The position numbers and the translations under genes are program-made. From positions 1-37,663 of the forward strand of contig CANMVX010000035.1 in the NCBI GenBank assembly GCA_947501115.1: a stretch of 37,663 nt of DNA. Reading direction: 5' to 3'. The notes beneath the pieces are model-generated. The model saw only the letters and a list, made by a program, of their open reading frames with translations, made no database searches and was not told the origin of the DNA. Positions 1 through 37,663 of this stretch are shown one piece after another; the first letter of the stretch is position 1, and each line of letters opens with the position of its first letter. Source of the DNA: Haliscomenobacteraceae bacterium. GTDB lineage: Bacteria > Bacteroidota > Bacteroidia > Chitinophagales > Saprospiraceae.

Positions 1-543
1 CCAACCGTTGCAGAAGATATAAAATCAAGTTCCTTACAGGCGGCTTTATTTGCCCTGGCTCTGATTTTCTTATATATCTTCATTCGATTCAGCAAATGGC
101 AGTACAGTGCAGGTGCCGTTATAGCCTTGTTTCATGATACCATAATTACCTTGGGTGTATTCTCAGCTTTACATGGAATTTTACCTTTCAGTATGGAAGT
201 GGATCAGGCCTTTATTGCTGCGATTTTGACAGTCATTGGTTACTCCATAAATGATACGGTAGTAGTTTTTGACCGTATTAGAGAGATGATGGGTATTTAT
301 GTCAAAAGATCAAGACATGAGGTAATCAACAAAGCCATAAATAATACGTTAAGTAGAACCACTTTAACCTCATTAACTACCTTGTTTGTAGTTATTGTCT
401 TATTCTTGTTTGGTGGTTCAAGTATCAAAGGATTCTCTTTTGCTATCCTATTTGGTATAACTATTGGTACTTATTCATCTATTTTTATAGCTTCCCCACT
501 GATGTCCGATTTACTAAAAAAAGACGTAGTGGCTAAGGATTAA
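1..543 (+). CDS. secDF: Protein translocase SecDF, C-terminal part (5' truncated by window edge)
   Basis: The open frame runs from base 1 to a TAA at 543, so only the last 180 residues are present. It starts PTVAEDIKSS, then has several hydrophobic segments. These match the SecF half: the transmembrane region around GYSINDTVVVFDRIRE, which is the family signature in the fourth SecF helix, followed by NNTLSRTTLTSLTTL and a final hydrophobic hairpin. SecD and SecF form an inner-membrane complex that uses the proton gradient to help SecYEG release exported proteins. In Bacteroidota they are usually one fused SecDF chain, but the window cannot show whether SecD is attached. A strong terminator follows directly, so this is the last gene of its transcript. 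The family call is secure; the fusion is inferred. Confidence 0.93.
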   Translation, partial: PTVAEDIKSSSLQAALFALALIFLYIFIRFSKWQYSAGAVIALFHDTIITLGVFSALHGILPFSMEVDQAFIAAILTVIGYSINDTVVVFDRIREMMGIYVKRSRHEVINKAINNTLSRTTLTSLTTLFVVIVLFLFGGSSIKGFSFAILFGITIGTYSSIFIASPLMSDLLKKDVVAKD

Positions 544-575
544 AAGATATAAAATTTCTTTTTCCTATACAGGAT

Positions 576-608
576 AAAGGCGAATGCAAAGATGCATTCG
601 CCTTTTTT
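576..608 (+). terminator. Rho-independent terminator after secDF
   Basis: A perfect 13-bp stem (AAAGGCGAATGCA at 576-588, TGCATTCGCCTTT at 593-605) with a 4-nt AAGA loop runs into a T tract. It lies 33 bases after the secDF stop codon. Confidence 0.9.
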
Positions 609-703
609 GTTTATATTGTAAAAGCAAAACAAAATAGGGTAAATCATTGTTTTTTAGGAAGATTTATTTATTGGTTTCTTTGTCCAACTTCAATCTATTG
701 GCT

Positions 704-2680
704 ATGCAAAAATGGGGAATACTTCTTATTTTACTATATACACTTTCAGCTTGTACTTACACTGAAAAAATCAGGGATGGGAAAACAGCCTACGAAAGAA
801 AGCAATTTACCGTTGCCAATCAACTGCTTACCAATGAAATAAAAAAAGTTAAAACAGGTACTGATAGAGGTATTTTATCCTTCATACTTGCAGAAACTGC
901 CATGCAAATCGGAAATATTGATCAGGCTATCGAAAATTATAAACTTTCTTATGATAATGGGTTTGGTGTTGATGCGCTAAAAGGATTGGCTTTTGCCCTA
1001 AAACAGAGTGAGCAATACACTGAAGCGATGCAAACTTTCAAAGACTTAAGTATTGAAATTGGCAGCCCTTATGAATACAGAAAAGATATTGCCAATTGTG
1101 ACCTTGCTGCAAAATGGAAGAAAGAAGAATACAAAGATTTTCAAGTTGAACCTTTACCCATTAACTCCGCTTTCGCCGATTATTCTCCTGTTCTACTAAA
1201 TAAAAACAGCCTCATCTTTACCTCGGACCGACCGACTTCCACTGGTGAACAAATTTATTTATGGACTGGCGCAGGATTTACAGATATCTTTATAGCTGAC
1301 CTGGAAACTGGCGATGCTGTTCCCTGGAAAATCAATATTAATTCTCCAGCCCATGAAGGAACACTTTCCTTTAATGCTGAACGAAATAAAGCGGTGTTTA
1401 CACGTTGTAGCGGAGGTAAAAAGGAAGATGCCTTTTGTAAATTATTTATCATTGAAAAAATAAATGCAGAAACCTGGGGGCCTGCATCTCAAATTTTTCC
1501 CACCTTAAAAGATCTTAATCTTGGACATCCAACCCTCTCTGAAAATGGAAAATACATGCTTTTCAGCGCTAAAGCACCCGAAGGATGGGGCGGCTATGAC
1601 CTATATAACTCCCAACTTTTAGACAATGGTACCTGGAGTGAACCCGCTTTACTGAATAGACAGATTAATACGCCTGGAAATGAGCAATTTCCGTCTTTAG
1701 ATAAGGATACACTTTATTTTAGTTCAGATTATTTACCCGGTATGGGTGGATTGGATATTTTTAAAAGCTTCAGGCTTGAAAACGGAGAATGGTCGCCTCC
1801 GGTGAATCTGAAATATCCCATAAACTCCGGTAGTGATGATTTTAACTACACCATTATTCACTCCGTAAATTATCTGCCATTTGGTTATTTTACATCAACC
1901 AGAGAAGGTGGAAATGGCAGAGAAGATATTTATACTTTTAAAAAATTACCGCCAAATCCTAAAAAAGATGAGAAAACACCTACGGAAAAACCCAAGGTTA
2001 TTGCTTATCAATATTATTTAGATGTTTTTGTACTGGAAAAAATTTATGCAGAACCCAATAATCCAAATTCTGCATTACTAGGTAGAAAGCCTTTGACCAA
2101 TGCAAAATTATCTACCACCATTACCGGAAATGACCAGGAATTTTTGACGGATAGTACTGGTAAAACCAGAATTACCATTCAACCAGGATCTTCATGGAAT
2201 TTCCTGGCTGGTAAAGATGGGTATCTCAATAATGCAGCTACTTTCAATGCCGCAGGACTACAAGCTACCCCAGAAAATCCTATTCAAATAGTAGAAATGG
2301 AAATCGTCCTCGATAAAATATTTAAAAATACAGAGATTGTTTTAGACGATATTTATTACGATTTAGATAAATGGGATATTCGTTCTGACGCTAAACCTAC
2401 GCTGGATAAACTAGCTAATACGTTAATCTTAAATCCTCTCATCAGAATTCAGTTGGCTTCACATACAGATTGCCGGGGTGTTGATTCCTATAATCAGGTT
2501 CTTTCTCAAAGAAGAGCACAATCGGCTATAGAATACCTCATTGGAAAGGGCGTTCCACCTGGGCGAATGGTTGCAAAAGGCTTTGGTGAAACTTTACCCA
2601 CAGCCATTTGTGTCTGCTCGCGATGCACGGAAGAGGAACACCAGCGAAACAGACGAACGACGTTCAAAATTATTGATTAA
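704..2680 (+). CDS. PorE-like OmpA-family lipoprotein with TPR and WD40-like (PD40) domains
   Basis: The frame opens at a TTG (647), but the ATG at 704 gives a clean lipoprotein signal: a short hydrophobic stretch ending in LSAC, with the lipidated Cys at residue 17. That start gives 658 aa. After the signal come TPR-like helices (about residues 20-115), then a PD40-type beta-propeller (about 140-420; repeated segments such as LLNKNSLIFTSDRPT, LSENGKYMLFSA and DTLYFSSDYLPGMGGLDIF). A carboxypeptidase-regulatory-like region (about 450-540) and a C-terminal OmpA domain (DIYYDLDKWDIRSDA, ASHTDCRG, QRRAQSAIEYL) follow. This layout matches PorE, a type IX secretion protein that is lipid-anchored and binds peptidoglycan, but Bacteroidota carry many paralogs with this layout. 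I infer an outer-membrane protein anchored to peptidoglycan, possibly PorE itself. It is flanked by a terminator and a repeat patch, so it is probably transcribed alone. Confidence 0.82.
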   Translation: MQKWGILLILLYTLSACTYTEKIRDGKTAYERKQFTVANQLLTNEIKKVKTGTDRGILSFILAETAMQIGNIDQAIENYKLSYDNGFGVDALKGLAFALKQSEQYTEAMQTFKDLSIEIGSPYEYRKDIANCDLAAKWKKEEYKDFQVEPLPINSAFADYSPVLLNKNSLIFTSDRPTSTGEQIYLWTGAGFTDIFIADLETGDAVPWKININSPAHEGTLSFNAERNKAVFTRCSGGKKEDAFCKLFIIEKINAETWGPASQIFPTLKDLNLGHPTLSENGKYMLFSAKAPEGWGGYDLYNSQLLDNGTWSEPALLNRQINTPGNEQFPSLDKDTLYFSSDYLPGMGGLDIFKSFRLENGEWSPPVNLKYPINSGSDDFNYTIIHSVNYLPFGYFTSTREGGNGREDIYTFKKLPPNPKKDEKTPTEKPKVIAYQYYLDVFVLEKIYAEPNNPNSALLGRKPLTNAKLSTTITGNDQEFLTDSTGKTRITIQPGSSWNFLAGKDGYLNNAATFNAAGLQATPENPIQIVEMEIVLDKIFKNTEIVLDDIYYDLDKWDIRSDAKPTLDKLANTLILNPLIRIQLASHTDCRGVDSYNQVLSQRRAQSAIEYLIGKGVPPGRMVAKGFGETLPTAICVCSRCTEEEHQRNRRTTFKIID

Positions 2681-2698
2681 AGGTAAATTTTTAATGCC

Positions 2699-2853
2699 TG
2701 ACCCCGGAGGGGACACATGTCTATTGGCAATATTTGGCTTTGGCGGCACAATCTCCCCATTATACCATCATGTCCTGGCGGCACAATTTCCCCATTATAC
2801 CATTATGCCCCTGGCGGTCACCATTCTATAAACATGCGACCCCTCTGGGGTCG
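2699..2853. repeat. Palindrome pair flanking tandem units (REP-like patch, locus 1)
   Basis: Two short palindromes bound this patch. The left one (2699-2715) has arms TGACCCC and GGGGACA, with one mismatch; the right one (2837-2853) is a perfect CGACCCC/GGGGTCG. Both belong to one family: the right palindrome is preceded by ATAAACATG, and the left one, read on the minus strand, by ATAGACATG. Both sequences recur near 20364-20413 in the opposite pair arrangement. Between them lie two near-identical units of 35-36 bp (2741-2775 and 2776-2811) starting TGGCGGCACAAT, and the start of a third. The right palindrome sits 5 bases beyond the leuS stop codon and could also end leuS transcription. No credible gene is encoded here. 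Confidence 0.8.
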
Positions 2854-2857
2854 GTCT

Positions 2858-5731
2858 TTATTTAACCACTATATTGATCATTCTTTTTGGAACAACAATA
2901 ATTTTCACTACGGTTAGACCCTCTGTCCATTTTTTAATTGGATCGAGCTCCATTGCCGCTGCTTTAATGTCTTCTTCCTTGCCTTGAACATCAAAAACTA
3001 AGGTTGCTCTCAGTTTACCATTGACACTTACGGGATATTCAATAGCAGATTCTTCGAGGTGCTTACTTTCAAAAACAGGAAAACCAGCCTGATGCACAGA
3101 ACCTTCATTGCCCAACTGATGCCACATTTCTTCGCTTAAAAATGGCGCAAATGGTGCCAGTAGGGTTAAAAAAGGTTCGAGTACCTCTCTATGATGAACA
3201 TTCATTTTTTGCCAATCATTCACAGCAATCATGAAGGCACTCACACAAGTATTAAAGGAAAAACGTTCAATATCGTCCTGAATCCTTTTGATCGTTGCGT
3301 GTAAAACTTTGAGCGCTTCAGGTGTTGCGGGAGTTTCAGTTACCAACCATTTACCGTCTGCGTCTCTAAACAAATGCCATACTTTTCTCAAAAATTTATA
3401 GACACCATCTATACCTTTTGTATCCCAGGGTTTCGCTTGTTCAACAGGACCGAGGAACATTTCATACATTCTAAAGCAATCTGCCCCATATTTTGATACA
3501 ACATCATCAGGATTGATCACATTGTACAATGATTTCGACATTTTGCCTACTTCAGAATGGGTTATCAGCTGAAAAGTATCTCCTTCATTTGATGGAGTAA
3601 AAACACCTTGTTCAAGCACCCCACCCTCAGATTCAAAAACGGCAGATACAAATTCAGGTCTCCACGAAATAAACTGACTTACCCCATTTTCATTGAGATG
3701 CGAGCCCTGCATGTTTCCATAATCTGTAATATAATCTACCAATACAGGAATTCTGGTAAAAGCAAGACCCTTTGCTTCTTCATTTTTCAACAGAGAGGCT
3801 GAAATAAATCTACTTTTACCTGCTACTTTTTCCTTTTGCAAATAAATAGATTCCACTACCCCTTGAATCATACCTTGATTGATCAATTTTTTATATGGCT
3901 CAATGGTAGGTACTTTACCCAGATCGTAGAGAAATTTATGCCAAAAGCGACTATACATTAAATGCCCCACTGCATGTTCCGTACCTCCGACATACAGATC
4001 TACATCTTTCCAATAATTCAAGGCATTTTCCCCGGCAAAAACCTGATCGTTTGTAGGATCCATATAGCGCAAAAAATACCAGGAAGAACCAGCAAAACCT
4101 GGCATGGTATCTGTTTCACGTTTAAACCCATTTGGAAGATTCACCCAATCCTGCGCTCTGGCAAGAGGAGAAACAGCACCTGAAGCGGGTTGAAAATTTT
4201 CTAAAACGGGCAATTCCAAAGGAAGTTCCTCTTCACTTAAGGGTATGGCAATACCATCCTCATCGTATATAATGGGAAAAGGTTCCCCCCAATATCTTTG
4301 ACGACTATAGATAGCATCGCGCAATTTATAATTCACTTGTCTGGAACCAATATTTTTAGCCTCAATTTCCTTCAACATAAATTCAATGGCTTCAGGAACC
4401 TCCATGCCGTCAAGGAATTCAGAATTAATCATTAAGCCCAGTTTATCATTACGCGTTGCCCCCGGATAATTTGACTTATCAATCACGTCAATAATTTCCA
4501 GCCCAAATTTAACGGCAAATAAATTATCGCGATCATCGTCACTTGGCACGGCCATAATAGCCCCTGTACCATAATCCTTCAGGACATATTCACCTATATA
4601 AATAGGAATTTTCTTTCCATTAAACGGATTAATAGCATAAGCGCCAAGGAACTCTCCGGTAACTTCCTTAACTTCGGCCATTCGCTCCCGTTCAGACCTG
4701 CTCTGCACGTAGTCTAAATATTTTGCCACTTTCGGAGCCTGATCTTTTGTAGTCAACAAAGAAACCCATTCGTGTTCTGGCGCTAAAACCATAAAAGTAA
4801 CGCCAAAAAGGGTATCGGGACGGGTGGTGAAAATTTCCAGTTGAACATCGTGCCCTTCCACGCCGAAGAACATTCTTGCGCCTTCCGAACGACCAATCCA
4901 ATTGGATTGCATTTTTTTCATGGCATCAGAATAGTCCAGGGTCTGCAGGTCATTCAATAATCGTTCAGCATAAGCTGTGATTCTTAGCGACCACTGCATC
5001 ATTGGTTTTTTCTCTACGGGATGCCCTCCCCTTTCAGACAAACCATCTTTCACTTCATCATTTGCTAACACGGTCCCCAATGCTTCACACCAATTAACAT
5101 AGGTAACTTTTCTGAAGGCCAGACGAAAGTTCATCAACATATTTTCCTTTTCCCCTTTGGATTTTGCGTTCCATTCTTCCGCACTAAAGTGTTCAATGTC
5201 ACTGTGAACGGCATTTAAATGGCTGGAGCCATGGGTACTAAAATGATTTTCGAGTTCGGAGACAGGTTTAGCCATATTGGCTTTGGTGTCATAATAATGA
5301 GAAAAAAGTTGCAGGAAAATCCACTGAGTCCATTTATAATAAGATGGATTAGACGTTTGCACCTCTCTGTCCCAATCGAAACTAAATCCAAGATTATCTA
5401 ACTGACCTCTGTATCTGGCAATATTTTGAGCAGTAGACATAGCAGGTTGTACCCCCGTCTGAATAGCGTATTGTTCTGCCGGCAGACCGAAGGCATCATA
5501 TCCCATTGGATGTAAAACATTGAAACCTTTGAGCCTTTTATATCTGGCATAAATGTCAGAAGCGATGTATCCGAGAGGATGTCCTACATGCAGACCGGCG
5601 CCAGACGGGTAAGGGAACATATCCAAAACATAATATTTTGGTTTATCGGAAGTGTTACTTACTTTGTACACTTTATTTTCTTCCCAAAACTTTTTCCACC
5701 TGGATTCAATGTCTGAAAATCTGTATTCCAT
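2858..5731 (-). CDS. leuS: Leucyl-tRNA synthetase
   Basis: A 957-aa class I aminoacyl-tRNA synthetase that charges tRNA-Leu with leucine in the cytoplasm. The HIGH signature is HVGH at residues 48-51 (context YPSGAGLHVGHPLGY). The KMSKS loop is intact at about 730-734. The CP1 editing domain lies between them, with the threonine-rich TTRPDTLFG motif. The C-terminal anticodon-binding part contains LLAPFAPFLSEEMWHQLG, typical of this family. The length is near the bacterial norm, slightly long. The ATG at 5731 gives the usual N-terminus (MEYRFSDIESRWKKFW). The gene stands alone on this strand, divergent from the ftsX group and convergent with the PorE-like gene. A TATTTTTG element upstream may be its -7 box. 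Confidence 0.97.
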   Translation of the reverse strand: MEYRFSDIESRWKKFWEENKVYKVSNTSDKPKYYVLDMFPYPSGAGLHVGHPLGYIASDIYARYKRLKGFNVLHPMGYDAFGLPAEQYAIQTGVQPAMSTAQNIARYRGQLDNLGFSFDWDREVQTSNPSYYKWTQWIFLQLFSHYYDTKANMAKPVSELENHFSTHGSSHLNAVHSDIEHFSAEEWNAKSKGEKENMLMNFRLAFRKVTYVNWCEALGTVLANDEVKDGLSERGGHPVEKKPMMQWSLRITAYAERLLNDLQTLDYSDAMKKMQSNWIGRSEGARMFFGVEGHDVQLEIFTTRPDTLFGVTFMVLAPEHEWVSLLTTKDQAPKVAKYLDYVQSRSERERMAEVKEVTGEFLGAYAINPFNGKKIPIYIGEYVLKDYGTGAIMAVPSDDDRDNLFAVKFGLEIIDVIDKSNYPGATRNDKLGLMINSEFLDGMEVPEAIEFMLKEIEAKNIGSRQVNYKLRDAIYSRQRYWGEPFPIIYDEDGIAIPLSEEELPLELPVLENFQPASGAVSPLARAQDWVNLPNGFKRETDTMPGFAGSSWYFLRYMDPTNDQVFAGENALNYWKDVDLYVGGTEHAVGHLMYSRFWHKFLYDLGKVPTIEPYKKLINQGMIQGVVESIYLQKEKVAGKSRFISASLLKNEEAKGLAFTRIPVLVDYITDYGNMQGSHLNENGVSQFISWRPEFVSAVFESEGGVLEQGVFTPSNEGDTFQLITHSEVGKMSKSLYNVINPDDVVSKYGADCFRMYEMFLGPVEQAKPWDTKGIDGVYKFLRKVWHLFRDADGKWLVTETPATPEALKVLHATIKRIQDDIERFSFNTCVSAFMIAVNDWQKMNVHHREVLEPFLTLLAPFAPFLSEEMWHQLGNEGSVHQAGFPVFESKHLEESAIEYPVSVNGKLRATLVFDVQGKEEDIKAAAMELDPIKKWTEGLTVVKIIVVPKRMINIVVK

Positions 5732-5798
5732 TATCGTTTAATTTTGTTGTGCTGTTAGCTCTAAAAATCGTTATAGAGACTAAAAGCGTAATTTTACG

Positions 5799-5806
5799 CA
5801 AAAATA
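5799..5806 (-). promoter_or_regulatory. Candidate -7 element for leuS
   Basis: On the minus strand this reads TATTTTTG, a full match to the Bacteroidota -7 consensus TAnnTTTG, about 70 bases before the leuS ATG. No clear TTTG partner sits at the -33 position, so the call is tentative. Confidence 0.35.
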
Positions 5807-5819
5807 GACAAAAAGGAAT

Positions 5820-5827
5820 TAGATTTG
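5820..5827 (+). promoter_or_regulatory. Candidate -7 element for the ftsX-uppP-truB run
   Basis: TAGATTTG matches TAnnTTTG and lies 35 bases before the first ATG of the plus-strand run at 5862, a normal leader length. The -33 region is not convincing. Confidence 0.45.
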
Positions 5828-5861
5828 CATTGTTGAGAACACTTTAATAAATGCAAGTAAT

Positions 5862-6314
5862 ATGATTCGTTTTTTATTCAAACTTGGATTAAGCTTAGTT
5901 GTCCTTTTATTGGTTTACAACTATTTTTTAGGTACCCCAGAGGAAAAATCCACCTCTAAAAAGATATTTGGAGAAGTAATTCACCTTGGAAAATCTTCAT
6001 GGGACCTACTTCGGGCTGAAAAACAAAAATTAAAGGACGGAAAATATGATCTCGCTATGGATAAAGTGAGCCAACTATTAAACGGACTTGAAAATGCGGT
6101 GGTTAAAAGTGGGGATCCGCAAATAAATGAACAGTTTCAGGATTTAACAAATAAAAGAGACCAATTATTACAAATGGAAGAGGTTGCTACTGGATTAACA
6201 TCGTCCGAAACAAATGGTACACTAACGGCTCAAGAAAAATCAGAACGATTAAAATTATTAAAATCCTTGTTAGCTGAAACAGAAGCATTAATGAATCAGT
6301 TGGAAAACAGGTAA
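5862..6314 (+). CDS. Unrecognised small membrane-anchored protein upstream of ftsX
   Basis: A 150-aa protein I do not recognise. It has one N-terminal hydrophobic segment (about residues 4-24, LFKLGLSLVVLLLVYNYFLG) that could be an uncleaved signal anchor. The rest is charged and mostly helical (about 30-150), rich in K, E, L and Q, and suggests a periplasmic coiled coil. The stop is 7 bases before the ftsX start, so the two are very likely co-transcribed, and a -7-like element lies 35 bases upstream. From position and topology I infer an envelope role, perhaps linked to FtsX or the divisome, but no motif supports a specific function. The reading frame itself is convincing: ATG start, steady codon use, tight spacing. 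Confidence 0.75.
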   Translation: MIRFLFKLGLSLVVLLLVYNYFLGTPEEKSTSKKIFGEVIHLGKSSWDLLRAEKQKLKDGKYDLAMDKVSQLLNGLENAVVKSGDPQINEQFQDLTNKRDQLLQMEEVATGLTSSETNGTLTAQEKSERLKLLKSLLAETEALMNQLENR

Positions 6315-6321
6315 TTAAAGT

Positions 6322-7212
6322 ATGAATCCAGCGACATCTACTCAACAAGATTCAGGTAAATTTGGATCAAAGCCAAACTACCTTTCTGCTATGTTAAGCA
6401 TATCACTGATATTATTTATTTTAGGTATTTTCGGATTTATTTTAATAAATACCCGGCAGTTAATATCGTTTTATAAAGAAAATCTAAATTTAATCGTTGA
6501 AATCAGCGAAACGGGAACAGAGGAAGAAATGGTTTCGATGAAAAGCTGGTTAACGACACGCGATTTTTATAAAAAAGGTAGTTTTTCTATGATTCCAAAG
6601 GAGGAGGCTATGCAAATGATGCGAAAAGATTTTGGGGAAGATTTTTTAAAACTCGATTTACCTAATCCCTTTTTAGATATTGCAACTTTCAATGTTAAGG
6701 AAGCGTATTTAGATAAGGAAGCATTGGGTAAAATTAAAAATGCGTTACTAAAATTCCCAACGGTCCAGGCTGTTTATTTTCAAGATAGTTTCCTTCATTC
6801 ATTATTAAAAAATATGAATAAGTTTTTACTTTTCACTTTTGCGCTCACCCTCATATTGTTGGCAATATCTATCACTCTGATATTCAATACCCTCAAACTA
6901 GCCTTACATACGCATCGATTTATCATTAAAAACATGGAATTAGTAGGTGCCAGTTGGCAATTTATCAGTACTCCATTTATAAAGAGAAGTTTCTTCCATG
7001 GCATATTGGCTGGTTTTATAGCTCTTGTGGGACTCGGTATCATTTATTTTTGGTTGGCGAGTAATTTGCCCGAGTTGGTCCGCAATGTACCTATGGAAAA
7101 GCTAATTATGCTATCAGCCATCATCCTATTTGCAGGTATTTTCATTTATGTTTTTAGTACTTTTTTTGTGGTAAACAGATATTTGAAAATGCGAGTAGAT
7201 GATTTGTATTAA
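6322..7212 (+). CDS. ftsX: Cell division ABC-transporter permease FtsX
   Basis: A 296-aa inner-membrane protein with FtsX topology: a cytoplasmic N-terminus, a first transmembrane segment (about residues 23-43), a periplasmic domain (about 50-160), and three more segments (about 169-190, 222-245 and 258-283). The family features are the extracellular domain with FLKLDLPNPFLDIATF and the following helix region with IKNMELVGASWQFISTPF, which resembles the FtsX cytoplasmic coupling loop. FtsX pairs with the ATPase FtsE to control peptidoglycan hydrolases at the septum. ftsE is not next to it, as is usual in Bacteroidota. It starts 7 bases after the small membrane protein and precedes the DUF3098 gene by 77 bases. 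Confidence 0.92.
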   Translation: MNPATSTQQDSGKFGSKPNYLSAMLSISLILFILGIFGFILINTRQLISFYKENLNLIVEISETGTEEEMVSMKSWLTTRDFYKKGSFSMIPKEEAMQMMRKDFGEDFLKLDLPNPFLDIATFNVKEAYLDKEALGKIKNALLKFPTVQAVYFQDSFLHSLLKNMNKFLLFTFALTLILLAISITLIFNTLKLALHTHRFIIKNMELVGASWQFISTPFIKRSFFHGILAGFIALVGLGIIYFWLASNLPELVRNVPMEKLIMLSAIILFAGIFIYVFSTFFVVNRYLKMRVDDLY

Positions 7213-7289
7213 TATGAAATGACAATTGTCCTTAGATAAATAAATTTAATGTTTAATTTCGTTCTCGGAATTTAAAATCCGGTAAAATC

Positions 7290-7631
7290 ATGAGTAAATC
7301 AAAAGTCCGAATTACACCCAATCCCGCGGTGACTACCAAGGTAAATGAAACGGGACAAACAACAAGTAAGCAGCGAGCCACTGTAAGTGGGGTAAAAACT
7401 AAGCCTCAACAAGTTCAAATGGAGATGTTATTTAATAAAAACAACTTTATTTGGATGGGCGGAGGTATATTATTGGTTGCCATAGGTCTCGTACTAATGT
7501 CAGGTGGCAATATGCCAAGTCCAGACGTTTGGGATGAAACGATTATTTATAGTCCTGTCAGAATGGTCATTGCCCCCATTTTTATATTAGCTGGATTAAT
7601 TATTGAGGTGTTTGCAATATTTCGTAAATAA
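7290..7631 (+). CDS. DUF3098 family membrane protein
   Basis: A 113-aa protein with a polar, basic N-terminal tail (about residues 1-45) and two hydrophobic segments (about 53-70 and 91-110, the second ending IEVFAIFRK). The segment FNKNNFIWMGGGILLVAIG and the position between ftsX and uppP fit DUF3098, a Bacteroidota family of unknown function conserved in this gene order. Its last base is shared with the first base of the uppP ATG (TAATG), which implies translational coupling. I infer an envelope or division accessory role from the neighbours alone. Confidence 0.85.
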   Translation: MSKSKVRITPNPAVTTKVNETGQTTSKQRATVSGVKTKPQQVQMEMLFNKNNFIWMGGGILLVAIGLVLMSGGNMPSPDVWDETIIYSPVRMVIAPIFILAGLIIEVFAIFRK

Positions 7632-8428
7632 TGGATAGTAACATAGAAGCCATTTTACTTGGTATAGTTCAAGGCTTAACAGAATTTCTGCCTGTGAGTA
7701 GTAGCGGTCACCTGGAGATTGCGCAATACTTTTTAGGAGATAAGAAAGACTTAAATTCTGGTCTTTTAATGACTGTAACCTTGCATGCAGCGACGGCGCT
7801 GGCGACAATGGTTGTATTTAGAAAAGAAATTGGTATAATCCTATCAGGCTTATTTAAGCCGCGGATAACTGAATCTCATTTATTTGCACGAAATATTATT
7901 CTCTCGATGATACCTGCTGTATTGGTGGGCTTATTTTTAGAAAAAGAGATTGACAGACTTTTTGAGGGACAAATATTCCTTGTGAGTGCCTTATTATTGG
8001 TTACTGCAGGTATTTTGTTCTTTGCCGACCGAGCAAAAACAGGCACCAAAACGGTTGGGCCAAAAGAAGCTTTCATAATTGGTATTGCCCAAATGATTGC
8101 TATTTTACCAGGTATCTCAAGATCAGGAGCGACCATTTCAACATCGGTTTTACTAGGCATTCAAAAAGCTGAAGCGGCCCGATTTAGTTTTCTAATGGTT
8201 ATTCCATTGATTTTAGGTAAGATGGCCAAAGATTTGCTTGATGGCGCCTTTAATGTAAAGGAATTCTCACTGATACCCCTTTCTCTGGGCTTTCTTGCCG
8301 CTTTTCTCACTGGTTTGTTCGCCTGCACTTTGATGATCAAAGTGGTACAGAAAAGTAAATTAGGCTATTTTGCGCTGTATTGTTTTATTGTTGGCGCAGG
8401 AATGCTGTTATTTCTGACAGCAAAATAA
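7631..8428 (+). CDS. uppP: Undecaprenyl-diphosphatase UppP (BacA)
   Basis: A 265-aa integral membrane enzyme that converts undecaprenyl diphosphate to undecaprenyl phosphate, recycling the lipid carrier for peptidoglycan and other glycans. Both family signatures are present: EFLPVSSSGH near residues 18-27 and GISRSGAT near 161-168, which together form the active site. About eight hydrophobic segments and the overall length are typical. The start overlaps the DUF3098 stop by one base, and truB follows 6 bases after its stop. It supplies the carrier used by MraY in the dcw cluster of this window. Confidence 0.97.
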   Translation: MDSNIEAILLGIVQGLTEFLPVSSSGHLEIAQYFLGDKKDLNSGLLMTVTLHAATALATMVVFRKEIGIILSGLFKPRITESHLFARNIILSMIPAVLVGLFLEKEIDRLFEGQIFLVSALLLVTAGILFFADRAKTGTKTVGPKEAFIIGIAQMIAILPGISRSGATISTSVLLGIQKAEAARFSFLMVIPLILGKMAKDLLDGAFNVKEFSLIPLSLGFLAAFLTGLFACTLMIKVVQKSKLGYFALYCFIVGAGMLLFLTAK

Positions 8429-8434
8429 ATGTAA

Positions 8435-9160
8435 ATGATCGACCCTGTTATTTCTGAATCTTCCAAAAATACGCAACATCCCCTGGAGGTTGGAACCATC
8501 TTACTGATTGACAAGCCAGCAGGATGGACTTCCTTCGATGTGGTTAATAAAATACGGGGATCCATAAAACACCATCTTGGTTTAAAAAAGATAAAAGTTG
8601 GTCATTCAGGTACTTTAGATCCTATGGCCACGGGCTTACTTTTACTGGGAACAGGGAAATGCACCCGTGATTTAGCCTCTTTACAGGAATTAGGAAAATG
8701 TTACGAAGGTACCATAACCTTGGGTGCAACTACACCCACTTACGACGCAGAATCGGAACCTGATGAACTATTCCCCTTTCAACATATAACGAGAGAAGCT
8801 CTGGACGCAGCCCTGACTCTTTTCCAAGGGGAACAAATGCAGATTCCTCCCATTTTCTCAGCAATCAAAGTGGGCGGTCAACCACTTTATAAGAAGGCAA
8901 GGAAAGGAGAAGTATTCGAACCTGAAGCACGCAGAATTACTTTGTATTCCTTAGAAATTCTTCGGTTTGAATTGCCGGAAATAGATTTCAAAGTTCATTG
9001 CAGCAAAGGAACTTATATACGTTCTCTTGCGTTTGATTTGGGTAAATCATTACAATCAGGAGCCTATCTTTCCAGATTAGTAAGAACCAAAATTGGAGAT
9101 TACCAACTGGCAGAGGCTGTATCACCGGAAAAATTTATTGAATCTTTAATAGCAGGCTAA
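8435..9160 (+). CDS. truB: tRNA pseudouridine(55) synthase TruB
   Basis: A 241-aa enzyme that isomerises U55 in the T-loop of tRNAs. Family motifs are seen in order: LLIDKPAGWTSFDVV (about residues 23-37), the catalytic loop KVGHSGTLDPMATGLL with the Asp nucleophile (about 55-70), and KARKGEVFEPEARRI (about 152-166). KVHCSKGTYIRSLAFDLG (about 188-205) follows. The length fits the Bacteroidota form, which lacks the C-terminal PUA extension of the enterobacterial enzyme. It sits between uppP (6 bases) and gpsA (12 bases) and is probably part of the same transcript. Confidence 0.97.
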   Translation: MIDPVISESSKNTQHPLEVGTILLIDKPAGWTSFDVVNKIRGSIKHHLGLKKIKVGHSGTLDPMATGLLLLGTGKCTRDLASLQELGKCYEGTITLGATTPTYDAESEPDELFPFQHITREALDAALTLFQGEQMQIPPIFSAIKVGGQPLYKKARKGEVFEPEARRITLYSLEILRFELPEIDFKVHCSKGTYIRSLAFDLGKSLQSGAYLSRLVRTKIGDYQLAEAVSPEKFIESLIAG

Positions 9161-9172
9161 TATATACCTAAA

Positions 9173-10219
9173 ATGGACGTTGAAGGAAAACAATTTGTAG
9201 GGGTAATAGGCGCAGGTAGTTTTGGCTTAACCATAGCTAATTTATTAGCTCATAATGTCCCTGTTTTACTTTTTGCCCGACGGCCGGAGGTAGTTCAGCA
9301 AATCAACGAACATCACTATTTTGACAATGTAGTCATATCCCAAAGGGTTACTGCCACTAATGATCCTAAATTTTTAGCTGAAACATGCACCCTTCTTTTT
9401 CCTGTTATAAGTTCTGATGCTTTTAGGTCGGTTATGCAATTATTTGGTCCTTATCTTCGTCCTTCGCACCTCATCATACATGCCACCAAGGGATTTGATG
9501 TAGGTATTTCTGACGCAGACATTACAGCGGGTAAATTGAGAAAGGAACATATTATGACCATGAGCCAGGTTATAAAAGAAGAAACTTCGGTGAGAAGAAT
9601 TGGCTGTTTAGCAGGGCCGAATCTGGCTTCTGAAATCATGGAGGGACAACCTACCGCGACCGTTATTGGAAGTCCGTTCGAAGAAGTTATTGAAGCGGGA
9701 AAAAAAGCGTTAGGTAGCGATGTATTTCATGTTTTTGGAACAAATGATCTTCTTGGTGCTGAATTTGCCGGCGGTCTTAAAAATATTTTTGCCCTGGGTT
9801 CAGGGTTAATTACAGGAAAAGGTTTAGGTAAAAATATTCAAGCCATGTTACTTACCCGGGGACTGATGGAAATGATTTATATTGGAAAGGCTTTCGGTGC
9901 GGGTCCCAGAACTTTTATCGGCACCGCTGGTATTGGGGATCTCATTGCTACTGGAACCAGCGAAAATAGTAGAAATTACACCTTTGGATTTAAACTGGGG
10001 AAGGGTGAAAAGCGCATTTCATTGATTGAAAACACCCCTGAACTCGCCGAAGGGGTAAGAACACTTTACTTATTTCATCATCTGGCTATAAAATTAAAGC
10101 TTAGATTGCCCATTACAAAAATGCTTTATCAAGTCGTTTACGACGACTACGACTTCTCGGAAGCCCTAAATTATTTGATTACCTACCCTTACGATGTAGA
10201 TGTCGATATTATTTTCTAA
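9173..10219 (+). CDS. gpsA: Glycerol-3-phosphate dehydrogenase (NAD(P)+)
   Basis: A 348-aa cytoplasmic enzyme that reduces dihydroxyacetone phosphate to sn-glycerol-3-phosphate, the backbone of phospholipids. The N-terminal Rossmann fold shows VIGAGSFGLTIANLL (about residues 11-25). The family motifs HATKGFD (about 103-109) and GCLAGPNLASEI (about 144-155) follow, with the catalytic-Lys segment AGGLKNIFALGSGLITGKG (about 202-220). Then comes TAGIGDLIATGTSENSRNY (about 253-271). The glycine motif reads GAGSFG where GxGxWG is common, a tolerated variation. Length is normal. It follows truB closely and precedes the flippase gene by 31 bases. Confidence 0.95.
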   Translation: MDVEGKQFVGVIGAGSFGLTIANLLAHNVPVLLFARRPEVVQQINEHHYFDNVVISQRVTATNDPKFLAETCTLLFPVISSDAFRSVMQLFGPYLRPSHLIIHATKGFDVGISDADITAGKLRKEHIMTMSQVIKEETSVRRIGCLAGPNLASEIMEGQPTATVIGSPFEEVIEAGKKALGSDVFHVFGTNDLLGAEFAGGLKNIFALGSGLITGKGLGKNIQAMLLTRGLMEMIYIGKAFGAGPRTFIGTAGIGDLIATGTSENSRNYTFGFKLGKGEKRISLIENTPELAEGVRTLYLFHHLAIKLKLRLPITKMLYQVVYDDYDFSEALNYLITYPYDVDVDIIF

Positions 10220-10220
10220 A

Positions 10221-10228
10221 TAATTTTG
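10221..10228 (+). promoter_or_regulatory. Candidate -7 element before the flippase gene
   Basis: TAATTTTG matches TAnnTTTG exactly and ends 22 bases before the flippase ATG. No TTTG is seen at -33, so it may be a weak internal promoter or a chance match in AT-rich DNA. Confidence 0.3.
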
Positions 10229-10250
10229 CCCATTTGGATTATCGGGAACT

Positions 10251-11729
10251 ATGAAAAAACAAGGTCTTGCAGGTACCGTTATTCTTTACACTGGTGTTTT
10301 ATGGGGCTTTATAAATAGCACCCTCCTTTTTCCCAAAATTTTGGGTGCCAGTATTTTTGGCTTTATTCAGACCCTCTCTTTTACAAATAATTTGATTATC
10401 ACCTTTGTCCTGCTCGGTTTACCTGGGGCAGTTATCCGGTTTTATCCTTATTTCAAAGACGAAAAAAAAACCAGGGATTCATTTTTTACTTTCATTTTAT
10501 TCATTGGCGTTATGGCCATTATCCTGGGGGGTATTATTCTTTATTACTTCAAATGGGATATCATACTGAATATAAAAGATGTAGCGAGTCGGGAATTAGC
10601 CCGCCAATATTTTTACCTCATCTTTTTTAATCTACTCACCTATACCTTACTCAACATTTTAGATGCCTTTAATACAGCCAGACAACGTCCATTATTTAAT
10701 ATTTTTCTGACGCAGGTTTTTTCCAGAGCTATTACCACCCTACTTATTATCTTATATTATTACGACCTTATTGATCTCAAATTATTTCTCGATTTATATG
10801 GAATTAAAGGATTGTTGAGTATTCTTTTACTGGTATTGCATATCGAATGGCGGGGATTTTTAGGTTATGCATCCTTAAAACCCATTTTAACATCGCCATA
10901 TTTAAAACCCATTTTCACCTATTCCCTATTCATCATGTTTACAGGACTTAGCAATAATCTTATTGCTTATATTGATACCATGATGATATCAGGAATGATT
11001 GACTTTACCATGGCAGGTATTTACGCTGTTTTTTATTTTGTTTCTACTACCATCACCATGCCGGTGAATGCTTTTGGCTCCGTTATTTCACCACAAATAG
11101 CCGAGCACTGGAAAAAAGGAGAGATACAGGAGATTCATTTGTTAAATCAACGTACCACCAAGGTAGTTTTAGTCTTAGGAGTGTTAGTATATGCTGGGGT
11201 ACTTGGAAATCTTCACAACGTGGTAAAAGTTCTTGGTGAACCATACAGATCGGGTATCCCCATAGCTATTTACCTCGGTTTCGGTCAAATATTTGCCATG
11301 ATGACCGGTTTTTCATCCCTTATTCTCATTCATTCAAATAAGTACAAATTTGATCTCCTGGCTAAAACATTCATGGCTATTTTGACTATTGGATCAAATT
11401 TCGTATTCATCAAGTATTTTGGTGTGGTAGGAGCGGCTATGGCCACGGCGCTAACCATAGTTATTACCAGTTCTATTTATTTGATTTTCAACTATATTCA
11501 CTGGAAATTTCATCCTTTTACGAATTCTTATTTTAAAATATTTTTCGCTGGGATTATCTGCTGGTTAGCGGTATTGTATATTCCAATATACCCAAAAGCT
11601 TACATTGATTTAGCATATAGAGCGCCCCTTATGACCCTTATTTATTTTGCCATAATATACTTTACCCGTGTTTTACCCGATGTAAATGATTGGATTTTAG
11701 CTAAATACATACATATCACAAAGAATTAA
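10251..11729 (+). CDS. Polysaccharide biosynthesis flippase (Wzx/MATE-like, MOP superfamily)
   Basis: A 492-aa integral membrane protein with roughly 14 hydrophobic segments and little soluble sequence, the layout of oligosaccharide flippases of the MOP superfamily. The N-terminal helix with a hinge (LAGTVILYTGVLWGFINSTL) and the next segments (LGASIFGFIQTLSF, LGLPGAVIRFYPYFKDE) resemble Wzx/RfbX-type proteins. The polar segment SNNLIAYIDTMMISGM (about residues 239-254) falls where these transporters have a conserved helix break. I infer that it moves a lipid-linked saccharide across the inner membrane; the substrate cannot be told, and a MurJ-like lipid II role is possible but not specifically supported. 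It ends one base before the methyltransferase ATG, so the two are likely coupled. Confidence 0.82.
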   Translation: MKKQGLAGTVILYTGVLWGFINSTLLFPKILGASIFGFIQTLSFTNNLIITFVLLGLPGAVIRFYPYFKDEKKTRDSFFTFILFIGVMAIILGGIILYYFKWDIILNIKDVASRELARQYFYLIFFNLLTYTLLNILDAFNTARQRPLFNIFLTQVFSRAITTLLIILYYYDLIDLKLFLDLYGIKGLLSILLLVLHIEWRGFLGYASLKPILTSPYLKPIFTYSLFIMFTGLSNNLIAYIDTMMISGMIDFTMAGIYAVFYFVSTTITMPVNAFGSVISPQIAEHWKKGEIQEIHLLNQRTTKVVLVLGVLVYAGVLGNLHNVVKVLGEPYRSGIPIAIYLGFGQIFAMMTGFSSLILIHSNKYKFDLLAKTFMAILTIGSNFVFIKYFGVVGAAMATALTIVITSSIYLIFNYIHWKFHPFTNSYFKIFFAGIICWLAVLYIPIYPKAYIDLAYRAPLMTLIYFAIIYFTRVLPDVNDWILAKYIHITKN

Positions 11730-11730
11730 C

Positions 11731-13149
11731 ATGGAGAAAGGTGAATTACCCATTGATTTTATTCATCAAATGGGAAATATATTAGACGAAACTGAATTAT
11801 CAGAATTTATTTCCTCTGTAACATCGACTGCCTCGGTCACCGGCATCCGTATTAACCCATTAAAAGCGTCAGGGTTGAATGAGTCCGGAACGCCTGTTCC
11901 CTGGACACAACGAGGATTCACACTTGAAAACAGACCTAATTTCACCTTAGACCCATCCTTTCACGCAGGTGCTTATTACGTACAAGATCCAAGCTCAATG
12001 TTTGTGGAATGGGTGGCCAATAAACTTTTGGCAACAACGCAGAAACCATTCATTCTCGATTTAGCGGCTGCGCCCGGGGGTAAAAGCACCATTTTAGCAG
12101 AAATAGCCAGCGAAAAAAATGGCTTTCTCCTGGCCAATGAAGTAATTAAATCGAGAGTGCCCATTTTAAAACAAAATCTTGCTAAATGGGGCTATGCCAA
12201 TGTTTTTGTTTCCTCCTTTGAAGTACCAGTTTTTAGCTCACTTCCTCCCCTCTTCGATTTGATATTATTAGACGCTCCCTGTTCTGGCGAAGGATTATTT
12301 AGAAAAGATGTAAAAGCAAGAGATGAATGGTCGCTGGAGCATGTGAATCATTGTGCATCCAGGCAAAAACGGATCCTTTCACCCATTCCTGCCTTACTAA
12401 AAGAAGGTGGATATTTAATATACAGCACCTGCACCTATAATACACAAGAAAATGATGACCAAATTGCCTGGCTTTGTCAAACATTTTCATTAAAGACAGT
12501 ACCAATGGAGGTACCTCCGCAATGGGGTATTATAAGCACTGAAAAGGGAGGCTTTCAATGTTTCCCTCACAAGGTAAATGGAGAAGGATTTTATATAGCC
12601 GTTCTGCAAAACATAGGTTCTAAGGAGAGAAATACCCTAACCGAACAGGTAAAAAGAAACGTAAAGGTGCCAAGAAAAAAAATAAATTTCCCCGATGCTT
12701 TGTCAGCCTTTTTAAAAAAAGAAAACCAACTTGTTGGTGTTCAGGATAATAGTGGAAATTATTACGGTATCCCTGAAGACATAATTGAAGAATTTAATCT
12801 TATAAGCCAATATTTACCATTTATAGACCCCATTTTATTATTGGGCGCATCTAAAGGTAATGATTTCATTCCAGAGCAAGAACTTGCTTTGAGTTCATAT
12901 ATAAATGAGGAGGTACCCCATTGGGAACTGGAACGGCATGAGGCCTTATTATACCTTAAAAAAGAAGTTTCTAATAGTGTGCCACCAAATGTTGGATGGG
13001 GAAAAATGTCCTACAATGGACTTTCTATGGGTTGGTATAAAGCTATGGGACACCGATACAATAATTATTTTCCTAAACATTGGAGAATAATGATGCCCTT
13101 ACCACCCGCTTCACATTTGCCAGAATTACCTTTTTCAAGCAAGGTATAA
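11731..13149 (+). CDS. RsmF-like RNA (cytosine-C5) methyltransferase (NOL1/NOP2/Sun family)
   Basis: A 472-aa SAM-dependent RNA m5C methyltransferase. The N-terminal half has GIRINPLK (about residues 35-42), the phase GAYYVQDPSSMF (about 81-92), and the SAM-binding LDLAAAPGGKST (about 109-120). The two catalytic cysteines are in LLDAPCSGEG (about 173-182) and YSTCTYN (about 231-237). A C-terminal part of about 170 residues resembles the RNA-binding region of RsmF-type enzymes, including GWYKAMGHRYNNYFPKHW. The likely target is 16S rRNA, but a tRNA target is possible. It begins one base after the flippase and converges with the PAP2 gene with only 2 bases between their stops; no terminator is visible there. 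Confidence 0.9.
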   Translation: MEKGELPIDFIHQMGNILDETELSEFISSVTSTASVTGIRINPLKASGLNESGTPVPWTQRGFTLENRPNFTLDPSFHAGAYYVQDPSSMFVEWVANKLLATTQKPFILDLAAAPGGKSTILAEIASEKNGFLLANEVIKSRVPILKQNLAKWGYANVFVSSFEVPVFSSLPPLFDLILLDAPCSGEGLFRKDVKARDEWSLEHVNHCASRQKRILSPIPALLKEGGYLIYSTCTYNTQENDDQIAWLCQTFSLKTVPMEVPPQWGIISTEKGGFQCFPHKVNGEGFYIAVLQNIGSKERNTLTEQVKRNVKVPRKKINFPDALSAFLKKENQLVGVQDNSGNYYGIPEDIIEEFNLISQYLPFIDPILLLGASKGNDFIPEQELALSSYINEEVPHWELERHEALLYLKKEVSNSVPPNVGWGKMSYNGLSMGWYKAMGHRYNNYFPKHWRIMMPLPPASHLPELPFSSKV

Positions 13150-13151
13150 TA

Positions 13152-13802
13152 TCATCGAAGTACGCCTTCCCCGCTCTGTTTCGATGTCGTAGAAAATACA
13201 TGAAATACCTGAAAAATTAAATAGGCCAGCATAACACCTATTAAAGAACCCATCCATACGTCCTCTACAAAATGTTGAATTAAATACACTCTCGAAGCAG
13301 CCACCAAAATAGCCAGTGAAAAGAACAAAAAAATCTGCCTCTTTGAATGGATGGCAAAAAAAGCTAATAAGGAAAAAACGGCAAAAGCTGACATAGTGTG
13401 CCCTGAAGGAAAACTGGAAAAACCTGTATGCAAAACTACCCCATCTACCTTTTGTAGGTCATTAAATACAGGTTTATCCTGAAAATAATGCACTGGCCTC
13501 GGTTGTTTGAAGTTAGCTTTTGAAATGTAAGAGGTGATGGGAACTAAAATGCTTACTAACAGTACAACATAAAAGGCTCTGAACTTTAGCTTTGAAAATA
13601 AAAAGGCTAAGGCAAAAATATAGACAGGCCAATCTCCCAAAAATGTGATGTATTTAAAAAAAGTATCCAGATATTCATGGTGAAACTTATCTAATAATAG
13701 AAATTCCTGCCCTTTAGGAAAATAAAACAGGTAGATTATTAATATACCTTGCCAAAAGGCAAAAAAAGTGAAGAAGAACCAATTATTTTTTAGAAACACC
13801 AT
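13152..13802 (-). CDS. PAP2-family membrane phosphatase
   Basis: A 216-aa membrane protein with about five to six hydrophobic segments and all three acid-phosphatase signatures: KANFKQPRP (K-x6-RP, about residues 98-106), PSGH (about 131-134), and SRVYLIQHFVED (SR-x5-H-x3-D, about 165-176). These residues form the phosphatase active site. Likely substrates are lipid phosphates such as phosphatidate, undecaprenyl diphosphate, or lipid A phosphates, and the sequence does not decide among them. Its start overlaps the end of the LptF/LptG-family gene by 20 bases. This coupling to a lipopolysaccharide export permease favours a lipid A or carrier-lipid role, which is inference. Confidence 0.92.
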   Translation of the reverse strand: MVFLKNNWFFFTFFAFWQGILIIYLFYFPKGQEFLLLDKFHHEYLDTFFKYITFLGDWPVYIFALAFLFSKLKFRAFYVVLLVSILVPITSYISKANFKQPRPVHYFQDKPVFNDLQKVDGVVLHTGFSSFPSGHTMSAFAVFSLLAFFAIHSKRQIFLFFSLAILVAASRVYLIQHFVEDVWMGSLIGVMLAYLIFQVFHVFSTTSKQSGEGVLR

Positions 13803-15354
13803 TTCTTTTAAATTTTAAGATACCTGGCATGGAAAAGGATAAACTTGAGTCATTCATGGCTAACCAGGTAAGCATCATAGCTACGGGAAACAAAATAATA
13901 TTTGGCAACCAAGCGGCAGCAATGGCAGGAATAATAAGGCTTTCAGCCACTTTTCTACATACGATAGTTAAGACAACAAAAATCATAAAAAACAAGGTAG
14001 AAATTAAAATGGGGTATCCAAATCCACCTTTTCTAACGATAGCTCCCATTGGGGCACCTATTAAAACGAATAAAAAACAGGCAACGGCGATACTATATTT
14101 TGCATTTAAATCATAGATATGTTTAACTCTGGAATCATTTAATTGTCTCACCGATTCAGCCGTTGCGCCAGATTGGGTTCCAATAGTACGAATAATACTT
14201 TTTGCTTTACTCGACAACTGCGTTTGTTCGAATGGATCAAAGGTACTGAGCAGACGTTTAACGGTATCAAATTTTATTTCAGTTAACCTCTTGGCAGGGG
14301 TACCCAAATCGACCTGATACTTATACGGATCGGGATCGGGGGAAGAAGTCTCCACATTTTGACTACCCGGTTTTGAGTATGACGGATTGCTTTCAGGGGG
14401 AATATCGGAGGTAACGGCTTCAGGAACTTTAGCGAGATATAAGGAATCTGTTTTTAGATACGGTAAAAAACCAACCATATAATTCCCCATTTCCTTACCT
14501 TTTTTATCCATATCGCGGGAAATGGAATCAACCGCCATAGCTAATTCTCCACTACTCATCATAGAACGATTCCCTTTAAACAGACCTTCGTTGGTTCTCG
14601 ACAATTCGAATTCGCTTAAATCAAAAACCTTTTGCCACCTTGAAAACTGTGTTCTGGTAAAAGGATATTTACCTTCTCCCGGAGATAAATTATTACCATT
14701 TTCAATGTACTGCATGCCATTTTCAAGAACCATCACCATATATTTACCATCTTCGGTAATGACAAGTTCACCGTTCTGAGCTTTTACGGTTTTGTATTTG
14801 CCAACATTTGATTCTGTATGATCATATATTAGCACATCCTCAATAGATTTACCGTCTGATTTTTTTGTCCCTATATGAATGGCATACCCCTCAAGATCGT
14901 CGTTGAAAATGCCCGTTTCCAATCTTAACGCAGGCTTTTTTTGTTTTATATCAAACATCCTGGAACCAAACTTCAGATTGGCTATTGGAATAAGAGTATT
15001 GGAGCAATAGAGAGAAAAAAGGATAGAAAACAAGCCAAAAAAAAGAATGGCTCTCATTATTCTAAAAAGAGAAATACCCCCGGATTTAAAACTTGAAAGT
15101 TCAAAAAATTCTCCCATTGAGCCAAGGGTCATTACCGAGGCCAGTAAAATACCCAATGGCAGAGACATGGGAATGATACCGACACTCCGGTAAAAAAGGA
15201 GTTCTAATACCAGCCATATACCTAAGCCCTTTCCTGCAATATCATCAATATACAGCCAAAGCATTTGCATCACCAGAACGAAAGAGGCGATTAAAAAAGA
15301 AACAATAAAAGGAGGAAGGAAACTCCTCAACACCAATCGATCTATTTGCTTCAT
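13783..15354 (-). CDS. LptF/LptG-family permease (YjgP/YjgQ)
   Basis: A 523-aa permease subunit of the LptB2FG transporter type, which extracts lipopolysaccharide from the inner membrane for transport to the outer membrane. The N-terminus has the signature start IDRLVLRSFLPPFIVSFLIASFV in transmembrane segment 1. Segments 2 and 3 lie near residues 55-80 and 100-122. A long periplasmic domain follows, and three segments lie near residues 425-510 (IAVACFLFVLIGAPMGAIVRKGG is typical of the family). The periplasmic domain is longer than usual and carries a Pro/Ser-rich stretch (about 340-368). LptF and LptG cannot be separated by eye; Bacteroidota carry two such genes and only one is here. It is divergent from the BNR propeller gene and overlaps the PAP2 gene at its 3' end. 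Confidence 0.9.
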   Translation of the reverse strand: MKQIDRLVLRSFLPPFIVSFLIASFVLVMQMLWLYIDDIAGKGLGIWLVLELLFYRSVGIIPMSLPLGILLASVMTLGSMGEFFELSSFKSGGISLFRIMRAILFFGLFSILFSLYCSNTLIPIANLKFGSRMFDIKQKKPALRLETGIFNDDLEGYAIHIGTKKSDGKSIEDVLIYDHTESNVGKYKTVKAQNGELVITEDGKYMVMVLENGMQYIENGNNLSPGEGKYPFTRTQFSRWQKVFDLSEFELSRTNEGLFKGNRSMMSSGELAMAVDSISRDMDKKGKEMGNYMVGFLPYLKTDSLYLAKVPEAVTSDIPPESNPSYSKPGSQNVETSSPDPDPYKYQVDLGTPAKRLTEIKFDTVKRLLSTFDPFEQTQLSSKAKSIIRTIGTQSGATAESVRQLNDSRVKHIYDLNAKYSIAVACFLFVLIGAPMGAIVRKGGFGYPILISTLFFMIFVVLTIVCRKVAESLIIPAIAAAWLPNIILFPVAMMLTWLAMNDSSLSFSMPGILKFKRNGVSKK

Positions 15355-15460
15355 TTGCCAAAATTAAACAAAAGCGACGTTAAAAAATAAACAAATTTTT
15401 CCCCTTTACTTTGCTTAAAAATGGTATTTTTATTTATACTTATCTGTTTCATAACTTTAA

Positions 15461-18355
15461 ATGATTATTATGCTTTTAAACCGTTTAATTTTATTCACTC
15501 TACTCCTTATTAGTAGTCATTTCTTAATAGCGCAATACCCTGCCAGCTCCGCAAAGGAACGTTTGGATAATGCAATGAAAAGAGCTGACATTCGTAAAAA
15601 TTCCGTAGTCAGTGGTTTGTCATTTCAATCTATCGGACCTACCGTGATGAGTGGCAGAGTGTCGGACCTGGAGGTTAATCCAAATGATCCTACTCAATTT
15701 TATGTAGCTTATGCTTCCGGGGGACTTTGGAAAACAGAAAATAATGGACGCACTTTTAAGCCTTTATTTGACAAGGAAATAGTCATGACTATAGGCGATA
15801 TTGCTGTAGATTGGGCCAGAAATACCATTTGGGTAGGTACAGGCGAAGTAAATTCAAGCAGGTCTTCCTACGCTGGTACGGGAATGTACAAAAGTACGGA
15901 CGGAGGAAATACCTGGTCCTTTAAAGGTCTTCCCGAATCTCACCATATTGGTAGAATACGCCTCCATCCTAAAGATCCCAATAAGGTTTGGGTAGCTGTT
16001 TTAGGACATCTTTATTCGCCAAATGAGGAAAGAGGCGTGTTTATGACCGAAGACGGTGGCCTAAGCTGGAAACATACTTTGAAAGTTGATCAACTTACTG
16101 GGGCTGTCGATTTAATTGGAGACCCTTCTTCTCCTCAGATTCTTTATGCAGCGACCTGGACTAAATCGAGGGAAGCATGGGATTTTGTAGAGTCCGGAAA
16201 AGGATCAGCTATTCATAAAAGTACGGATGGCGGTAAAACATGGCAAAAAATTACCGCTGCAAATACAGGTTTTCCAGACGGTGAAGGTTTGGGAAGAATT
16301 GGATTAGAGGTAACACAAAATCAAGGAAAAACTGTTCTCTTCGCAGCTATCGACAATTATTTCCGGCAAGAAAATAAATCTTCTGCCAATGCTGACGAAC
16401 TTACCAAGGTAGCATTGAGAACTATGTCCAAAGAAGTCTTTTTAACTCAAAAGAAATATCTGATAAAGGACTTTTTACAAAAAAATGGCTTTCCTTCTCA
16501 ATATACGGTTGAAAAAGTATTAGACTTGGTCAAAAAGAATGAGATTACTCCTTTGAACCTTGTTGAATATACAGAAGATGCTAATTCTGCCCTTTTTGAC
16601 GCTCCCGTCCACGGCCTTGAAGTGTATCGGTCTGATGACATGGGCAAATCCTGGAAATTAACCCATGAAAAAGGGTATTTAGAAAACGTACATTATACCT
16701 ACGGCTATTATTTTGCTCAAATTCGTGCGGCCAGTGTAAATCAATTGTATGTTTTAGGTGTTCCTGTACTTTCCTCTGAAAATGGCGGAAAAACATGGAA
16801 ATCAATTAATGGAGATAATGTGCATTCCGATCATCATGCCCTTTGGGTAAATCCCAAAAAACCGGGACACTTGATCCTTGGTAATGATGGAGGAATAAAC
16901 ATTTCTTATGATAATGGTGAACATTGGATTAAATGCAACACGCCAGCCTTAGGCCAGTTTTACCATGTGGCTGTTGATATGGCAGAACCTTACAGAGTGT
17001 ATGGCGGATTGCAAGACAACGGGGTTTGGATGGGTCCCAAAACAAATATGCCAAATACGGAATGGCATGATTCCGGTGATTATCCCTTTAAATCGATCAT
17101 GGGTGGCGATGGTATGCAGGTTGCTATTGATACCAGAGATAATGAAACGGTATATACCGGATTTCAATTTGGAAATTATTTTAGAATAAATACAAAAACC
17201 GGACAAAGGAAGGGAATTACGCCAAAACATGCCCTGGGAGAACGGCCGTTAAGATGGAATTGGGAAACGCCCATTCATTTATCTATCCACAATCAGGACA
17301 TTCTTTATATGGCATCCAATAAAGTACACCGGTCCTTTGATCAGGGCGATACTTTTAAAGAAATAAGTGGAGATTTAACGAAAGGGGGAAAAAAGGGAGA
17401 CGTGCCCTTTGGTACCATTTCCTGTATTCACGAATCACCGGTTACCTTTGGATTAATTTACGTGGGAACCGATGATGGTATGATACACCTCAGTCCTGAC
17501 GGGGGTACCACATGGAAAAGACTGGACGAATCATTACCACAAAATTTGTGGGTAAGTAGCATTCAAGCCTCTGCTTTTAAGGCCTCAAGGGTATATGTAA
17601 CTTTAAATGGTTATAGAAATGATCATTTTAAACCTTATGTTTACGTTTCTGACGATTATGGAAAAACATGGAAGCAAATCGGAGAAGGACTACCAAATGA
17701 ACCTGTAAATGTGATAAAGGAAGATCCAGTCAATGAGAATTTACTCTATATTGGGACTGATAATGGCCTATATTGTTCTTTAAATGGGGGCAAACAGGTT
17801 CAACTATTTGAAAATAACCTTCCTGCCGTTTCTGTACATGACCTGGTTATTCATCCAAGGGATAAGGAAATTATCGTCGGTACTCATGGCAGATCAATTT
17901 ATTTGGCCTCAGTAAAAGAACTACAACAGCTTACGCCAGAGATCATGTCAAAGACATTACACGCTTTTACTCCAGCCTCACCTTTTGCAAGCCCACGTTG
18001 GGGAAGAAAAATGGCTCCCTGGCAGGAAAGTGTATCTCCAGACATATTGTTACCAGTGTATGCGTCCACCGCGGGGAAAGGTTTTATGCGGTTATATTCC
18101 GACAGCAAAGAATTATTGTTTGAGCAAGAAGTGTCGATGTCAAACGGACTTAATTATGTTCCTTACAAAGGAATCATAAAAGAATCTGCCGCTGCAACCT
18201 TAGAAATGCTGGCCAATAAAAATCTTAAAGAGGAAGAAAAGCCAATTAAAATAAAAGCCATGGAAGATGGCCAGATTTATCTGGTGAAAGGCAAATATAC
18301 TATCGCATTTGAGATGAATGGAGCAAAATCAGAATCAACACTCATTCTACGTTAA
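15461..18355 (+). CDS. Secreted VPS10/sortilin-like BNR-repeat propeller protein
   Basis: A 964-aa exported protein. The N-terminus has a Sec signal peptide (hydrophobic core LILFTLLLISS, likely cleavage near FLIA/QYPA); the ATG at residue 4 is an alternative start. The body carries at least eight Asp-box (BNR, SxDxGxTW) motifs, for example KSTDGGNTW (about residue 143), TEDGGLSW (195), KSTDGGKTW (253), RSDDMGKSW (389), SSENGGKTW (437), LSPDGGTTW (676) and SDDYGKTW (730). These point to one or two beta-propellers of the sortilin/VPS10 or xyloglucanase-like type. The first blades contain SIGPTVMSGRVSDLEVNP, a common opening in this family. No catalytic residues are identifiable, and these proteins are often annotated as glycosyl hydrolases without proof. 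No T9SS sorting domain is obvious; the C-terminus is a short beta-rich region. It is monocistronic. Confidence 0.85.
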   Translation: MIIMLLNRLILFTLLLISSHFLIAQYPASSAKERLDNAMKRADIRKNSVVSGLSFQSIGPTVMSGRVSDLEVNPNDPTQFYVAYASGGLWKTENNGRTFKPLFDKEIVMTIGDIAVDWARNTIWVGTGEVNSSRSSYAGTGMYKSTDGGNTWSFKGLPESHHIGRIRLHPKDPNKVWVAVLGHLYSPNEERGVFMTEDGGLSWKHTLKVDQLTGAVDLIGDPSSPQILYAATWTKSREAWDFVESGKGSAIHKSTDGGKTWQKITAANTGFPDGEGLGRIGLEVTQNQGKTVLFAAIDNYFRQENKSSANADELTKVALRTMSKEVFLTQKKYLIKDFLQKNGFPSQYTVEKVLDLVKKNEITPLNLVEYTEDANSALFDAPVHGLEVYRSDDMGKSWKLTHEKGYLENVHYTYGYYFAQIRAASVNQLYVLGVPVLSSENGGKTWKSINGDNVHSDHHALWVNPKKPGHLILGNDGGINISYDNGEHWIKCNTPALGQFYHVAVDMAEPYRVYGGLQDNGVWMGPKTNMPNTEWHDSGDYPFKSIMGGDGMQVAIDTRDNETVYTGFQFGNYFRINTKTGQRKGITPKHALGERPLRWNWETPIHLSIHNQDILYMASNKVHRSFDQGDTFKEISGDLTKGGKKGDVPFGTISCIHESPVTFGLIYVGTDDGMIHLSPDGGTTWKRLDESLPQNLWVSSIQASAFKASRVYVTLNGYRNDHFKPYVYVSDDYGKTWKQIGEGLPNEPVNVIKEDPVNENLLYIGTDNGLYCSLNGGKQVQLFENNLPAVSVHDLVIHPRDKEIIVGTHGRSIYLASVKELQQLTPEIMSKTLHAFTPASPFASPRWGRKMAPWQESVSPDILLPVYASTAGKGFMRLYSDSKELLFEQEVSMSNGLNYVPYKGIIKESAAATLEMLANKNLKEEEKPIKIKAMEDGQIYLVKGKYTIAFEMNGAKSESTLILR

Positions 18356-18387
18356 AATCATTTTACCAGAAAAATAAATGCTAAAAT

Positions 18388-18421
18388 AAAAAGGGCGGCA
18401 AAAAAAATTGCCGCCCTTTTT
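18388..18421. terminator. Bidirectional rho-independent terminator
   Basis: A GC-rich stem GGGCGGCAA (18393-18401) pairs with TTGCCGCCC (18408-18416), flanked by A residues on one side and T residues on the other. It can stop both the BNR propeller gene (plus) and typA (minus), whose stops lie on either side. Confidence 0.9.
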
Positions 18422-18422
18422 A

Positions 18423-20240
18423 TTAACCTTCTACCTGAGAGAAGCTGCTATTGCGATAGCGCTTTCTGTCATGTTCTTTCAAGTAAATTTTTCTTAAACG
18501 CAGAGAAGCTGGCGTTGCTTCTACAAATTCATCTTCCTGGATATATTCAAGTGCTTCTTCTAAAGAGAAGCGACGAGGTGGAATCAACTTTAATTTATCA
18601 TCAGAACCAGAGGCTCTCATGTTCGTTAACTTCTTCGTTTTAGTAAGATTAATTACCATATCACCAGGTCTGTTGTTTTCTCCAACCACCTGACCTTCGT
18701 AAATATCTTCGTTAGAACCTATAAAGAAAACGCCTCTATCCTGAAGGTTATTTATAGAGAAAGGAATAGATTTACCATTTTCCATACTGATAAGAGAACC
18801 ATTTTGACGACCCTGAATTTCGCCTTTATAAGGTTGGAAGTTTAAGAATCTGTGATTCATAATAGCTTCTCCGGCAGTTGCAGTAAGTAAATAATTTCTT
18901 AGACCGATAATACCTCTTGAAGGAATCTCCAATTTAAGAATAACTCTATCTGCCTTTGGTTCCATAGAAAGAAGGATACCTTTTCTTCTCGTAACTGCTT
19001 CGATAGCTCTTCCTGAAACAGCTTCAGGTAAGTCGATGGTCAGTTCCTCAATTGGTTCACATTTTTCACCGTCGATCAATTTCAAGATAACCTGAGGCTG
19101 ACCAATTTGAAGTTCATAACCTTCTCTTCTCATTGTTTCAATAAGAACGGCTAAGTGGAGTACCCCTCTACCAAACACTCTGAAACTATCTGCTGAACCT
19201 GTATCTTCTAATCTTAGGGCCAGGTTTTTTTCTAATTCCTTCTCTAACCTTTCACGAACGTGTCTTGAGGTAACGAATTTACCTTCCTGACCGAAGAAAG
19301 GAGAGTCATTGATAGTGAAGACCATACTCATGGTAGGTTCATCTATTGAAATAGGTGGTAAAGGCTCTGGAAATTCAAAATCTGCGATAGTATCACCAAT
19401 TTCGAAGCCATCGATACCTACAATGGCACCAATTTCACCTGCTTTAATTTCGGTTACTTTAGCTTTTTCGAAACCCTCAAAAACATAAATGGCCTTCAAT
19501 CTACTTTTAACGATAGATCCATCTTTTTTACAAAGGCTAACCATTTGCCCTTCTGTAATTACACCTCTTTGCAACCTACCAATAGCGATCCTACCAATGT
19601 AGTTGGAATAATCAAGAGAGGTAATAATCATTTGAGTAGTACCCTCTGAAACCTTTGGAGGGGGAATATGAGTAACGATGGAATCAAGCAGTGCGAAGAT
19701 ATTATCTGTGGGCTTTTTCCAATCTTCGCTCATCCAGCCATTTTTGGCAGAACCAAAAATGACAGGAAAATCAAGTTGATCTTCTGTTGCATCCAGGTTA
19801 GCCATGAGTTCAAAGATTTGCTCATGCACTTCCAGTGGAGTACAATTTTCTTTATCGACCTTATTGATAACGACGATAGGTTTTAATCCTAAGGCCAAAG
19901 CCTTTTGGAGAACGAAACGAGTTTGAGGCATAGCTCCTTCAAAAGCATCTACGAGGAGGAGAACCCCATCGGCCATATTTAGAACCCTTTCCACTTCGCC
20001 GCCAAAATCACTGTGACCAGGCGTATCGATAATATTAATTTTATATTCCTTGTAACGGATAGATACATTTTTAGCAAGGATGGTAATACCCCTTTCTCTT
20101 TCGAGATCATTGCTATCCATGATCAATTCGCCAGGTGTTTCATGGTCTTTAAAGAGTCGACCTGCCAGCAGCATTTTATCTACCAGCGTTGTTTTGCCAT
20201 GGTCAACGTGAGCGATGATGGCAATGTTTCTTATTTGCAT
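18423..20240 (-). CDS. typA: Translational GTPase TypA/BipA
   Basis: A 605-aa ribosome-associated GTPase of the EF-G/LepA group involved in ribosome assembly and stress adaptation. The G motifs are intact: AHVDHGKTT (G1, residues 10-18), DTPGHSDFGGEVERVL (G3, about 72-87) and NKVDKE (G4, about 126-131). The BipA-specific C-terminal domain follows, with RNYLLTATAGEAIMNHRF (about 430-447) and the final MRASGSDDKLKLIPPRRFSLEEALEYI stretch. The frame extends upstream to a TTG at 20264, but the ATG at 20240 gives the standard MQIRNIAIIAHVDHG start. A full TAnnTTTG element overlies that TTG, so the longer start would lie ahead of the transcript. It is transcribed alone, ending at a shared terminator. 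Confidence 0.97.
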   Translation of the reverse strand: MQIRNIAIIAHVDHGKTTLVDKMLLAGRLFKDHETPGELIMDSNDLERERGITILAKNVSIRYKEYKINIIDTPGHSDFGGEVERVLNMADGVLLLVDAFEGAMPQTRFVLQKALALGLKPIVVINKVDKENCTPLEVHEQIFELMANLDATEDQLDFPVIFGSAKNGWMSEDWKKPTDNIFALLDSIVTHIPPPKVSEGTTQMIITSLDYSNYIGRIAIGRLQRGVITEGQMVSLCKKDGSIVKSRLKAIYVFEGFEKAKVTEIKAGEIGAIVGIDGFEIGDTIADFEFPEPLPPISIDEPTMSMVFTINDSPFFGQEGKFVTSRHVRERLEKELEKNLALRLEDTGSADSFRVFGRGVLHLAVLIETMRREGYELQIGQPQVILKLIDGEKCEPIEELTIDLPEAVSGRAIEAVTRRKGILLSMEPKADRVILKLEIPSRGIIGLRNYLLTATAGEAIMNHRFLNFQPYKGEIQGRQNGSLISMENGKSIPFSINNLQDRGVFFIGSNEDIYEGQVVGENNRPGDMVINLTKTKKLTNMRASGSDDKLKLIPPRRFSLEEALEYIQEDEFVEATPASLRLRKIYLKEHDRKRYRNSSFSQVEG

Positions 20241-20261
20241 TTTAATTTTCTTTTCGGGGCA

Positions 20262-20269
20262 CAAAGGTA
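20262..20269 (-). promoter_or_regulatory. -7 promoter element of typA
   Basis: On the minus strand this reads TACCTTTG, matching TAnnTTTG, and ends 21 bases before the typA ATG. A TTG lies about 23 bases farther upstream as a possible -33 partner. This places the transcript start near 20255 and excludes the upstream TTG as start codon. Confidence 0.55.
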
Positions 20270-20363
20270 GGTCAAATAATCTTTTAAAAGAACAAGCAAC
20301 CGTTTTATTAATAATAAATTATTATTGAGCTAAAAAATGGTGCCGCCTGGGGCTATAGACATG

Positions 20364-20413
20364 TGACCCCTCCGGGGTCAGGATACAAAAATGAATCGAC
20401 CCCAGAGGGGTCG
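20364..20413. repeat. Palindrome pair (REP-like patch, locus 2)
   Basis: Two palindromes lie close together: TGACCCC-TCC-GGGGTCA (20364-20380, perfect) and CGACCCC-AGA-GGGGTCG (20397-20413, perfect). They are the same two types as at locus 1 (2699-2853), but here the pair is turned inside out: the flanks ATAGACATG and CATGTTTAT lie outside the palindromes, whereas at locus 1 they face inward. Just upstream, TGCCGCCTGGGGC (20341-20353) is the reverse complement of the unit start found between the locus 1 palindromes. The patch lies between typA and the 90-aa gene and encodes nothing. Confidence 0.8.
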
Positions 20414-20437
20414 CATGTTTATAAAATGACCTGTTCT

Positions 20438-20468
20438 AAAAAAAAGAGGCCATCTATTAGACAGCCTC
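20438..20468 (-). terminator. Rho-independent terminator after the 90-aa gene
   Basis: On the minus strand GAGGC (20464-20468) pairs with GCCTC (20446-20450). The stem is extended inward by two wobble pairs and three Watson-Crick pairs, and a run of eight T residues follows. It lies 36 bases past the stop of the 90-aa gene. Confidence 0.75.
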
Positions 20469-20504
20469 CATGGTAAAAATTCGTTTTAAAAGGTAAATGG
20501 AAAA

Positions 20505-20777
20505 CTAATTGAAATAAAAGGTGCGAACCATTTCTTGCTGAGTATGAGGGTGACAAACCACATCAACATTCAAAGTACAGCGTTCAAACTGAAGCGCGTA
20601 CGAATGTTGAACCATGTTTGGACCTAACACCGCTTTCTTTAATTCCTGAGAAGAGAGCATAGCGCCCACGTCTTCTTTTAATGAATGCATTAATTCTCTC
20701 ACCTTACCTAAAGTGCTTCCTGTGCCTGAGTTAATAAGACCTACAGTCAGGGCTAATTTAATTTTTTTGATATTCAT
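20505..20777 (-). CDS. Unrecognised 90-aa protein
   Basis: I do not recognise this protein. It starts at an ATG (20777) with a basic N-terminus, MNIKKIKLALTVGLINSGTG, which is mildly hydrophobic but not a clear signal peptide. The rest is soluble-looking, with two Cys (in FERCTLNVDVVCHPH) and several His. In support of a real gene, it has its own strong terminator 36 bases downstream and is bounded upstream by the ftsZ terminator. Upstream on the minus strand an ATAATTTG sequence only partly fits the -7 consensus. Against it, the frame is short and I see no known domain. If real, it is a stand-alone small gene between ftsZ and typA. Confidence 0.55.
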   Translation of the reverse strand: MNIKKIKLALTVGLINSGTGSTLGKVRELMHSLKEDVGAMLSSQELKKAVLGPNMVQHSYALQFERCTLNVDVVCHPHTQQEMVRTFYFN

Positions 20778-20893
20778 GGGATGGGTATTAAAAAAAAGAT
20801 TTTAATGATCTTCTATTATGTAAACTTTATTAAGGATTAATATGTTGCGCCAAATTATTTAATTAAATGTTAATGGTTTTAAAATATTTTCTT

Positions 20894-20925
20894 AAAAAAA
20901 GGGTGCTTCCAGATAGAAAGCACCC
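20894..20925 (-). terminator. Rho-independent terminator of the dcw cluster (after ftsZ)
   Basis: On the minus strand GGGTGCTT (20918-20925) pairs with AAGCACCC (20901-20908) across a 9-nt loop and is followed by seven T residues. It is the first strong terminator in this strand after mraZ, so the cluster can be read as one long transcript. Confidence 0.92.
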
Positions 20926-20980
20926 GATAATTTCTACTTTATGGAAATTTAAGTAGTTATAACTAAGGCGTAAAAATCAA

Positions 20981-22435
20981 TTAATCGACTGCGTCGTGCA
21001 AAAAGGAGTTACCCTCCCTTATTTCCATATTATTGGAAGGATTCACAGAATACCTGGAGAAATTGTTATCGGAGGAAGATGGCACATCTTCCAGCGTAAC
21101 ATTTCTACGTAAATAAGCAGGCTGGTTTTCTAAATCACTAATTACTTTAGGATTATTTAACTTTTGCGTTTGAGCACGAAGCGATTCTCTTCGCCTGTTT
21201 TCTTCCTCTCTGTTTTTGAAAGGTGAAGCGTTCGGTGAAGCAACATTCTTATTATCTTTTAAATAAGGATCTGACTGACCATTGATATTGTGCCCCATTT
21301 TATTTGGATTAGTATCTCCAAATTCAATAACCCGACCCGTATTATTCCCCCCTTCATAGCCAATACCACTTAAACCACTTGATGGAGCATTCGTCTCTGG
21401 CATTTTTGGGATCACAGCATCACCTAAATTTATAGTGACTTGACTTTTCTGAGGCATGAAGTCCAGATTATCGGTAACCTGGTGCTCAAAACCGGTGGCT
21501 ATAACAGTGACACTTATTTTATTACCTAATTTATTGTCGTAACAATTACCCCATATAATTTCACTATCATCACCGGCCTCTTCTCTAACGAAATCTGTAA
21601 TTTCAAAAATTTCATCCATAGTAACTTCCTTCAAACCAGAGGTAATATTCAAAAGGATATGCTTTGCCCCGTTGATATTATTATCTTCAAGAAGTGGAGA
21701 ATGAAGTGCCTGATCAACCGCGATACGCGCACGGTCATTACCTTCGGCGAGGCCTGTTCCCATTATGGCCACTCCGCTCCCACGCATTACCGTATTAACG
21801 TCTTCGAAATCGACATTTACATAACCGGGGACGGTTATTATTTCAGCGATACCTTTAGCTGCGGTGGTAAGCACATTATCAGCTTTTGAAAAAGCGTCAG
21901 AAAGAGATAGATTACCATGAATCTGCCTAAGTTTATCATTAGAAATAATAATAAGCGTATCTACAGAATTTTTCAATTCATTGAGGCCTTCATAACCTTG
22001 AGAAGTTCTTTTATTTCCCTCAAAAGTAAAAGGAAGAGTAACAATACCGACGGTAAGGATATTCATTTCCCGGGCAGTTCTAGCAATAATAGGAGCAGCT
22101 CCCGTTCCCGTACCACCACCCATACCTGCTGTGATAAAGAGCATTTTGCAGTTATTTTCAATATACCTCTTCACCTCTTCTATAGATTCTTCACAGGCCA
22201 GTTTTCCGACATTTGGTTTAGAACCAGCGCCTCTTCCTTCTGTTAAATTAGGACCTAGCCTAATTTTAGTTGGTACGGGGCTATTTTCCATCGCTTGATT
22301 ATCAGTATTACAAATGGCGAAATCAACACCAATAATACCTTGCTTAAACATGTGGGTGACCGCATTACTTCCACCGCCACCTACACCTATTACTTTTATA
22401 ACTGGACTATCGTCTTTTGGAAATTCGTAGATCAT
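20981..22435 (-). CDS. ftsZ: Cell division protein FtsZ
   Basis: A tubulin-like GTPase of 484 aa that forms the Z ring at midcell. The N-terminal GTP-binding domain has GVGGGGSNAV (about residues 17-26), the tubulin signature GGGTGTG (106-112) and NTDNQAM (about 43-49). The T7 catalytic loop region includes NVDFEDVNTVM. A long, polar linker follows and then a C-terminal peptide with QPAYLRRNVTL, the Bacteroidota form of the FtsA-binding tail. An extended frame reaches 22522 inside ftsA, but the ATG at 22435 gives the conventional MIYEFPKDDSPVIKVIGVGG start and a 37-base gap after the ftsA stop. It is the last gene of the cluster and is followed by a strong terminator. Confidence 0.97.
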   Translation of the reverse strand: MIYEFPKDDSPVIKVIGVGGGGSNAVTHMFKQGIIGVDFAICNTDNQAMENSPVPTKIRLGPNLTEGRGAGSKPNVGKLACEESIEEVKRYIENNCKMLFITAGMGGGTGTGAAPIIARTAREMNILTVGIVTLPFTFEGNKRTSQGYEGLNELKNSVDTLIIISNDKLRQIHGNLSLSDAFSKADNVLTTAAKGIAEIITVPGYVNVDFEDVNTVMRGSGVAIMGTGLAEGNDRARIAVDQALHSPLLEDNNINGAKHILLNITSGLKEVTMDEIFEITDFVREEAGDDSEIIWGNCYDNKLGNKISVTVIATGFEHQVTDNLDFMPQKSQVTINLGDAVIPKMPETNAPSSGLSGIGYEGGNNTGRVIEFGDTNPNKMGHNINGQSDPYLKDNKNVASPNASPFKNREEENRRRESLRAQTQKLNNPKVISDLENQPAYLRRNVTLEDVPSSSDNNFSRYSVNPSNNMEIREGNSFLHDAVD

Positions 22436-22472
22436 AGTATTCGTTTTTGGGTAATCAATAAAAAAAGAGCGT

Positions 22473-23792
22473 TTAAAGGTCTGAATCGGGTTCAGCGTCA
22501 AACCATTCCCTTGTTTTTTCAATGATTATGTTAATAAAACCTCCTTTTGTTGGTTCAGATTCGATTTTGGTTACTTCAGGATCTTTGGTTTTAGCTATCT
22601 TTTCAGATGATTTGTACCTACCTTTTTCTCTATCTTCGATACCTCTCAGGAGCAGGCCTACCGCAGTAGCATAAATGGGGCTGCACAATGCTTCAGAGTA
22701 GCCATGAGCCAGGTGTTCGACCGGCAGACCAATTCTGGCTGGTAAACCCGTGTGGTATTCTGCCAATTTGTCAACGTGACGTAATAAGGCTCCTCCGCCT
22801 GTCAAAACGATACCAGCCACGAGCTTTTTACCGTAACCCGAAGCCGAAATTTCCGCATAAACGTAATCGAAAATTTCTTCCATTCGTGCCTGAATAATAA
22901 GAGATAGATTTTTTTCAGATATTTCCTTATGTTCTCTTCCTCTTAAACCAGGAATAGATATGATTCTATTGTCAAATACTTCATCAGATAATGCGGAACC
23001 AAAGCGGGTTTTCAAATTTTCGGCATGCTGTGGCATGACAGTACAGCCCTCTTTGATATCTTTGGTAACTATATTTCCACCCAACGGAATAACAGAGGTA
23101 TGTCTAATAATACCCTCGTAAAAAATGGTAATATCTGTGGTTCCACCGCCAATATCGATGAGAACAACGCCCGCCTGTTTTTCCTCTTCACTCAATACAG
23201 CCATAGCGGAGGCAATAGGTTCCAGCGTCATATTCGCCACTTTAGCACCTGCCCGTTCTACACATCTGAAAATATTATTCGTAGCGGTAATTTGCCCTGT
23301 AATTATATGAAAATTAGCTCCTAAATGAACGCCAGACATGCCAATAGGATCTACTATTCCATGCTCTGAATCTACAGAAAATTCCTGTGGGATGGCATGT
23401 AAAATCTTATCTCCCGGAGGCAGAACTAATTTGTGAATATCATGAACCAAGCGATCAATATCTTTTTGAGATATTTCAGAATCACTATACTCTCTTACTA
23501 ATTGTCCCCTGTGCTGTAATGTTTTAATATGTTGGCCAGCAATGCCAACATGTACCAGATTGAAGTCGATGTTCGCCGACCGTCTGGTGATTTCAATAGC
23601 CTCTTGAATAGCGTTTACGGTTTTCTCAATATTGGATACCACCCCCCGGAGGACACCTTCTGAGTTAACCTTGCCCAGTCCCAGAACTTCAAGTTTCCCT
23701 AAATCGTTCTTAAAACCCGCAATGGCACAGACTTTTGTTGTACCAATGTCGATGGCCAACACAACCTCTTGATTTTTTTCAACTCTTTCCAT
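22473..23792 (-). CDS. ftsA: Cell division protein FtsA
   Basis: A 439-aa actin-like ATPase that tethers FtsZ filaments to the membrane and recruits later division proteins. The fold markers are present: AIDIGTTKVCAI (phosphate 1, about residues 13-24), the SHS2 region (1C, about 85-170), IDIGGGTTDITIF (phosphate 2, about 212-224) and VLTGGGALLRHV (adenosine motif, about 330-341). A polar linker ends in a predicted amphipathic membrane helix, GGFINIIIEKTREWFD. Length is normal. It lies between ftsQ (54 bases upstream) and ftsZ, the standard order. Confidence 0.97.
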   Translation of the reverse strand: MERVEKNQEVVLAIDIGTTKVCAIAGFKNDLGKLEVLGLGKVNSEGVLRGVVSNIEKTVNAIQEAIEITRRSANIDFNLVHVGIAGQHIKTLQHRGQLVREYSDSEISQKDIDRLVHDIHKLVLPPGDKILHAIPQEFSVDSEHGIVDPIGMSGVHLGANFHIITGQITATNNIFRCVERAGAKVANMTLEPIASAMAVLSEEEKQAGVVLIDIGGGTTDITIFYEGIIRHTSVIPLGGNIVTKDIKEGCTVMPQHAENLKTRFGSALSDEVFDNRIISIPGLRGREHKEISEKNLSLIIQARMEEIFDYVYAEISASGYGKKLVAGIVLTGGGALLRHVDKLAEYHTGLPARIGLPVEHLAHGYSEALCSPIYATAVGLLLRGIEDREKGRYKSSEKIAKTKDPEVTKIESEPTKGGFINIIIEKTREWFDAEPDSDL

Positions 23793-23846
23793 AGTAGTTT
23801 GTAATTACGCCCAATAAATATGTCAAAATAAGTAATCTAAAACATT

Positions 23847-24617
23847 TTAGTTGCAAACAATCTGATTTCTGAATCTCAGGTCAAGGTTTCGGTATTTACG
23901 CCAACCTACAAAAGGCATAGCTTCTTTGTAAAATACCTTTAACTTTTTCCATTTCTGCATAGAATCATCAAATTCGCCAAATATAATTTTCTGATCCCCA
24001 ATCATGGGAACCAATGTAAATTCTCTTTTAAGATTCACATGAACTTGCACCAACATTGATTTTAAAAAAGGATCAGCCTCAATCTCGTTACAAAGTTTAA
24101 ACAAATCATGTAGTGCATTATCCTTAGTTAAAAAATCAGGAGAGAAAGGAGGATATTCACCTGTAGCCGTGATAATGTTCACAGCAAAATGCTTCGATAG
24201 AGGCAACTTTATGCCCTCCTCATCTAAATAATACTGGTCTCCACGACTACTAATGACCCTTACAATAGGTTTACGCTGTAAAATATGAATACCTAAACTA
24301 TTTCTGCTATCCAAAAAAACTTCGGCATCTTTAATAAACGAATTTTTTTCAAGCAGCGTTTCAATTCTGTTCAAGTCAATGGTTTTGAAAGACTGTCCTA
24401 TTACCTGAAAGCCCAAACCTCTGTCTAACTCAACGAGAACGTCTTCCTCCTCAATTAAAAATGAACTATCTGGCAAAGCTTCAATATCTGTGTTTATCTC
24501 AACAATAGGTTTCTCTTTCCTCATATCCACAGCCAGAATAATAAGGCCCAATATAAGAAATCCCCCTATTTTTACCAAAAAAGACTTCCATTTCCCCGAA
24601 GAAATAATATTTTTCAT
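23847..24617 (-). CDS. ftsQ: Cell division protein FtsQ/DivIB
   Basis: A 256-aa bitopic division protein. It has a short cytoplasmic tail, one transmembrane segment (about residues 14-31, VKIGGFLILGLIILAV), then a periplasmic part with a weakly conserved POTRA-like region (about 40-115) and the beta domain (about 120-240). FIKDAEVFLDSRNSLGIHILQRKPIVRV contains the R/KPxxRV pattern typical of FtsQ. It bridges early and late divisome components. Position supports the call: it starts 2 bases after the murC stop and precedes ftsA. FtsQ is poorly conserved in this phylum, so the identification rests on both topology and synteny. Confidence 0.88.
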   Translation of the reverse strand: MKNIISSGKWKSFLVKIGGFLILGLIILAVDMRKEKPIVEINTDIEALPDSSFLIEEEDVLVELDRGLGFQVIGQSFKTIDLNRIETLLEKNSFIKDAEVFLDSRNSLGIHILQRKPIVRVISSRGDQYYLDEEGIKLPLSKHFAVNIITATGEYPPFSPDFLTKDNALHDLFKLCNEIEADPFLKSMLVQVHVNLKREFTLVPMIGDQKIIFGEFDDSMQKWKKLKVFYKEAMPFVGWRKYRNLDLRFRNQIVCN

Positions 24618-24619
24618 CT

Positions 24620-27145
24620 TTATTCTTTTAAGGATTTGGCATAAAATAAATCAACAATCTGGGGTAACATCTTGTCAAAATCACCCGCTCCCAACATTAG
24701 TAATATTTCAGGTTGAACCTGATGAAACGTTTCTAATAACTCATCTGTTTCAATCAATTTTTTCTTTAAAATACTAATTTTTTGGAGTAAAAGAGCGGAA
24801 TCTATGCCTGGTATTGGCTGTTCTCTGGCTGGATAGATTGGCAGAAGGAAGAGACTATCTACAGCTGAAAGTGCCTCAGCAAATCCGTCTAAAAAATCTT
24901 TAGTTCTACTAAAAAGATGAGGTTGAAAAACGGCAGTAATTTTTTTACCAGGATAAAGTTCTCTTGCCGCTGATATTACTGCATTTAATTCTGTTGGATG
25001 ATGAGCATAATCGCTGATAATGACCATTTTGTCATTAACCAACTTAATATCAAACCGCCTTTGAATACCTTTAAATGTGAGTAAATTTTCACGAATAGCC
25101 TCCTCGCTTACGCCCAGTCGAAGGGCTATGGTAATAGCTACTACTGCGTTTAAAACATTATGTCTGCCCGGGAGAGAAAATTTTAGGTCTTTTATTAGAA
25201 CATTCTTATGTTGATAATCAAAGACCAGACCATTTGACTCCAATCTAATATTTACCGCTCTATAATCTCCCTCCTCTATACCAAAGGAATGTTTATTTTC
25301 AGTATTCGGAAATAAGTCAACGGAAGCTTGTTGAATCAGTAGCAGTCCATCTTCGGCCGTTTGAGCTGCAAAGGGTCTAAATCCTGTGTCTAGAAGAGAT
25401 TCTACAGAACCGTAAATATCAAGATGATCGGCGTCTGTTGATAAAATCGCCGCTATTTCCGGATGAAGATGTAAGAAAGACCTATCAAATTCATCGGCTT
25501 CAATAACGACCCAATCGGATTGACCGGAAACATAATTACCCCCAAAATTTTCAACAATTCCCCCAAGAAAAGCGGTACATGAAACTCCACCTTCTTTTAA
25601 TAAATGGGTGGTAATGGAAGAGGTTGTTGTCTTTCCGTGCGTACCTCCGATAGCAATGGTTTTCATATTTTTACTAATCAAACCAAGAATCTCCGCTCGT
25701 TTCATAAAAGGAAGACCACTACGCTGGAAAAATGCACAAATAGGATGTGAAAGAGGAACGGCCGGTGTATAAATTACGAGATCAATCGCCAGAGTATGAG
25801 GTTCAGTATAATTATTTTCGTAGCAAATATCCATGCCTTCTACCGATAGCTGATCCGTCAGCACTGTCTGGGTCTTATCGTACCCATATATTTTGACGCC
25901 CCTTTCATTAAAATATCTGGCAATGGCACTCATACCAATACCACCGATACCAATAAAATAAATATTTTTCAGATGTTGTAATGTCTTCATATTGCCACCT
26001 TTTTTCTTGTCCGAAGGGACAAATTGAAGAATTATATCCGCTAATTTTTCAGCTGCATCTGGAAAACCCAATCGAAGGGCATTTCTACCAAGGGCAGCTA
26101 AACATTCTTCATCTTGTATTAACTTAAAAACTTCAGGAAGGAGATCATCCTTAACATGATCGTCTTTTATGGTCATAGCCGCAGCGTTCTGCTGCAAACT
26201 CAAGGCATTTTTTGTTTGATGATCTTCTGCCACATTGGGAGAAGGAATTAAAATAGAAGGCTTACCCAATAAACAAATCTCCGCGATGGTCAGTGCACCT
26301 GCTCTGCACACCACTAAATCAGCTGCCTGATAGGCCATAGACATGTCTTCAATAAAAGGCATAACATTAATCTGGGGTAAGTTACCTGATTCACTTTCCA
26401 TGCATAAGGAGGCATAAAACTTTCCACACTGCCATATAAATTGTACTTCCTGATTTGCCAAAAGTAAATCTTTACCAAAGATCATTGCATTATTCAAGGT
26501 TTTGGCGCCCAGGCTTCCCCCCGCAACAAAAACGATCTTTTTTAATGGATCCAACTTAAAATATTGACAAGCTGTGTCTCTATCAGGTAATTGAGAAGGA
26601 TATAAAGCACTTCGAACAGGATTTCCCGTTAAAACCATCTTTTTTGCCGGAAAAACCAAATCCATATCTGGAAAGGCAACCCCAATTTTATCTACAAATC
26701 TGGCCAGAATTTTATTGGTTACACCTGCATAAGAATTTTGTTCTTGAATAACCGTAGGGATTTTCAATAATACAGCGGCAAATAAAGCAGGACCACTGGC
26801 ATAACCTCCAACACCAACCACCACATCTGGCTTAAATCGGTGAAGGATTGAGATTGCCTGCCAAATACTATGAATCACTTTTATTGGAAACAGGATATTT
26901 TTAGAACTAAAACTTCTATCAAAACCACTAATCCATAAACCTTTGATAGGATAACCTGCTTTCGGAACGGCCTGCATTTCCAGTTTCTCCTGAGCACCAA
27001 CAAATAAGATATCGGAATCCGGATATTTTACTTTAATAGCGTCAGCCATAGCAATCGCAGGAAAAATATGACCACCTGTTCCACCGCCACTGATAAGTAT
27101 TCGGGGAGCGGCACTATCCAATTTTTTATTGATTTGTTGCAACAT
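24620..27145 (-). CDS. murG-murC: MurG-MurC fusion frame: lipid II GlcNAc transferase joined to UDP-MurNAc-L-alanine ligase
   Basis: One uninterrupted 841-codon frame. Residues 1-385 are MurG, which adds GlcNAc to lipid I at the membrane: ISGGGTGGHIFPA (18-30) and the second GT-B motif region VVCRAGALTIAEI are intact. Residues 386-841 are a full-length MurC (456 aa), the cytoplasmic ATP-dependent ligase that adds L-Ala to UDP-MurNAc: FIGIGGIGMSAIARY (about 397-411), the P-loop GGTHGKTTTSS (about 500-510) and DYAHHPTELNAVI. The join reads SDKKKGGNMKTL, where the Met is a plausible native MurC start preceded by AAGGTGG. The join lies at six A residues (26000-26005 on this strand), and one A fewer would separate the genes with an ATGA overlap. 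It is therefore either a true fusion, a slippage-controlled pair, or a base error. The start overlaps ftsW by 20 bases. Confidence 0.9.
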   Translation of the reverse strand: MLQQINKKLDSAAPRILISGGGTGGHIFPAIAMADAIKVKYPDSDILFVGAQEKLEMQAVPKAGYPIKGLWISGFDRSFSSKNILFPIKVIHSIWQAISILHRFKPDVVVGVGGYASGPALFAAVLLKIPTVIQEQNSYAGVTNKILARFVDKIGVAFPDMDLVFPAKKMVLTGNPVRSALYPSQLPDRDTACQYFKLDPLKKIVFVAGGSLGAKTLNNAMIFGKDLLLANQEVQFIWQCGKFYASLCMESESGNLPQINVMPFIEDMSMAYQAADLVVCRAGALTIAEICLLGKPSILIPSPNVAEDHQTKNALSLQQNAAAMTIKDDHVKDDLLPEVFKLIQDEECLAALGRNALRLGFPDAAEKLADIILQFVPSDKKKGGNMKTLQHLKNIYFIGIGGIGMSAIARYFNERGVKIYGYDKTQTVLTDQLSVEGMDICYENNYTEPHTLAIDLVIYTPAVPLSHPICAFFQRSGLPFMKRAEILGLISKNMKTIAIGGTHGKTTTSSITTHLLKEGGVSCTAFLGGIVENFGGNYVSGQSDWVVIEADEFDRSFLHLHPEIAAILSTDADHLDIYGSVESLLDTGFRPFAAQTAEDGLLLIQQASVDLFPNTENKHSFGIEEGDYRAVNIRLESNGLVFDYQHKNVLIKDLKFSLPGRHNVLNAVVAITIALRLGVSEEAIRENLLTFKGIQRRFDIKLVNDKMVIISDYAHHPTELNAVISAARELYPGKKITAVFQPHLFSRTKDFLDGFAEALSAVDSLFLLPIYPAREQPIPGIDSALLLQKISILKKKLIETDELLETFHQVQPEILLMLGAGDFDKMLPQIVDLFYAKSLKE
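25987..26005 (-). other. Possible murG/murC junction: A6 run, SD-like site and hidden ATGA
   Basis: On the minus strand the bases read AAAAAAGGTGGCAATATGA. In the frame given, AAA AAA GGT GGC AAT ATG joins MurG to MurC. If one A is lost, the frame reads AAA AAG GTG GCA ATA TGA, so MurG would end KKKVAI and its TGA would overlap the MurC ATG as ATGA. The AAGGTGG before the ATG can serve as a ribosome binding site for MurC in either case. Confidence 0.75.
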
Positions 27146-28289
27146 CCGTACTTATGTTTGAAGATTCTACAAATTTACTTACCGAAAGAATGATACCCAA
27201 TGAGATACAATTCATGATTATAGAAGTCCCACCCAGACTTATCATAGGTAAAGTTACCCCAGTGACGGGAACCAGGTGAGTAGCCACCGCTATATTTATA
27301 AAAGCCTGAAAAACAAAACTGAAACCAAGACCTGTAACTACGATGGCACCAAAGGCCTTTGTACTTTTTGTTACCAGACGTGTTATTCTAAAAAAGAAGC
27401 CCAAATAAAGAGAAATAACAAAGAAACCGCCCAATAAACCATATTCTTCCACTAAAATGGCATAAATAAAGTCGGCGAAAGAAGAAGGAAGAAAATTTCT
27501 TTGAATACTCTGCCCAGGGCCTGTACCAAAGAAACCACCATTAGCTATAGCAATCTTAGACTGCTGTACCTGAAAGCCTCCATCAGAGTCCGTGGTAAAC
27601 TCTCTGATCCTTTCTATCCAAGTAGCCAATCTTACCAAATCCGGAAAAAAGTGACCTAAAAGAATGAGTATTGAAAAAGCAATAATAGCCAGTACAACTA
27701 ACATTAAAATATATTTAACGGCTACCCTTCCAACAAACATCATAGTAATACAGGTAGAAAAAAGGAGCAGCGCCGTAGATAAATCGGCGGGAGCAATGAG
27801 AAAACAAATGATGATTACAGGCAATATAAGGGGTAAAAAGGCACTTTTGAAATCCTTTATATTCGACTGTTTCGAGGAAATCGTTCTGGCTAAATATAAA
27901 ATCAGGGCTAATCGTGCAAAATCTGACGATTGAAAGGTTAAACCTAAAGCAGTAATTTTAATCCACCTTCGGGCAGAATTTATATCTGCACCAAAGAACA
28001 AGGTAAAAATAAGTAAAGGAATCGCCACCGCGAATAAAAATGGTGCTATCCTATGAAAACGTAGATAATGCAACCTATGAAGGACATACATGATAAAAAA
28101 TCCAAAAAGAACGATGAAACCTTGTTTTATGATATAATGTTCGGTGTTTCCATCTTGTTCCTTATGTGCAAGACTCCCAGTAGAAGAATAAACGCCTAAG
28201 AAAGAAACCAATGTCATCAGAGAAATAAGCACCCAAATGACTCTATCTCCCTTTAATTCTGTTTTAAGATTTGATATAAATCCCGTCAT
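27126..28289 (-). CDS. ftsW: SEDS-family peptidoglycan polymerase FtsW
   Basis: A 387-aa polytopic membrane protein of the SEDS family, which polymerises lipid II into glycan strands at the septum together with its partner PBP. About ten hydrophobic segments fit the family. Typical motifs are INSARRWI (about residues 103-110), QSSDFARLALILYLA (about 119-133) and NGGFFGTGPGQS (about 249-260). Others are FADFIYAILVEEYG (about 270-283) and HLVPVTGVTLPMISLGGTS (about 336-354). Its ATG overlaps the murD stop as ATGA and its end overlaps murG by 20 bases, so translation is probably coupled through the cluster. FtsW is preferred over RodA because of the dcw context. Confidence 0.95.
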   Translation of the reverse strand: MTGFISNLKTELKGDRVIWVLISLMTLVSFLGVYSSTGSLAHKEQDGNTEHYIIKQGFIVLFGFFIMYVLHRLHYLRFHRIAPFLFAVAIPLLIFTLFFGADINSARRWIKITALGLTFQSSDFARLALILYLARTISSKQSNIKDFKSAFLPLILPVIIICFLIAPADLSTALLLFSTCITMMFVGRVAVKYILMLVVLAIIAFSILILLGHFFPDLVRLATWIERIREFTTDSDGGFQVQQSKIAIANGGFFGTGPGQSIQRNFLPSSFADFIYAILVEEYGLLGGFFVISLYLGFFFRITRLVTKSTKAFGAIVVTGLGFSFVFQAFINIAVATHLVPVTGVTLPMISLGGTSIIMNCISLGIILSVSKFVESSNISTDVATNQ

Positions 28290-29605
28290 ATTCCCAATTT
28301 TAGTGCGTTAACCGCCGTTCTAAATTGGTTTCCCCTATCCTCATAATTTTTATACAAATCGAAACTGGCACATGCGGGCGAGAGCAAAACGATTCCATCC
28401 GGTTGAGCCAAAACAAAAGCTTCATTAACGGCCTCCTGCATAGATGAAATTTCCACAAAAGGCACCAAATTTTTGAACACCTTTCTGAGAGGTTTATTAT
28501 CAGCACCAATAGCAACAATGGCTTTAACCCTGGAGGCAATCAAAGGTAATATTTCATTATAATCGTTTCCCTTATCGAGCCCTCCAGCTAACCAAACGAC
28601 TGGTTTTGTCATTGCTTCAAGGGCAAAATACACTGCATTTACGTTGGTTCCTTTACTATCGTTTACAAAAAGCACTTGATTAATTTCCGCAATTTTTTCT
28701 AATCTATGAGGGTCATTTTTAAACGAAAGAAGACCTTCCTGAATTAATTCAGGTGAAACGCCCATCTGGATGGCCGTTTGAATGGCAAAAGCAGCATTCA
28801 TTGCATTATGCTTTCCTAAAAGCGCGGTATGCTGCAAATTAAAAAGGTGACCGGCTATGTTTAGCCAGTCACCAGACAACATAGATTGGGAGATCTTCAC
28901 AAATCTGGAAGTCAAATAATAATTACTATATCGTTGAGCAGTTTCTTTGTCATCTATATTTATGATAAAAGTATCCTCTTCTGATTGATTTTCTGCTATT
29001 TTAAATTTCGCATCGGCATAAGCGTCGAGTTTAAACTGATAACGGTCTAAATGATCTGGTGTAATATTTAATAAAATAGAGATATCTGGTCTGAATTTCA
29101 ATATGCCATCGAGCTGAAAACTGCTAAGTTCAAGCACATAAAAAGGCTTAGGATCTTGTGCCACCATAGCAGCGAAACTTAAACCAATATTTCCACCTAA
29201 ACCCACATCGAGCCCACCTGTTTTTAGCAAATGATAAATCAATCTGGTGGTCGTTGTTTTTCCATTTGTACCGGTAATGCCAATAATGAAAGATTGGGTG
29301 TACCAGGAAGCAAACTCAATTTCAGAAACGATGGTTTTTCCTGATTCTCTTAATTGTTTAACTACGGGAACATGATCGGGAATTCCCGGACTTTTTACAA
29401 CGATGTCAGCGGTCATCAAGCGCAACAAGTTATGAGAACCCATTTCGAAAGGAATATCATTTTGCTTTAACACTTGAAGGTAATGATCGGAAATAGAACC
29501 TTTTTCAGATAAAAAGACTTCCCATCCTTGTTTTTTACCAAGAATGGCCGCACCGACACCACTTTCACCTCCCCCTAAAATGAGTAATCGCTTTCCTTGA
29601 ATCAT
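28286..29605 (-). CDS. murD: UDP-N-acetylmuramoyl-L-alanine--D-glutamate ligase
   Basis: A 439-aa cytoplasmic ATP-dependent ligase that adds D-Glu to UDP-MurNAc-L-Ala. The N-terminal domain has LLILGGGESGVGAAIL (about residues 7-22), then the P-loop TGTNGKTTTT (111-120), LELSSFQLD (about 155-163) and ITPDHLDRY in the central domain. The C-terminal domain has NDSKGTN (about 310-316), WLAGGLDKG and LLSPACASFD. The frame extends upstream to 29665, overlapping mraY by 58 bases, but the ATG at 29605 gives the normal MIQGKRLLILGG start and sits 2 bases after the mraY stop, with AAGGTAG just before it. It overlaps ftsW as ATGA. Confidence 0.97.
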   Translation of the reverse strand: MIQGKRLLILGGGESGVGAAILGKKQGWEVFLSEKGSISDHYLQVLKQNDIPFEMGSHNLLRLMTADIVVKSPGIPDHVPVVKQLRESGKTIVSEIEFASWYTQSFIIGITGTNGKTTTTRLIYHLLKTGGLDVGLGGNIGLSFAAMVAQDPKPFYVLELSSFQLDGILKFRPDISILLNITPDHLDRYQFKLDAYADAKFKIAENQSEEDTFIINIDDKETAQRYSNYYLTSRFVKISQSMLSGDWLNIAGHLFNLQHTALLGKHNAMNAAFAIQTAIQMGVSPELIQEGLLSFKNDPHRLEKIAEINQVLFVNDSKGTNVNAVYFALEAMTKPVVWLAGGLDKGNDYNEILPLIASRVKAIVAIGADNKPLRKVFKNLVPFVEISSMQEAVNEAFVLAQPDGIVLLSPACASFDLYKNYEDRGNQFRTAVNALKLGI

Positions 29606-29607
29606 AG

Positions 29608-30873
29608 CTACCTTATTTTTAGAGTTATGAGGGTGAACACGGCCAATAAGACACCTACCAACCAAAAACGGGTTACTATTTTCACCTCATGAATTCCCTT
29701 TTTCTGGAAATGATGATGAATGGGCGACATTAAAAAAATACGTTTTCCCTCCCCATATTTCTTTTTCGTATATTTAAAATAAGCAACCTGAATAATCACA
29801 GATAGACTTTCTATAACAAAAACACCGCATAAAACTGGCAATATCAATTCCTTACGTAAAATTATTGCTAAAGCCCCTATGATTCCGCCCAAAGTCAAAC
29901 TCCCTGTATCTCCCATAAATATTTGAGCCGGAAAACTATTATACCATAAAAAGCCAAGGCAAGCTCCGAGTAAAGCACCTGTAAAAATGAGTAGTTCCCC
30001 TGATCCTGGAAGATGAAGGATGTTGAGATAATTGGCAGCAATAGCGTTTCCGGAAACATAAGCGAAAATGCCTAAGGTCATGGCAATAATCCCTGAAACG
30101 CCAGTAGCGAGACCATCTAAACCATCGGTTAAATTAGCTGCATTGGACACACCAGTGACAATGAAGATAACGACTGGGATAAAAATCAACCAAATCCAAT
30201 ATTTATTCGCCTGCGCCTTAATAGGAATTAAAGCAGCGTAATTAAGTTGATTACCCTTCATAAAAGGGATATTCGTTAGGGTTGTTTTATAATCCGCCTT
30301 TTCTGAAATGCCCTGATTAGTTTGGGTATAAATATAATCACCAACCCTATCCTTATCGTTCAGACCCAACAATATGGCATCTTCGGTGTCCATACGAACT
30401 ACAATTTGGTCGCTTCCAAGCATCATGAGCGCAATAATAAGCCCCAGACCAATCTGTCCCGCAATTTTAAATTTACCCTTTAAACCCTGCTTATCTTTTT
30501 TAAAGACCTTGATATAATCATCTATAAAGCCAATGACGCCCATCCAGGTCGTTGCAATGATCATCATAATAATGTAGATATTATCAAGTCGGCTAACCAA
30601 TAAAGTAGGAATTAAAATGGCGAGAATAATAATAATTCCGCCCATGGTAGGTGTGCCTTGCTTTTGAATTTGACCTTGTAAACCCAGGTCGCGAATAGAC
30701 TCACCAATTTGCAATTTCCTTAAATAATTAATAATTACGCCACCGAAAACAAGGGAGATTAGCAAAGAAAAAATGACCGCAAGTCCAGCACGGAAAGTAA
30801 TATATTGGAAAAGACCCGCCCCTGGAAAGTGTCCACTATAACGATTCAGCCATTCGAAAAGGTCAACTAACAT
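29608..30873 (-). CDS. mraY: Phospho-N-acetylmuramoyl-pentapeptide-transferase MraY
   Basis: A 421-aa inner-membrane enzyme that transfers phospho-MurNAc-pentapeptide to undecaprenyl phosphate to make lipid I. Ten hydrophobic segments are expected and visible. The catalytic and substrate motifs are GTPTMGG (about residues 73-79), FIDDYIKV (about 116-123), [16 protein letters not shown] (about 243-258) and [12 protein letters not shown] (about 318-329). Between the fifth and sixth segments lies an extra polar insertion of about 60 residues (about 160-220), the longer loop typical of Bacteroidota MraY compared with the 360-aa enzyme of E. coli. It follows murE by 6 bases. It uses the carrier lipid produced by UppP. 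Confidence 0.97.
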
Positions 30874-30879
30874 AGCGTA

Positions 30880-32358
30880 TTAATTATTTAAGTCTTTAAA
30901 ATCACCTAATAAAGTTTCGCGAAGGACAGCCTTGTCATCAAAAGGATATCGAACGCCCAATATTTCCTGGTAAGGTTCATGACCTTTCCCAGCCACTAAC
31001 AGAATATCTCCATTTTTAACTAAATGACAAGCGGTTCGTATCGCTTCACGCCGATCTGTTATTTGCAGCGTGTTCTTTAATTGATCTGAGGAAAGTCCGG
31101 CAGCCATTTCATTTATAATGGCCACCGGTTCCTCTGTTCTGGGATTATCTGAAGTTAATATTATTAAATGGCTCCAATCGGCAGCAACTTTTGCCATTTT
31201 AGGTCTTTTCTCGCGATCTCTGTCACCACCACAACCAATAACGGTAAGCACATTTACGCTTTGTGGTTTCATTTTATGAATGGTTTCCAAGACTTTAAGC
31301 AAGGCATCTGGTGTATGTGCATAATCAACAATCGCCATTACGTTAGTCTGAGGAACCTTAAAATAATCGAATCTTCCGGCGGCGGCGGTTAAACCGCTCA
31401 GCTTGGTTCTAAGCAAGGTATCTTCTATACCAAGCAGAGAAGCGGTAGCATAAACAGCCGTTAAATTATAGGCATTAAATTCACCCATAAGTCTGGTAAA
31501 CATCTCTTTACCGTTTATCTCTATATGCAAACCCTCCAAACCATTCGTTATCAGGCGAGTTTTAAAAGAAGCCATTCTTTTTAACGCATAGGTATGAATA
31601 TCGGCTTTGGTATTTTGAACCATAACCATTCCCCTTTTGTCATCAATATTTACTAAAGCGAAAGCATTTTTGGGCAAGTCGTCAAAAAACTGCTTTTTAG
31701 CTTTTAAATAATGGTCAAAAGTTCCGTGATAATCTAAATGATCATGTGTAATATTAGTAAAAATAGCCCCCTTAAACTGAATACCTGCAATTCTGTGCTG
31801 GTGAATGGCATGGGAACTTACCTCCATGAAAACATACTGACAACCCAAGGCAAGCATTTCAGAAAAAAGACCTTGTAATTGCGCGGCGTCCGGGGTGGTA
31901 TGCGTAGCTGGAATAATCTTATCAGCTATTTTAACTTCAATGGTTGAAATTAATCCGCAAGTATAACCTAAAGAGGTAAACAGGTCAAATAGCAAGGTTG
32001 CTGTGGTAGTTTTTCCGTTTGTACCTGTAACTCCAACGACGTTGAGCCCCCGGGTTGGATAATCATACCAGGCAGACATCAACCAACCAAAGGAGTAGCC
32101 TGCATTTTCCACTATCACGACACATATATCATCGGGAATATTTACGTCACAATATTCACAAACAATACAGGTTGCACCTTGTGAGACTGCATTTTGAATA
32201 AACTGATGACCATTGGTTTGAACACCCTTTATTGCAACGAAAACAGACCCTGCAACCACACGACGTGAATCGGCAGTTACCCCTGTAACAGAGATATTTG
32301 CATGACCGCTTTGAATGCGATGAGGCTGAGAGATCAGTAGATTCTTTAATTCTTTCAT
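30880..32358 (-). CDS. murE: UDP-MurNAc-L-Ala-D-Glu--2,6-diaminopimelate ligase
   Basis: A 492-aa cytoplasmic ligase that adds the third amino acid of the stem peptide. The P-loop is TGTNGKTTT (111-119). The motif SDNPRTEEP (about residues 402-410) contains DNPR, which in the Mur family marks binding of meso-diaminopimelate rather than L-lysine. Other family segments are THTTPDAAQLQGLF (about 151-164), VSSHAIHQHRIAG and YAHTPDALLKVL. The start overlaps the ftsI stop as ATGA. The DNPR motif implies a meso-DAP peptidoglycan, in agreement with Bacteroidota. Confidence 0.97.
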   Translation of the reverse strand: MKELKNLLISQPHRIQSGHANISVTGVTADSRRVVAGSVFVAIKGVQTNGHQFIQNAVSQGATCIVCEYCDVNIPDDICVVIVENAGYSFGWLMSAWYDYPTRGLNVVGVTGTNGKTTTATLLFDLFTSLGYTCGLISTIEVKIADKIIPATHTTPDAAQLQGLFSEMLALGCQYVFMEVSSHAIHQHRIAGIQFKGAIFTNITHDHLDYHGTFDHYLKAKKQFFDDLPKNAFALVNIDDKRGMVMVQNTKADIHTYALKRMASFKTRLITNGLEGLHIEINGKEMFTRLMGEFNAYNLTAVYATASLLGIEDTLLRTKLSGLTAAAGRFDYFKVPQTNVMAIVDYAHTPDALLKVLETIHKMKPQSVNVLTVIGCGGDRDREKRPKMAKVAADWSHLIILTSDNPRTEEPVAIINEMAAGLSSDQLKNTLQITDRREAIRTACHLVKNGDILLVAGKGHEPYQEILGVRYPFDDKAVLRETLLGDFKDLNN

Positions 32359-34508
32359 CGTAGCATCAGGTGAATCGTTTGACCATTTGTTTTCGTACCC
32401 GGTTGCACCGATTGATGAACCACCTTTCCTACCCCTTCGATAGACACCTTTAATCCCTTATTTTCCAATAAATAGATCGCGTCCTTTAATCCGGCACCTA
32501 AGACGGAAGGGACTTTATGCTGCTGAATATTTGGTTTTTTTACATCGAGATGATTTTCATTTCCCTTTAACACCGTCCAGTTTGAGTCGAAGAGACCTTC
32601 AAACGGAAGATCTAAAAAGGAGAGTAAATATTTCATATCCTTTGAATTACCAAAATCGAAACCAGGTAAATCGAGTTGAGCCAGTAAAGGTTTTACTTTT
32701 GAATTAACAGGAGGATGAAGATCAATAGATGAAAAATATATCTTATCCGCTATTTCGCGAAAAACCGGACCTGCTACATCGCTTCCATAATATCCATTTT
32801 TCAGAGGATTATGAATGACTACGACACAAGAATACTTAGGATTATCGGCGGGAAAATAGCCCACAAAGGAAGCTCTGTACCCACCTTTATGTTGTTCATT
32901 GGAAGAAAGTCTTTGATAATTTGTTTGCGCCGTACCTGTTTTTCCTGCGAAAGAATACTGGGAAGTACTGAGCTTGCTTGCTGTACCACGAACGACTACA
33001 TTACGCAGTAATTCTTTGATTTTAGCAATAGACTCAGTACTGGCAATCTTCTTTTTCATTACATCGGGAGTAAACTCCTGAATCCAGGCACCATCATGTT
33101 GCACACCTTTGACTAGGAAGGGACGCATTAATTTGCCATCATTTGCGATAGCATTATAAAAATTAAGGAGTTGCAACGGTGTCAGACTTAATTCATATCC
33201 AATAGCCATCCAGGGAAGTGTCGTACCACTCCAATTATCTTCACTGCTGTATGCTTTTTTAAAATAGGGTAAAGCCTCCCCTTCAATATCTTTTTGTGAG
33301 GTATTATGCAGATTAAATTGCTCCAATGTTTTCAAAAATTGAGCGGCTGATAATTTCTCACTTTCCTCTACGGAGCCTGAAAAGTAACGGCTCAGGGTTC
33401 TGGCCATCCCTACATTCGAAGAAATTTCAAAAGCTCTACTCACTGAAATAGATTCTAATGACTTACTTTCTTCAGCTACATCCAACATTTTATCTCCATA
33501 GAAATTAGCCACACCTTTAGAAATTTTAACTTCCTCATTCAGATCGATGTCCGTATTTTCAAGGATAGCCAGCATGGTTGCGGCCTTGAAGGTGGAACCA
33601 GGTTCAACGGACATACCAATGGCATAATTGAACCCCTCGGTGTATTCGCCTTGAAATCTACCCAAATTGGCAATAGCCTTAATCTCGCCTGTTTTAACTT
33701 CCATAACTACGGCTGTTCCCCATTCGGCCTCGTGATATTTCATTGCTTTAAGCAACGAATTTTCAGTTAATTCCTGAAAATTTATGTCCAGCGTGGTAAC
33801 CACATCGCTTCCATCTTTAGGATTAATACTATTGAGGTCTTCCAGAGGCAACCAGATATCATTTTTTCTATTCACTCTAAGCATATACTGTTGCCCGGGA
33901 GCGCCTTTAAGCGTATTATTAAATGACCCTTCAATGCCTACTGGCTTAGCGCCCTCCCTAAGATATCCAATAGTTCTTTGGGCTAACAAATTAAAAGGCA
34001 TTCTTCTTTTACTGGACTGCTCAATGATGAGACCTCCTTTGAATTGCCCGTAATGGAAGAGAGGGAAGTTTTTAATTTTATTAAGTTCGGTATAGCTAAT
34101 TTTCTTTTTAATAAGAAATCGCCTGTTTTTCTCACTTTTCCTGAGGTTTTTTAGCTGCGCACTAATTTGTGACGGGCTTTTATCCCAACCCAAAGAATGG
34201 TGAAGTACGAAAGCCAAGGAGTCAATTTTCTCTTTGAAATCTACATCTCCTGGTGCTACAGGATCAAAATATACATCAAAATATGGTATGGAAGTAGCCA
34301 GGAGTGACCCATCGGAAGTTAAAATATTTCCACGGTGAGCCTCCAGATTTTTAAGTTTAATATTCTGAGAAGCGCCTTTATCTCTCCATTTTTGGCCATC
34401 TTTGATAGCGACAGAATAGGTTTTGAAAGCAACGAGACAAGCAAAAGGAAGTACTAGTCCAAACAACAAAAAATACATTCTAGAAAGCACTTCATTTCTG
34501 ATTTCCAT
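32355..34508 (-). CDS. ftsI: Septal penicillin-binding protein (FtsI/PBP3 type) with PASTA domain
   Basis: A 717-aa class B PBP that cross-links septal peptidoglycan, working with FtsW. One N-terminal membrane segment (about residues 13-32) is followed by the PBP dimerisation domain (about 55-215). The transpeptidase has the active-site STFK (Ser about 305), SSN (about 364-366) and KTGT (about 524-527). The C-terminal 70 residues form a PASTA domain (VPSVLGAGLKDAIYLLENKG), common in the Bacteroidota septal PBP and absent from E. coli FtsI. The region between KTG and PASTA contains a probable linker. It starts 3 bases after the ftsL-like gene and overlaps murE by 4 bases (ATGA). Confidence 0.95.
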   Translation of the reverse strand: MEIRNEVLSRMYFLLFGLVLPFACLVAFKTYSVAIKDGQKWRDKGASQNIKLKNLEAHRGNILTSDGSLLATSIPYFDVYFDPVAPGDVDFKEKIDSLAFVLHHSLGWDKSPSQISAQLKNLRKSEKNRRFLIKKKISYTELNKIKNFPLFHYGQFKGGLIIEQSSKRRMPFNLLAQRTIGYLREGAKPVGIEGSFNNTLKGAPGQQYMLRVNRKNDIWLPLEDLNSINPKDGSDVVTTLDINFQELTENSLLKAMKYHEAEWGTAVVMEVKTGEIKAIANLGRFQGEYTEGFNYAIGMSVEPGSTFKAATMLAILENTDIDLNEEVKISKGVANFYGDKMLDVAEESKSLESISVSRAFEISSNVGMARTLSRYFSGSVEESEKLSAAQFLKTLEQFNLHNTSQKDIEGEALPYFKKAYSSEDNWSGTTLPWMAIGYELSLTPLQLLNFYNAIANDGKLMRPFLVKGVQHDGAWIQEFTPDVMKKKIASTESIAKIKELLRNVVVRGTASKLSTSQYSFAGKTGTAQTNYQRLSSNEQHKGGYRASFVGYFPADNPKYSCVVVIHNPLKNGYYGSDVAGPVFREIADKIYFSSIDLHPPVNSKVKPLLAQLDLPGFDFGNSKDMKYLLSFLDLPFEGLFDSNWTVLKGNENHLDVKKPNIQQHKVPSVLGAGLKDAIYLLENKGLKVSIEGVGKVVHQSVQPGTKTNGQTIHLMLR

Positions 34509-34511
34509 GGC

Positions 34512-34841
34512 TCAATAGGATTTTTTGGGATTAACAACCAGTTTATAGGGACTGCGTTCGAAAGGTTTTAAGCCTAATATGGCAAATCTATCTGCCATTT
34601 GGGAACGCTGAGCCTTAACCCTATTCTCCGATGCAAGCGTCATATACTCCCATCGAAGTTCTTTAATATCATCTTGGAGGACTTGAATTTCTCTAATTCT
34701 TCGTTCCGAAAAATGAGAATTAGCTATATAAATCATGGCCAGGAAGCCTATAAATAATATATAAAGCAACTTATTAAATATTTCATCAGAACCGAGAAAC
34801 TCTAACAATAAAAACTTTCGCAACCCCTTATTACGTGTCAT
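34512..34841 (-). CDS. FtsL-like cell division protein
   Basis: A 109-aa bitopic protein with a cytoplasmic N-terminus, one transmembrane segment (about residues 24-41, LLYILFIGFLAMIYIANS) and a predicted periplasmic coiled coil (about 44-85, ERRIREIQVLQDDIKELRWEY). This is the FtsL layout. Primary sequence is weakly conserved across bacteria, so the call rests on length, topology and position between rsmH and ftsI. FtsL normally forms a complex with FtsQ and FtsB to activate FtsWI. An FtsB homologue is not seen in the window. The start ATG at 34841 is clear. Confidence 0.85.
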   Translation of the reverse strand: MTRNKGLRKFLLLEFLGSDEIFNKLLYILFIGFLAMIYIANSHFSERRIREIQVLQDDIKELRWEYMTLASENRVKAQRSQMADRFAILGLKPFERSPYKLVVNPKKSY

Positions 34842-34897
34842 AAAAAATGTTTTCTCAAAGCCTACAGATGCCCAATCTGCATTTCAGGACAAAACTA

Positions 34898-35797
34898 TTA
34901 AACAGGGAGTTTCCGGCCTACTCTTAACTTGGCACTCCTGGCTCTGGAATTATTTTTAATTTCCTCGGCATCAGGCGTAATTGCCTTTTTTGTTAATATA
35001 TTGAAAGGACGATAAATATTACCATAAAAATCTTGCTGTAAGGTACCCTCAGGGTTTCCATATCGCAAAGTATTCTTAGCCATACGGTCTTCTAAGGAAT
35101 GATAAGAGATAACCACTAATAATCCATCATCATTTAAAAGATCAACCGATTGCTTTAAAAAATCGGCTAAAACCAACATCTCCTCATTCACCTCAATTCT
35201 TAAAGCCTGAAAAACCTGAGCCAAATACCTTGGTCTTTCTCCCCTAACCCATGGATTAACGACATTCAAGAAACCTTGAATATCCTTAAAAGGATTAACC
35301 TTTCTAGCCTCAATCAATGCGCTGGCTAAAGATTTTGCATTTCTGACTTCCCCCCATTCACTCAATAAACTAACTAATTGCTCTTCAGTATAGGTATTCA
35401 AAATATCAGCGGCTGATTTTCCTGTGGTGGGATTCATCCTCATATCGAGAGCACCATCCAAACGAAAACTAAAGCCCCTTGATTCTGTATCAAACTGATA
35501 AGAAGAAACACCCAAATCGGCTAAAATACCATCCACTTTCAGGTATCCGTTCAATTTTAAAAACCGACGGATATACCTGAAATTGTGTGGTACAAAAATT
35601 AGTCTTTCATCGTGTGTTACATTCCCGATAACGTCGGGATCTTGGTCAAAAGCGATTAAGCGACCTTTGTCACTTAATTTATTTAAAATTCTTTTAGCGT
35701 GTCCGCCGCCCCCAAAAGTGGCATCTACATAGACTCCGTCTGGATTTATTTCTAAAGCTTCCACGGAAATATTCGCTAAAACAGGTTCGTGATACAT
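34898..35797 (-). CDS. rsmH: 16S rRNA (cytosine(1402)-N4)-methyltransferase RsmH
   Basis: A 299-aa SAM-dependent methyltransferase (also called MraW) that methylates N4 of C1402 in the ribosomal P site. It has the family start YHEPVLANISVEAL (about residues 2-15), the SAM motif YVDATFGGGGHAKRIL (about 22-37), and GILADLGVSSYQFD (about 90-103). RGFSFRLDGALDMRM follows (about 107-121), then FQALRIEVNEE (about 201-211) and YHSLEDR (about 232-238). Length is normal. It follows mraZ by 12 bases and is separated from the ftsL-like gene by 56 bases without an obvious terminator. Confidence 0.97.
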   Translation of the reverse strand: MYHEPVLANISVEALEINPDGVYVDATFGGGGHAKRILNKLSDKGRLIAFDQDPDVIGNVTHDERLIFVPHNFRYIRRFLKLNGYLKVDGILADLGVSSYQFDTESRGFSFRLDGALDMRMNPTTGKSAADILNTYTEEQLVSLLSEWGEVRNAKSLASALIEARKVNPFKDIQGFLNVVNPWVRGERPRYLAQVFQALRIEVNEEMLVLADFLKQSVDLLNDDGLLVVISYHSLEDRMAKNTLRYGNPEGTLQQDFYGNIYRPFNILTKKAITPDAEEIKNNSRARSAKLRVGRKLPV

Positions 35798-35809
35798 ACG
35801 TTTGTCTTT

Positions 35810-36274
35810 TTAATCATCCAATCGTTGTTTACCGCGACCCAGTATTTCTTCAGCCAAATCGGAAAAATCATCTGGCTCATCATCCATGAGCTGATCAAAA
35901 ACCTCCTTAGACCACATTTCAATCCTGTCATTAAACGCAGATAAAATCACCTCTTTTTCAATACCAGCATATTCTAACAATCTGCGGGAAACCAAAATTC
36001 TATCAGCGCTATCCATCTCAACTTTTTGAGCACCCCGATAAAAATATCTAACCAATTCCCTATTTTTTTTACTATAAACATTTAAATCATTAATCTCTGC
36101 TGTTGTTTTTAACCAAACCTCTTCCGGGTACAACATCAAACATTTTTCAAACCCTCTATTCACAACAAAACTATAGGTTTCCCTTTTACCCAACTGACTT
36201 ATTAGTCCACTCGGCAGACGCATACGACTCTTATCATCGATTTTACATTCGTACTCTCCGAGTAGTTGATTCAT
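35810..36274 (-). CDS. mraZ: Transcriptional regulator MraZ
   Basis: A 154-aa AbrB/SpoVT-like DNA-binding protein with two MraZ repeats, the first near LLGEYECKIDDKSRMRLPS (residues 4-22) and the second near KVEMDSADRILVSRRLLEY (about 84-102). MraZ forms an oligomeric ring that binds short direct repeats upstream of its own operon and modulates dcw transcription. The C-terminal 25 residues are acidic. It is the first gene of the cluster. Its upstream region carries three direct repeats that match known MraZ boxes, which supports autoregulation. Confidence 0.97.
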   Translation of the reverse strand: MNQLLGEYECKIDDKSRMRLPSGLISQLGKRETYSFVVNRGFEKCLMLYPEEVWLKTTAEINDLNVYSKKNRELVRYFYRGAQKVEMDSADRILVSRRLLEYAGIEKEVILSAFNDRIEMWSKEVFDQLMDDEPDDFSDLAEEILGRGKQRLDD

Positions 36275-36296
36275 CTTATTTTGTTCCTTTGCTTCT

Positions 36297-36315
36297 CAAA
36301 TGTAAATCAAAATTA
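36297..36315 (-). promoter_or_regulatory. Candidate -7 elements of the mraZ (dcw) promoter
   Basis: Two exact TAnnTTTG matches lie on the minus strand: TAATTTTG (36308-36315) and TACATTTG (36297-36304), giving leaders of roughly 25 and 15 bases to the mraZ ATG. The first shares bases with the last MraZ box. No TTTG is seen at -33. The very AT-rich stretch 36345-36480 upstream may help RNA polymerase bind. Confidence 0.5.
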
Positions 36316-36342
36316 CCACTTTCTACCACTTTCTACCACTTT
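36313..36342 (-). promoter_or_regulatory. MraZ operator: three direct 10-bp boxes
   Basis: On the minus strand the units are AAAGTGGTAG, AAAGTGGTAG and AAAGTGGTAA, exactly head to tail with a 10-bp period, so each box falls on the same face of the helix. AAAGTGG boxes at this spacing are the known binding sites of MraZ in Mycoplasma, and TGGG-type repeats in E. coli. The operator lies 38 bases before the mraZ ATG and overlaps a -7 element. Confidence 0.85.
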
Positions 36343-36486
36343 TTTTATAAAAATATATAGAAAAAAATCATTATCTAAATCTCGAAAAATAAAAACAATA
36401 CTATCAATCTTTTACATATTATTATTTTATTTAATTTATTTTGAATAAAAAATTATTTTTGTACCAAGCTATTAATCAAGTGTTTA

Positions 36487-36496
36487 AAAGTGGTAA
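36487..36496 (+). promoter_or_regulatory. Isolated MraZ-like box ahead of the SET-domain gene
   Basis: AAAGTGGTAA on the plus strand is identical to the third box of the mraZ operator but points the other way, toward the SET gene (ATG 65 bases downstream). MraZ usually needs several boxes, so single-box binding is uncertain. Confidence 0.4.
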
Positions 36497-36505
36497 TAAA
36501 ATTAG

Positions 36506-36532
36506 TTGAAACAACATTACCTCTCTATTTTG
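36506..36532 (+). promoter_or_regulatory. Candidate promoter of the SET-domain gene
   Basis: TTG (36506-36508) and TATTTTG (36526-36532) are 17 bases apart, close to the Bacteroidota -33/-7 pattern, and lie about 28 bases before the ATG. A second exact -7 match, TATTTTTG, is at 36454-36461. The choice between them is open. Confidence 0.4.
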
Positions 36533-36560
36533 TATATTGCGTTACAAATAAAAACAGGTA

Positions 36561-36986
36561 ATGCAACGATTAACAGGCATATATTTTGGCCCTAGCGAAA
36601 AAGGGGGAAGAGGCGTATTTTCAGCCATCTACATTTCAGAAGGAACGTTGATTGAAGTTTGTCCCATGATTGTATTACCTGAAGAAGATTTTCAGAAAAT
36701 ACATGATTCTACCTTACATGATTATTATTTTCTATGGGGCGACGATGAAAATCAATGTGCCATTGCCTTGGGATTTGGATCTCTTTATAATCATGATTAT
36801 GAACCGAATGCAAGGTATTTTGTAGATCCGGAGGAGGAAACCATGGAGATATATGCCACAAAGGAAATATTCCCGGGAGATGAAATTACCGTTACCTACA
36901 ATGGTCATCCGGATGATAAATCATTGGTATGGTTTGAAGATCCAAATTATGATAAAGATATAAAACCCAACGCTAATGAGGGGTGA
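36561..36986 (+). CDS. Small SET-domain protein
   Basis: A 141-aa protein consisting almost only of a SET domain, the fold of protein lysine methyltransferases. The motifs are in the right order: GGRGVFSAIYISEGTLIEVCP (about residues 15-35, the GxG cofactor-binding start), GFGSLYNHDYEPNA (about 72-85, the NHxxxPNA signature) and the final GDEITVTYNG (about 106-115), with the catalytic-type Tyr. There is no pre-SET or post-SET Cys cluster; stand-alone SET proteins of this size occur in bacteria and their targets are mostly unknown. The gene is divergent from mraZ and shares the 286-base control region. A terminator overlaps its last codons. Function beyond probable lysine methylation is not inferred. 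Confidence 0.85.
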   Translation: MQRLTGIYFGPSEKGGRGVFSAIYISEGTLIEVCPMIVLPEEDFQKIHDSTLHDYYFLWGDDENQCAIALGFGSLYNHDYEPNARYFVDPEEETMEIYATKEIFPGDEITVTYNGHPDDKSLVWFEDPNYDKDIKPNANEG

Positions 36987-37002
36987 TGGTTGGGTTTTGT
37001 TT
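36962..37002 (+). terminator. Rho-independent terminator overlapping the end of the SET gene
   Basis: A perfect 10-bp stem, AAAACCCAAC (36962-36971) with GTTGGGTTTT (36989-36998), has a 17-nt loop that contains the SET stop codon and runs into a T-rich tail. Confidence 0.75.
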
Positions 37003-37031
37003 AATCTGGTGCGCGCGGCAGCGTGTGATTT

Positions 37032-37248
37032 TTGAATCAGGATTTTCAGGATTTATAGGATTAACTATAACGTCTCCGGTTTGGGAGTTAAGGTTATTAT
37101 TAAAAGGTACTTTCATTTCAAAGCTTTTCGCCGATGCGTAACGCATCGGCGAAAAGAAGGATATAAAATGATCCTCTATTAATACACCATTAAGCTAAAA
37201 CCGGAGACGTCCTCTCTAATCCTCAAAATCCTGTAAATCCTGATTCAA
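37032..37248. repeat. 217-bp nested inverted repeat
   Basis: This gene-free stretch between the SET gene and the edge gene is a set of nested arms. The outer arms (37032-37062 and 37218-37248) are imperfect inverted copies built of 9-bp periods of the type CAGGATTTT. The next arms are a perfect 13 bp (ACGTCTCCGGTTT at 37070-37082; complement at 37198-37210). At the centre is a 33-bp palindrome with 16-bp arms (37124-37139 and 37141-37156) around one A. No ORF of note lies inside. It may be a small non-autonomous mobile element or a structured RNA; the sequence does not decide. The remaining bases 37249-37387 hold only a weak CCCTAAA/TTTAGGG pairing. Confidence 0.75.
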
Positions 37249-37387
37249 GACCAAGTGCAAGTGGGTAAATTCTACATTAAAACCTGATGATATGGACGAC
37301 AAGACGGTAGCGTTCTAAAGATATACATTCATTTTAGGACTATCCCTAAAGAATTATTAAATCTATAAACCTTTTTTAGGGCAGATC

Positions 37388-37663
37388 CTATTTTATGGAA
37401 ATAGGAACATGCATTAAAATATTAGCCACAGAACTTTTATCCATTTTAGAAAATGCAAACCATTTTTTACCCAAATCTTTTAGGGATGCGCCCAGATGAT
37501 ATACCTCCGTGTTATCAATAATCAAAAAGCGATCGTGACTTTTGTCAAAAGATTTAATTTCAATATGGCCATATTGTTCGTTAGCTTTTTTTACGTCTAA
37601 TGTTAATTGATTTGAAATGGTTTTGGTTAATAAAAGCACCGTTACTTCTTTTGTTTTTTTTGA
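37388..37663 (-). CDS. C-terminal part of a phospholipase-D-like/ORF6N-type protein (5' truncated by window edge)
   Basis: The frame is open from the window edge to a TAG at 37388, so 91 residues are visible; a GTG at 37639 inside it is unlikely to be the true start because the coding sequence continues upstream in frame (KKTKEVTVLLLTKTIS). The segment SHDRFLIIDNTEVYHLGASL carries an HxRxxxxD variant of the phospholipase-D HxKxxxxD motif, followed by KDLGKKWFAFSKMD. From memory, this C-terminal module is common in Bacteroidota proteins with an N-terminal ORF6N (KilA-N-like) DNA-binding domain, but that part is outside the window. Function is therefore not assigned; a role in mobile-element or defence biology is possible. 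A CCCTAAA/TTTAGGG hairpin (about 37345-37380) lies beyond its stop. Confidence 0.65.
   Translation of the reverse strand, partial: SKKTKEVTVLLLTKTISNQLTLDVKKANEQYGHIEIKSFDKSHDRFLIIDNTEVYHLGASLKDLGKKWFAFSKMDKSSVANILMHVPISIK

Follow-up and report, generated by a model that had tools for sequence, protein, structure and literature searches.

A murG-murC reading frame joined by one private base in a Haliscomenobacteraceae draft genome

We found that murG and murC, separate genes in six of six congeners, are read as one uninterrupted frame in a single draft assembly of a Haliscomenobacteraceae bacterium. The join is not a trait of the genus but a private insertion of one base in one assembly, because all six congeners are one base shorter at the site. 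We lean slightly towards a genuine, very recent replication-slippage mutation as the source of this base, judging from sequence comparison, and we give somewhat less than an even chance to a mistake in the consensus or assembly, or to a minority strain variant that entered the consensus, in which case the organism would have ordinary ATGA-overlapping murG and murC genes. These two weightings are judgements and not calculations.

The MurG-MurC frame and its setting

The window, by which we mean the whole stretch of 37,663 nucleotides that was analysed, is contig 35 of a draft genome of 4.70 Mb assembled into 175 contigs. Its minus strand carries a gene cluster in the order ftsI, murE, mraY, murD, ftsW, murG, murC, ftsQ, ftsA and ftsZ. 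MurD, MurG and MurC passed the curated cut-offs of their models, and FtsW was the best match for its frame, yet under the cut-off. The other six frames we take to be ftsI, murE, mraY, ftsQ, ftsA and ftsZ from their translations. The features that matter here are as follows.

24620..27145, minus strand: single MurG-MurC frame of 841 codons (open frame, two NCBIfam equivalog models over cut-off, five Pfam domains)
25991..27145, minus strand: MurG part, residues 1-385 (TIGR01133; closest solved structures are the MurG chains 3s2u and 1f0k)
24620..25990, minus strand: MurC part with its own ATG, residues 386-841 and stop (TIGR01082; closest solved structures are MurC chains, best 9ir5)
26000..26005, minus strand: A6 run with the private extra base (one base shorter in six of six congeners)
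25987..25990, minus strand: ATGA with the MurC ATG; its TGA is the MurG stop in the congeners and out of frame in the window (junction comparison)
32355..32358, minus strand: ATGA overlap of ftsI and murE, a comparison junction (window and six of six congeners; gene names read from translations)
28286..28289, minus strand: ATGA overlap of murD and ftsW, a comparison junction (window and six of six congeners)

The preliminary description had reported a complete MurG and a complete MurC in one frame with no added domain, and the model searches agree with it. In the assembly as given, an ATG-initiated frame of 841 aa runs without interruption through 24620-27145. The murG model TIGR01133 matched residues 15-372 with 293.1 bits against a cut-off of 250.25 (profile positions 7-353 of 353), and the murC model TIGR01082 matched residues 394-827 with 367.8 bits against a cut-off of 335.1 (profile positions 1-445 of 449). 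Both matches thus exceed the curated cut-off across the length of the model, and five Pfam domains follow one another in order along the frame. As assembled, these 841 codons make a MurG-MurC fusion gene in the sense that one frame holds both enzymes. The start of the second enzyme has not been lost: the ATG of MurC is intact and in frame as codon 386, and we therefore see no sign of adaptation to the fused state.

An AlphaFold2 model of the fusion, built from four sequences, had a mean pLDDT of 74.0 and a pTM of 0.51, and its placement of the MurG half against the MurC half is unreliable. The last long MurG helix stops at residue 373 and the first MurC strand starts at 394, which predicts a linker of about 20 residues with the confidence minimum at 383-385. 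In an alignment, linkers of other uninterrupted MurG-MurC frames were of a similar order.

Two further observations concern the surroundings. In the murC/ftsQ region (window 24000-27500), identity to the congener G005 was about 97% at 24000-25000 and 84-87% at 25500-27500, with mostly 92-97% elsewhere; the drop looks like allele exchange. A one-base deletion at 36347 and a ten-base deletion at 36478, private against all five covering congeners, sit in the spacer upstream of the frame 35810-36274, which is presumably mraZ from its translation.

The junction in six congeners

The plus strand reads T6 at 26000-26005, as first described; the minus strand reads ACAAGAAAAAAGGTGGCAATATGAAG, with ATGA at 25990-25987. 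The corresponding site has one base fewer in each of the six congeners (G001-G006), being A5 in G002, G003, G004, G005 and G006 and AAATT in G001. It had been pointed out that one A less would end MurG in a TGA overlapping the ATG of MurC, and this is the actual state of the congeners: in all six, MurG is a stop-to-stop frame of 387 codons, MurC is a separate frame (loci L003-L008), and the two overlap in ATGA. The ATGA overlaps noted earlier at ftsI/murE and murD/ftsW are likewise present in the window and all six congeners. The murG/murC junction of the congeners resembles these two other junctions of the cluster as an ATGA-overlapping, probably translationally coupled pair, and the window differs in that the extra A shifts the upstream stop out of frame. 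In the congeners, MurC would probably be made by re-initiation after termination of MurG at the overlap. If the sixth A is real, ribosomes would instead run through, and the main product would be an 841-aa protein in which MurG and MurC are tethered by the linker, each keeping its domains, as in the uninterrupted frames of other lineages of the order; some free MurC might still arise from its intact ATG.

A search for the same join in the congeners found none of six fused. Since all of them have two genes, separate genes are the older arrangement within the genus and the added base is a private feature of the assembly, which supports the earlier suggestion of separate ancestral genes now joined by one more A. 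Relatives with five A residues had been named as a finding that would expose the fusion as an error or as unexpressed; such relatives exist, and they exclude a fusion throughout the genus but leave undecided whether the sixth A is present in this genome. The window is 95.2% identical to G004 over 27.7 kb, and on a tree of MurC sequences its own row nests among the unfused congeners. Among the matches listed from the 40 genomes searched first, its own included, only its own was an uninterrupted spanning match. The idea of a functional fusion of long standing in the genus could appeal to the uninterrupted frames known in other lineages of the order, but with no congener fused and with this nesting we consider it extremely improbable.

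The preliminary description also offered slippage or +1 frameshifting at the A6 run as a source of fused as well as free MurG. Conservation is expected of a programmed slippage site. The A run does immediately precede the ATGA overlap, as such a site might, but it is not conserved, given the A5 of five congeners and the AAATT of G001. Six bases are also short against the nine at which, according to PMC1088944, a large share of bacterial genomes bear signs of selection against slippage; that length depends on the organism and is shorter in some. A working slippage or frameshift site is thus poorly supported and in our estimate very unlikely.

Genuine mutation or base error

To weigh the sixth A, we compared coding sequence with relative coverage, which came to 105,098 bases and contained 329 A/T runs at least six long, the junction run among them. 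Of the private indels in gene bodies, the insertion at murG/murC was the only one that clearly changed the frame without compensation; a possible further case is L087:3449, which falls within an ORF for one of the three relatives checked. Within the window, it was the one private uncompensated frame-changing indel in an ORF relative to the congeners, and the remaining private differences, of one base or longer, fell in spacers (e.g. 11730, 36347 and 36478). Four further 20-kb stretches (L068, L075, L081 and L087) were compared with G002, G004 and G006, some events being covered by a single relative. Here, the events common to all covering relatives were outside ORFs, compensated, or 5' of the first ATG (L081:3623); compensated pairs within ORFs were left uncounted (L068 16153-16161 and L075 17511/17520). 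When 13 private or near-private sites were rechecked, three of them (window 11730, 36347 and 36478) returned no relative match. As a rough estimate, 15 out of 279 gene-relative pairs had a displaced stop; one single-base difference in the spacer near 11730 accounts for four of these.

Two of the stretches contain dispersed repeats (L075 at about 3425-3720 and L081 at about 3708-4324), which give rise to the bulk of the matches, dozens per genome, in G002, G004 and G006; matches to the L075 repeat fall on both strands.

With no other clear private frame-changing indel in the 105,098 coding bases, the assembly appears to have a low error rate. The comparison lends no support to the idea of an indel-prone assembly, and a high error rate can be excluded on these sequence data. 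An error at the junction would, moreover, have to hit a position at which two genes become joined, and such positions are few. Base errors nevertheless arise most often in homopolymers, and this added A is a singleton in a homopolymer of a draft genome in 175 contigs, all six congeners are one base shorter, and the start of MurC is intact. Many singleton frame changes in genomes are expected to be sequencing errors, although the source says so of another class of singletons (PMC3711429). For a genuine replication-slippage insertion in the A run before the ATGA overlap speak its privacy against six of six congeners, the movement of gene ends between these species seen in the displaced stops, and the apparent tolerance of the fusion, given the uninterrupted frames in G052, G393 and G123 and in G821 and G842. 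Against it, no second genome with A6 is known, and the private events outside ORFs show that indels are no rarity close to gene ends.

Uninterrupted MurG-MurC frames in the order

We searched for further MurG-MurC frames at the level of the family (398 genomes including that of the window, of which 355 matched at 1e-100), the order (396 genomes, 76 with a match at 1e-205) and the phylum (395 genomes, 156 with a match at 1e-150). The samples overlap and only genomes above the match thresholds were judged, so that the counts of fusions are minima. As an open-frame figure can span stops, we accepted only matches free of internal stops and then checked the DNA. Among the matches listed, four were stop-free and spanning in the family search (own, G052, G393 and G123); the order search gave own, G052 and G393 together with G821 and G842 (family f75, genus g307), and the phylum search gave none besides own.

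G052, G393 and G123 (L178, L161 and L162), from three genera of the window's family, each have one frame on the DNA, running from stop to stop over 846, 875 and 843 codons respectively. Over their 827 aa, the frames of G821 (L220) and G842 (L221), which are two species, share 90.6% identity; of the codon differences between them, 142 are synonymous and 78 non-synonymous. Both cut-offs were passed by the four genomes scanned (G052, G393, G123 and G842), the MurG part of G842 barely so (250.5 against 250.25). Like the window, all five have two complete enzymes, MurG first, and no added domain. Unlike the window, they have no ATG at the usual start of MurC, and the G821/G842 frame is common to two species. 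Since this ATG is absent, these frames look older than that of the window. We scanned the 45 codons before the conserved IGIGG motif for start-type codons in frame. There were GTG at -28 and -3 in G052, TTG at -27 in G393, ATG at -37, GTG at -25, TTG at -23 and ATG at -1 in G123, and a lone TTG at -23 in G821/G842. From these codons, G052, G393 and G123 may keep a weak separate MurC start, above all the TTG of G393.

Several candidates proved not to be fused. The open frame of 1047 in G024, which suggested a fusion with an insert, consists of two ORFs of 377 and 470 aa; fifteen loci (L163-L177) with open-frame figures of 858-1107 are not fused; and in 13 Pelagibacteraceae loci (L038-L050) with one match spanning residues 17 to 831-833, MurC has its own ORF of 465 aa. 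In many loci of the family (e.g. L143, L151 and L010), murG and murC share a frame and are separated by hardly more than a stop codon, and loss of one stop could therefore fuse them.

The MurC tree had 44 rows after a motif filter had removed four of 48 (G821, G842, G032 and G033). G052 paired with the unfused G154 (100/92), with the unfused G223 next (100/96), and G393 paired with the unfused G012 (100/99); G123 was on a long branch with no resolved place. The joins in G052, G393 and the window are separate events, because each groups with unfused relatives; this count covers these three, with G123 and G821/G842 (family f75) outside it.

MurG-MurC had initially been thought an uncommon fusion. 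It is indeed rare in the genomes sampled, but it is already in print and the order holds more cases. The legend of Figure 3 in PMC4929429 names Cellulomonas gilvus among reported MurG-MurC fusions, and PMC6420597 lists the type, noting that the two enzymes are not consecutive in the pathway. The C. gilvus fusion, known here from the publication only, is alike in being one gene with MurG followed by MurC; the window differs in that its join is one private base, its MurC ATG is kept and its congeners are unfused. The MurE-MurF fusion of Bordetella pertussis, described as an expressed protein, likewise places two Mur enzymes on one polypeptide (PMC6420597), but it joins consecutive steps, whereas MurC and MurG are non-consecutive and the window's fusion is known from sequence alone. 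Joining MurC and MurG is not a simple hand-over of substrate, because the steps that they catalyse do not follow one another; both publications take such fusions as a sign of a larger enzyme complex (PMC4929429 and PMC6420597). Our literature search found no publication specifically addressing MurG-MurC fusions of Bacteroidota, which is not proof of absence. The kind of fusion is already known, and the window, if real, is at most a young member of it.

If the sixth A is an error, it serves as a warning that one homopolymer base can place a false bifunctional enzyme in databases; the common frame of G821/G842 is independent of this base. If the recent fusion is true, the window and its unfused sister G004 (about 95% DNA identity over the window) would form a natural before-and-after pair. 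It is possible, though we hold it as a tentative reading of the sequences, that independent joins of MurG and MurC arise again and again in this order of Bacteroidota, with the window as a newborn case, caught before the start of MurC decays, and G052, G393, G123 and G821/G842 as older stages. Such repeated joining would point to a benefit of holding the first ligase and the lipid II synthase together.
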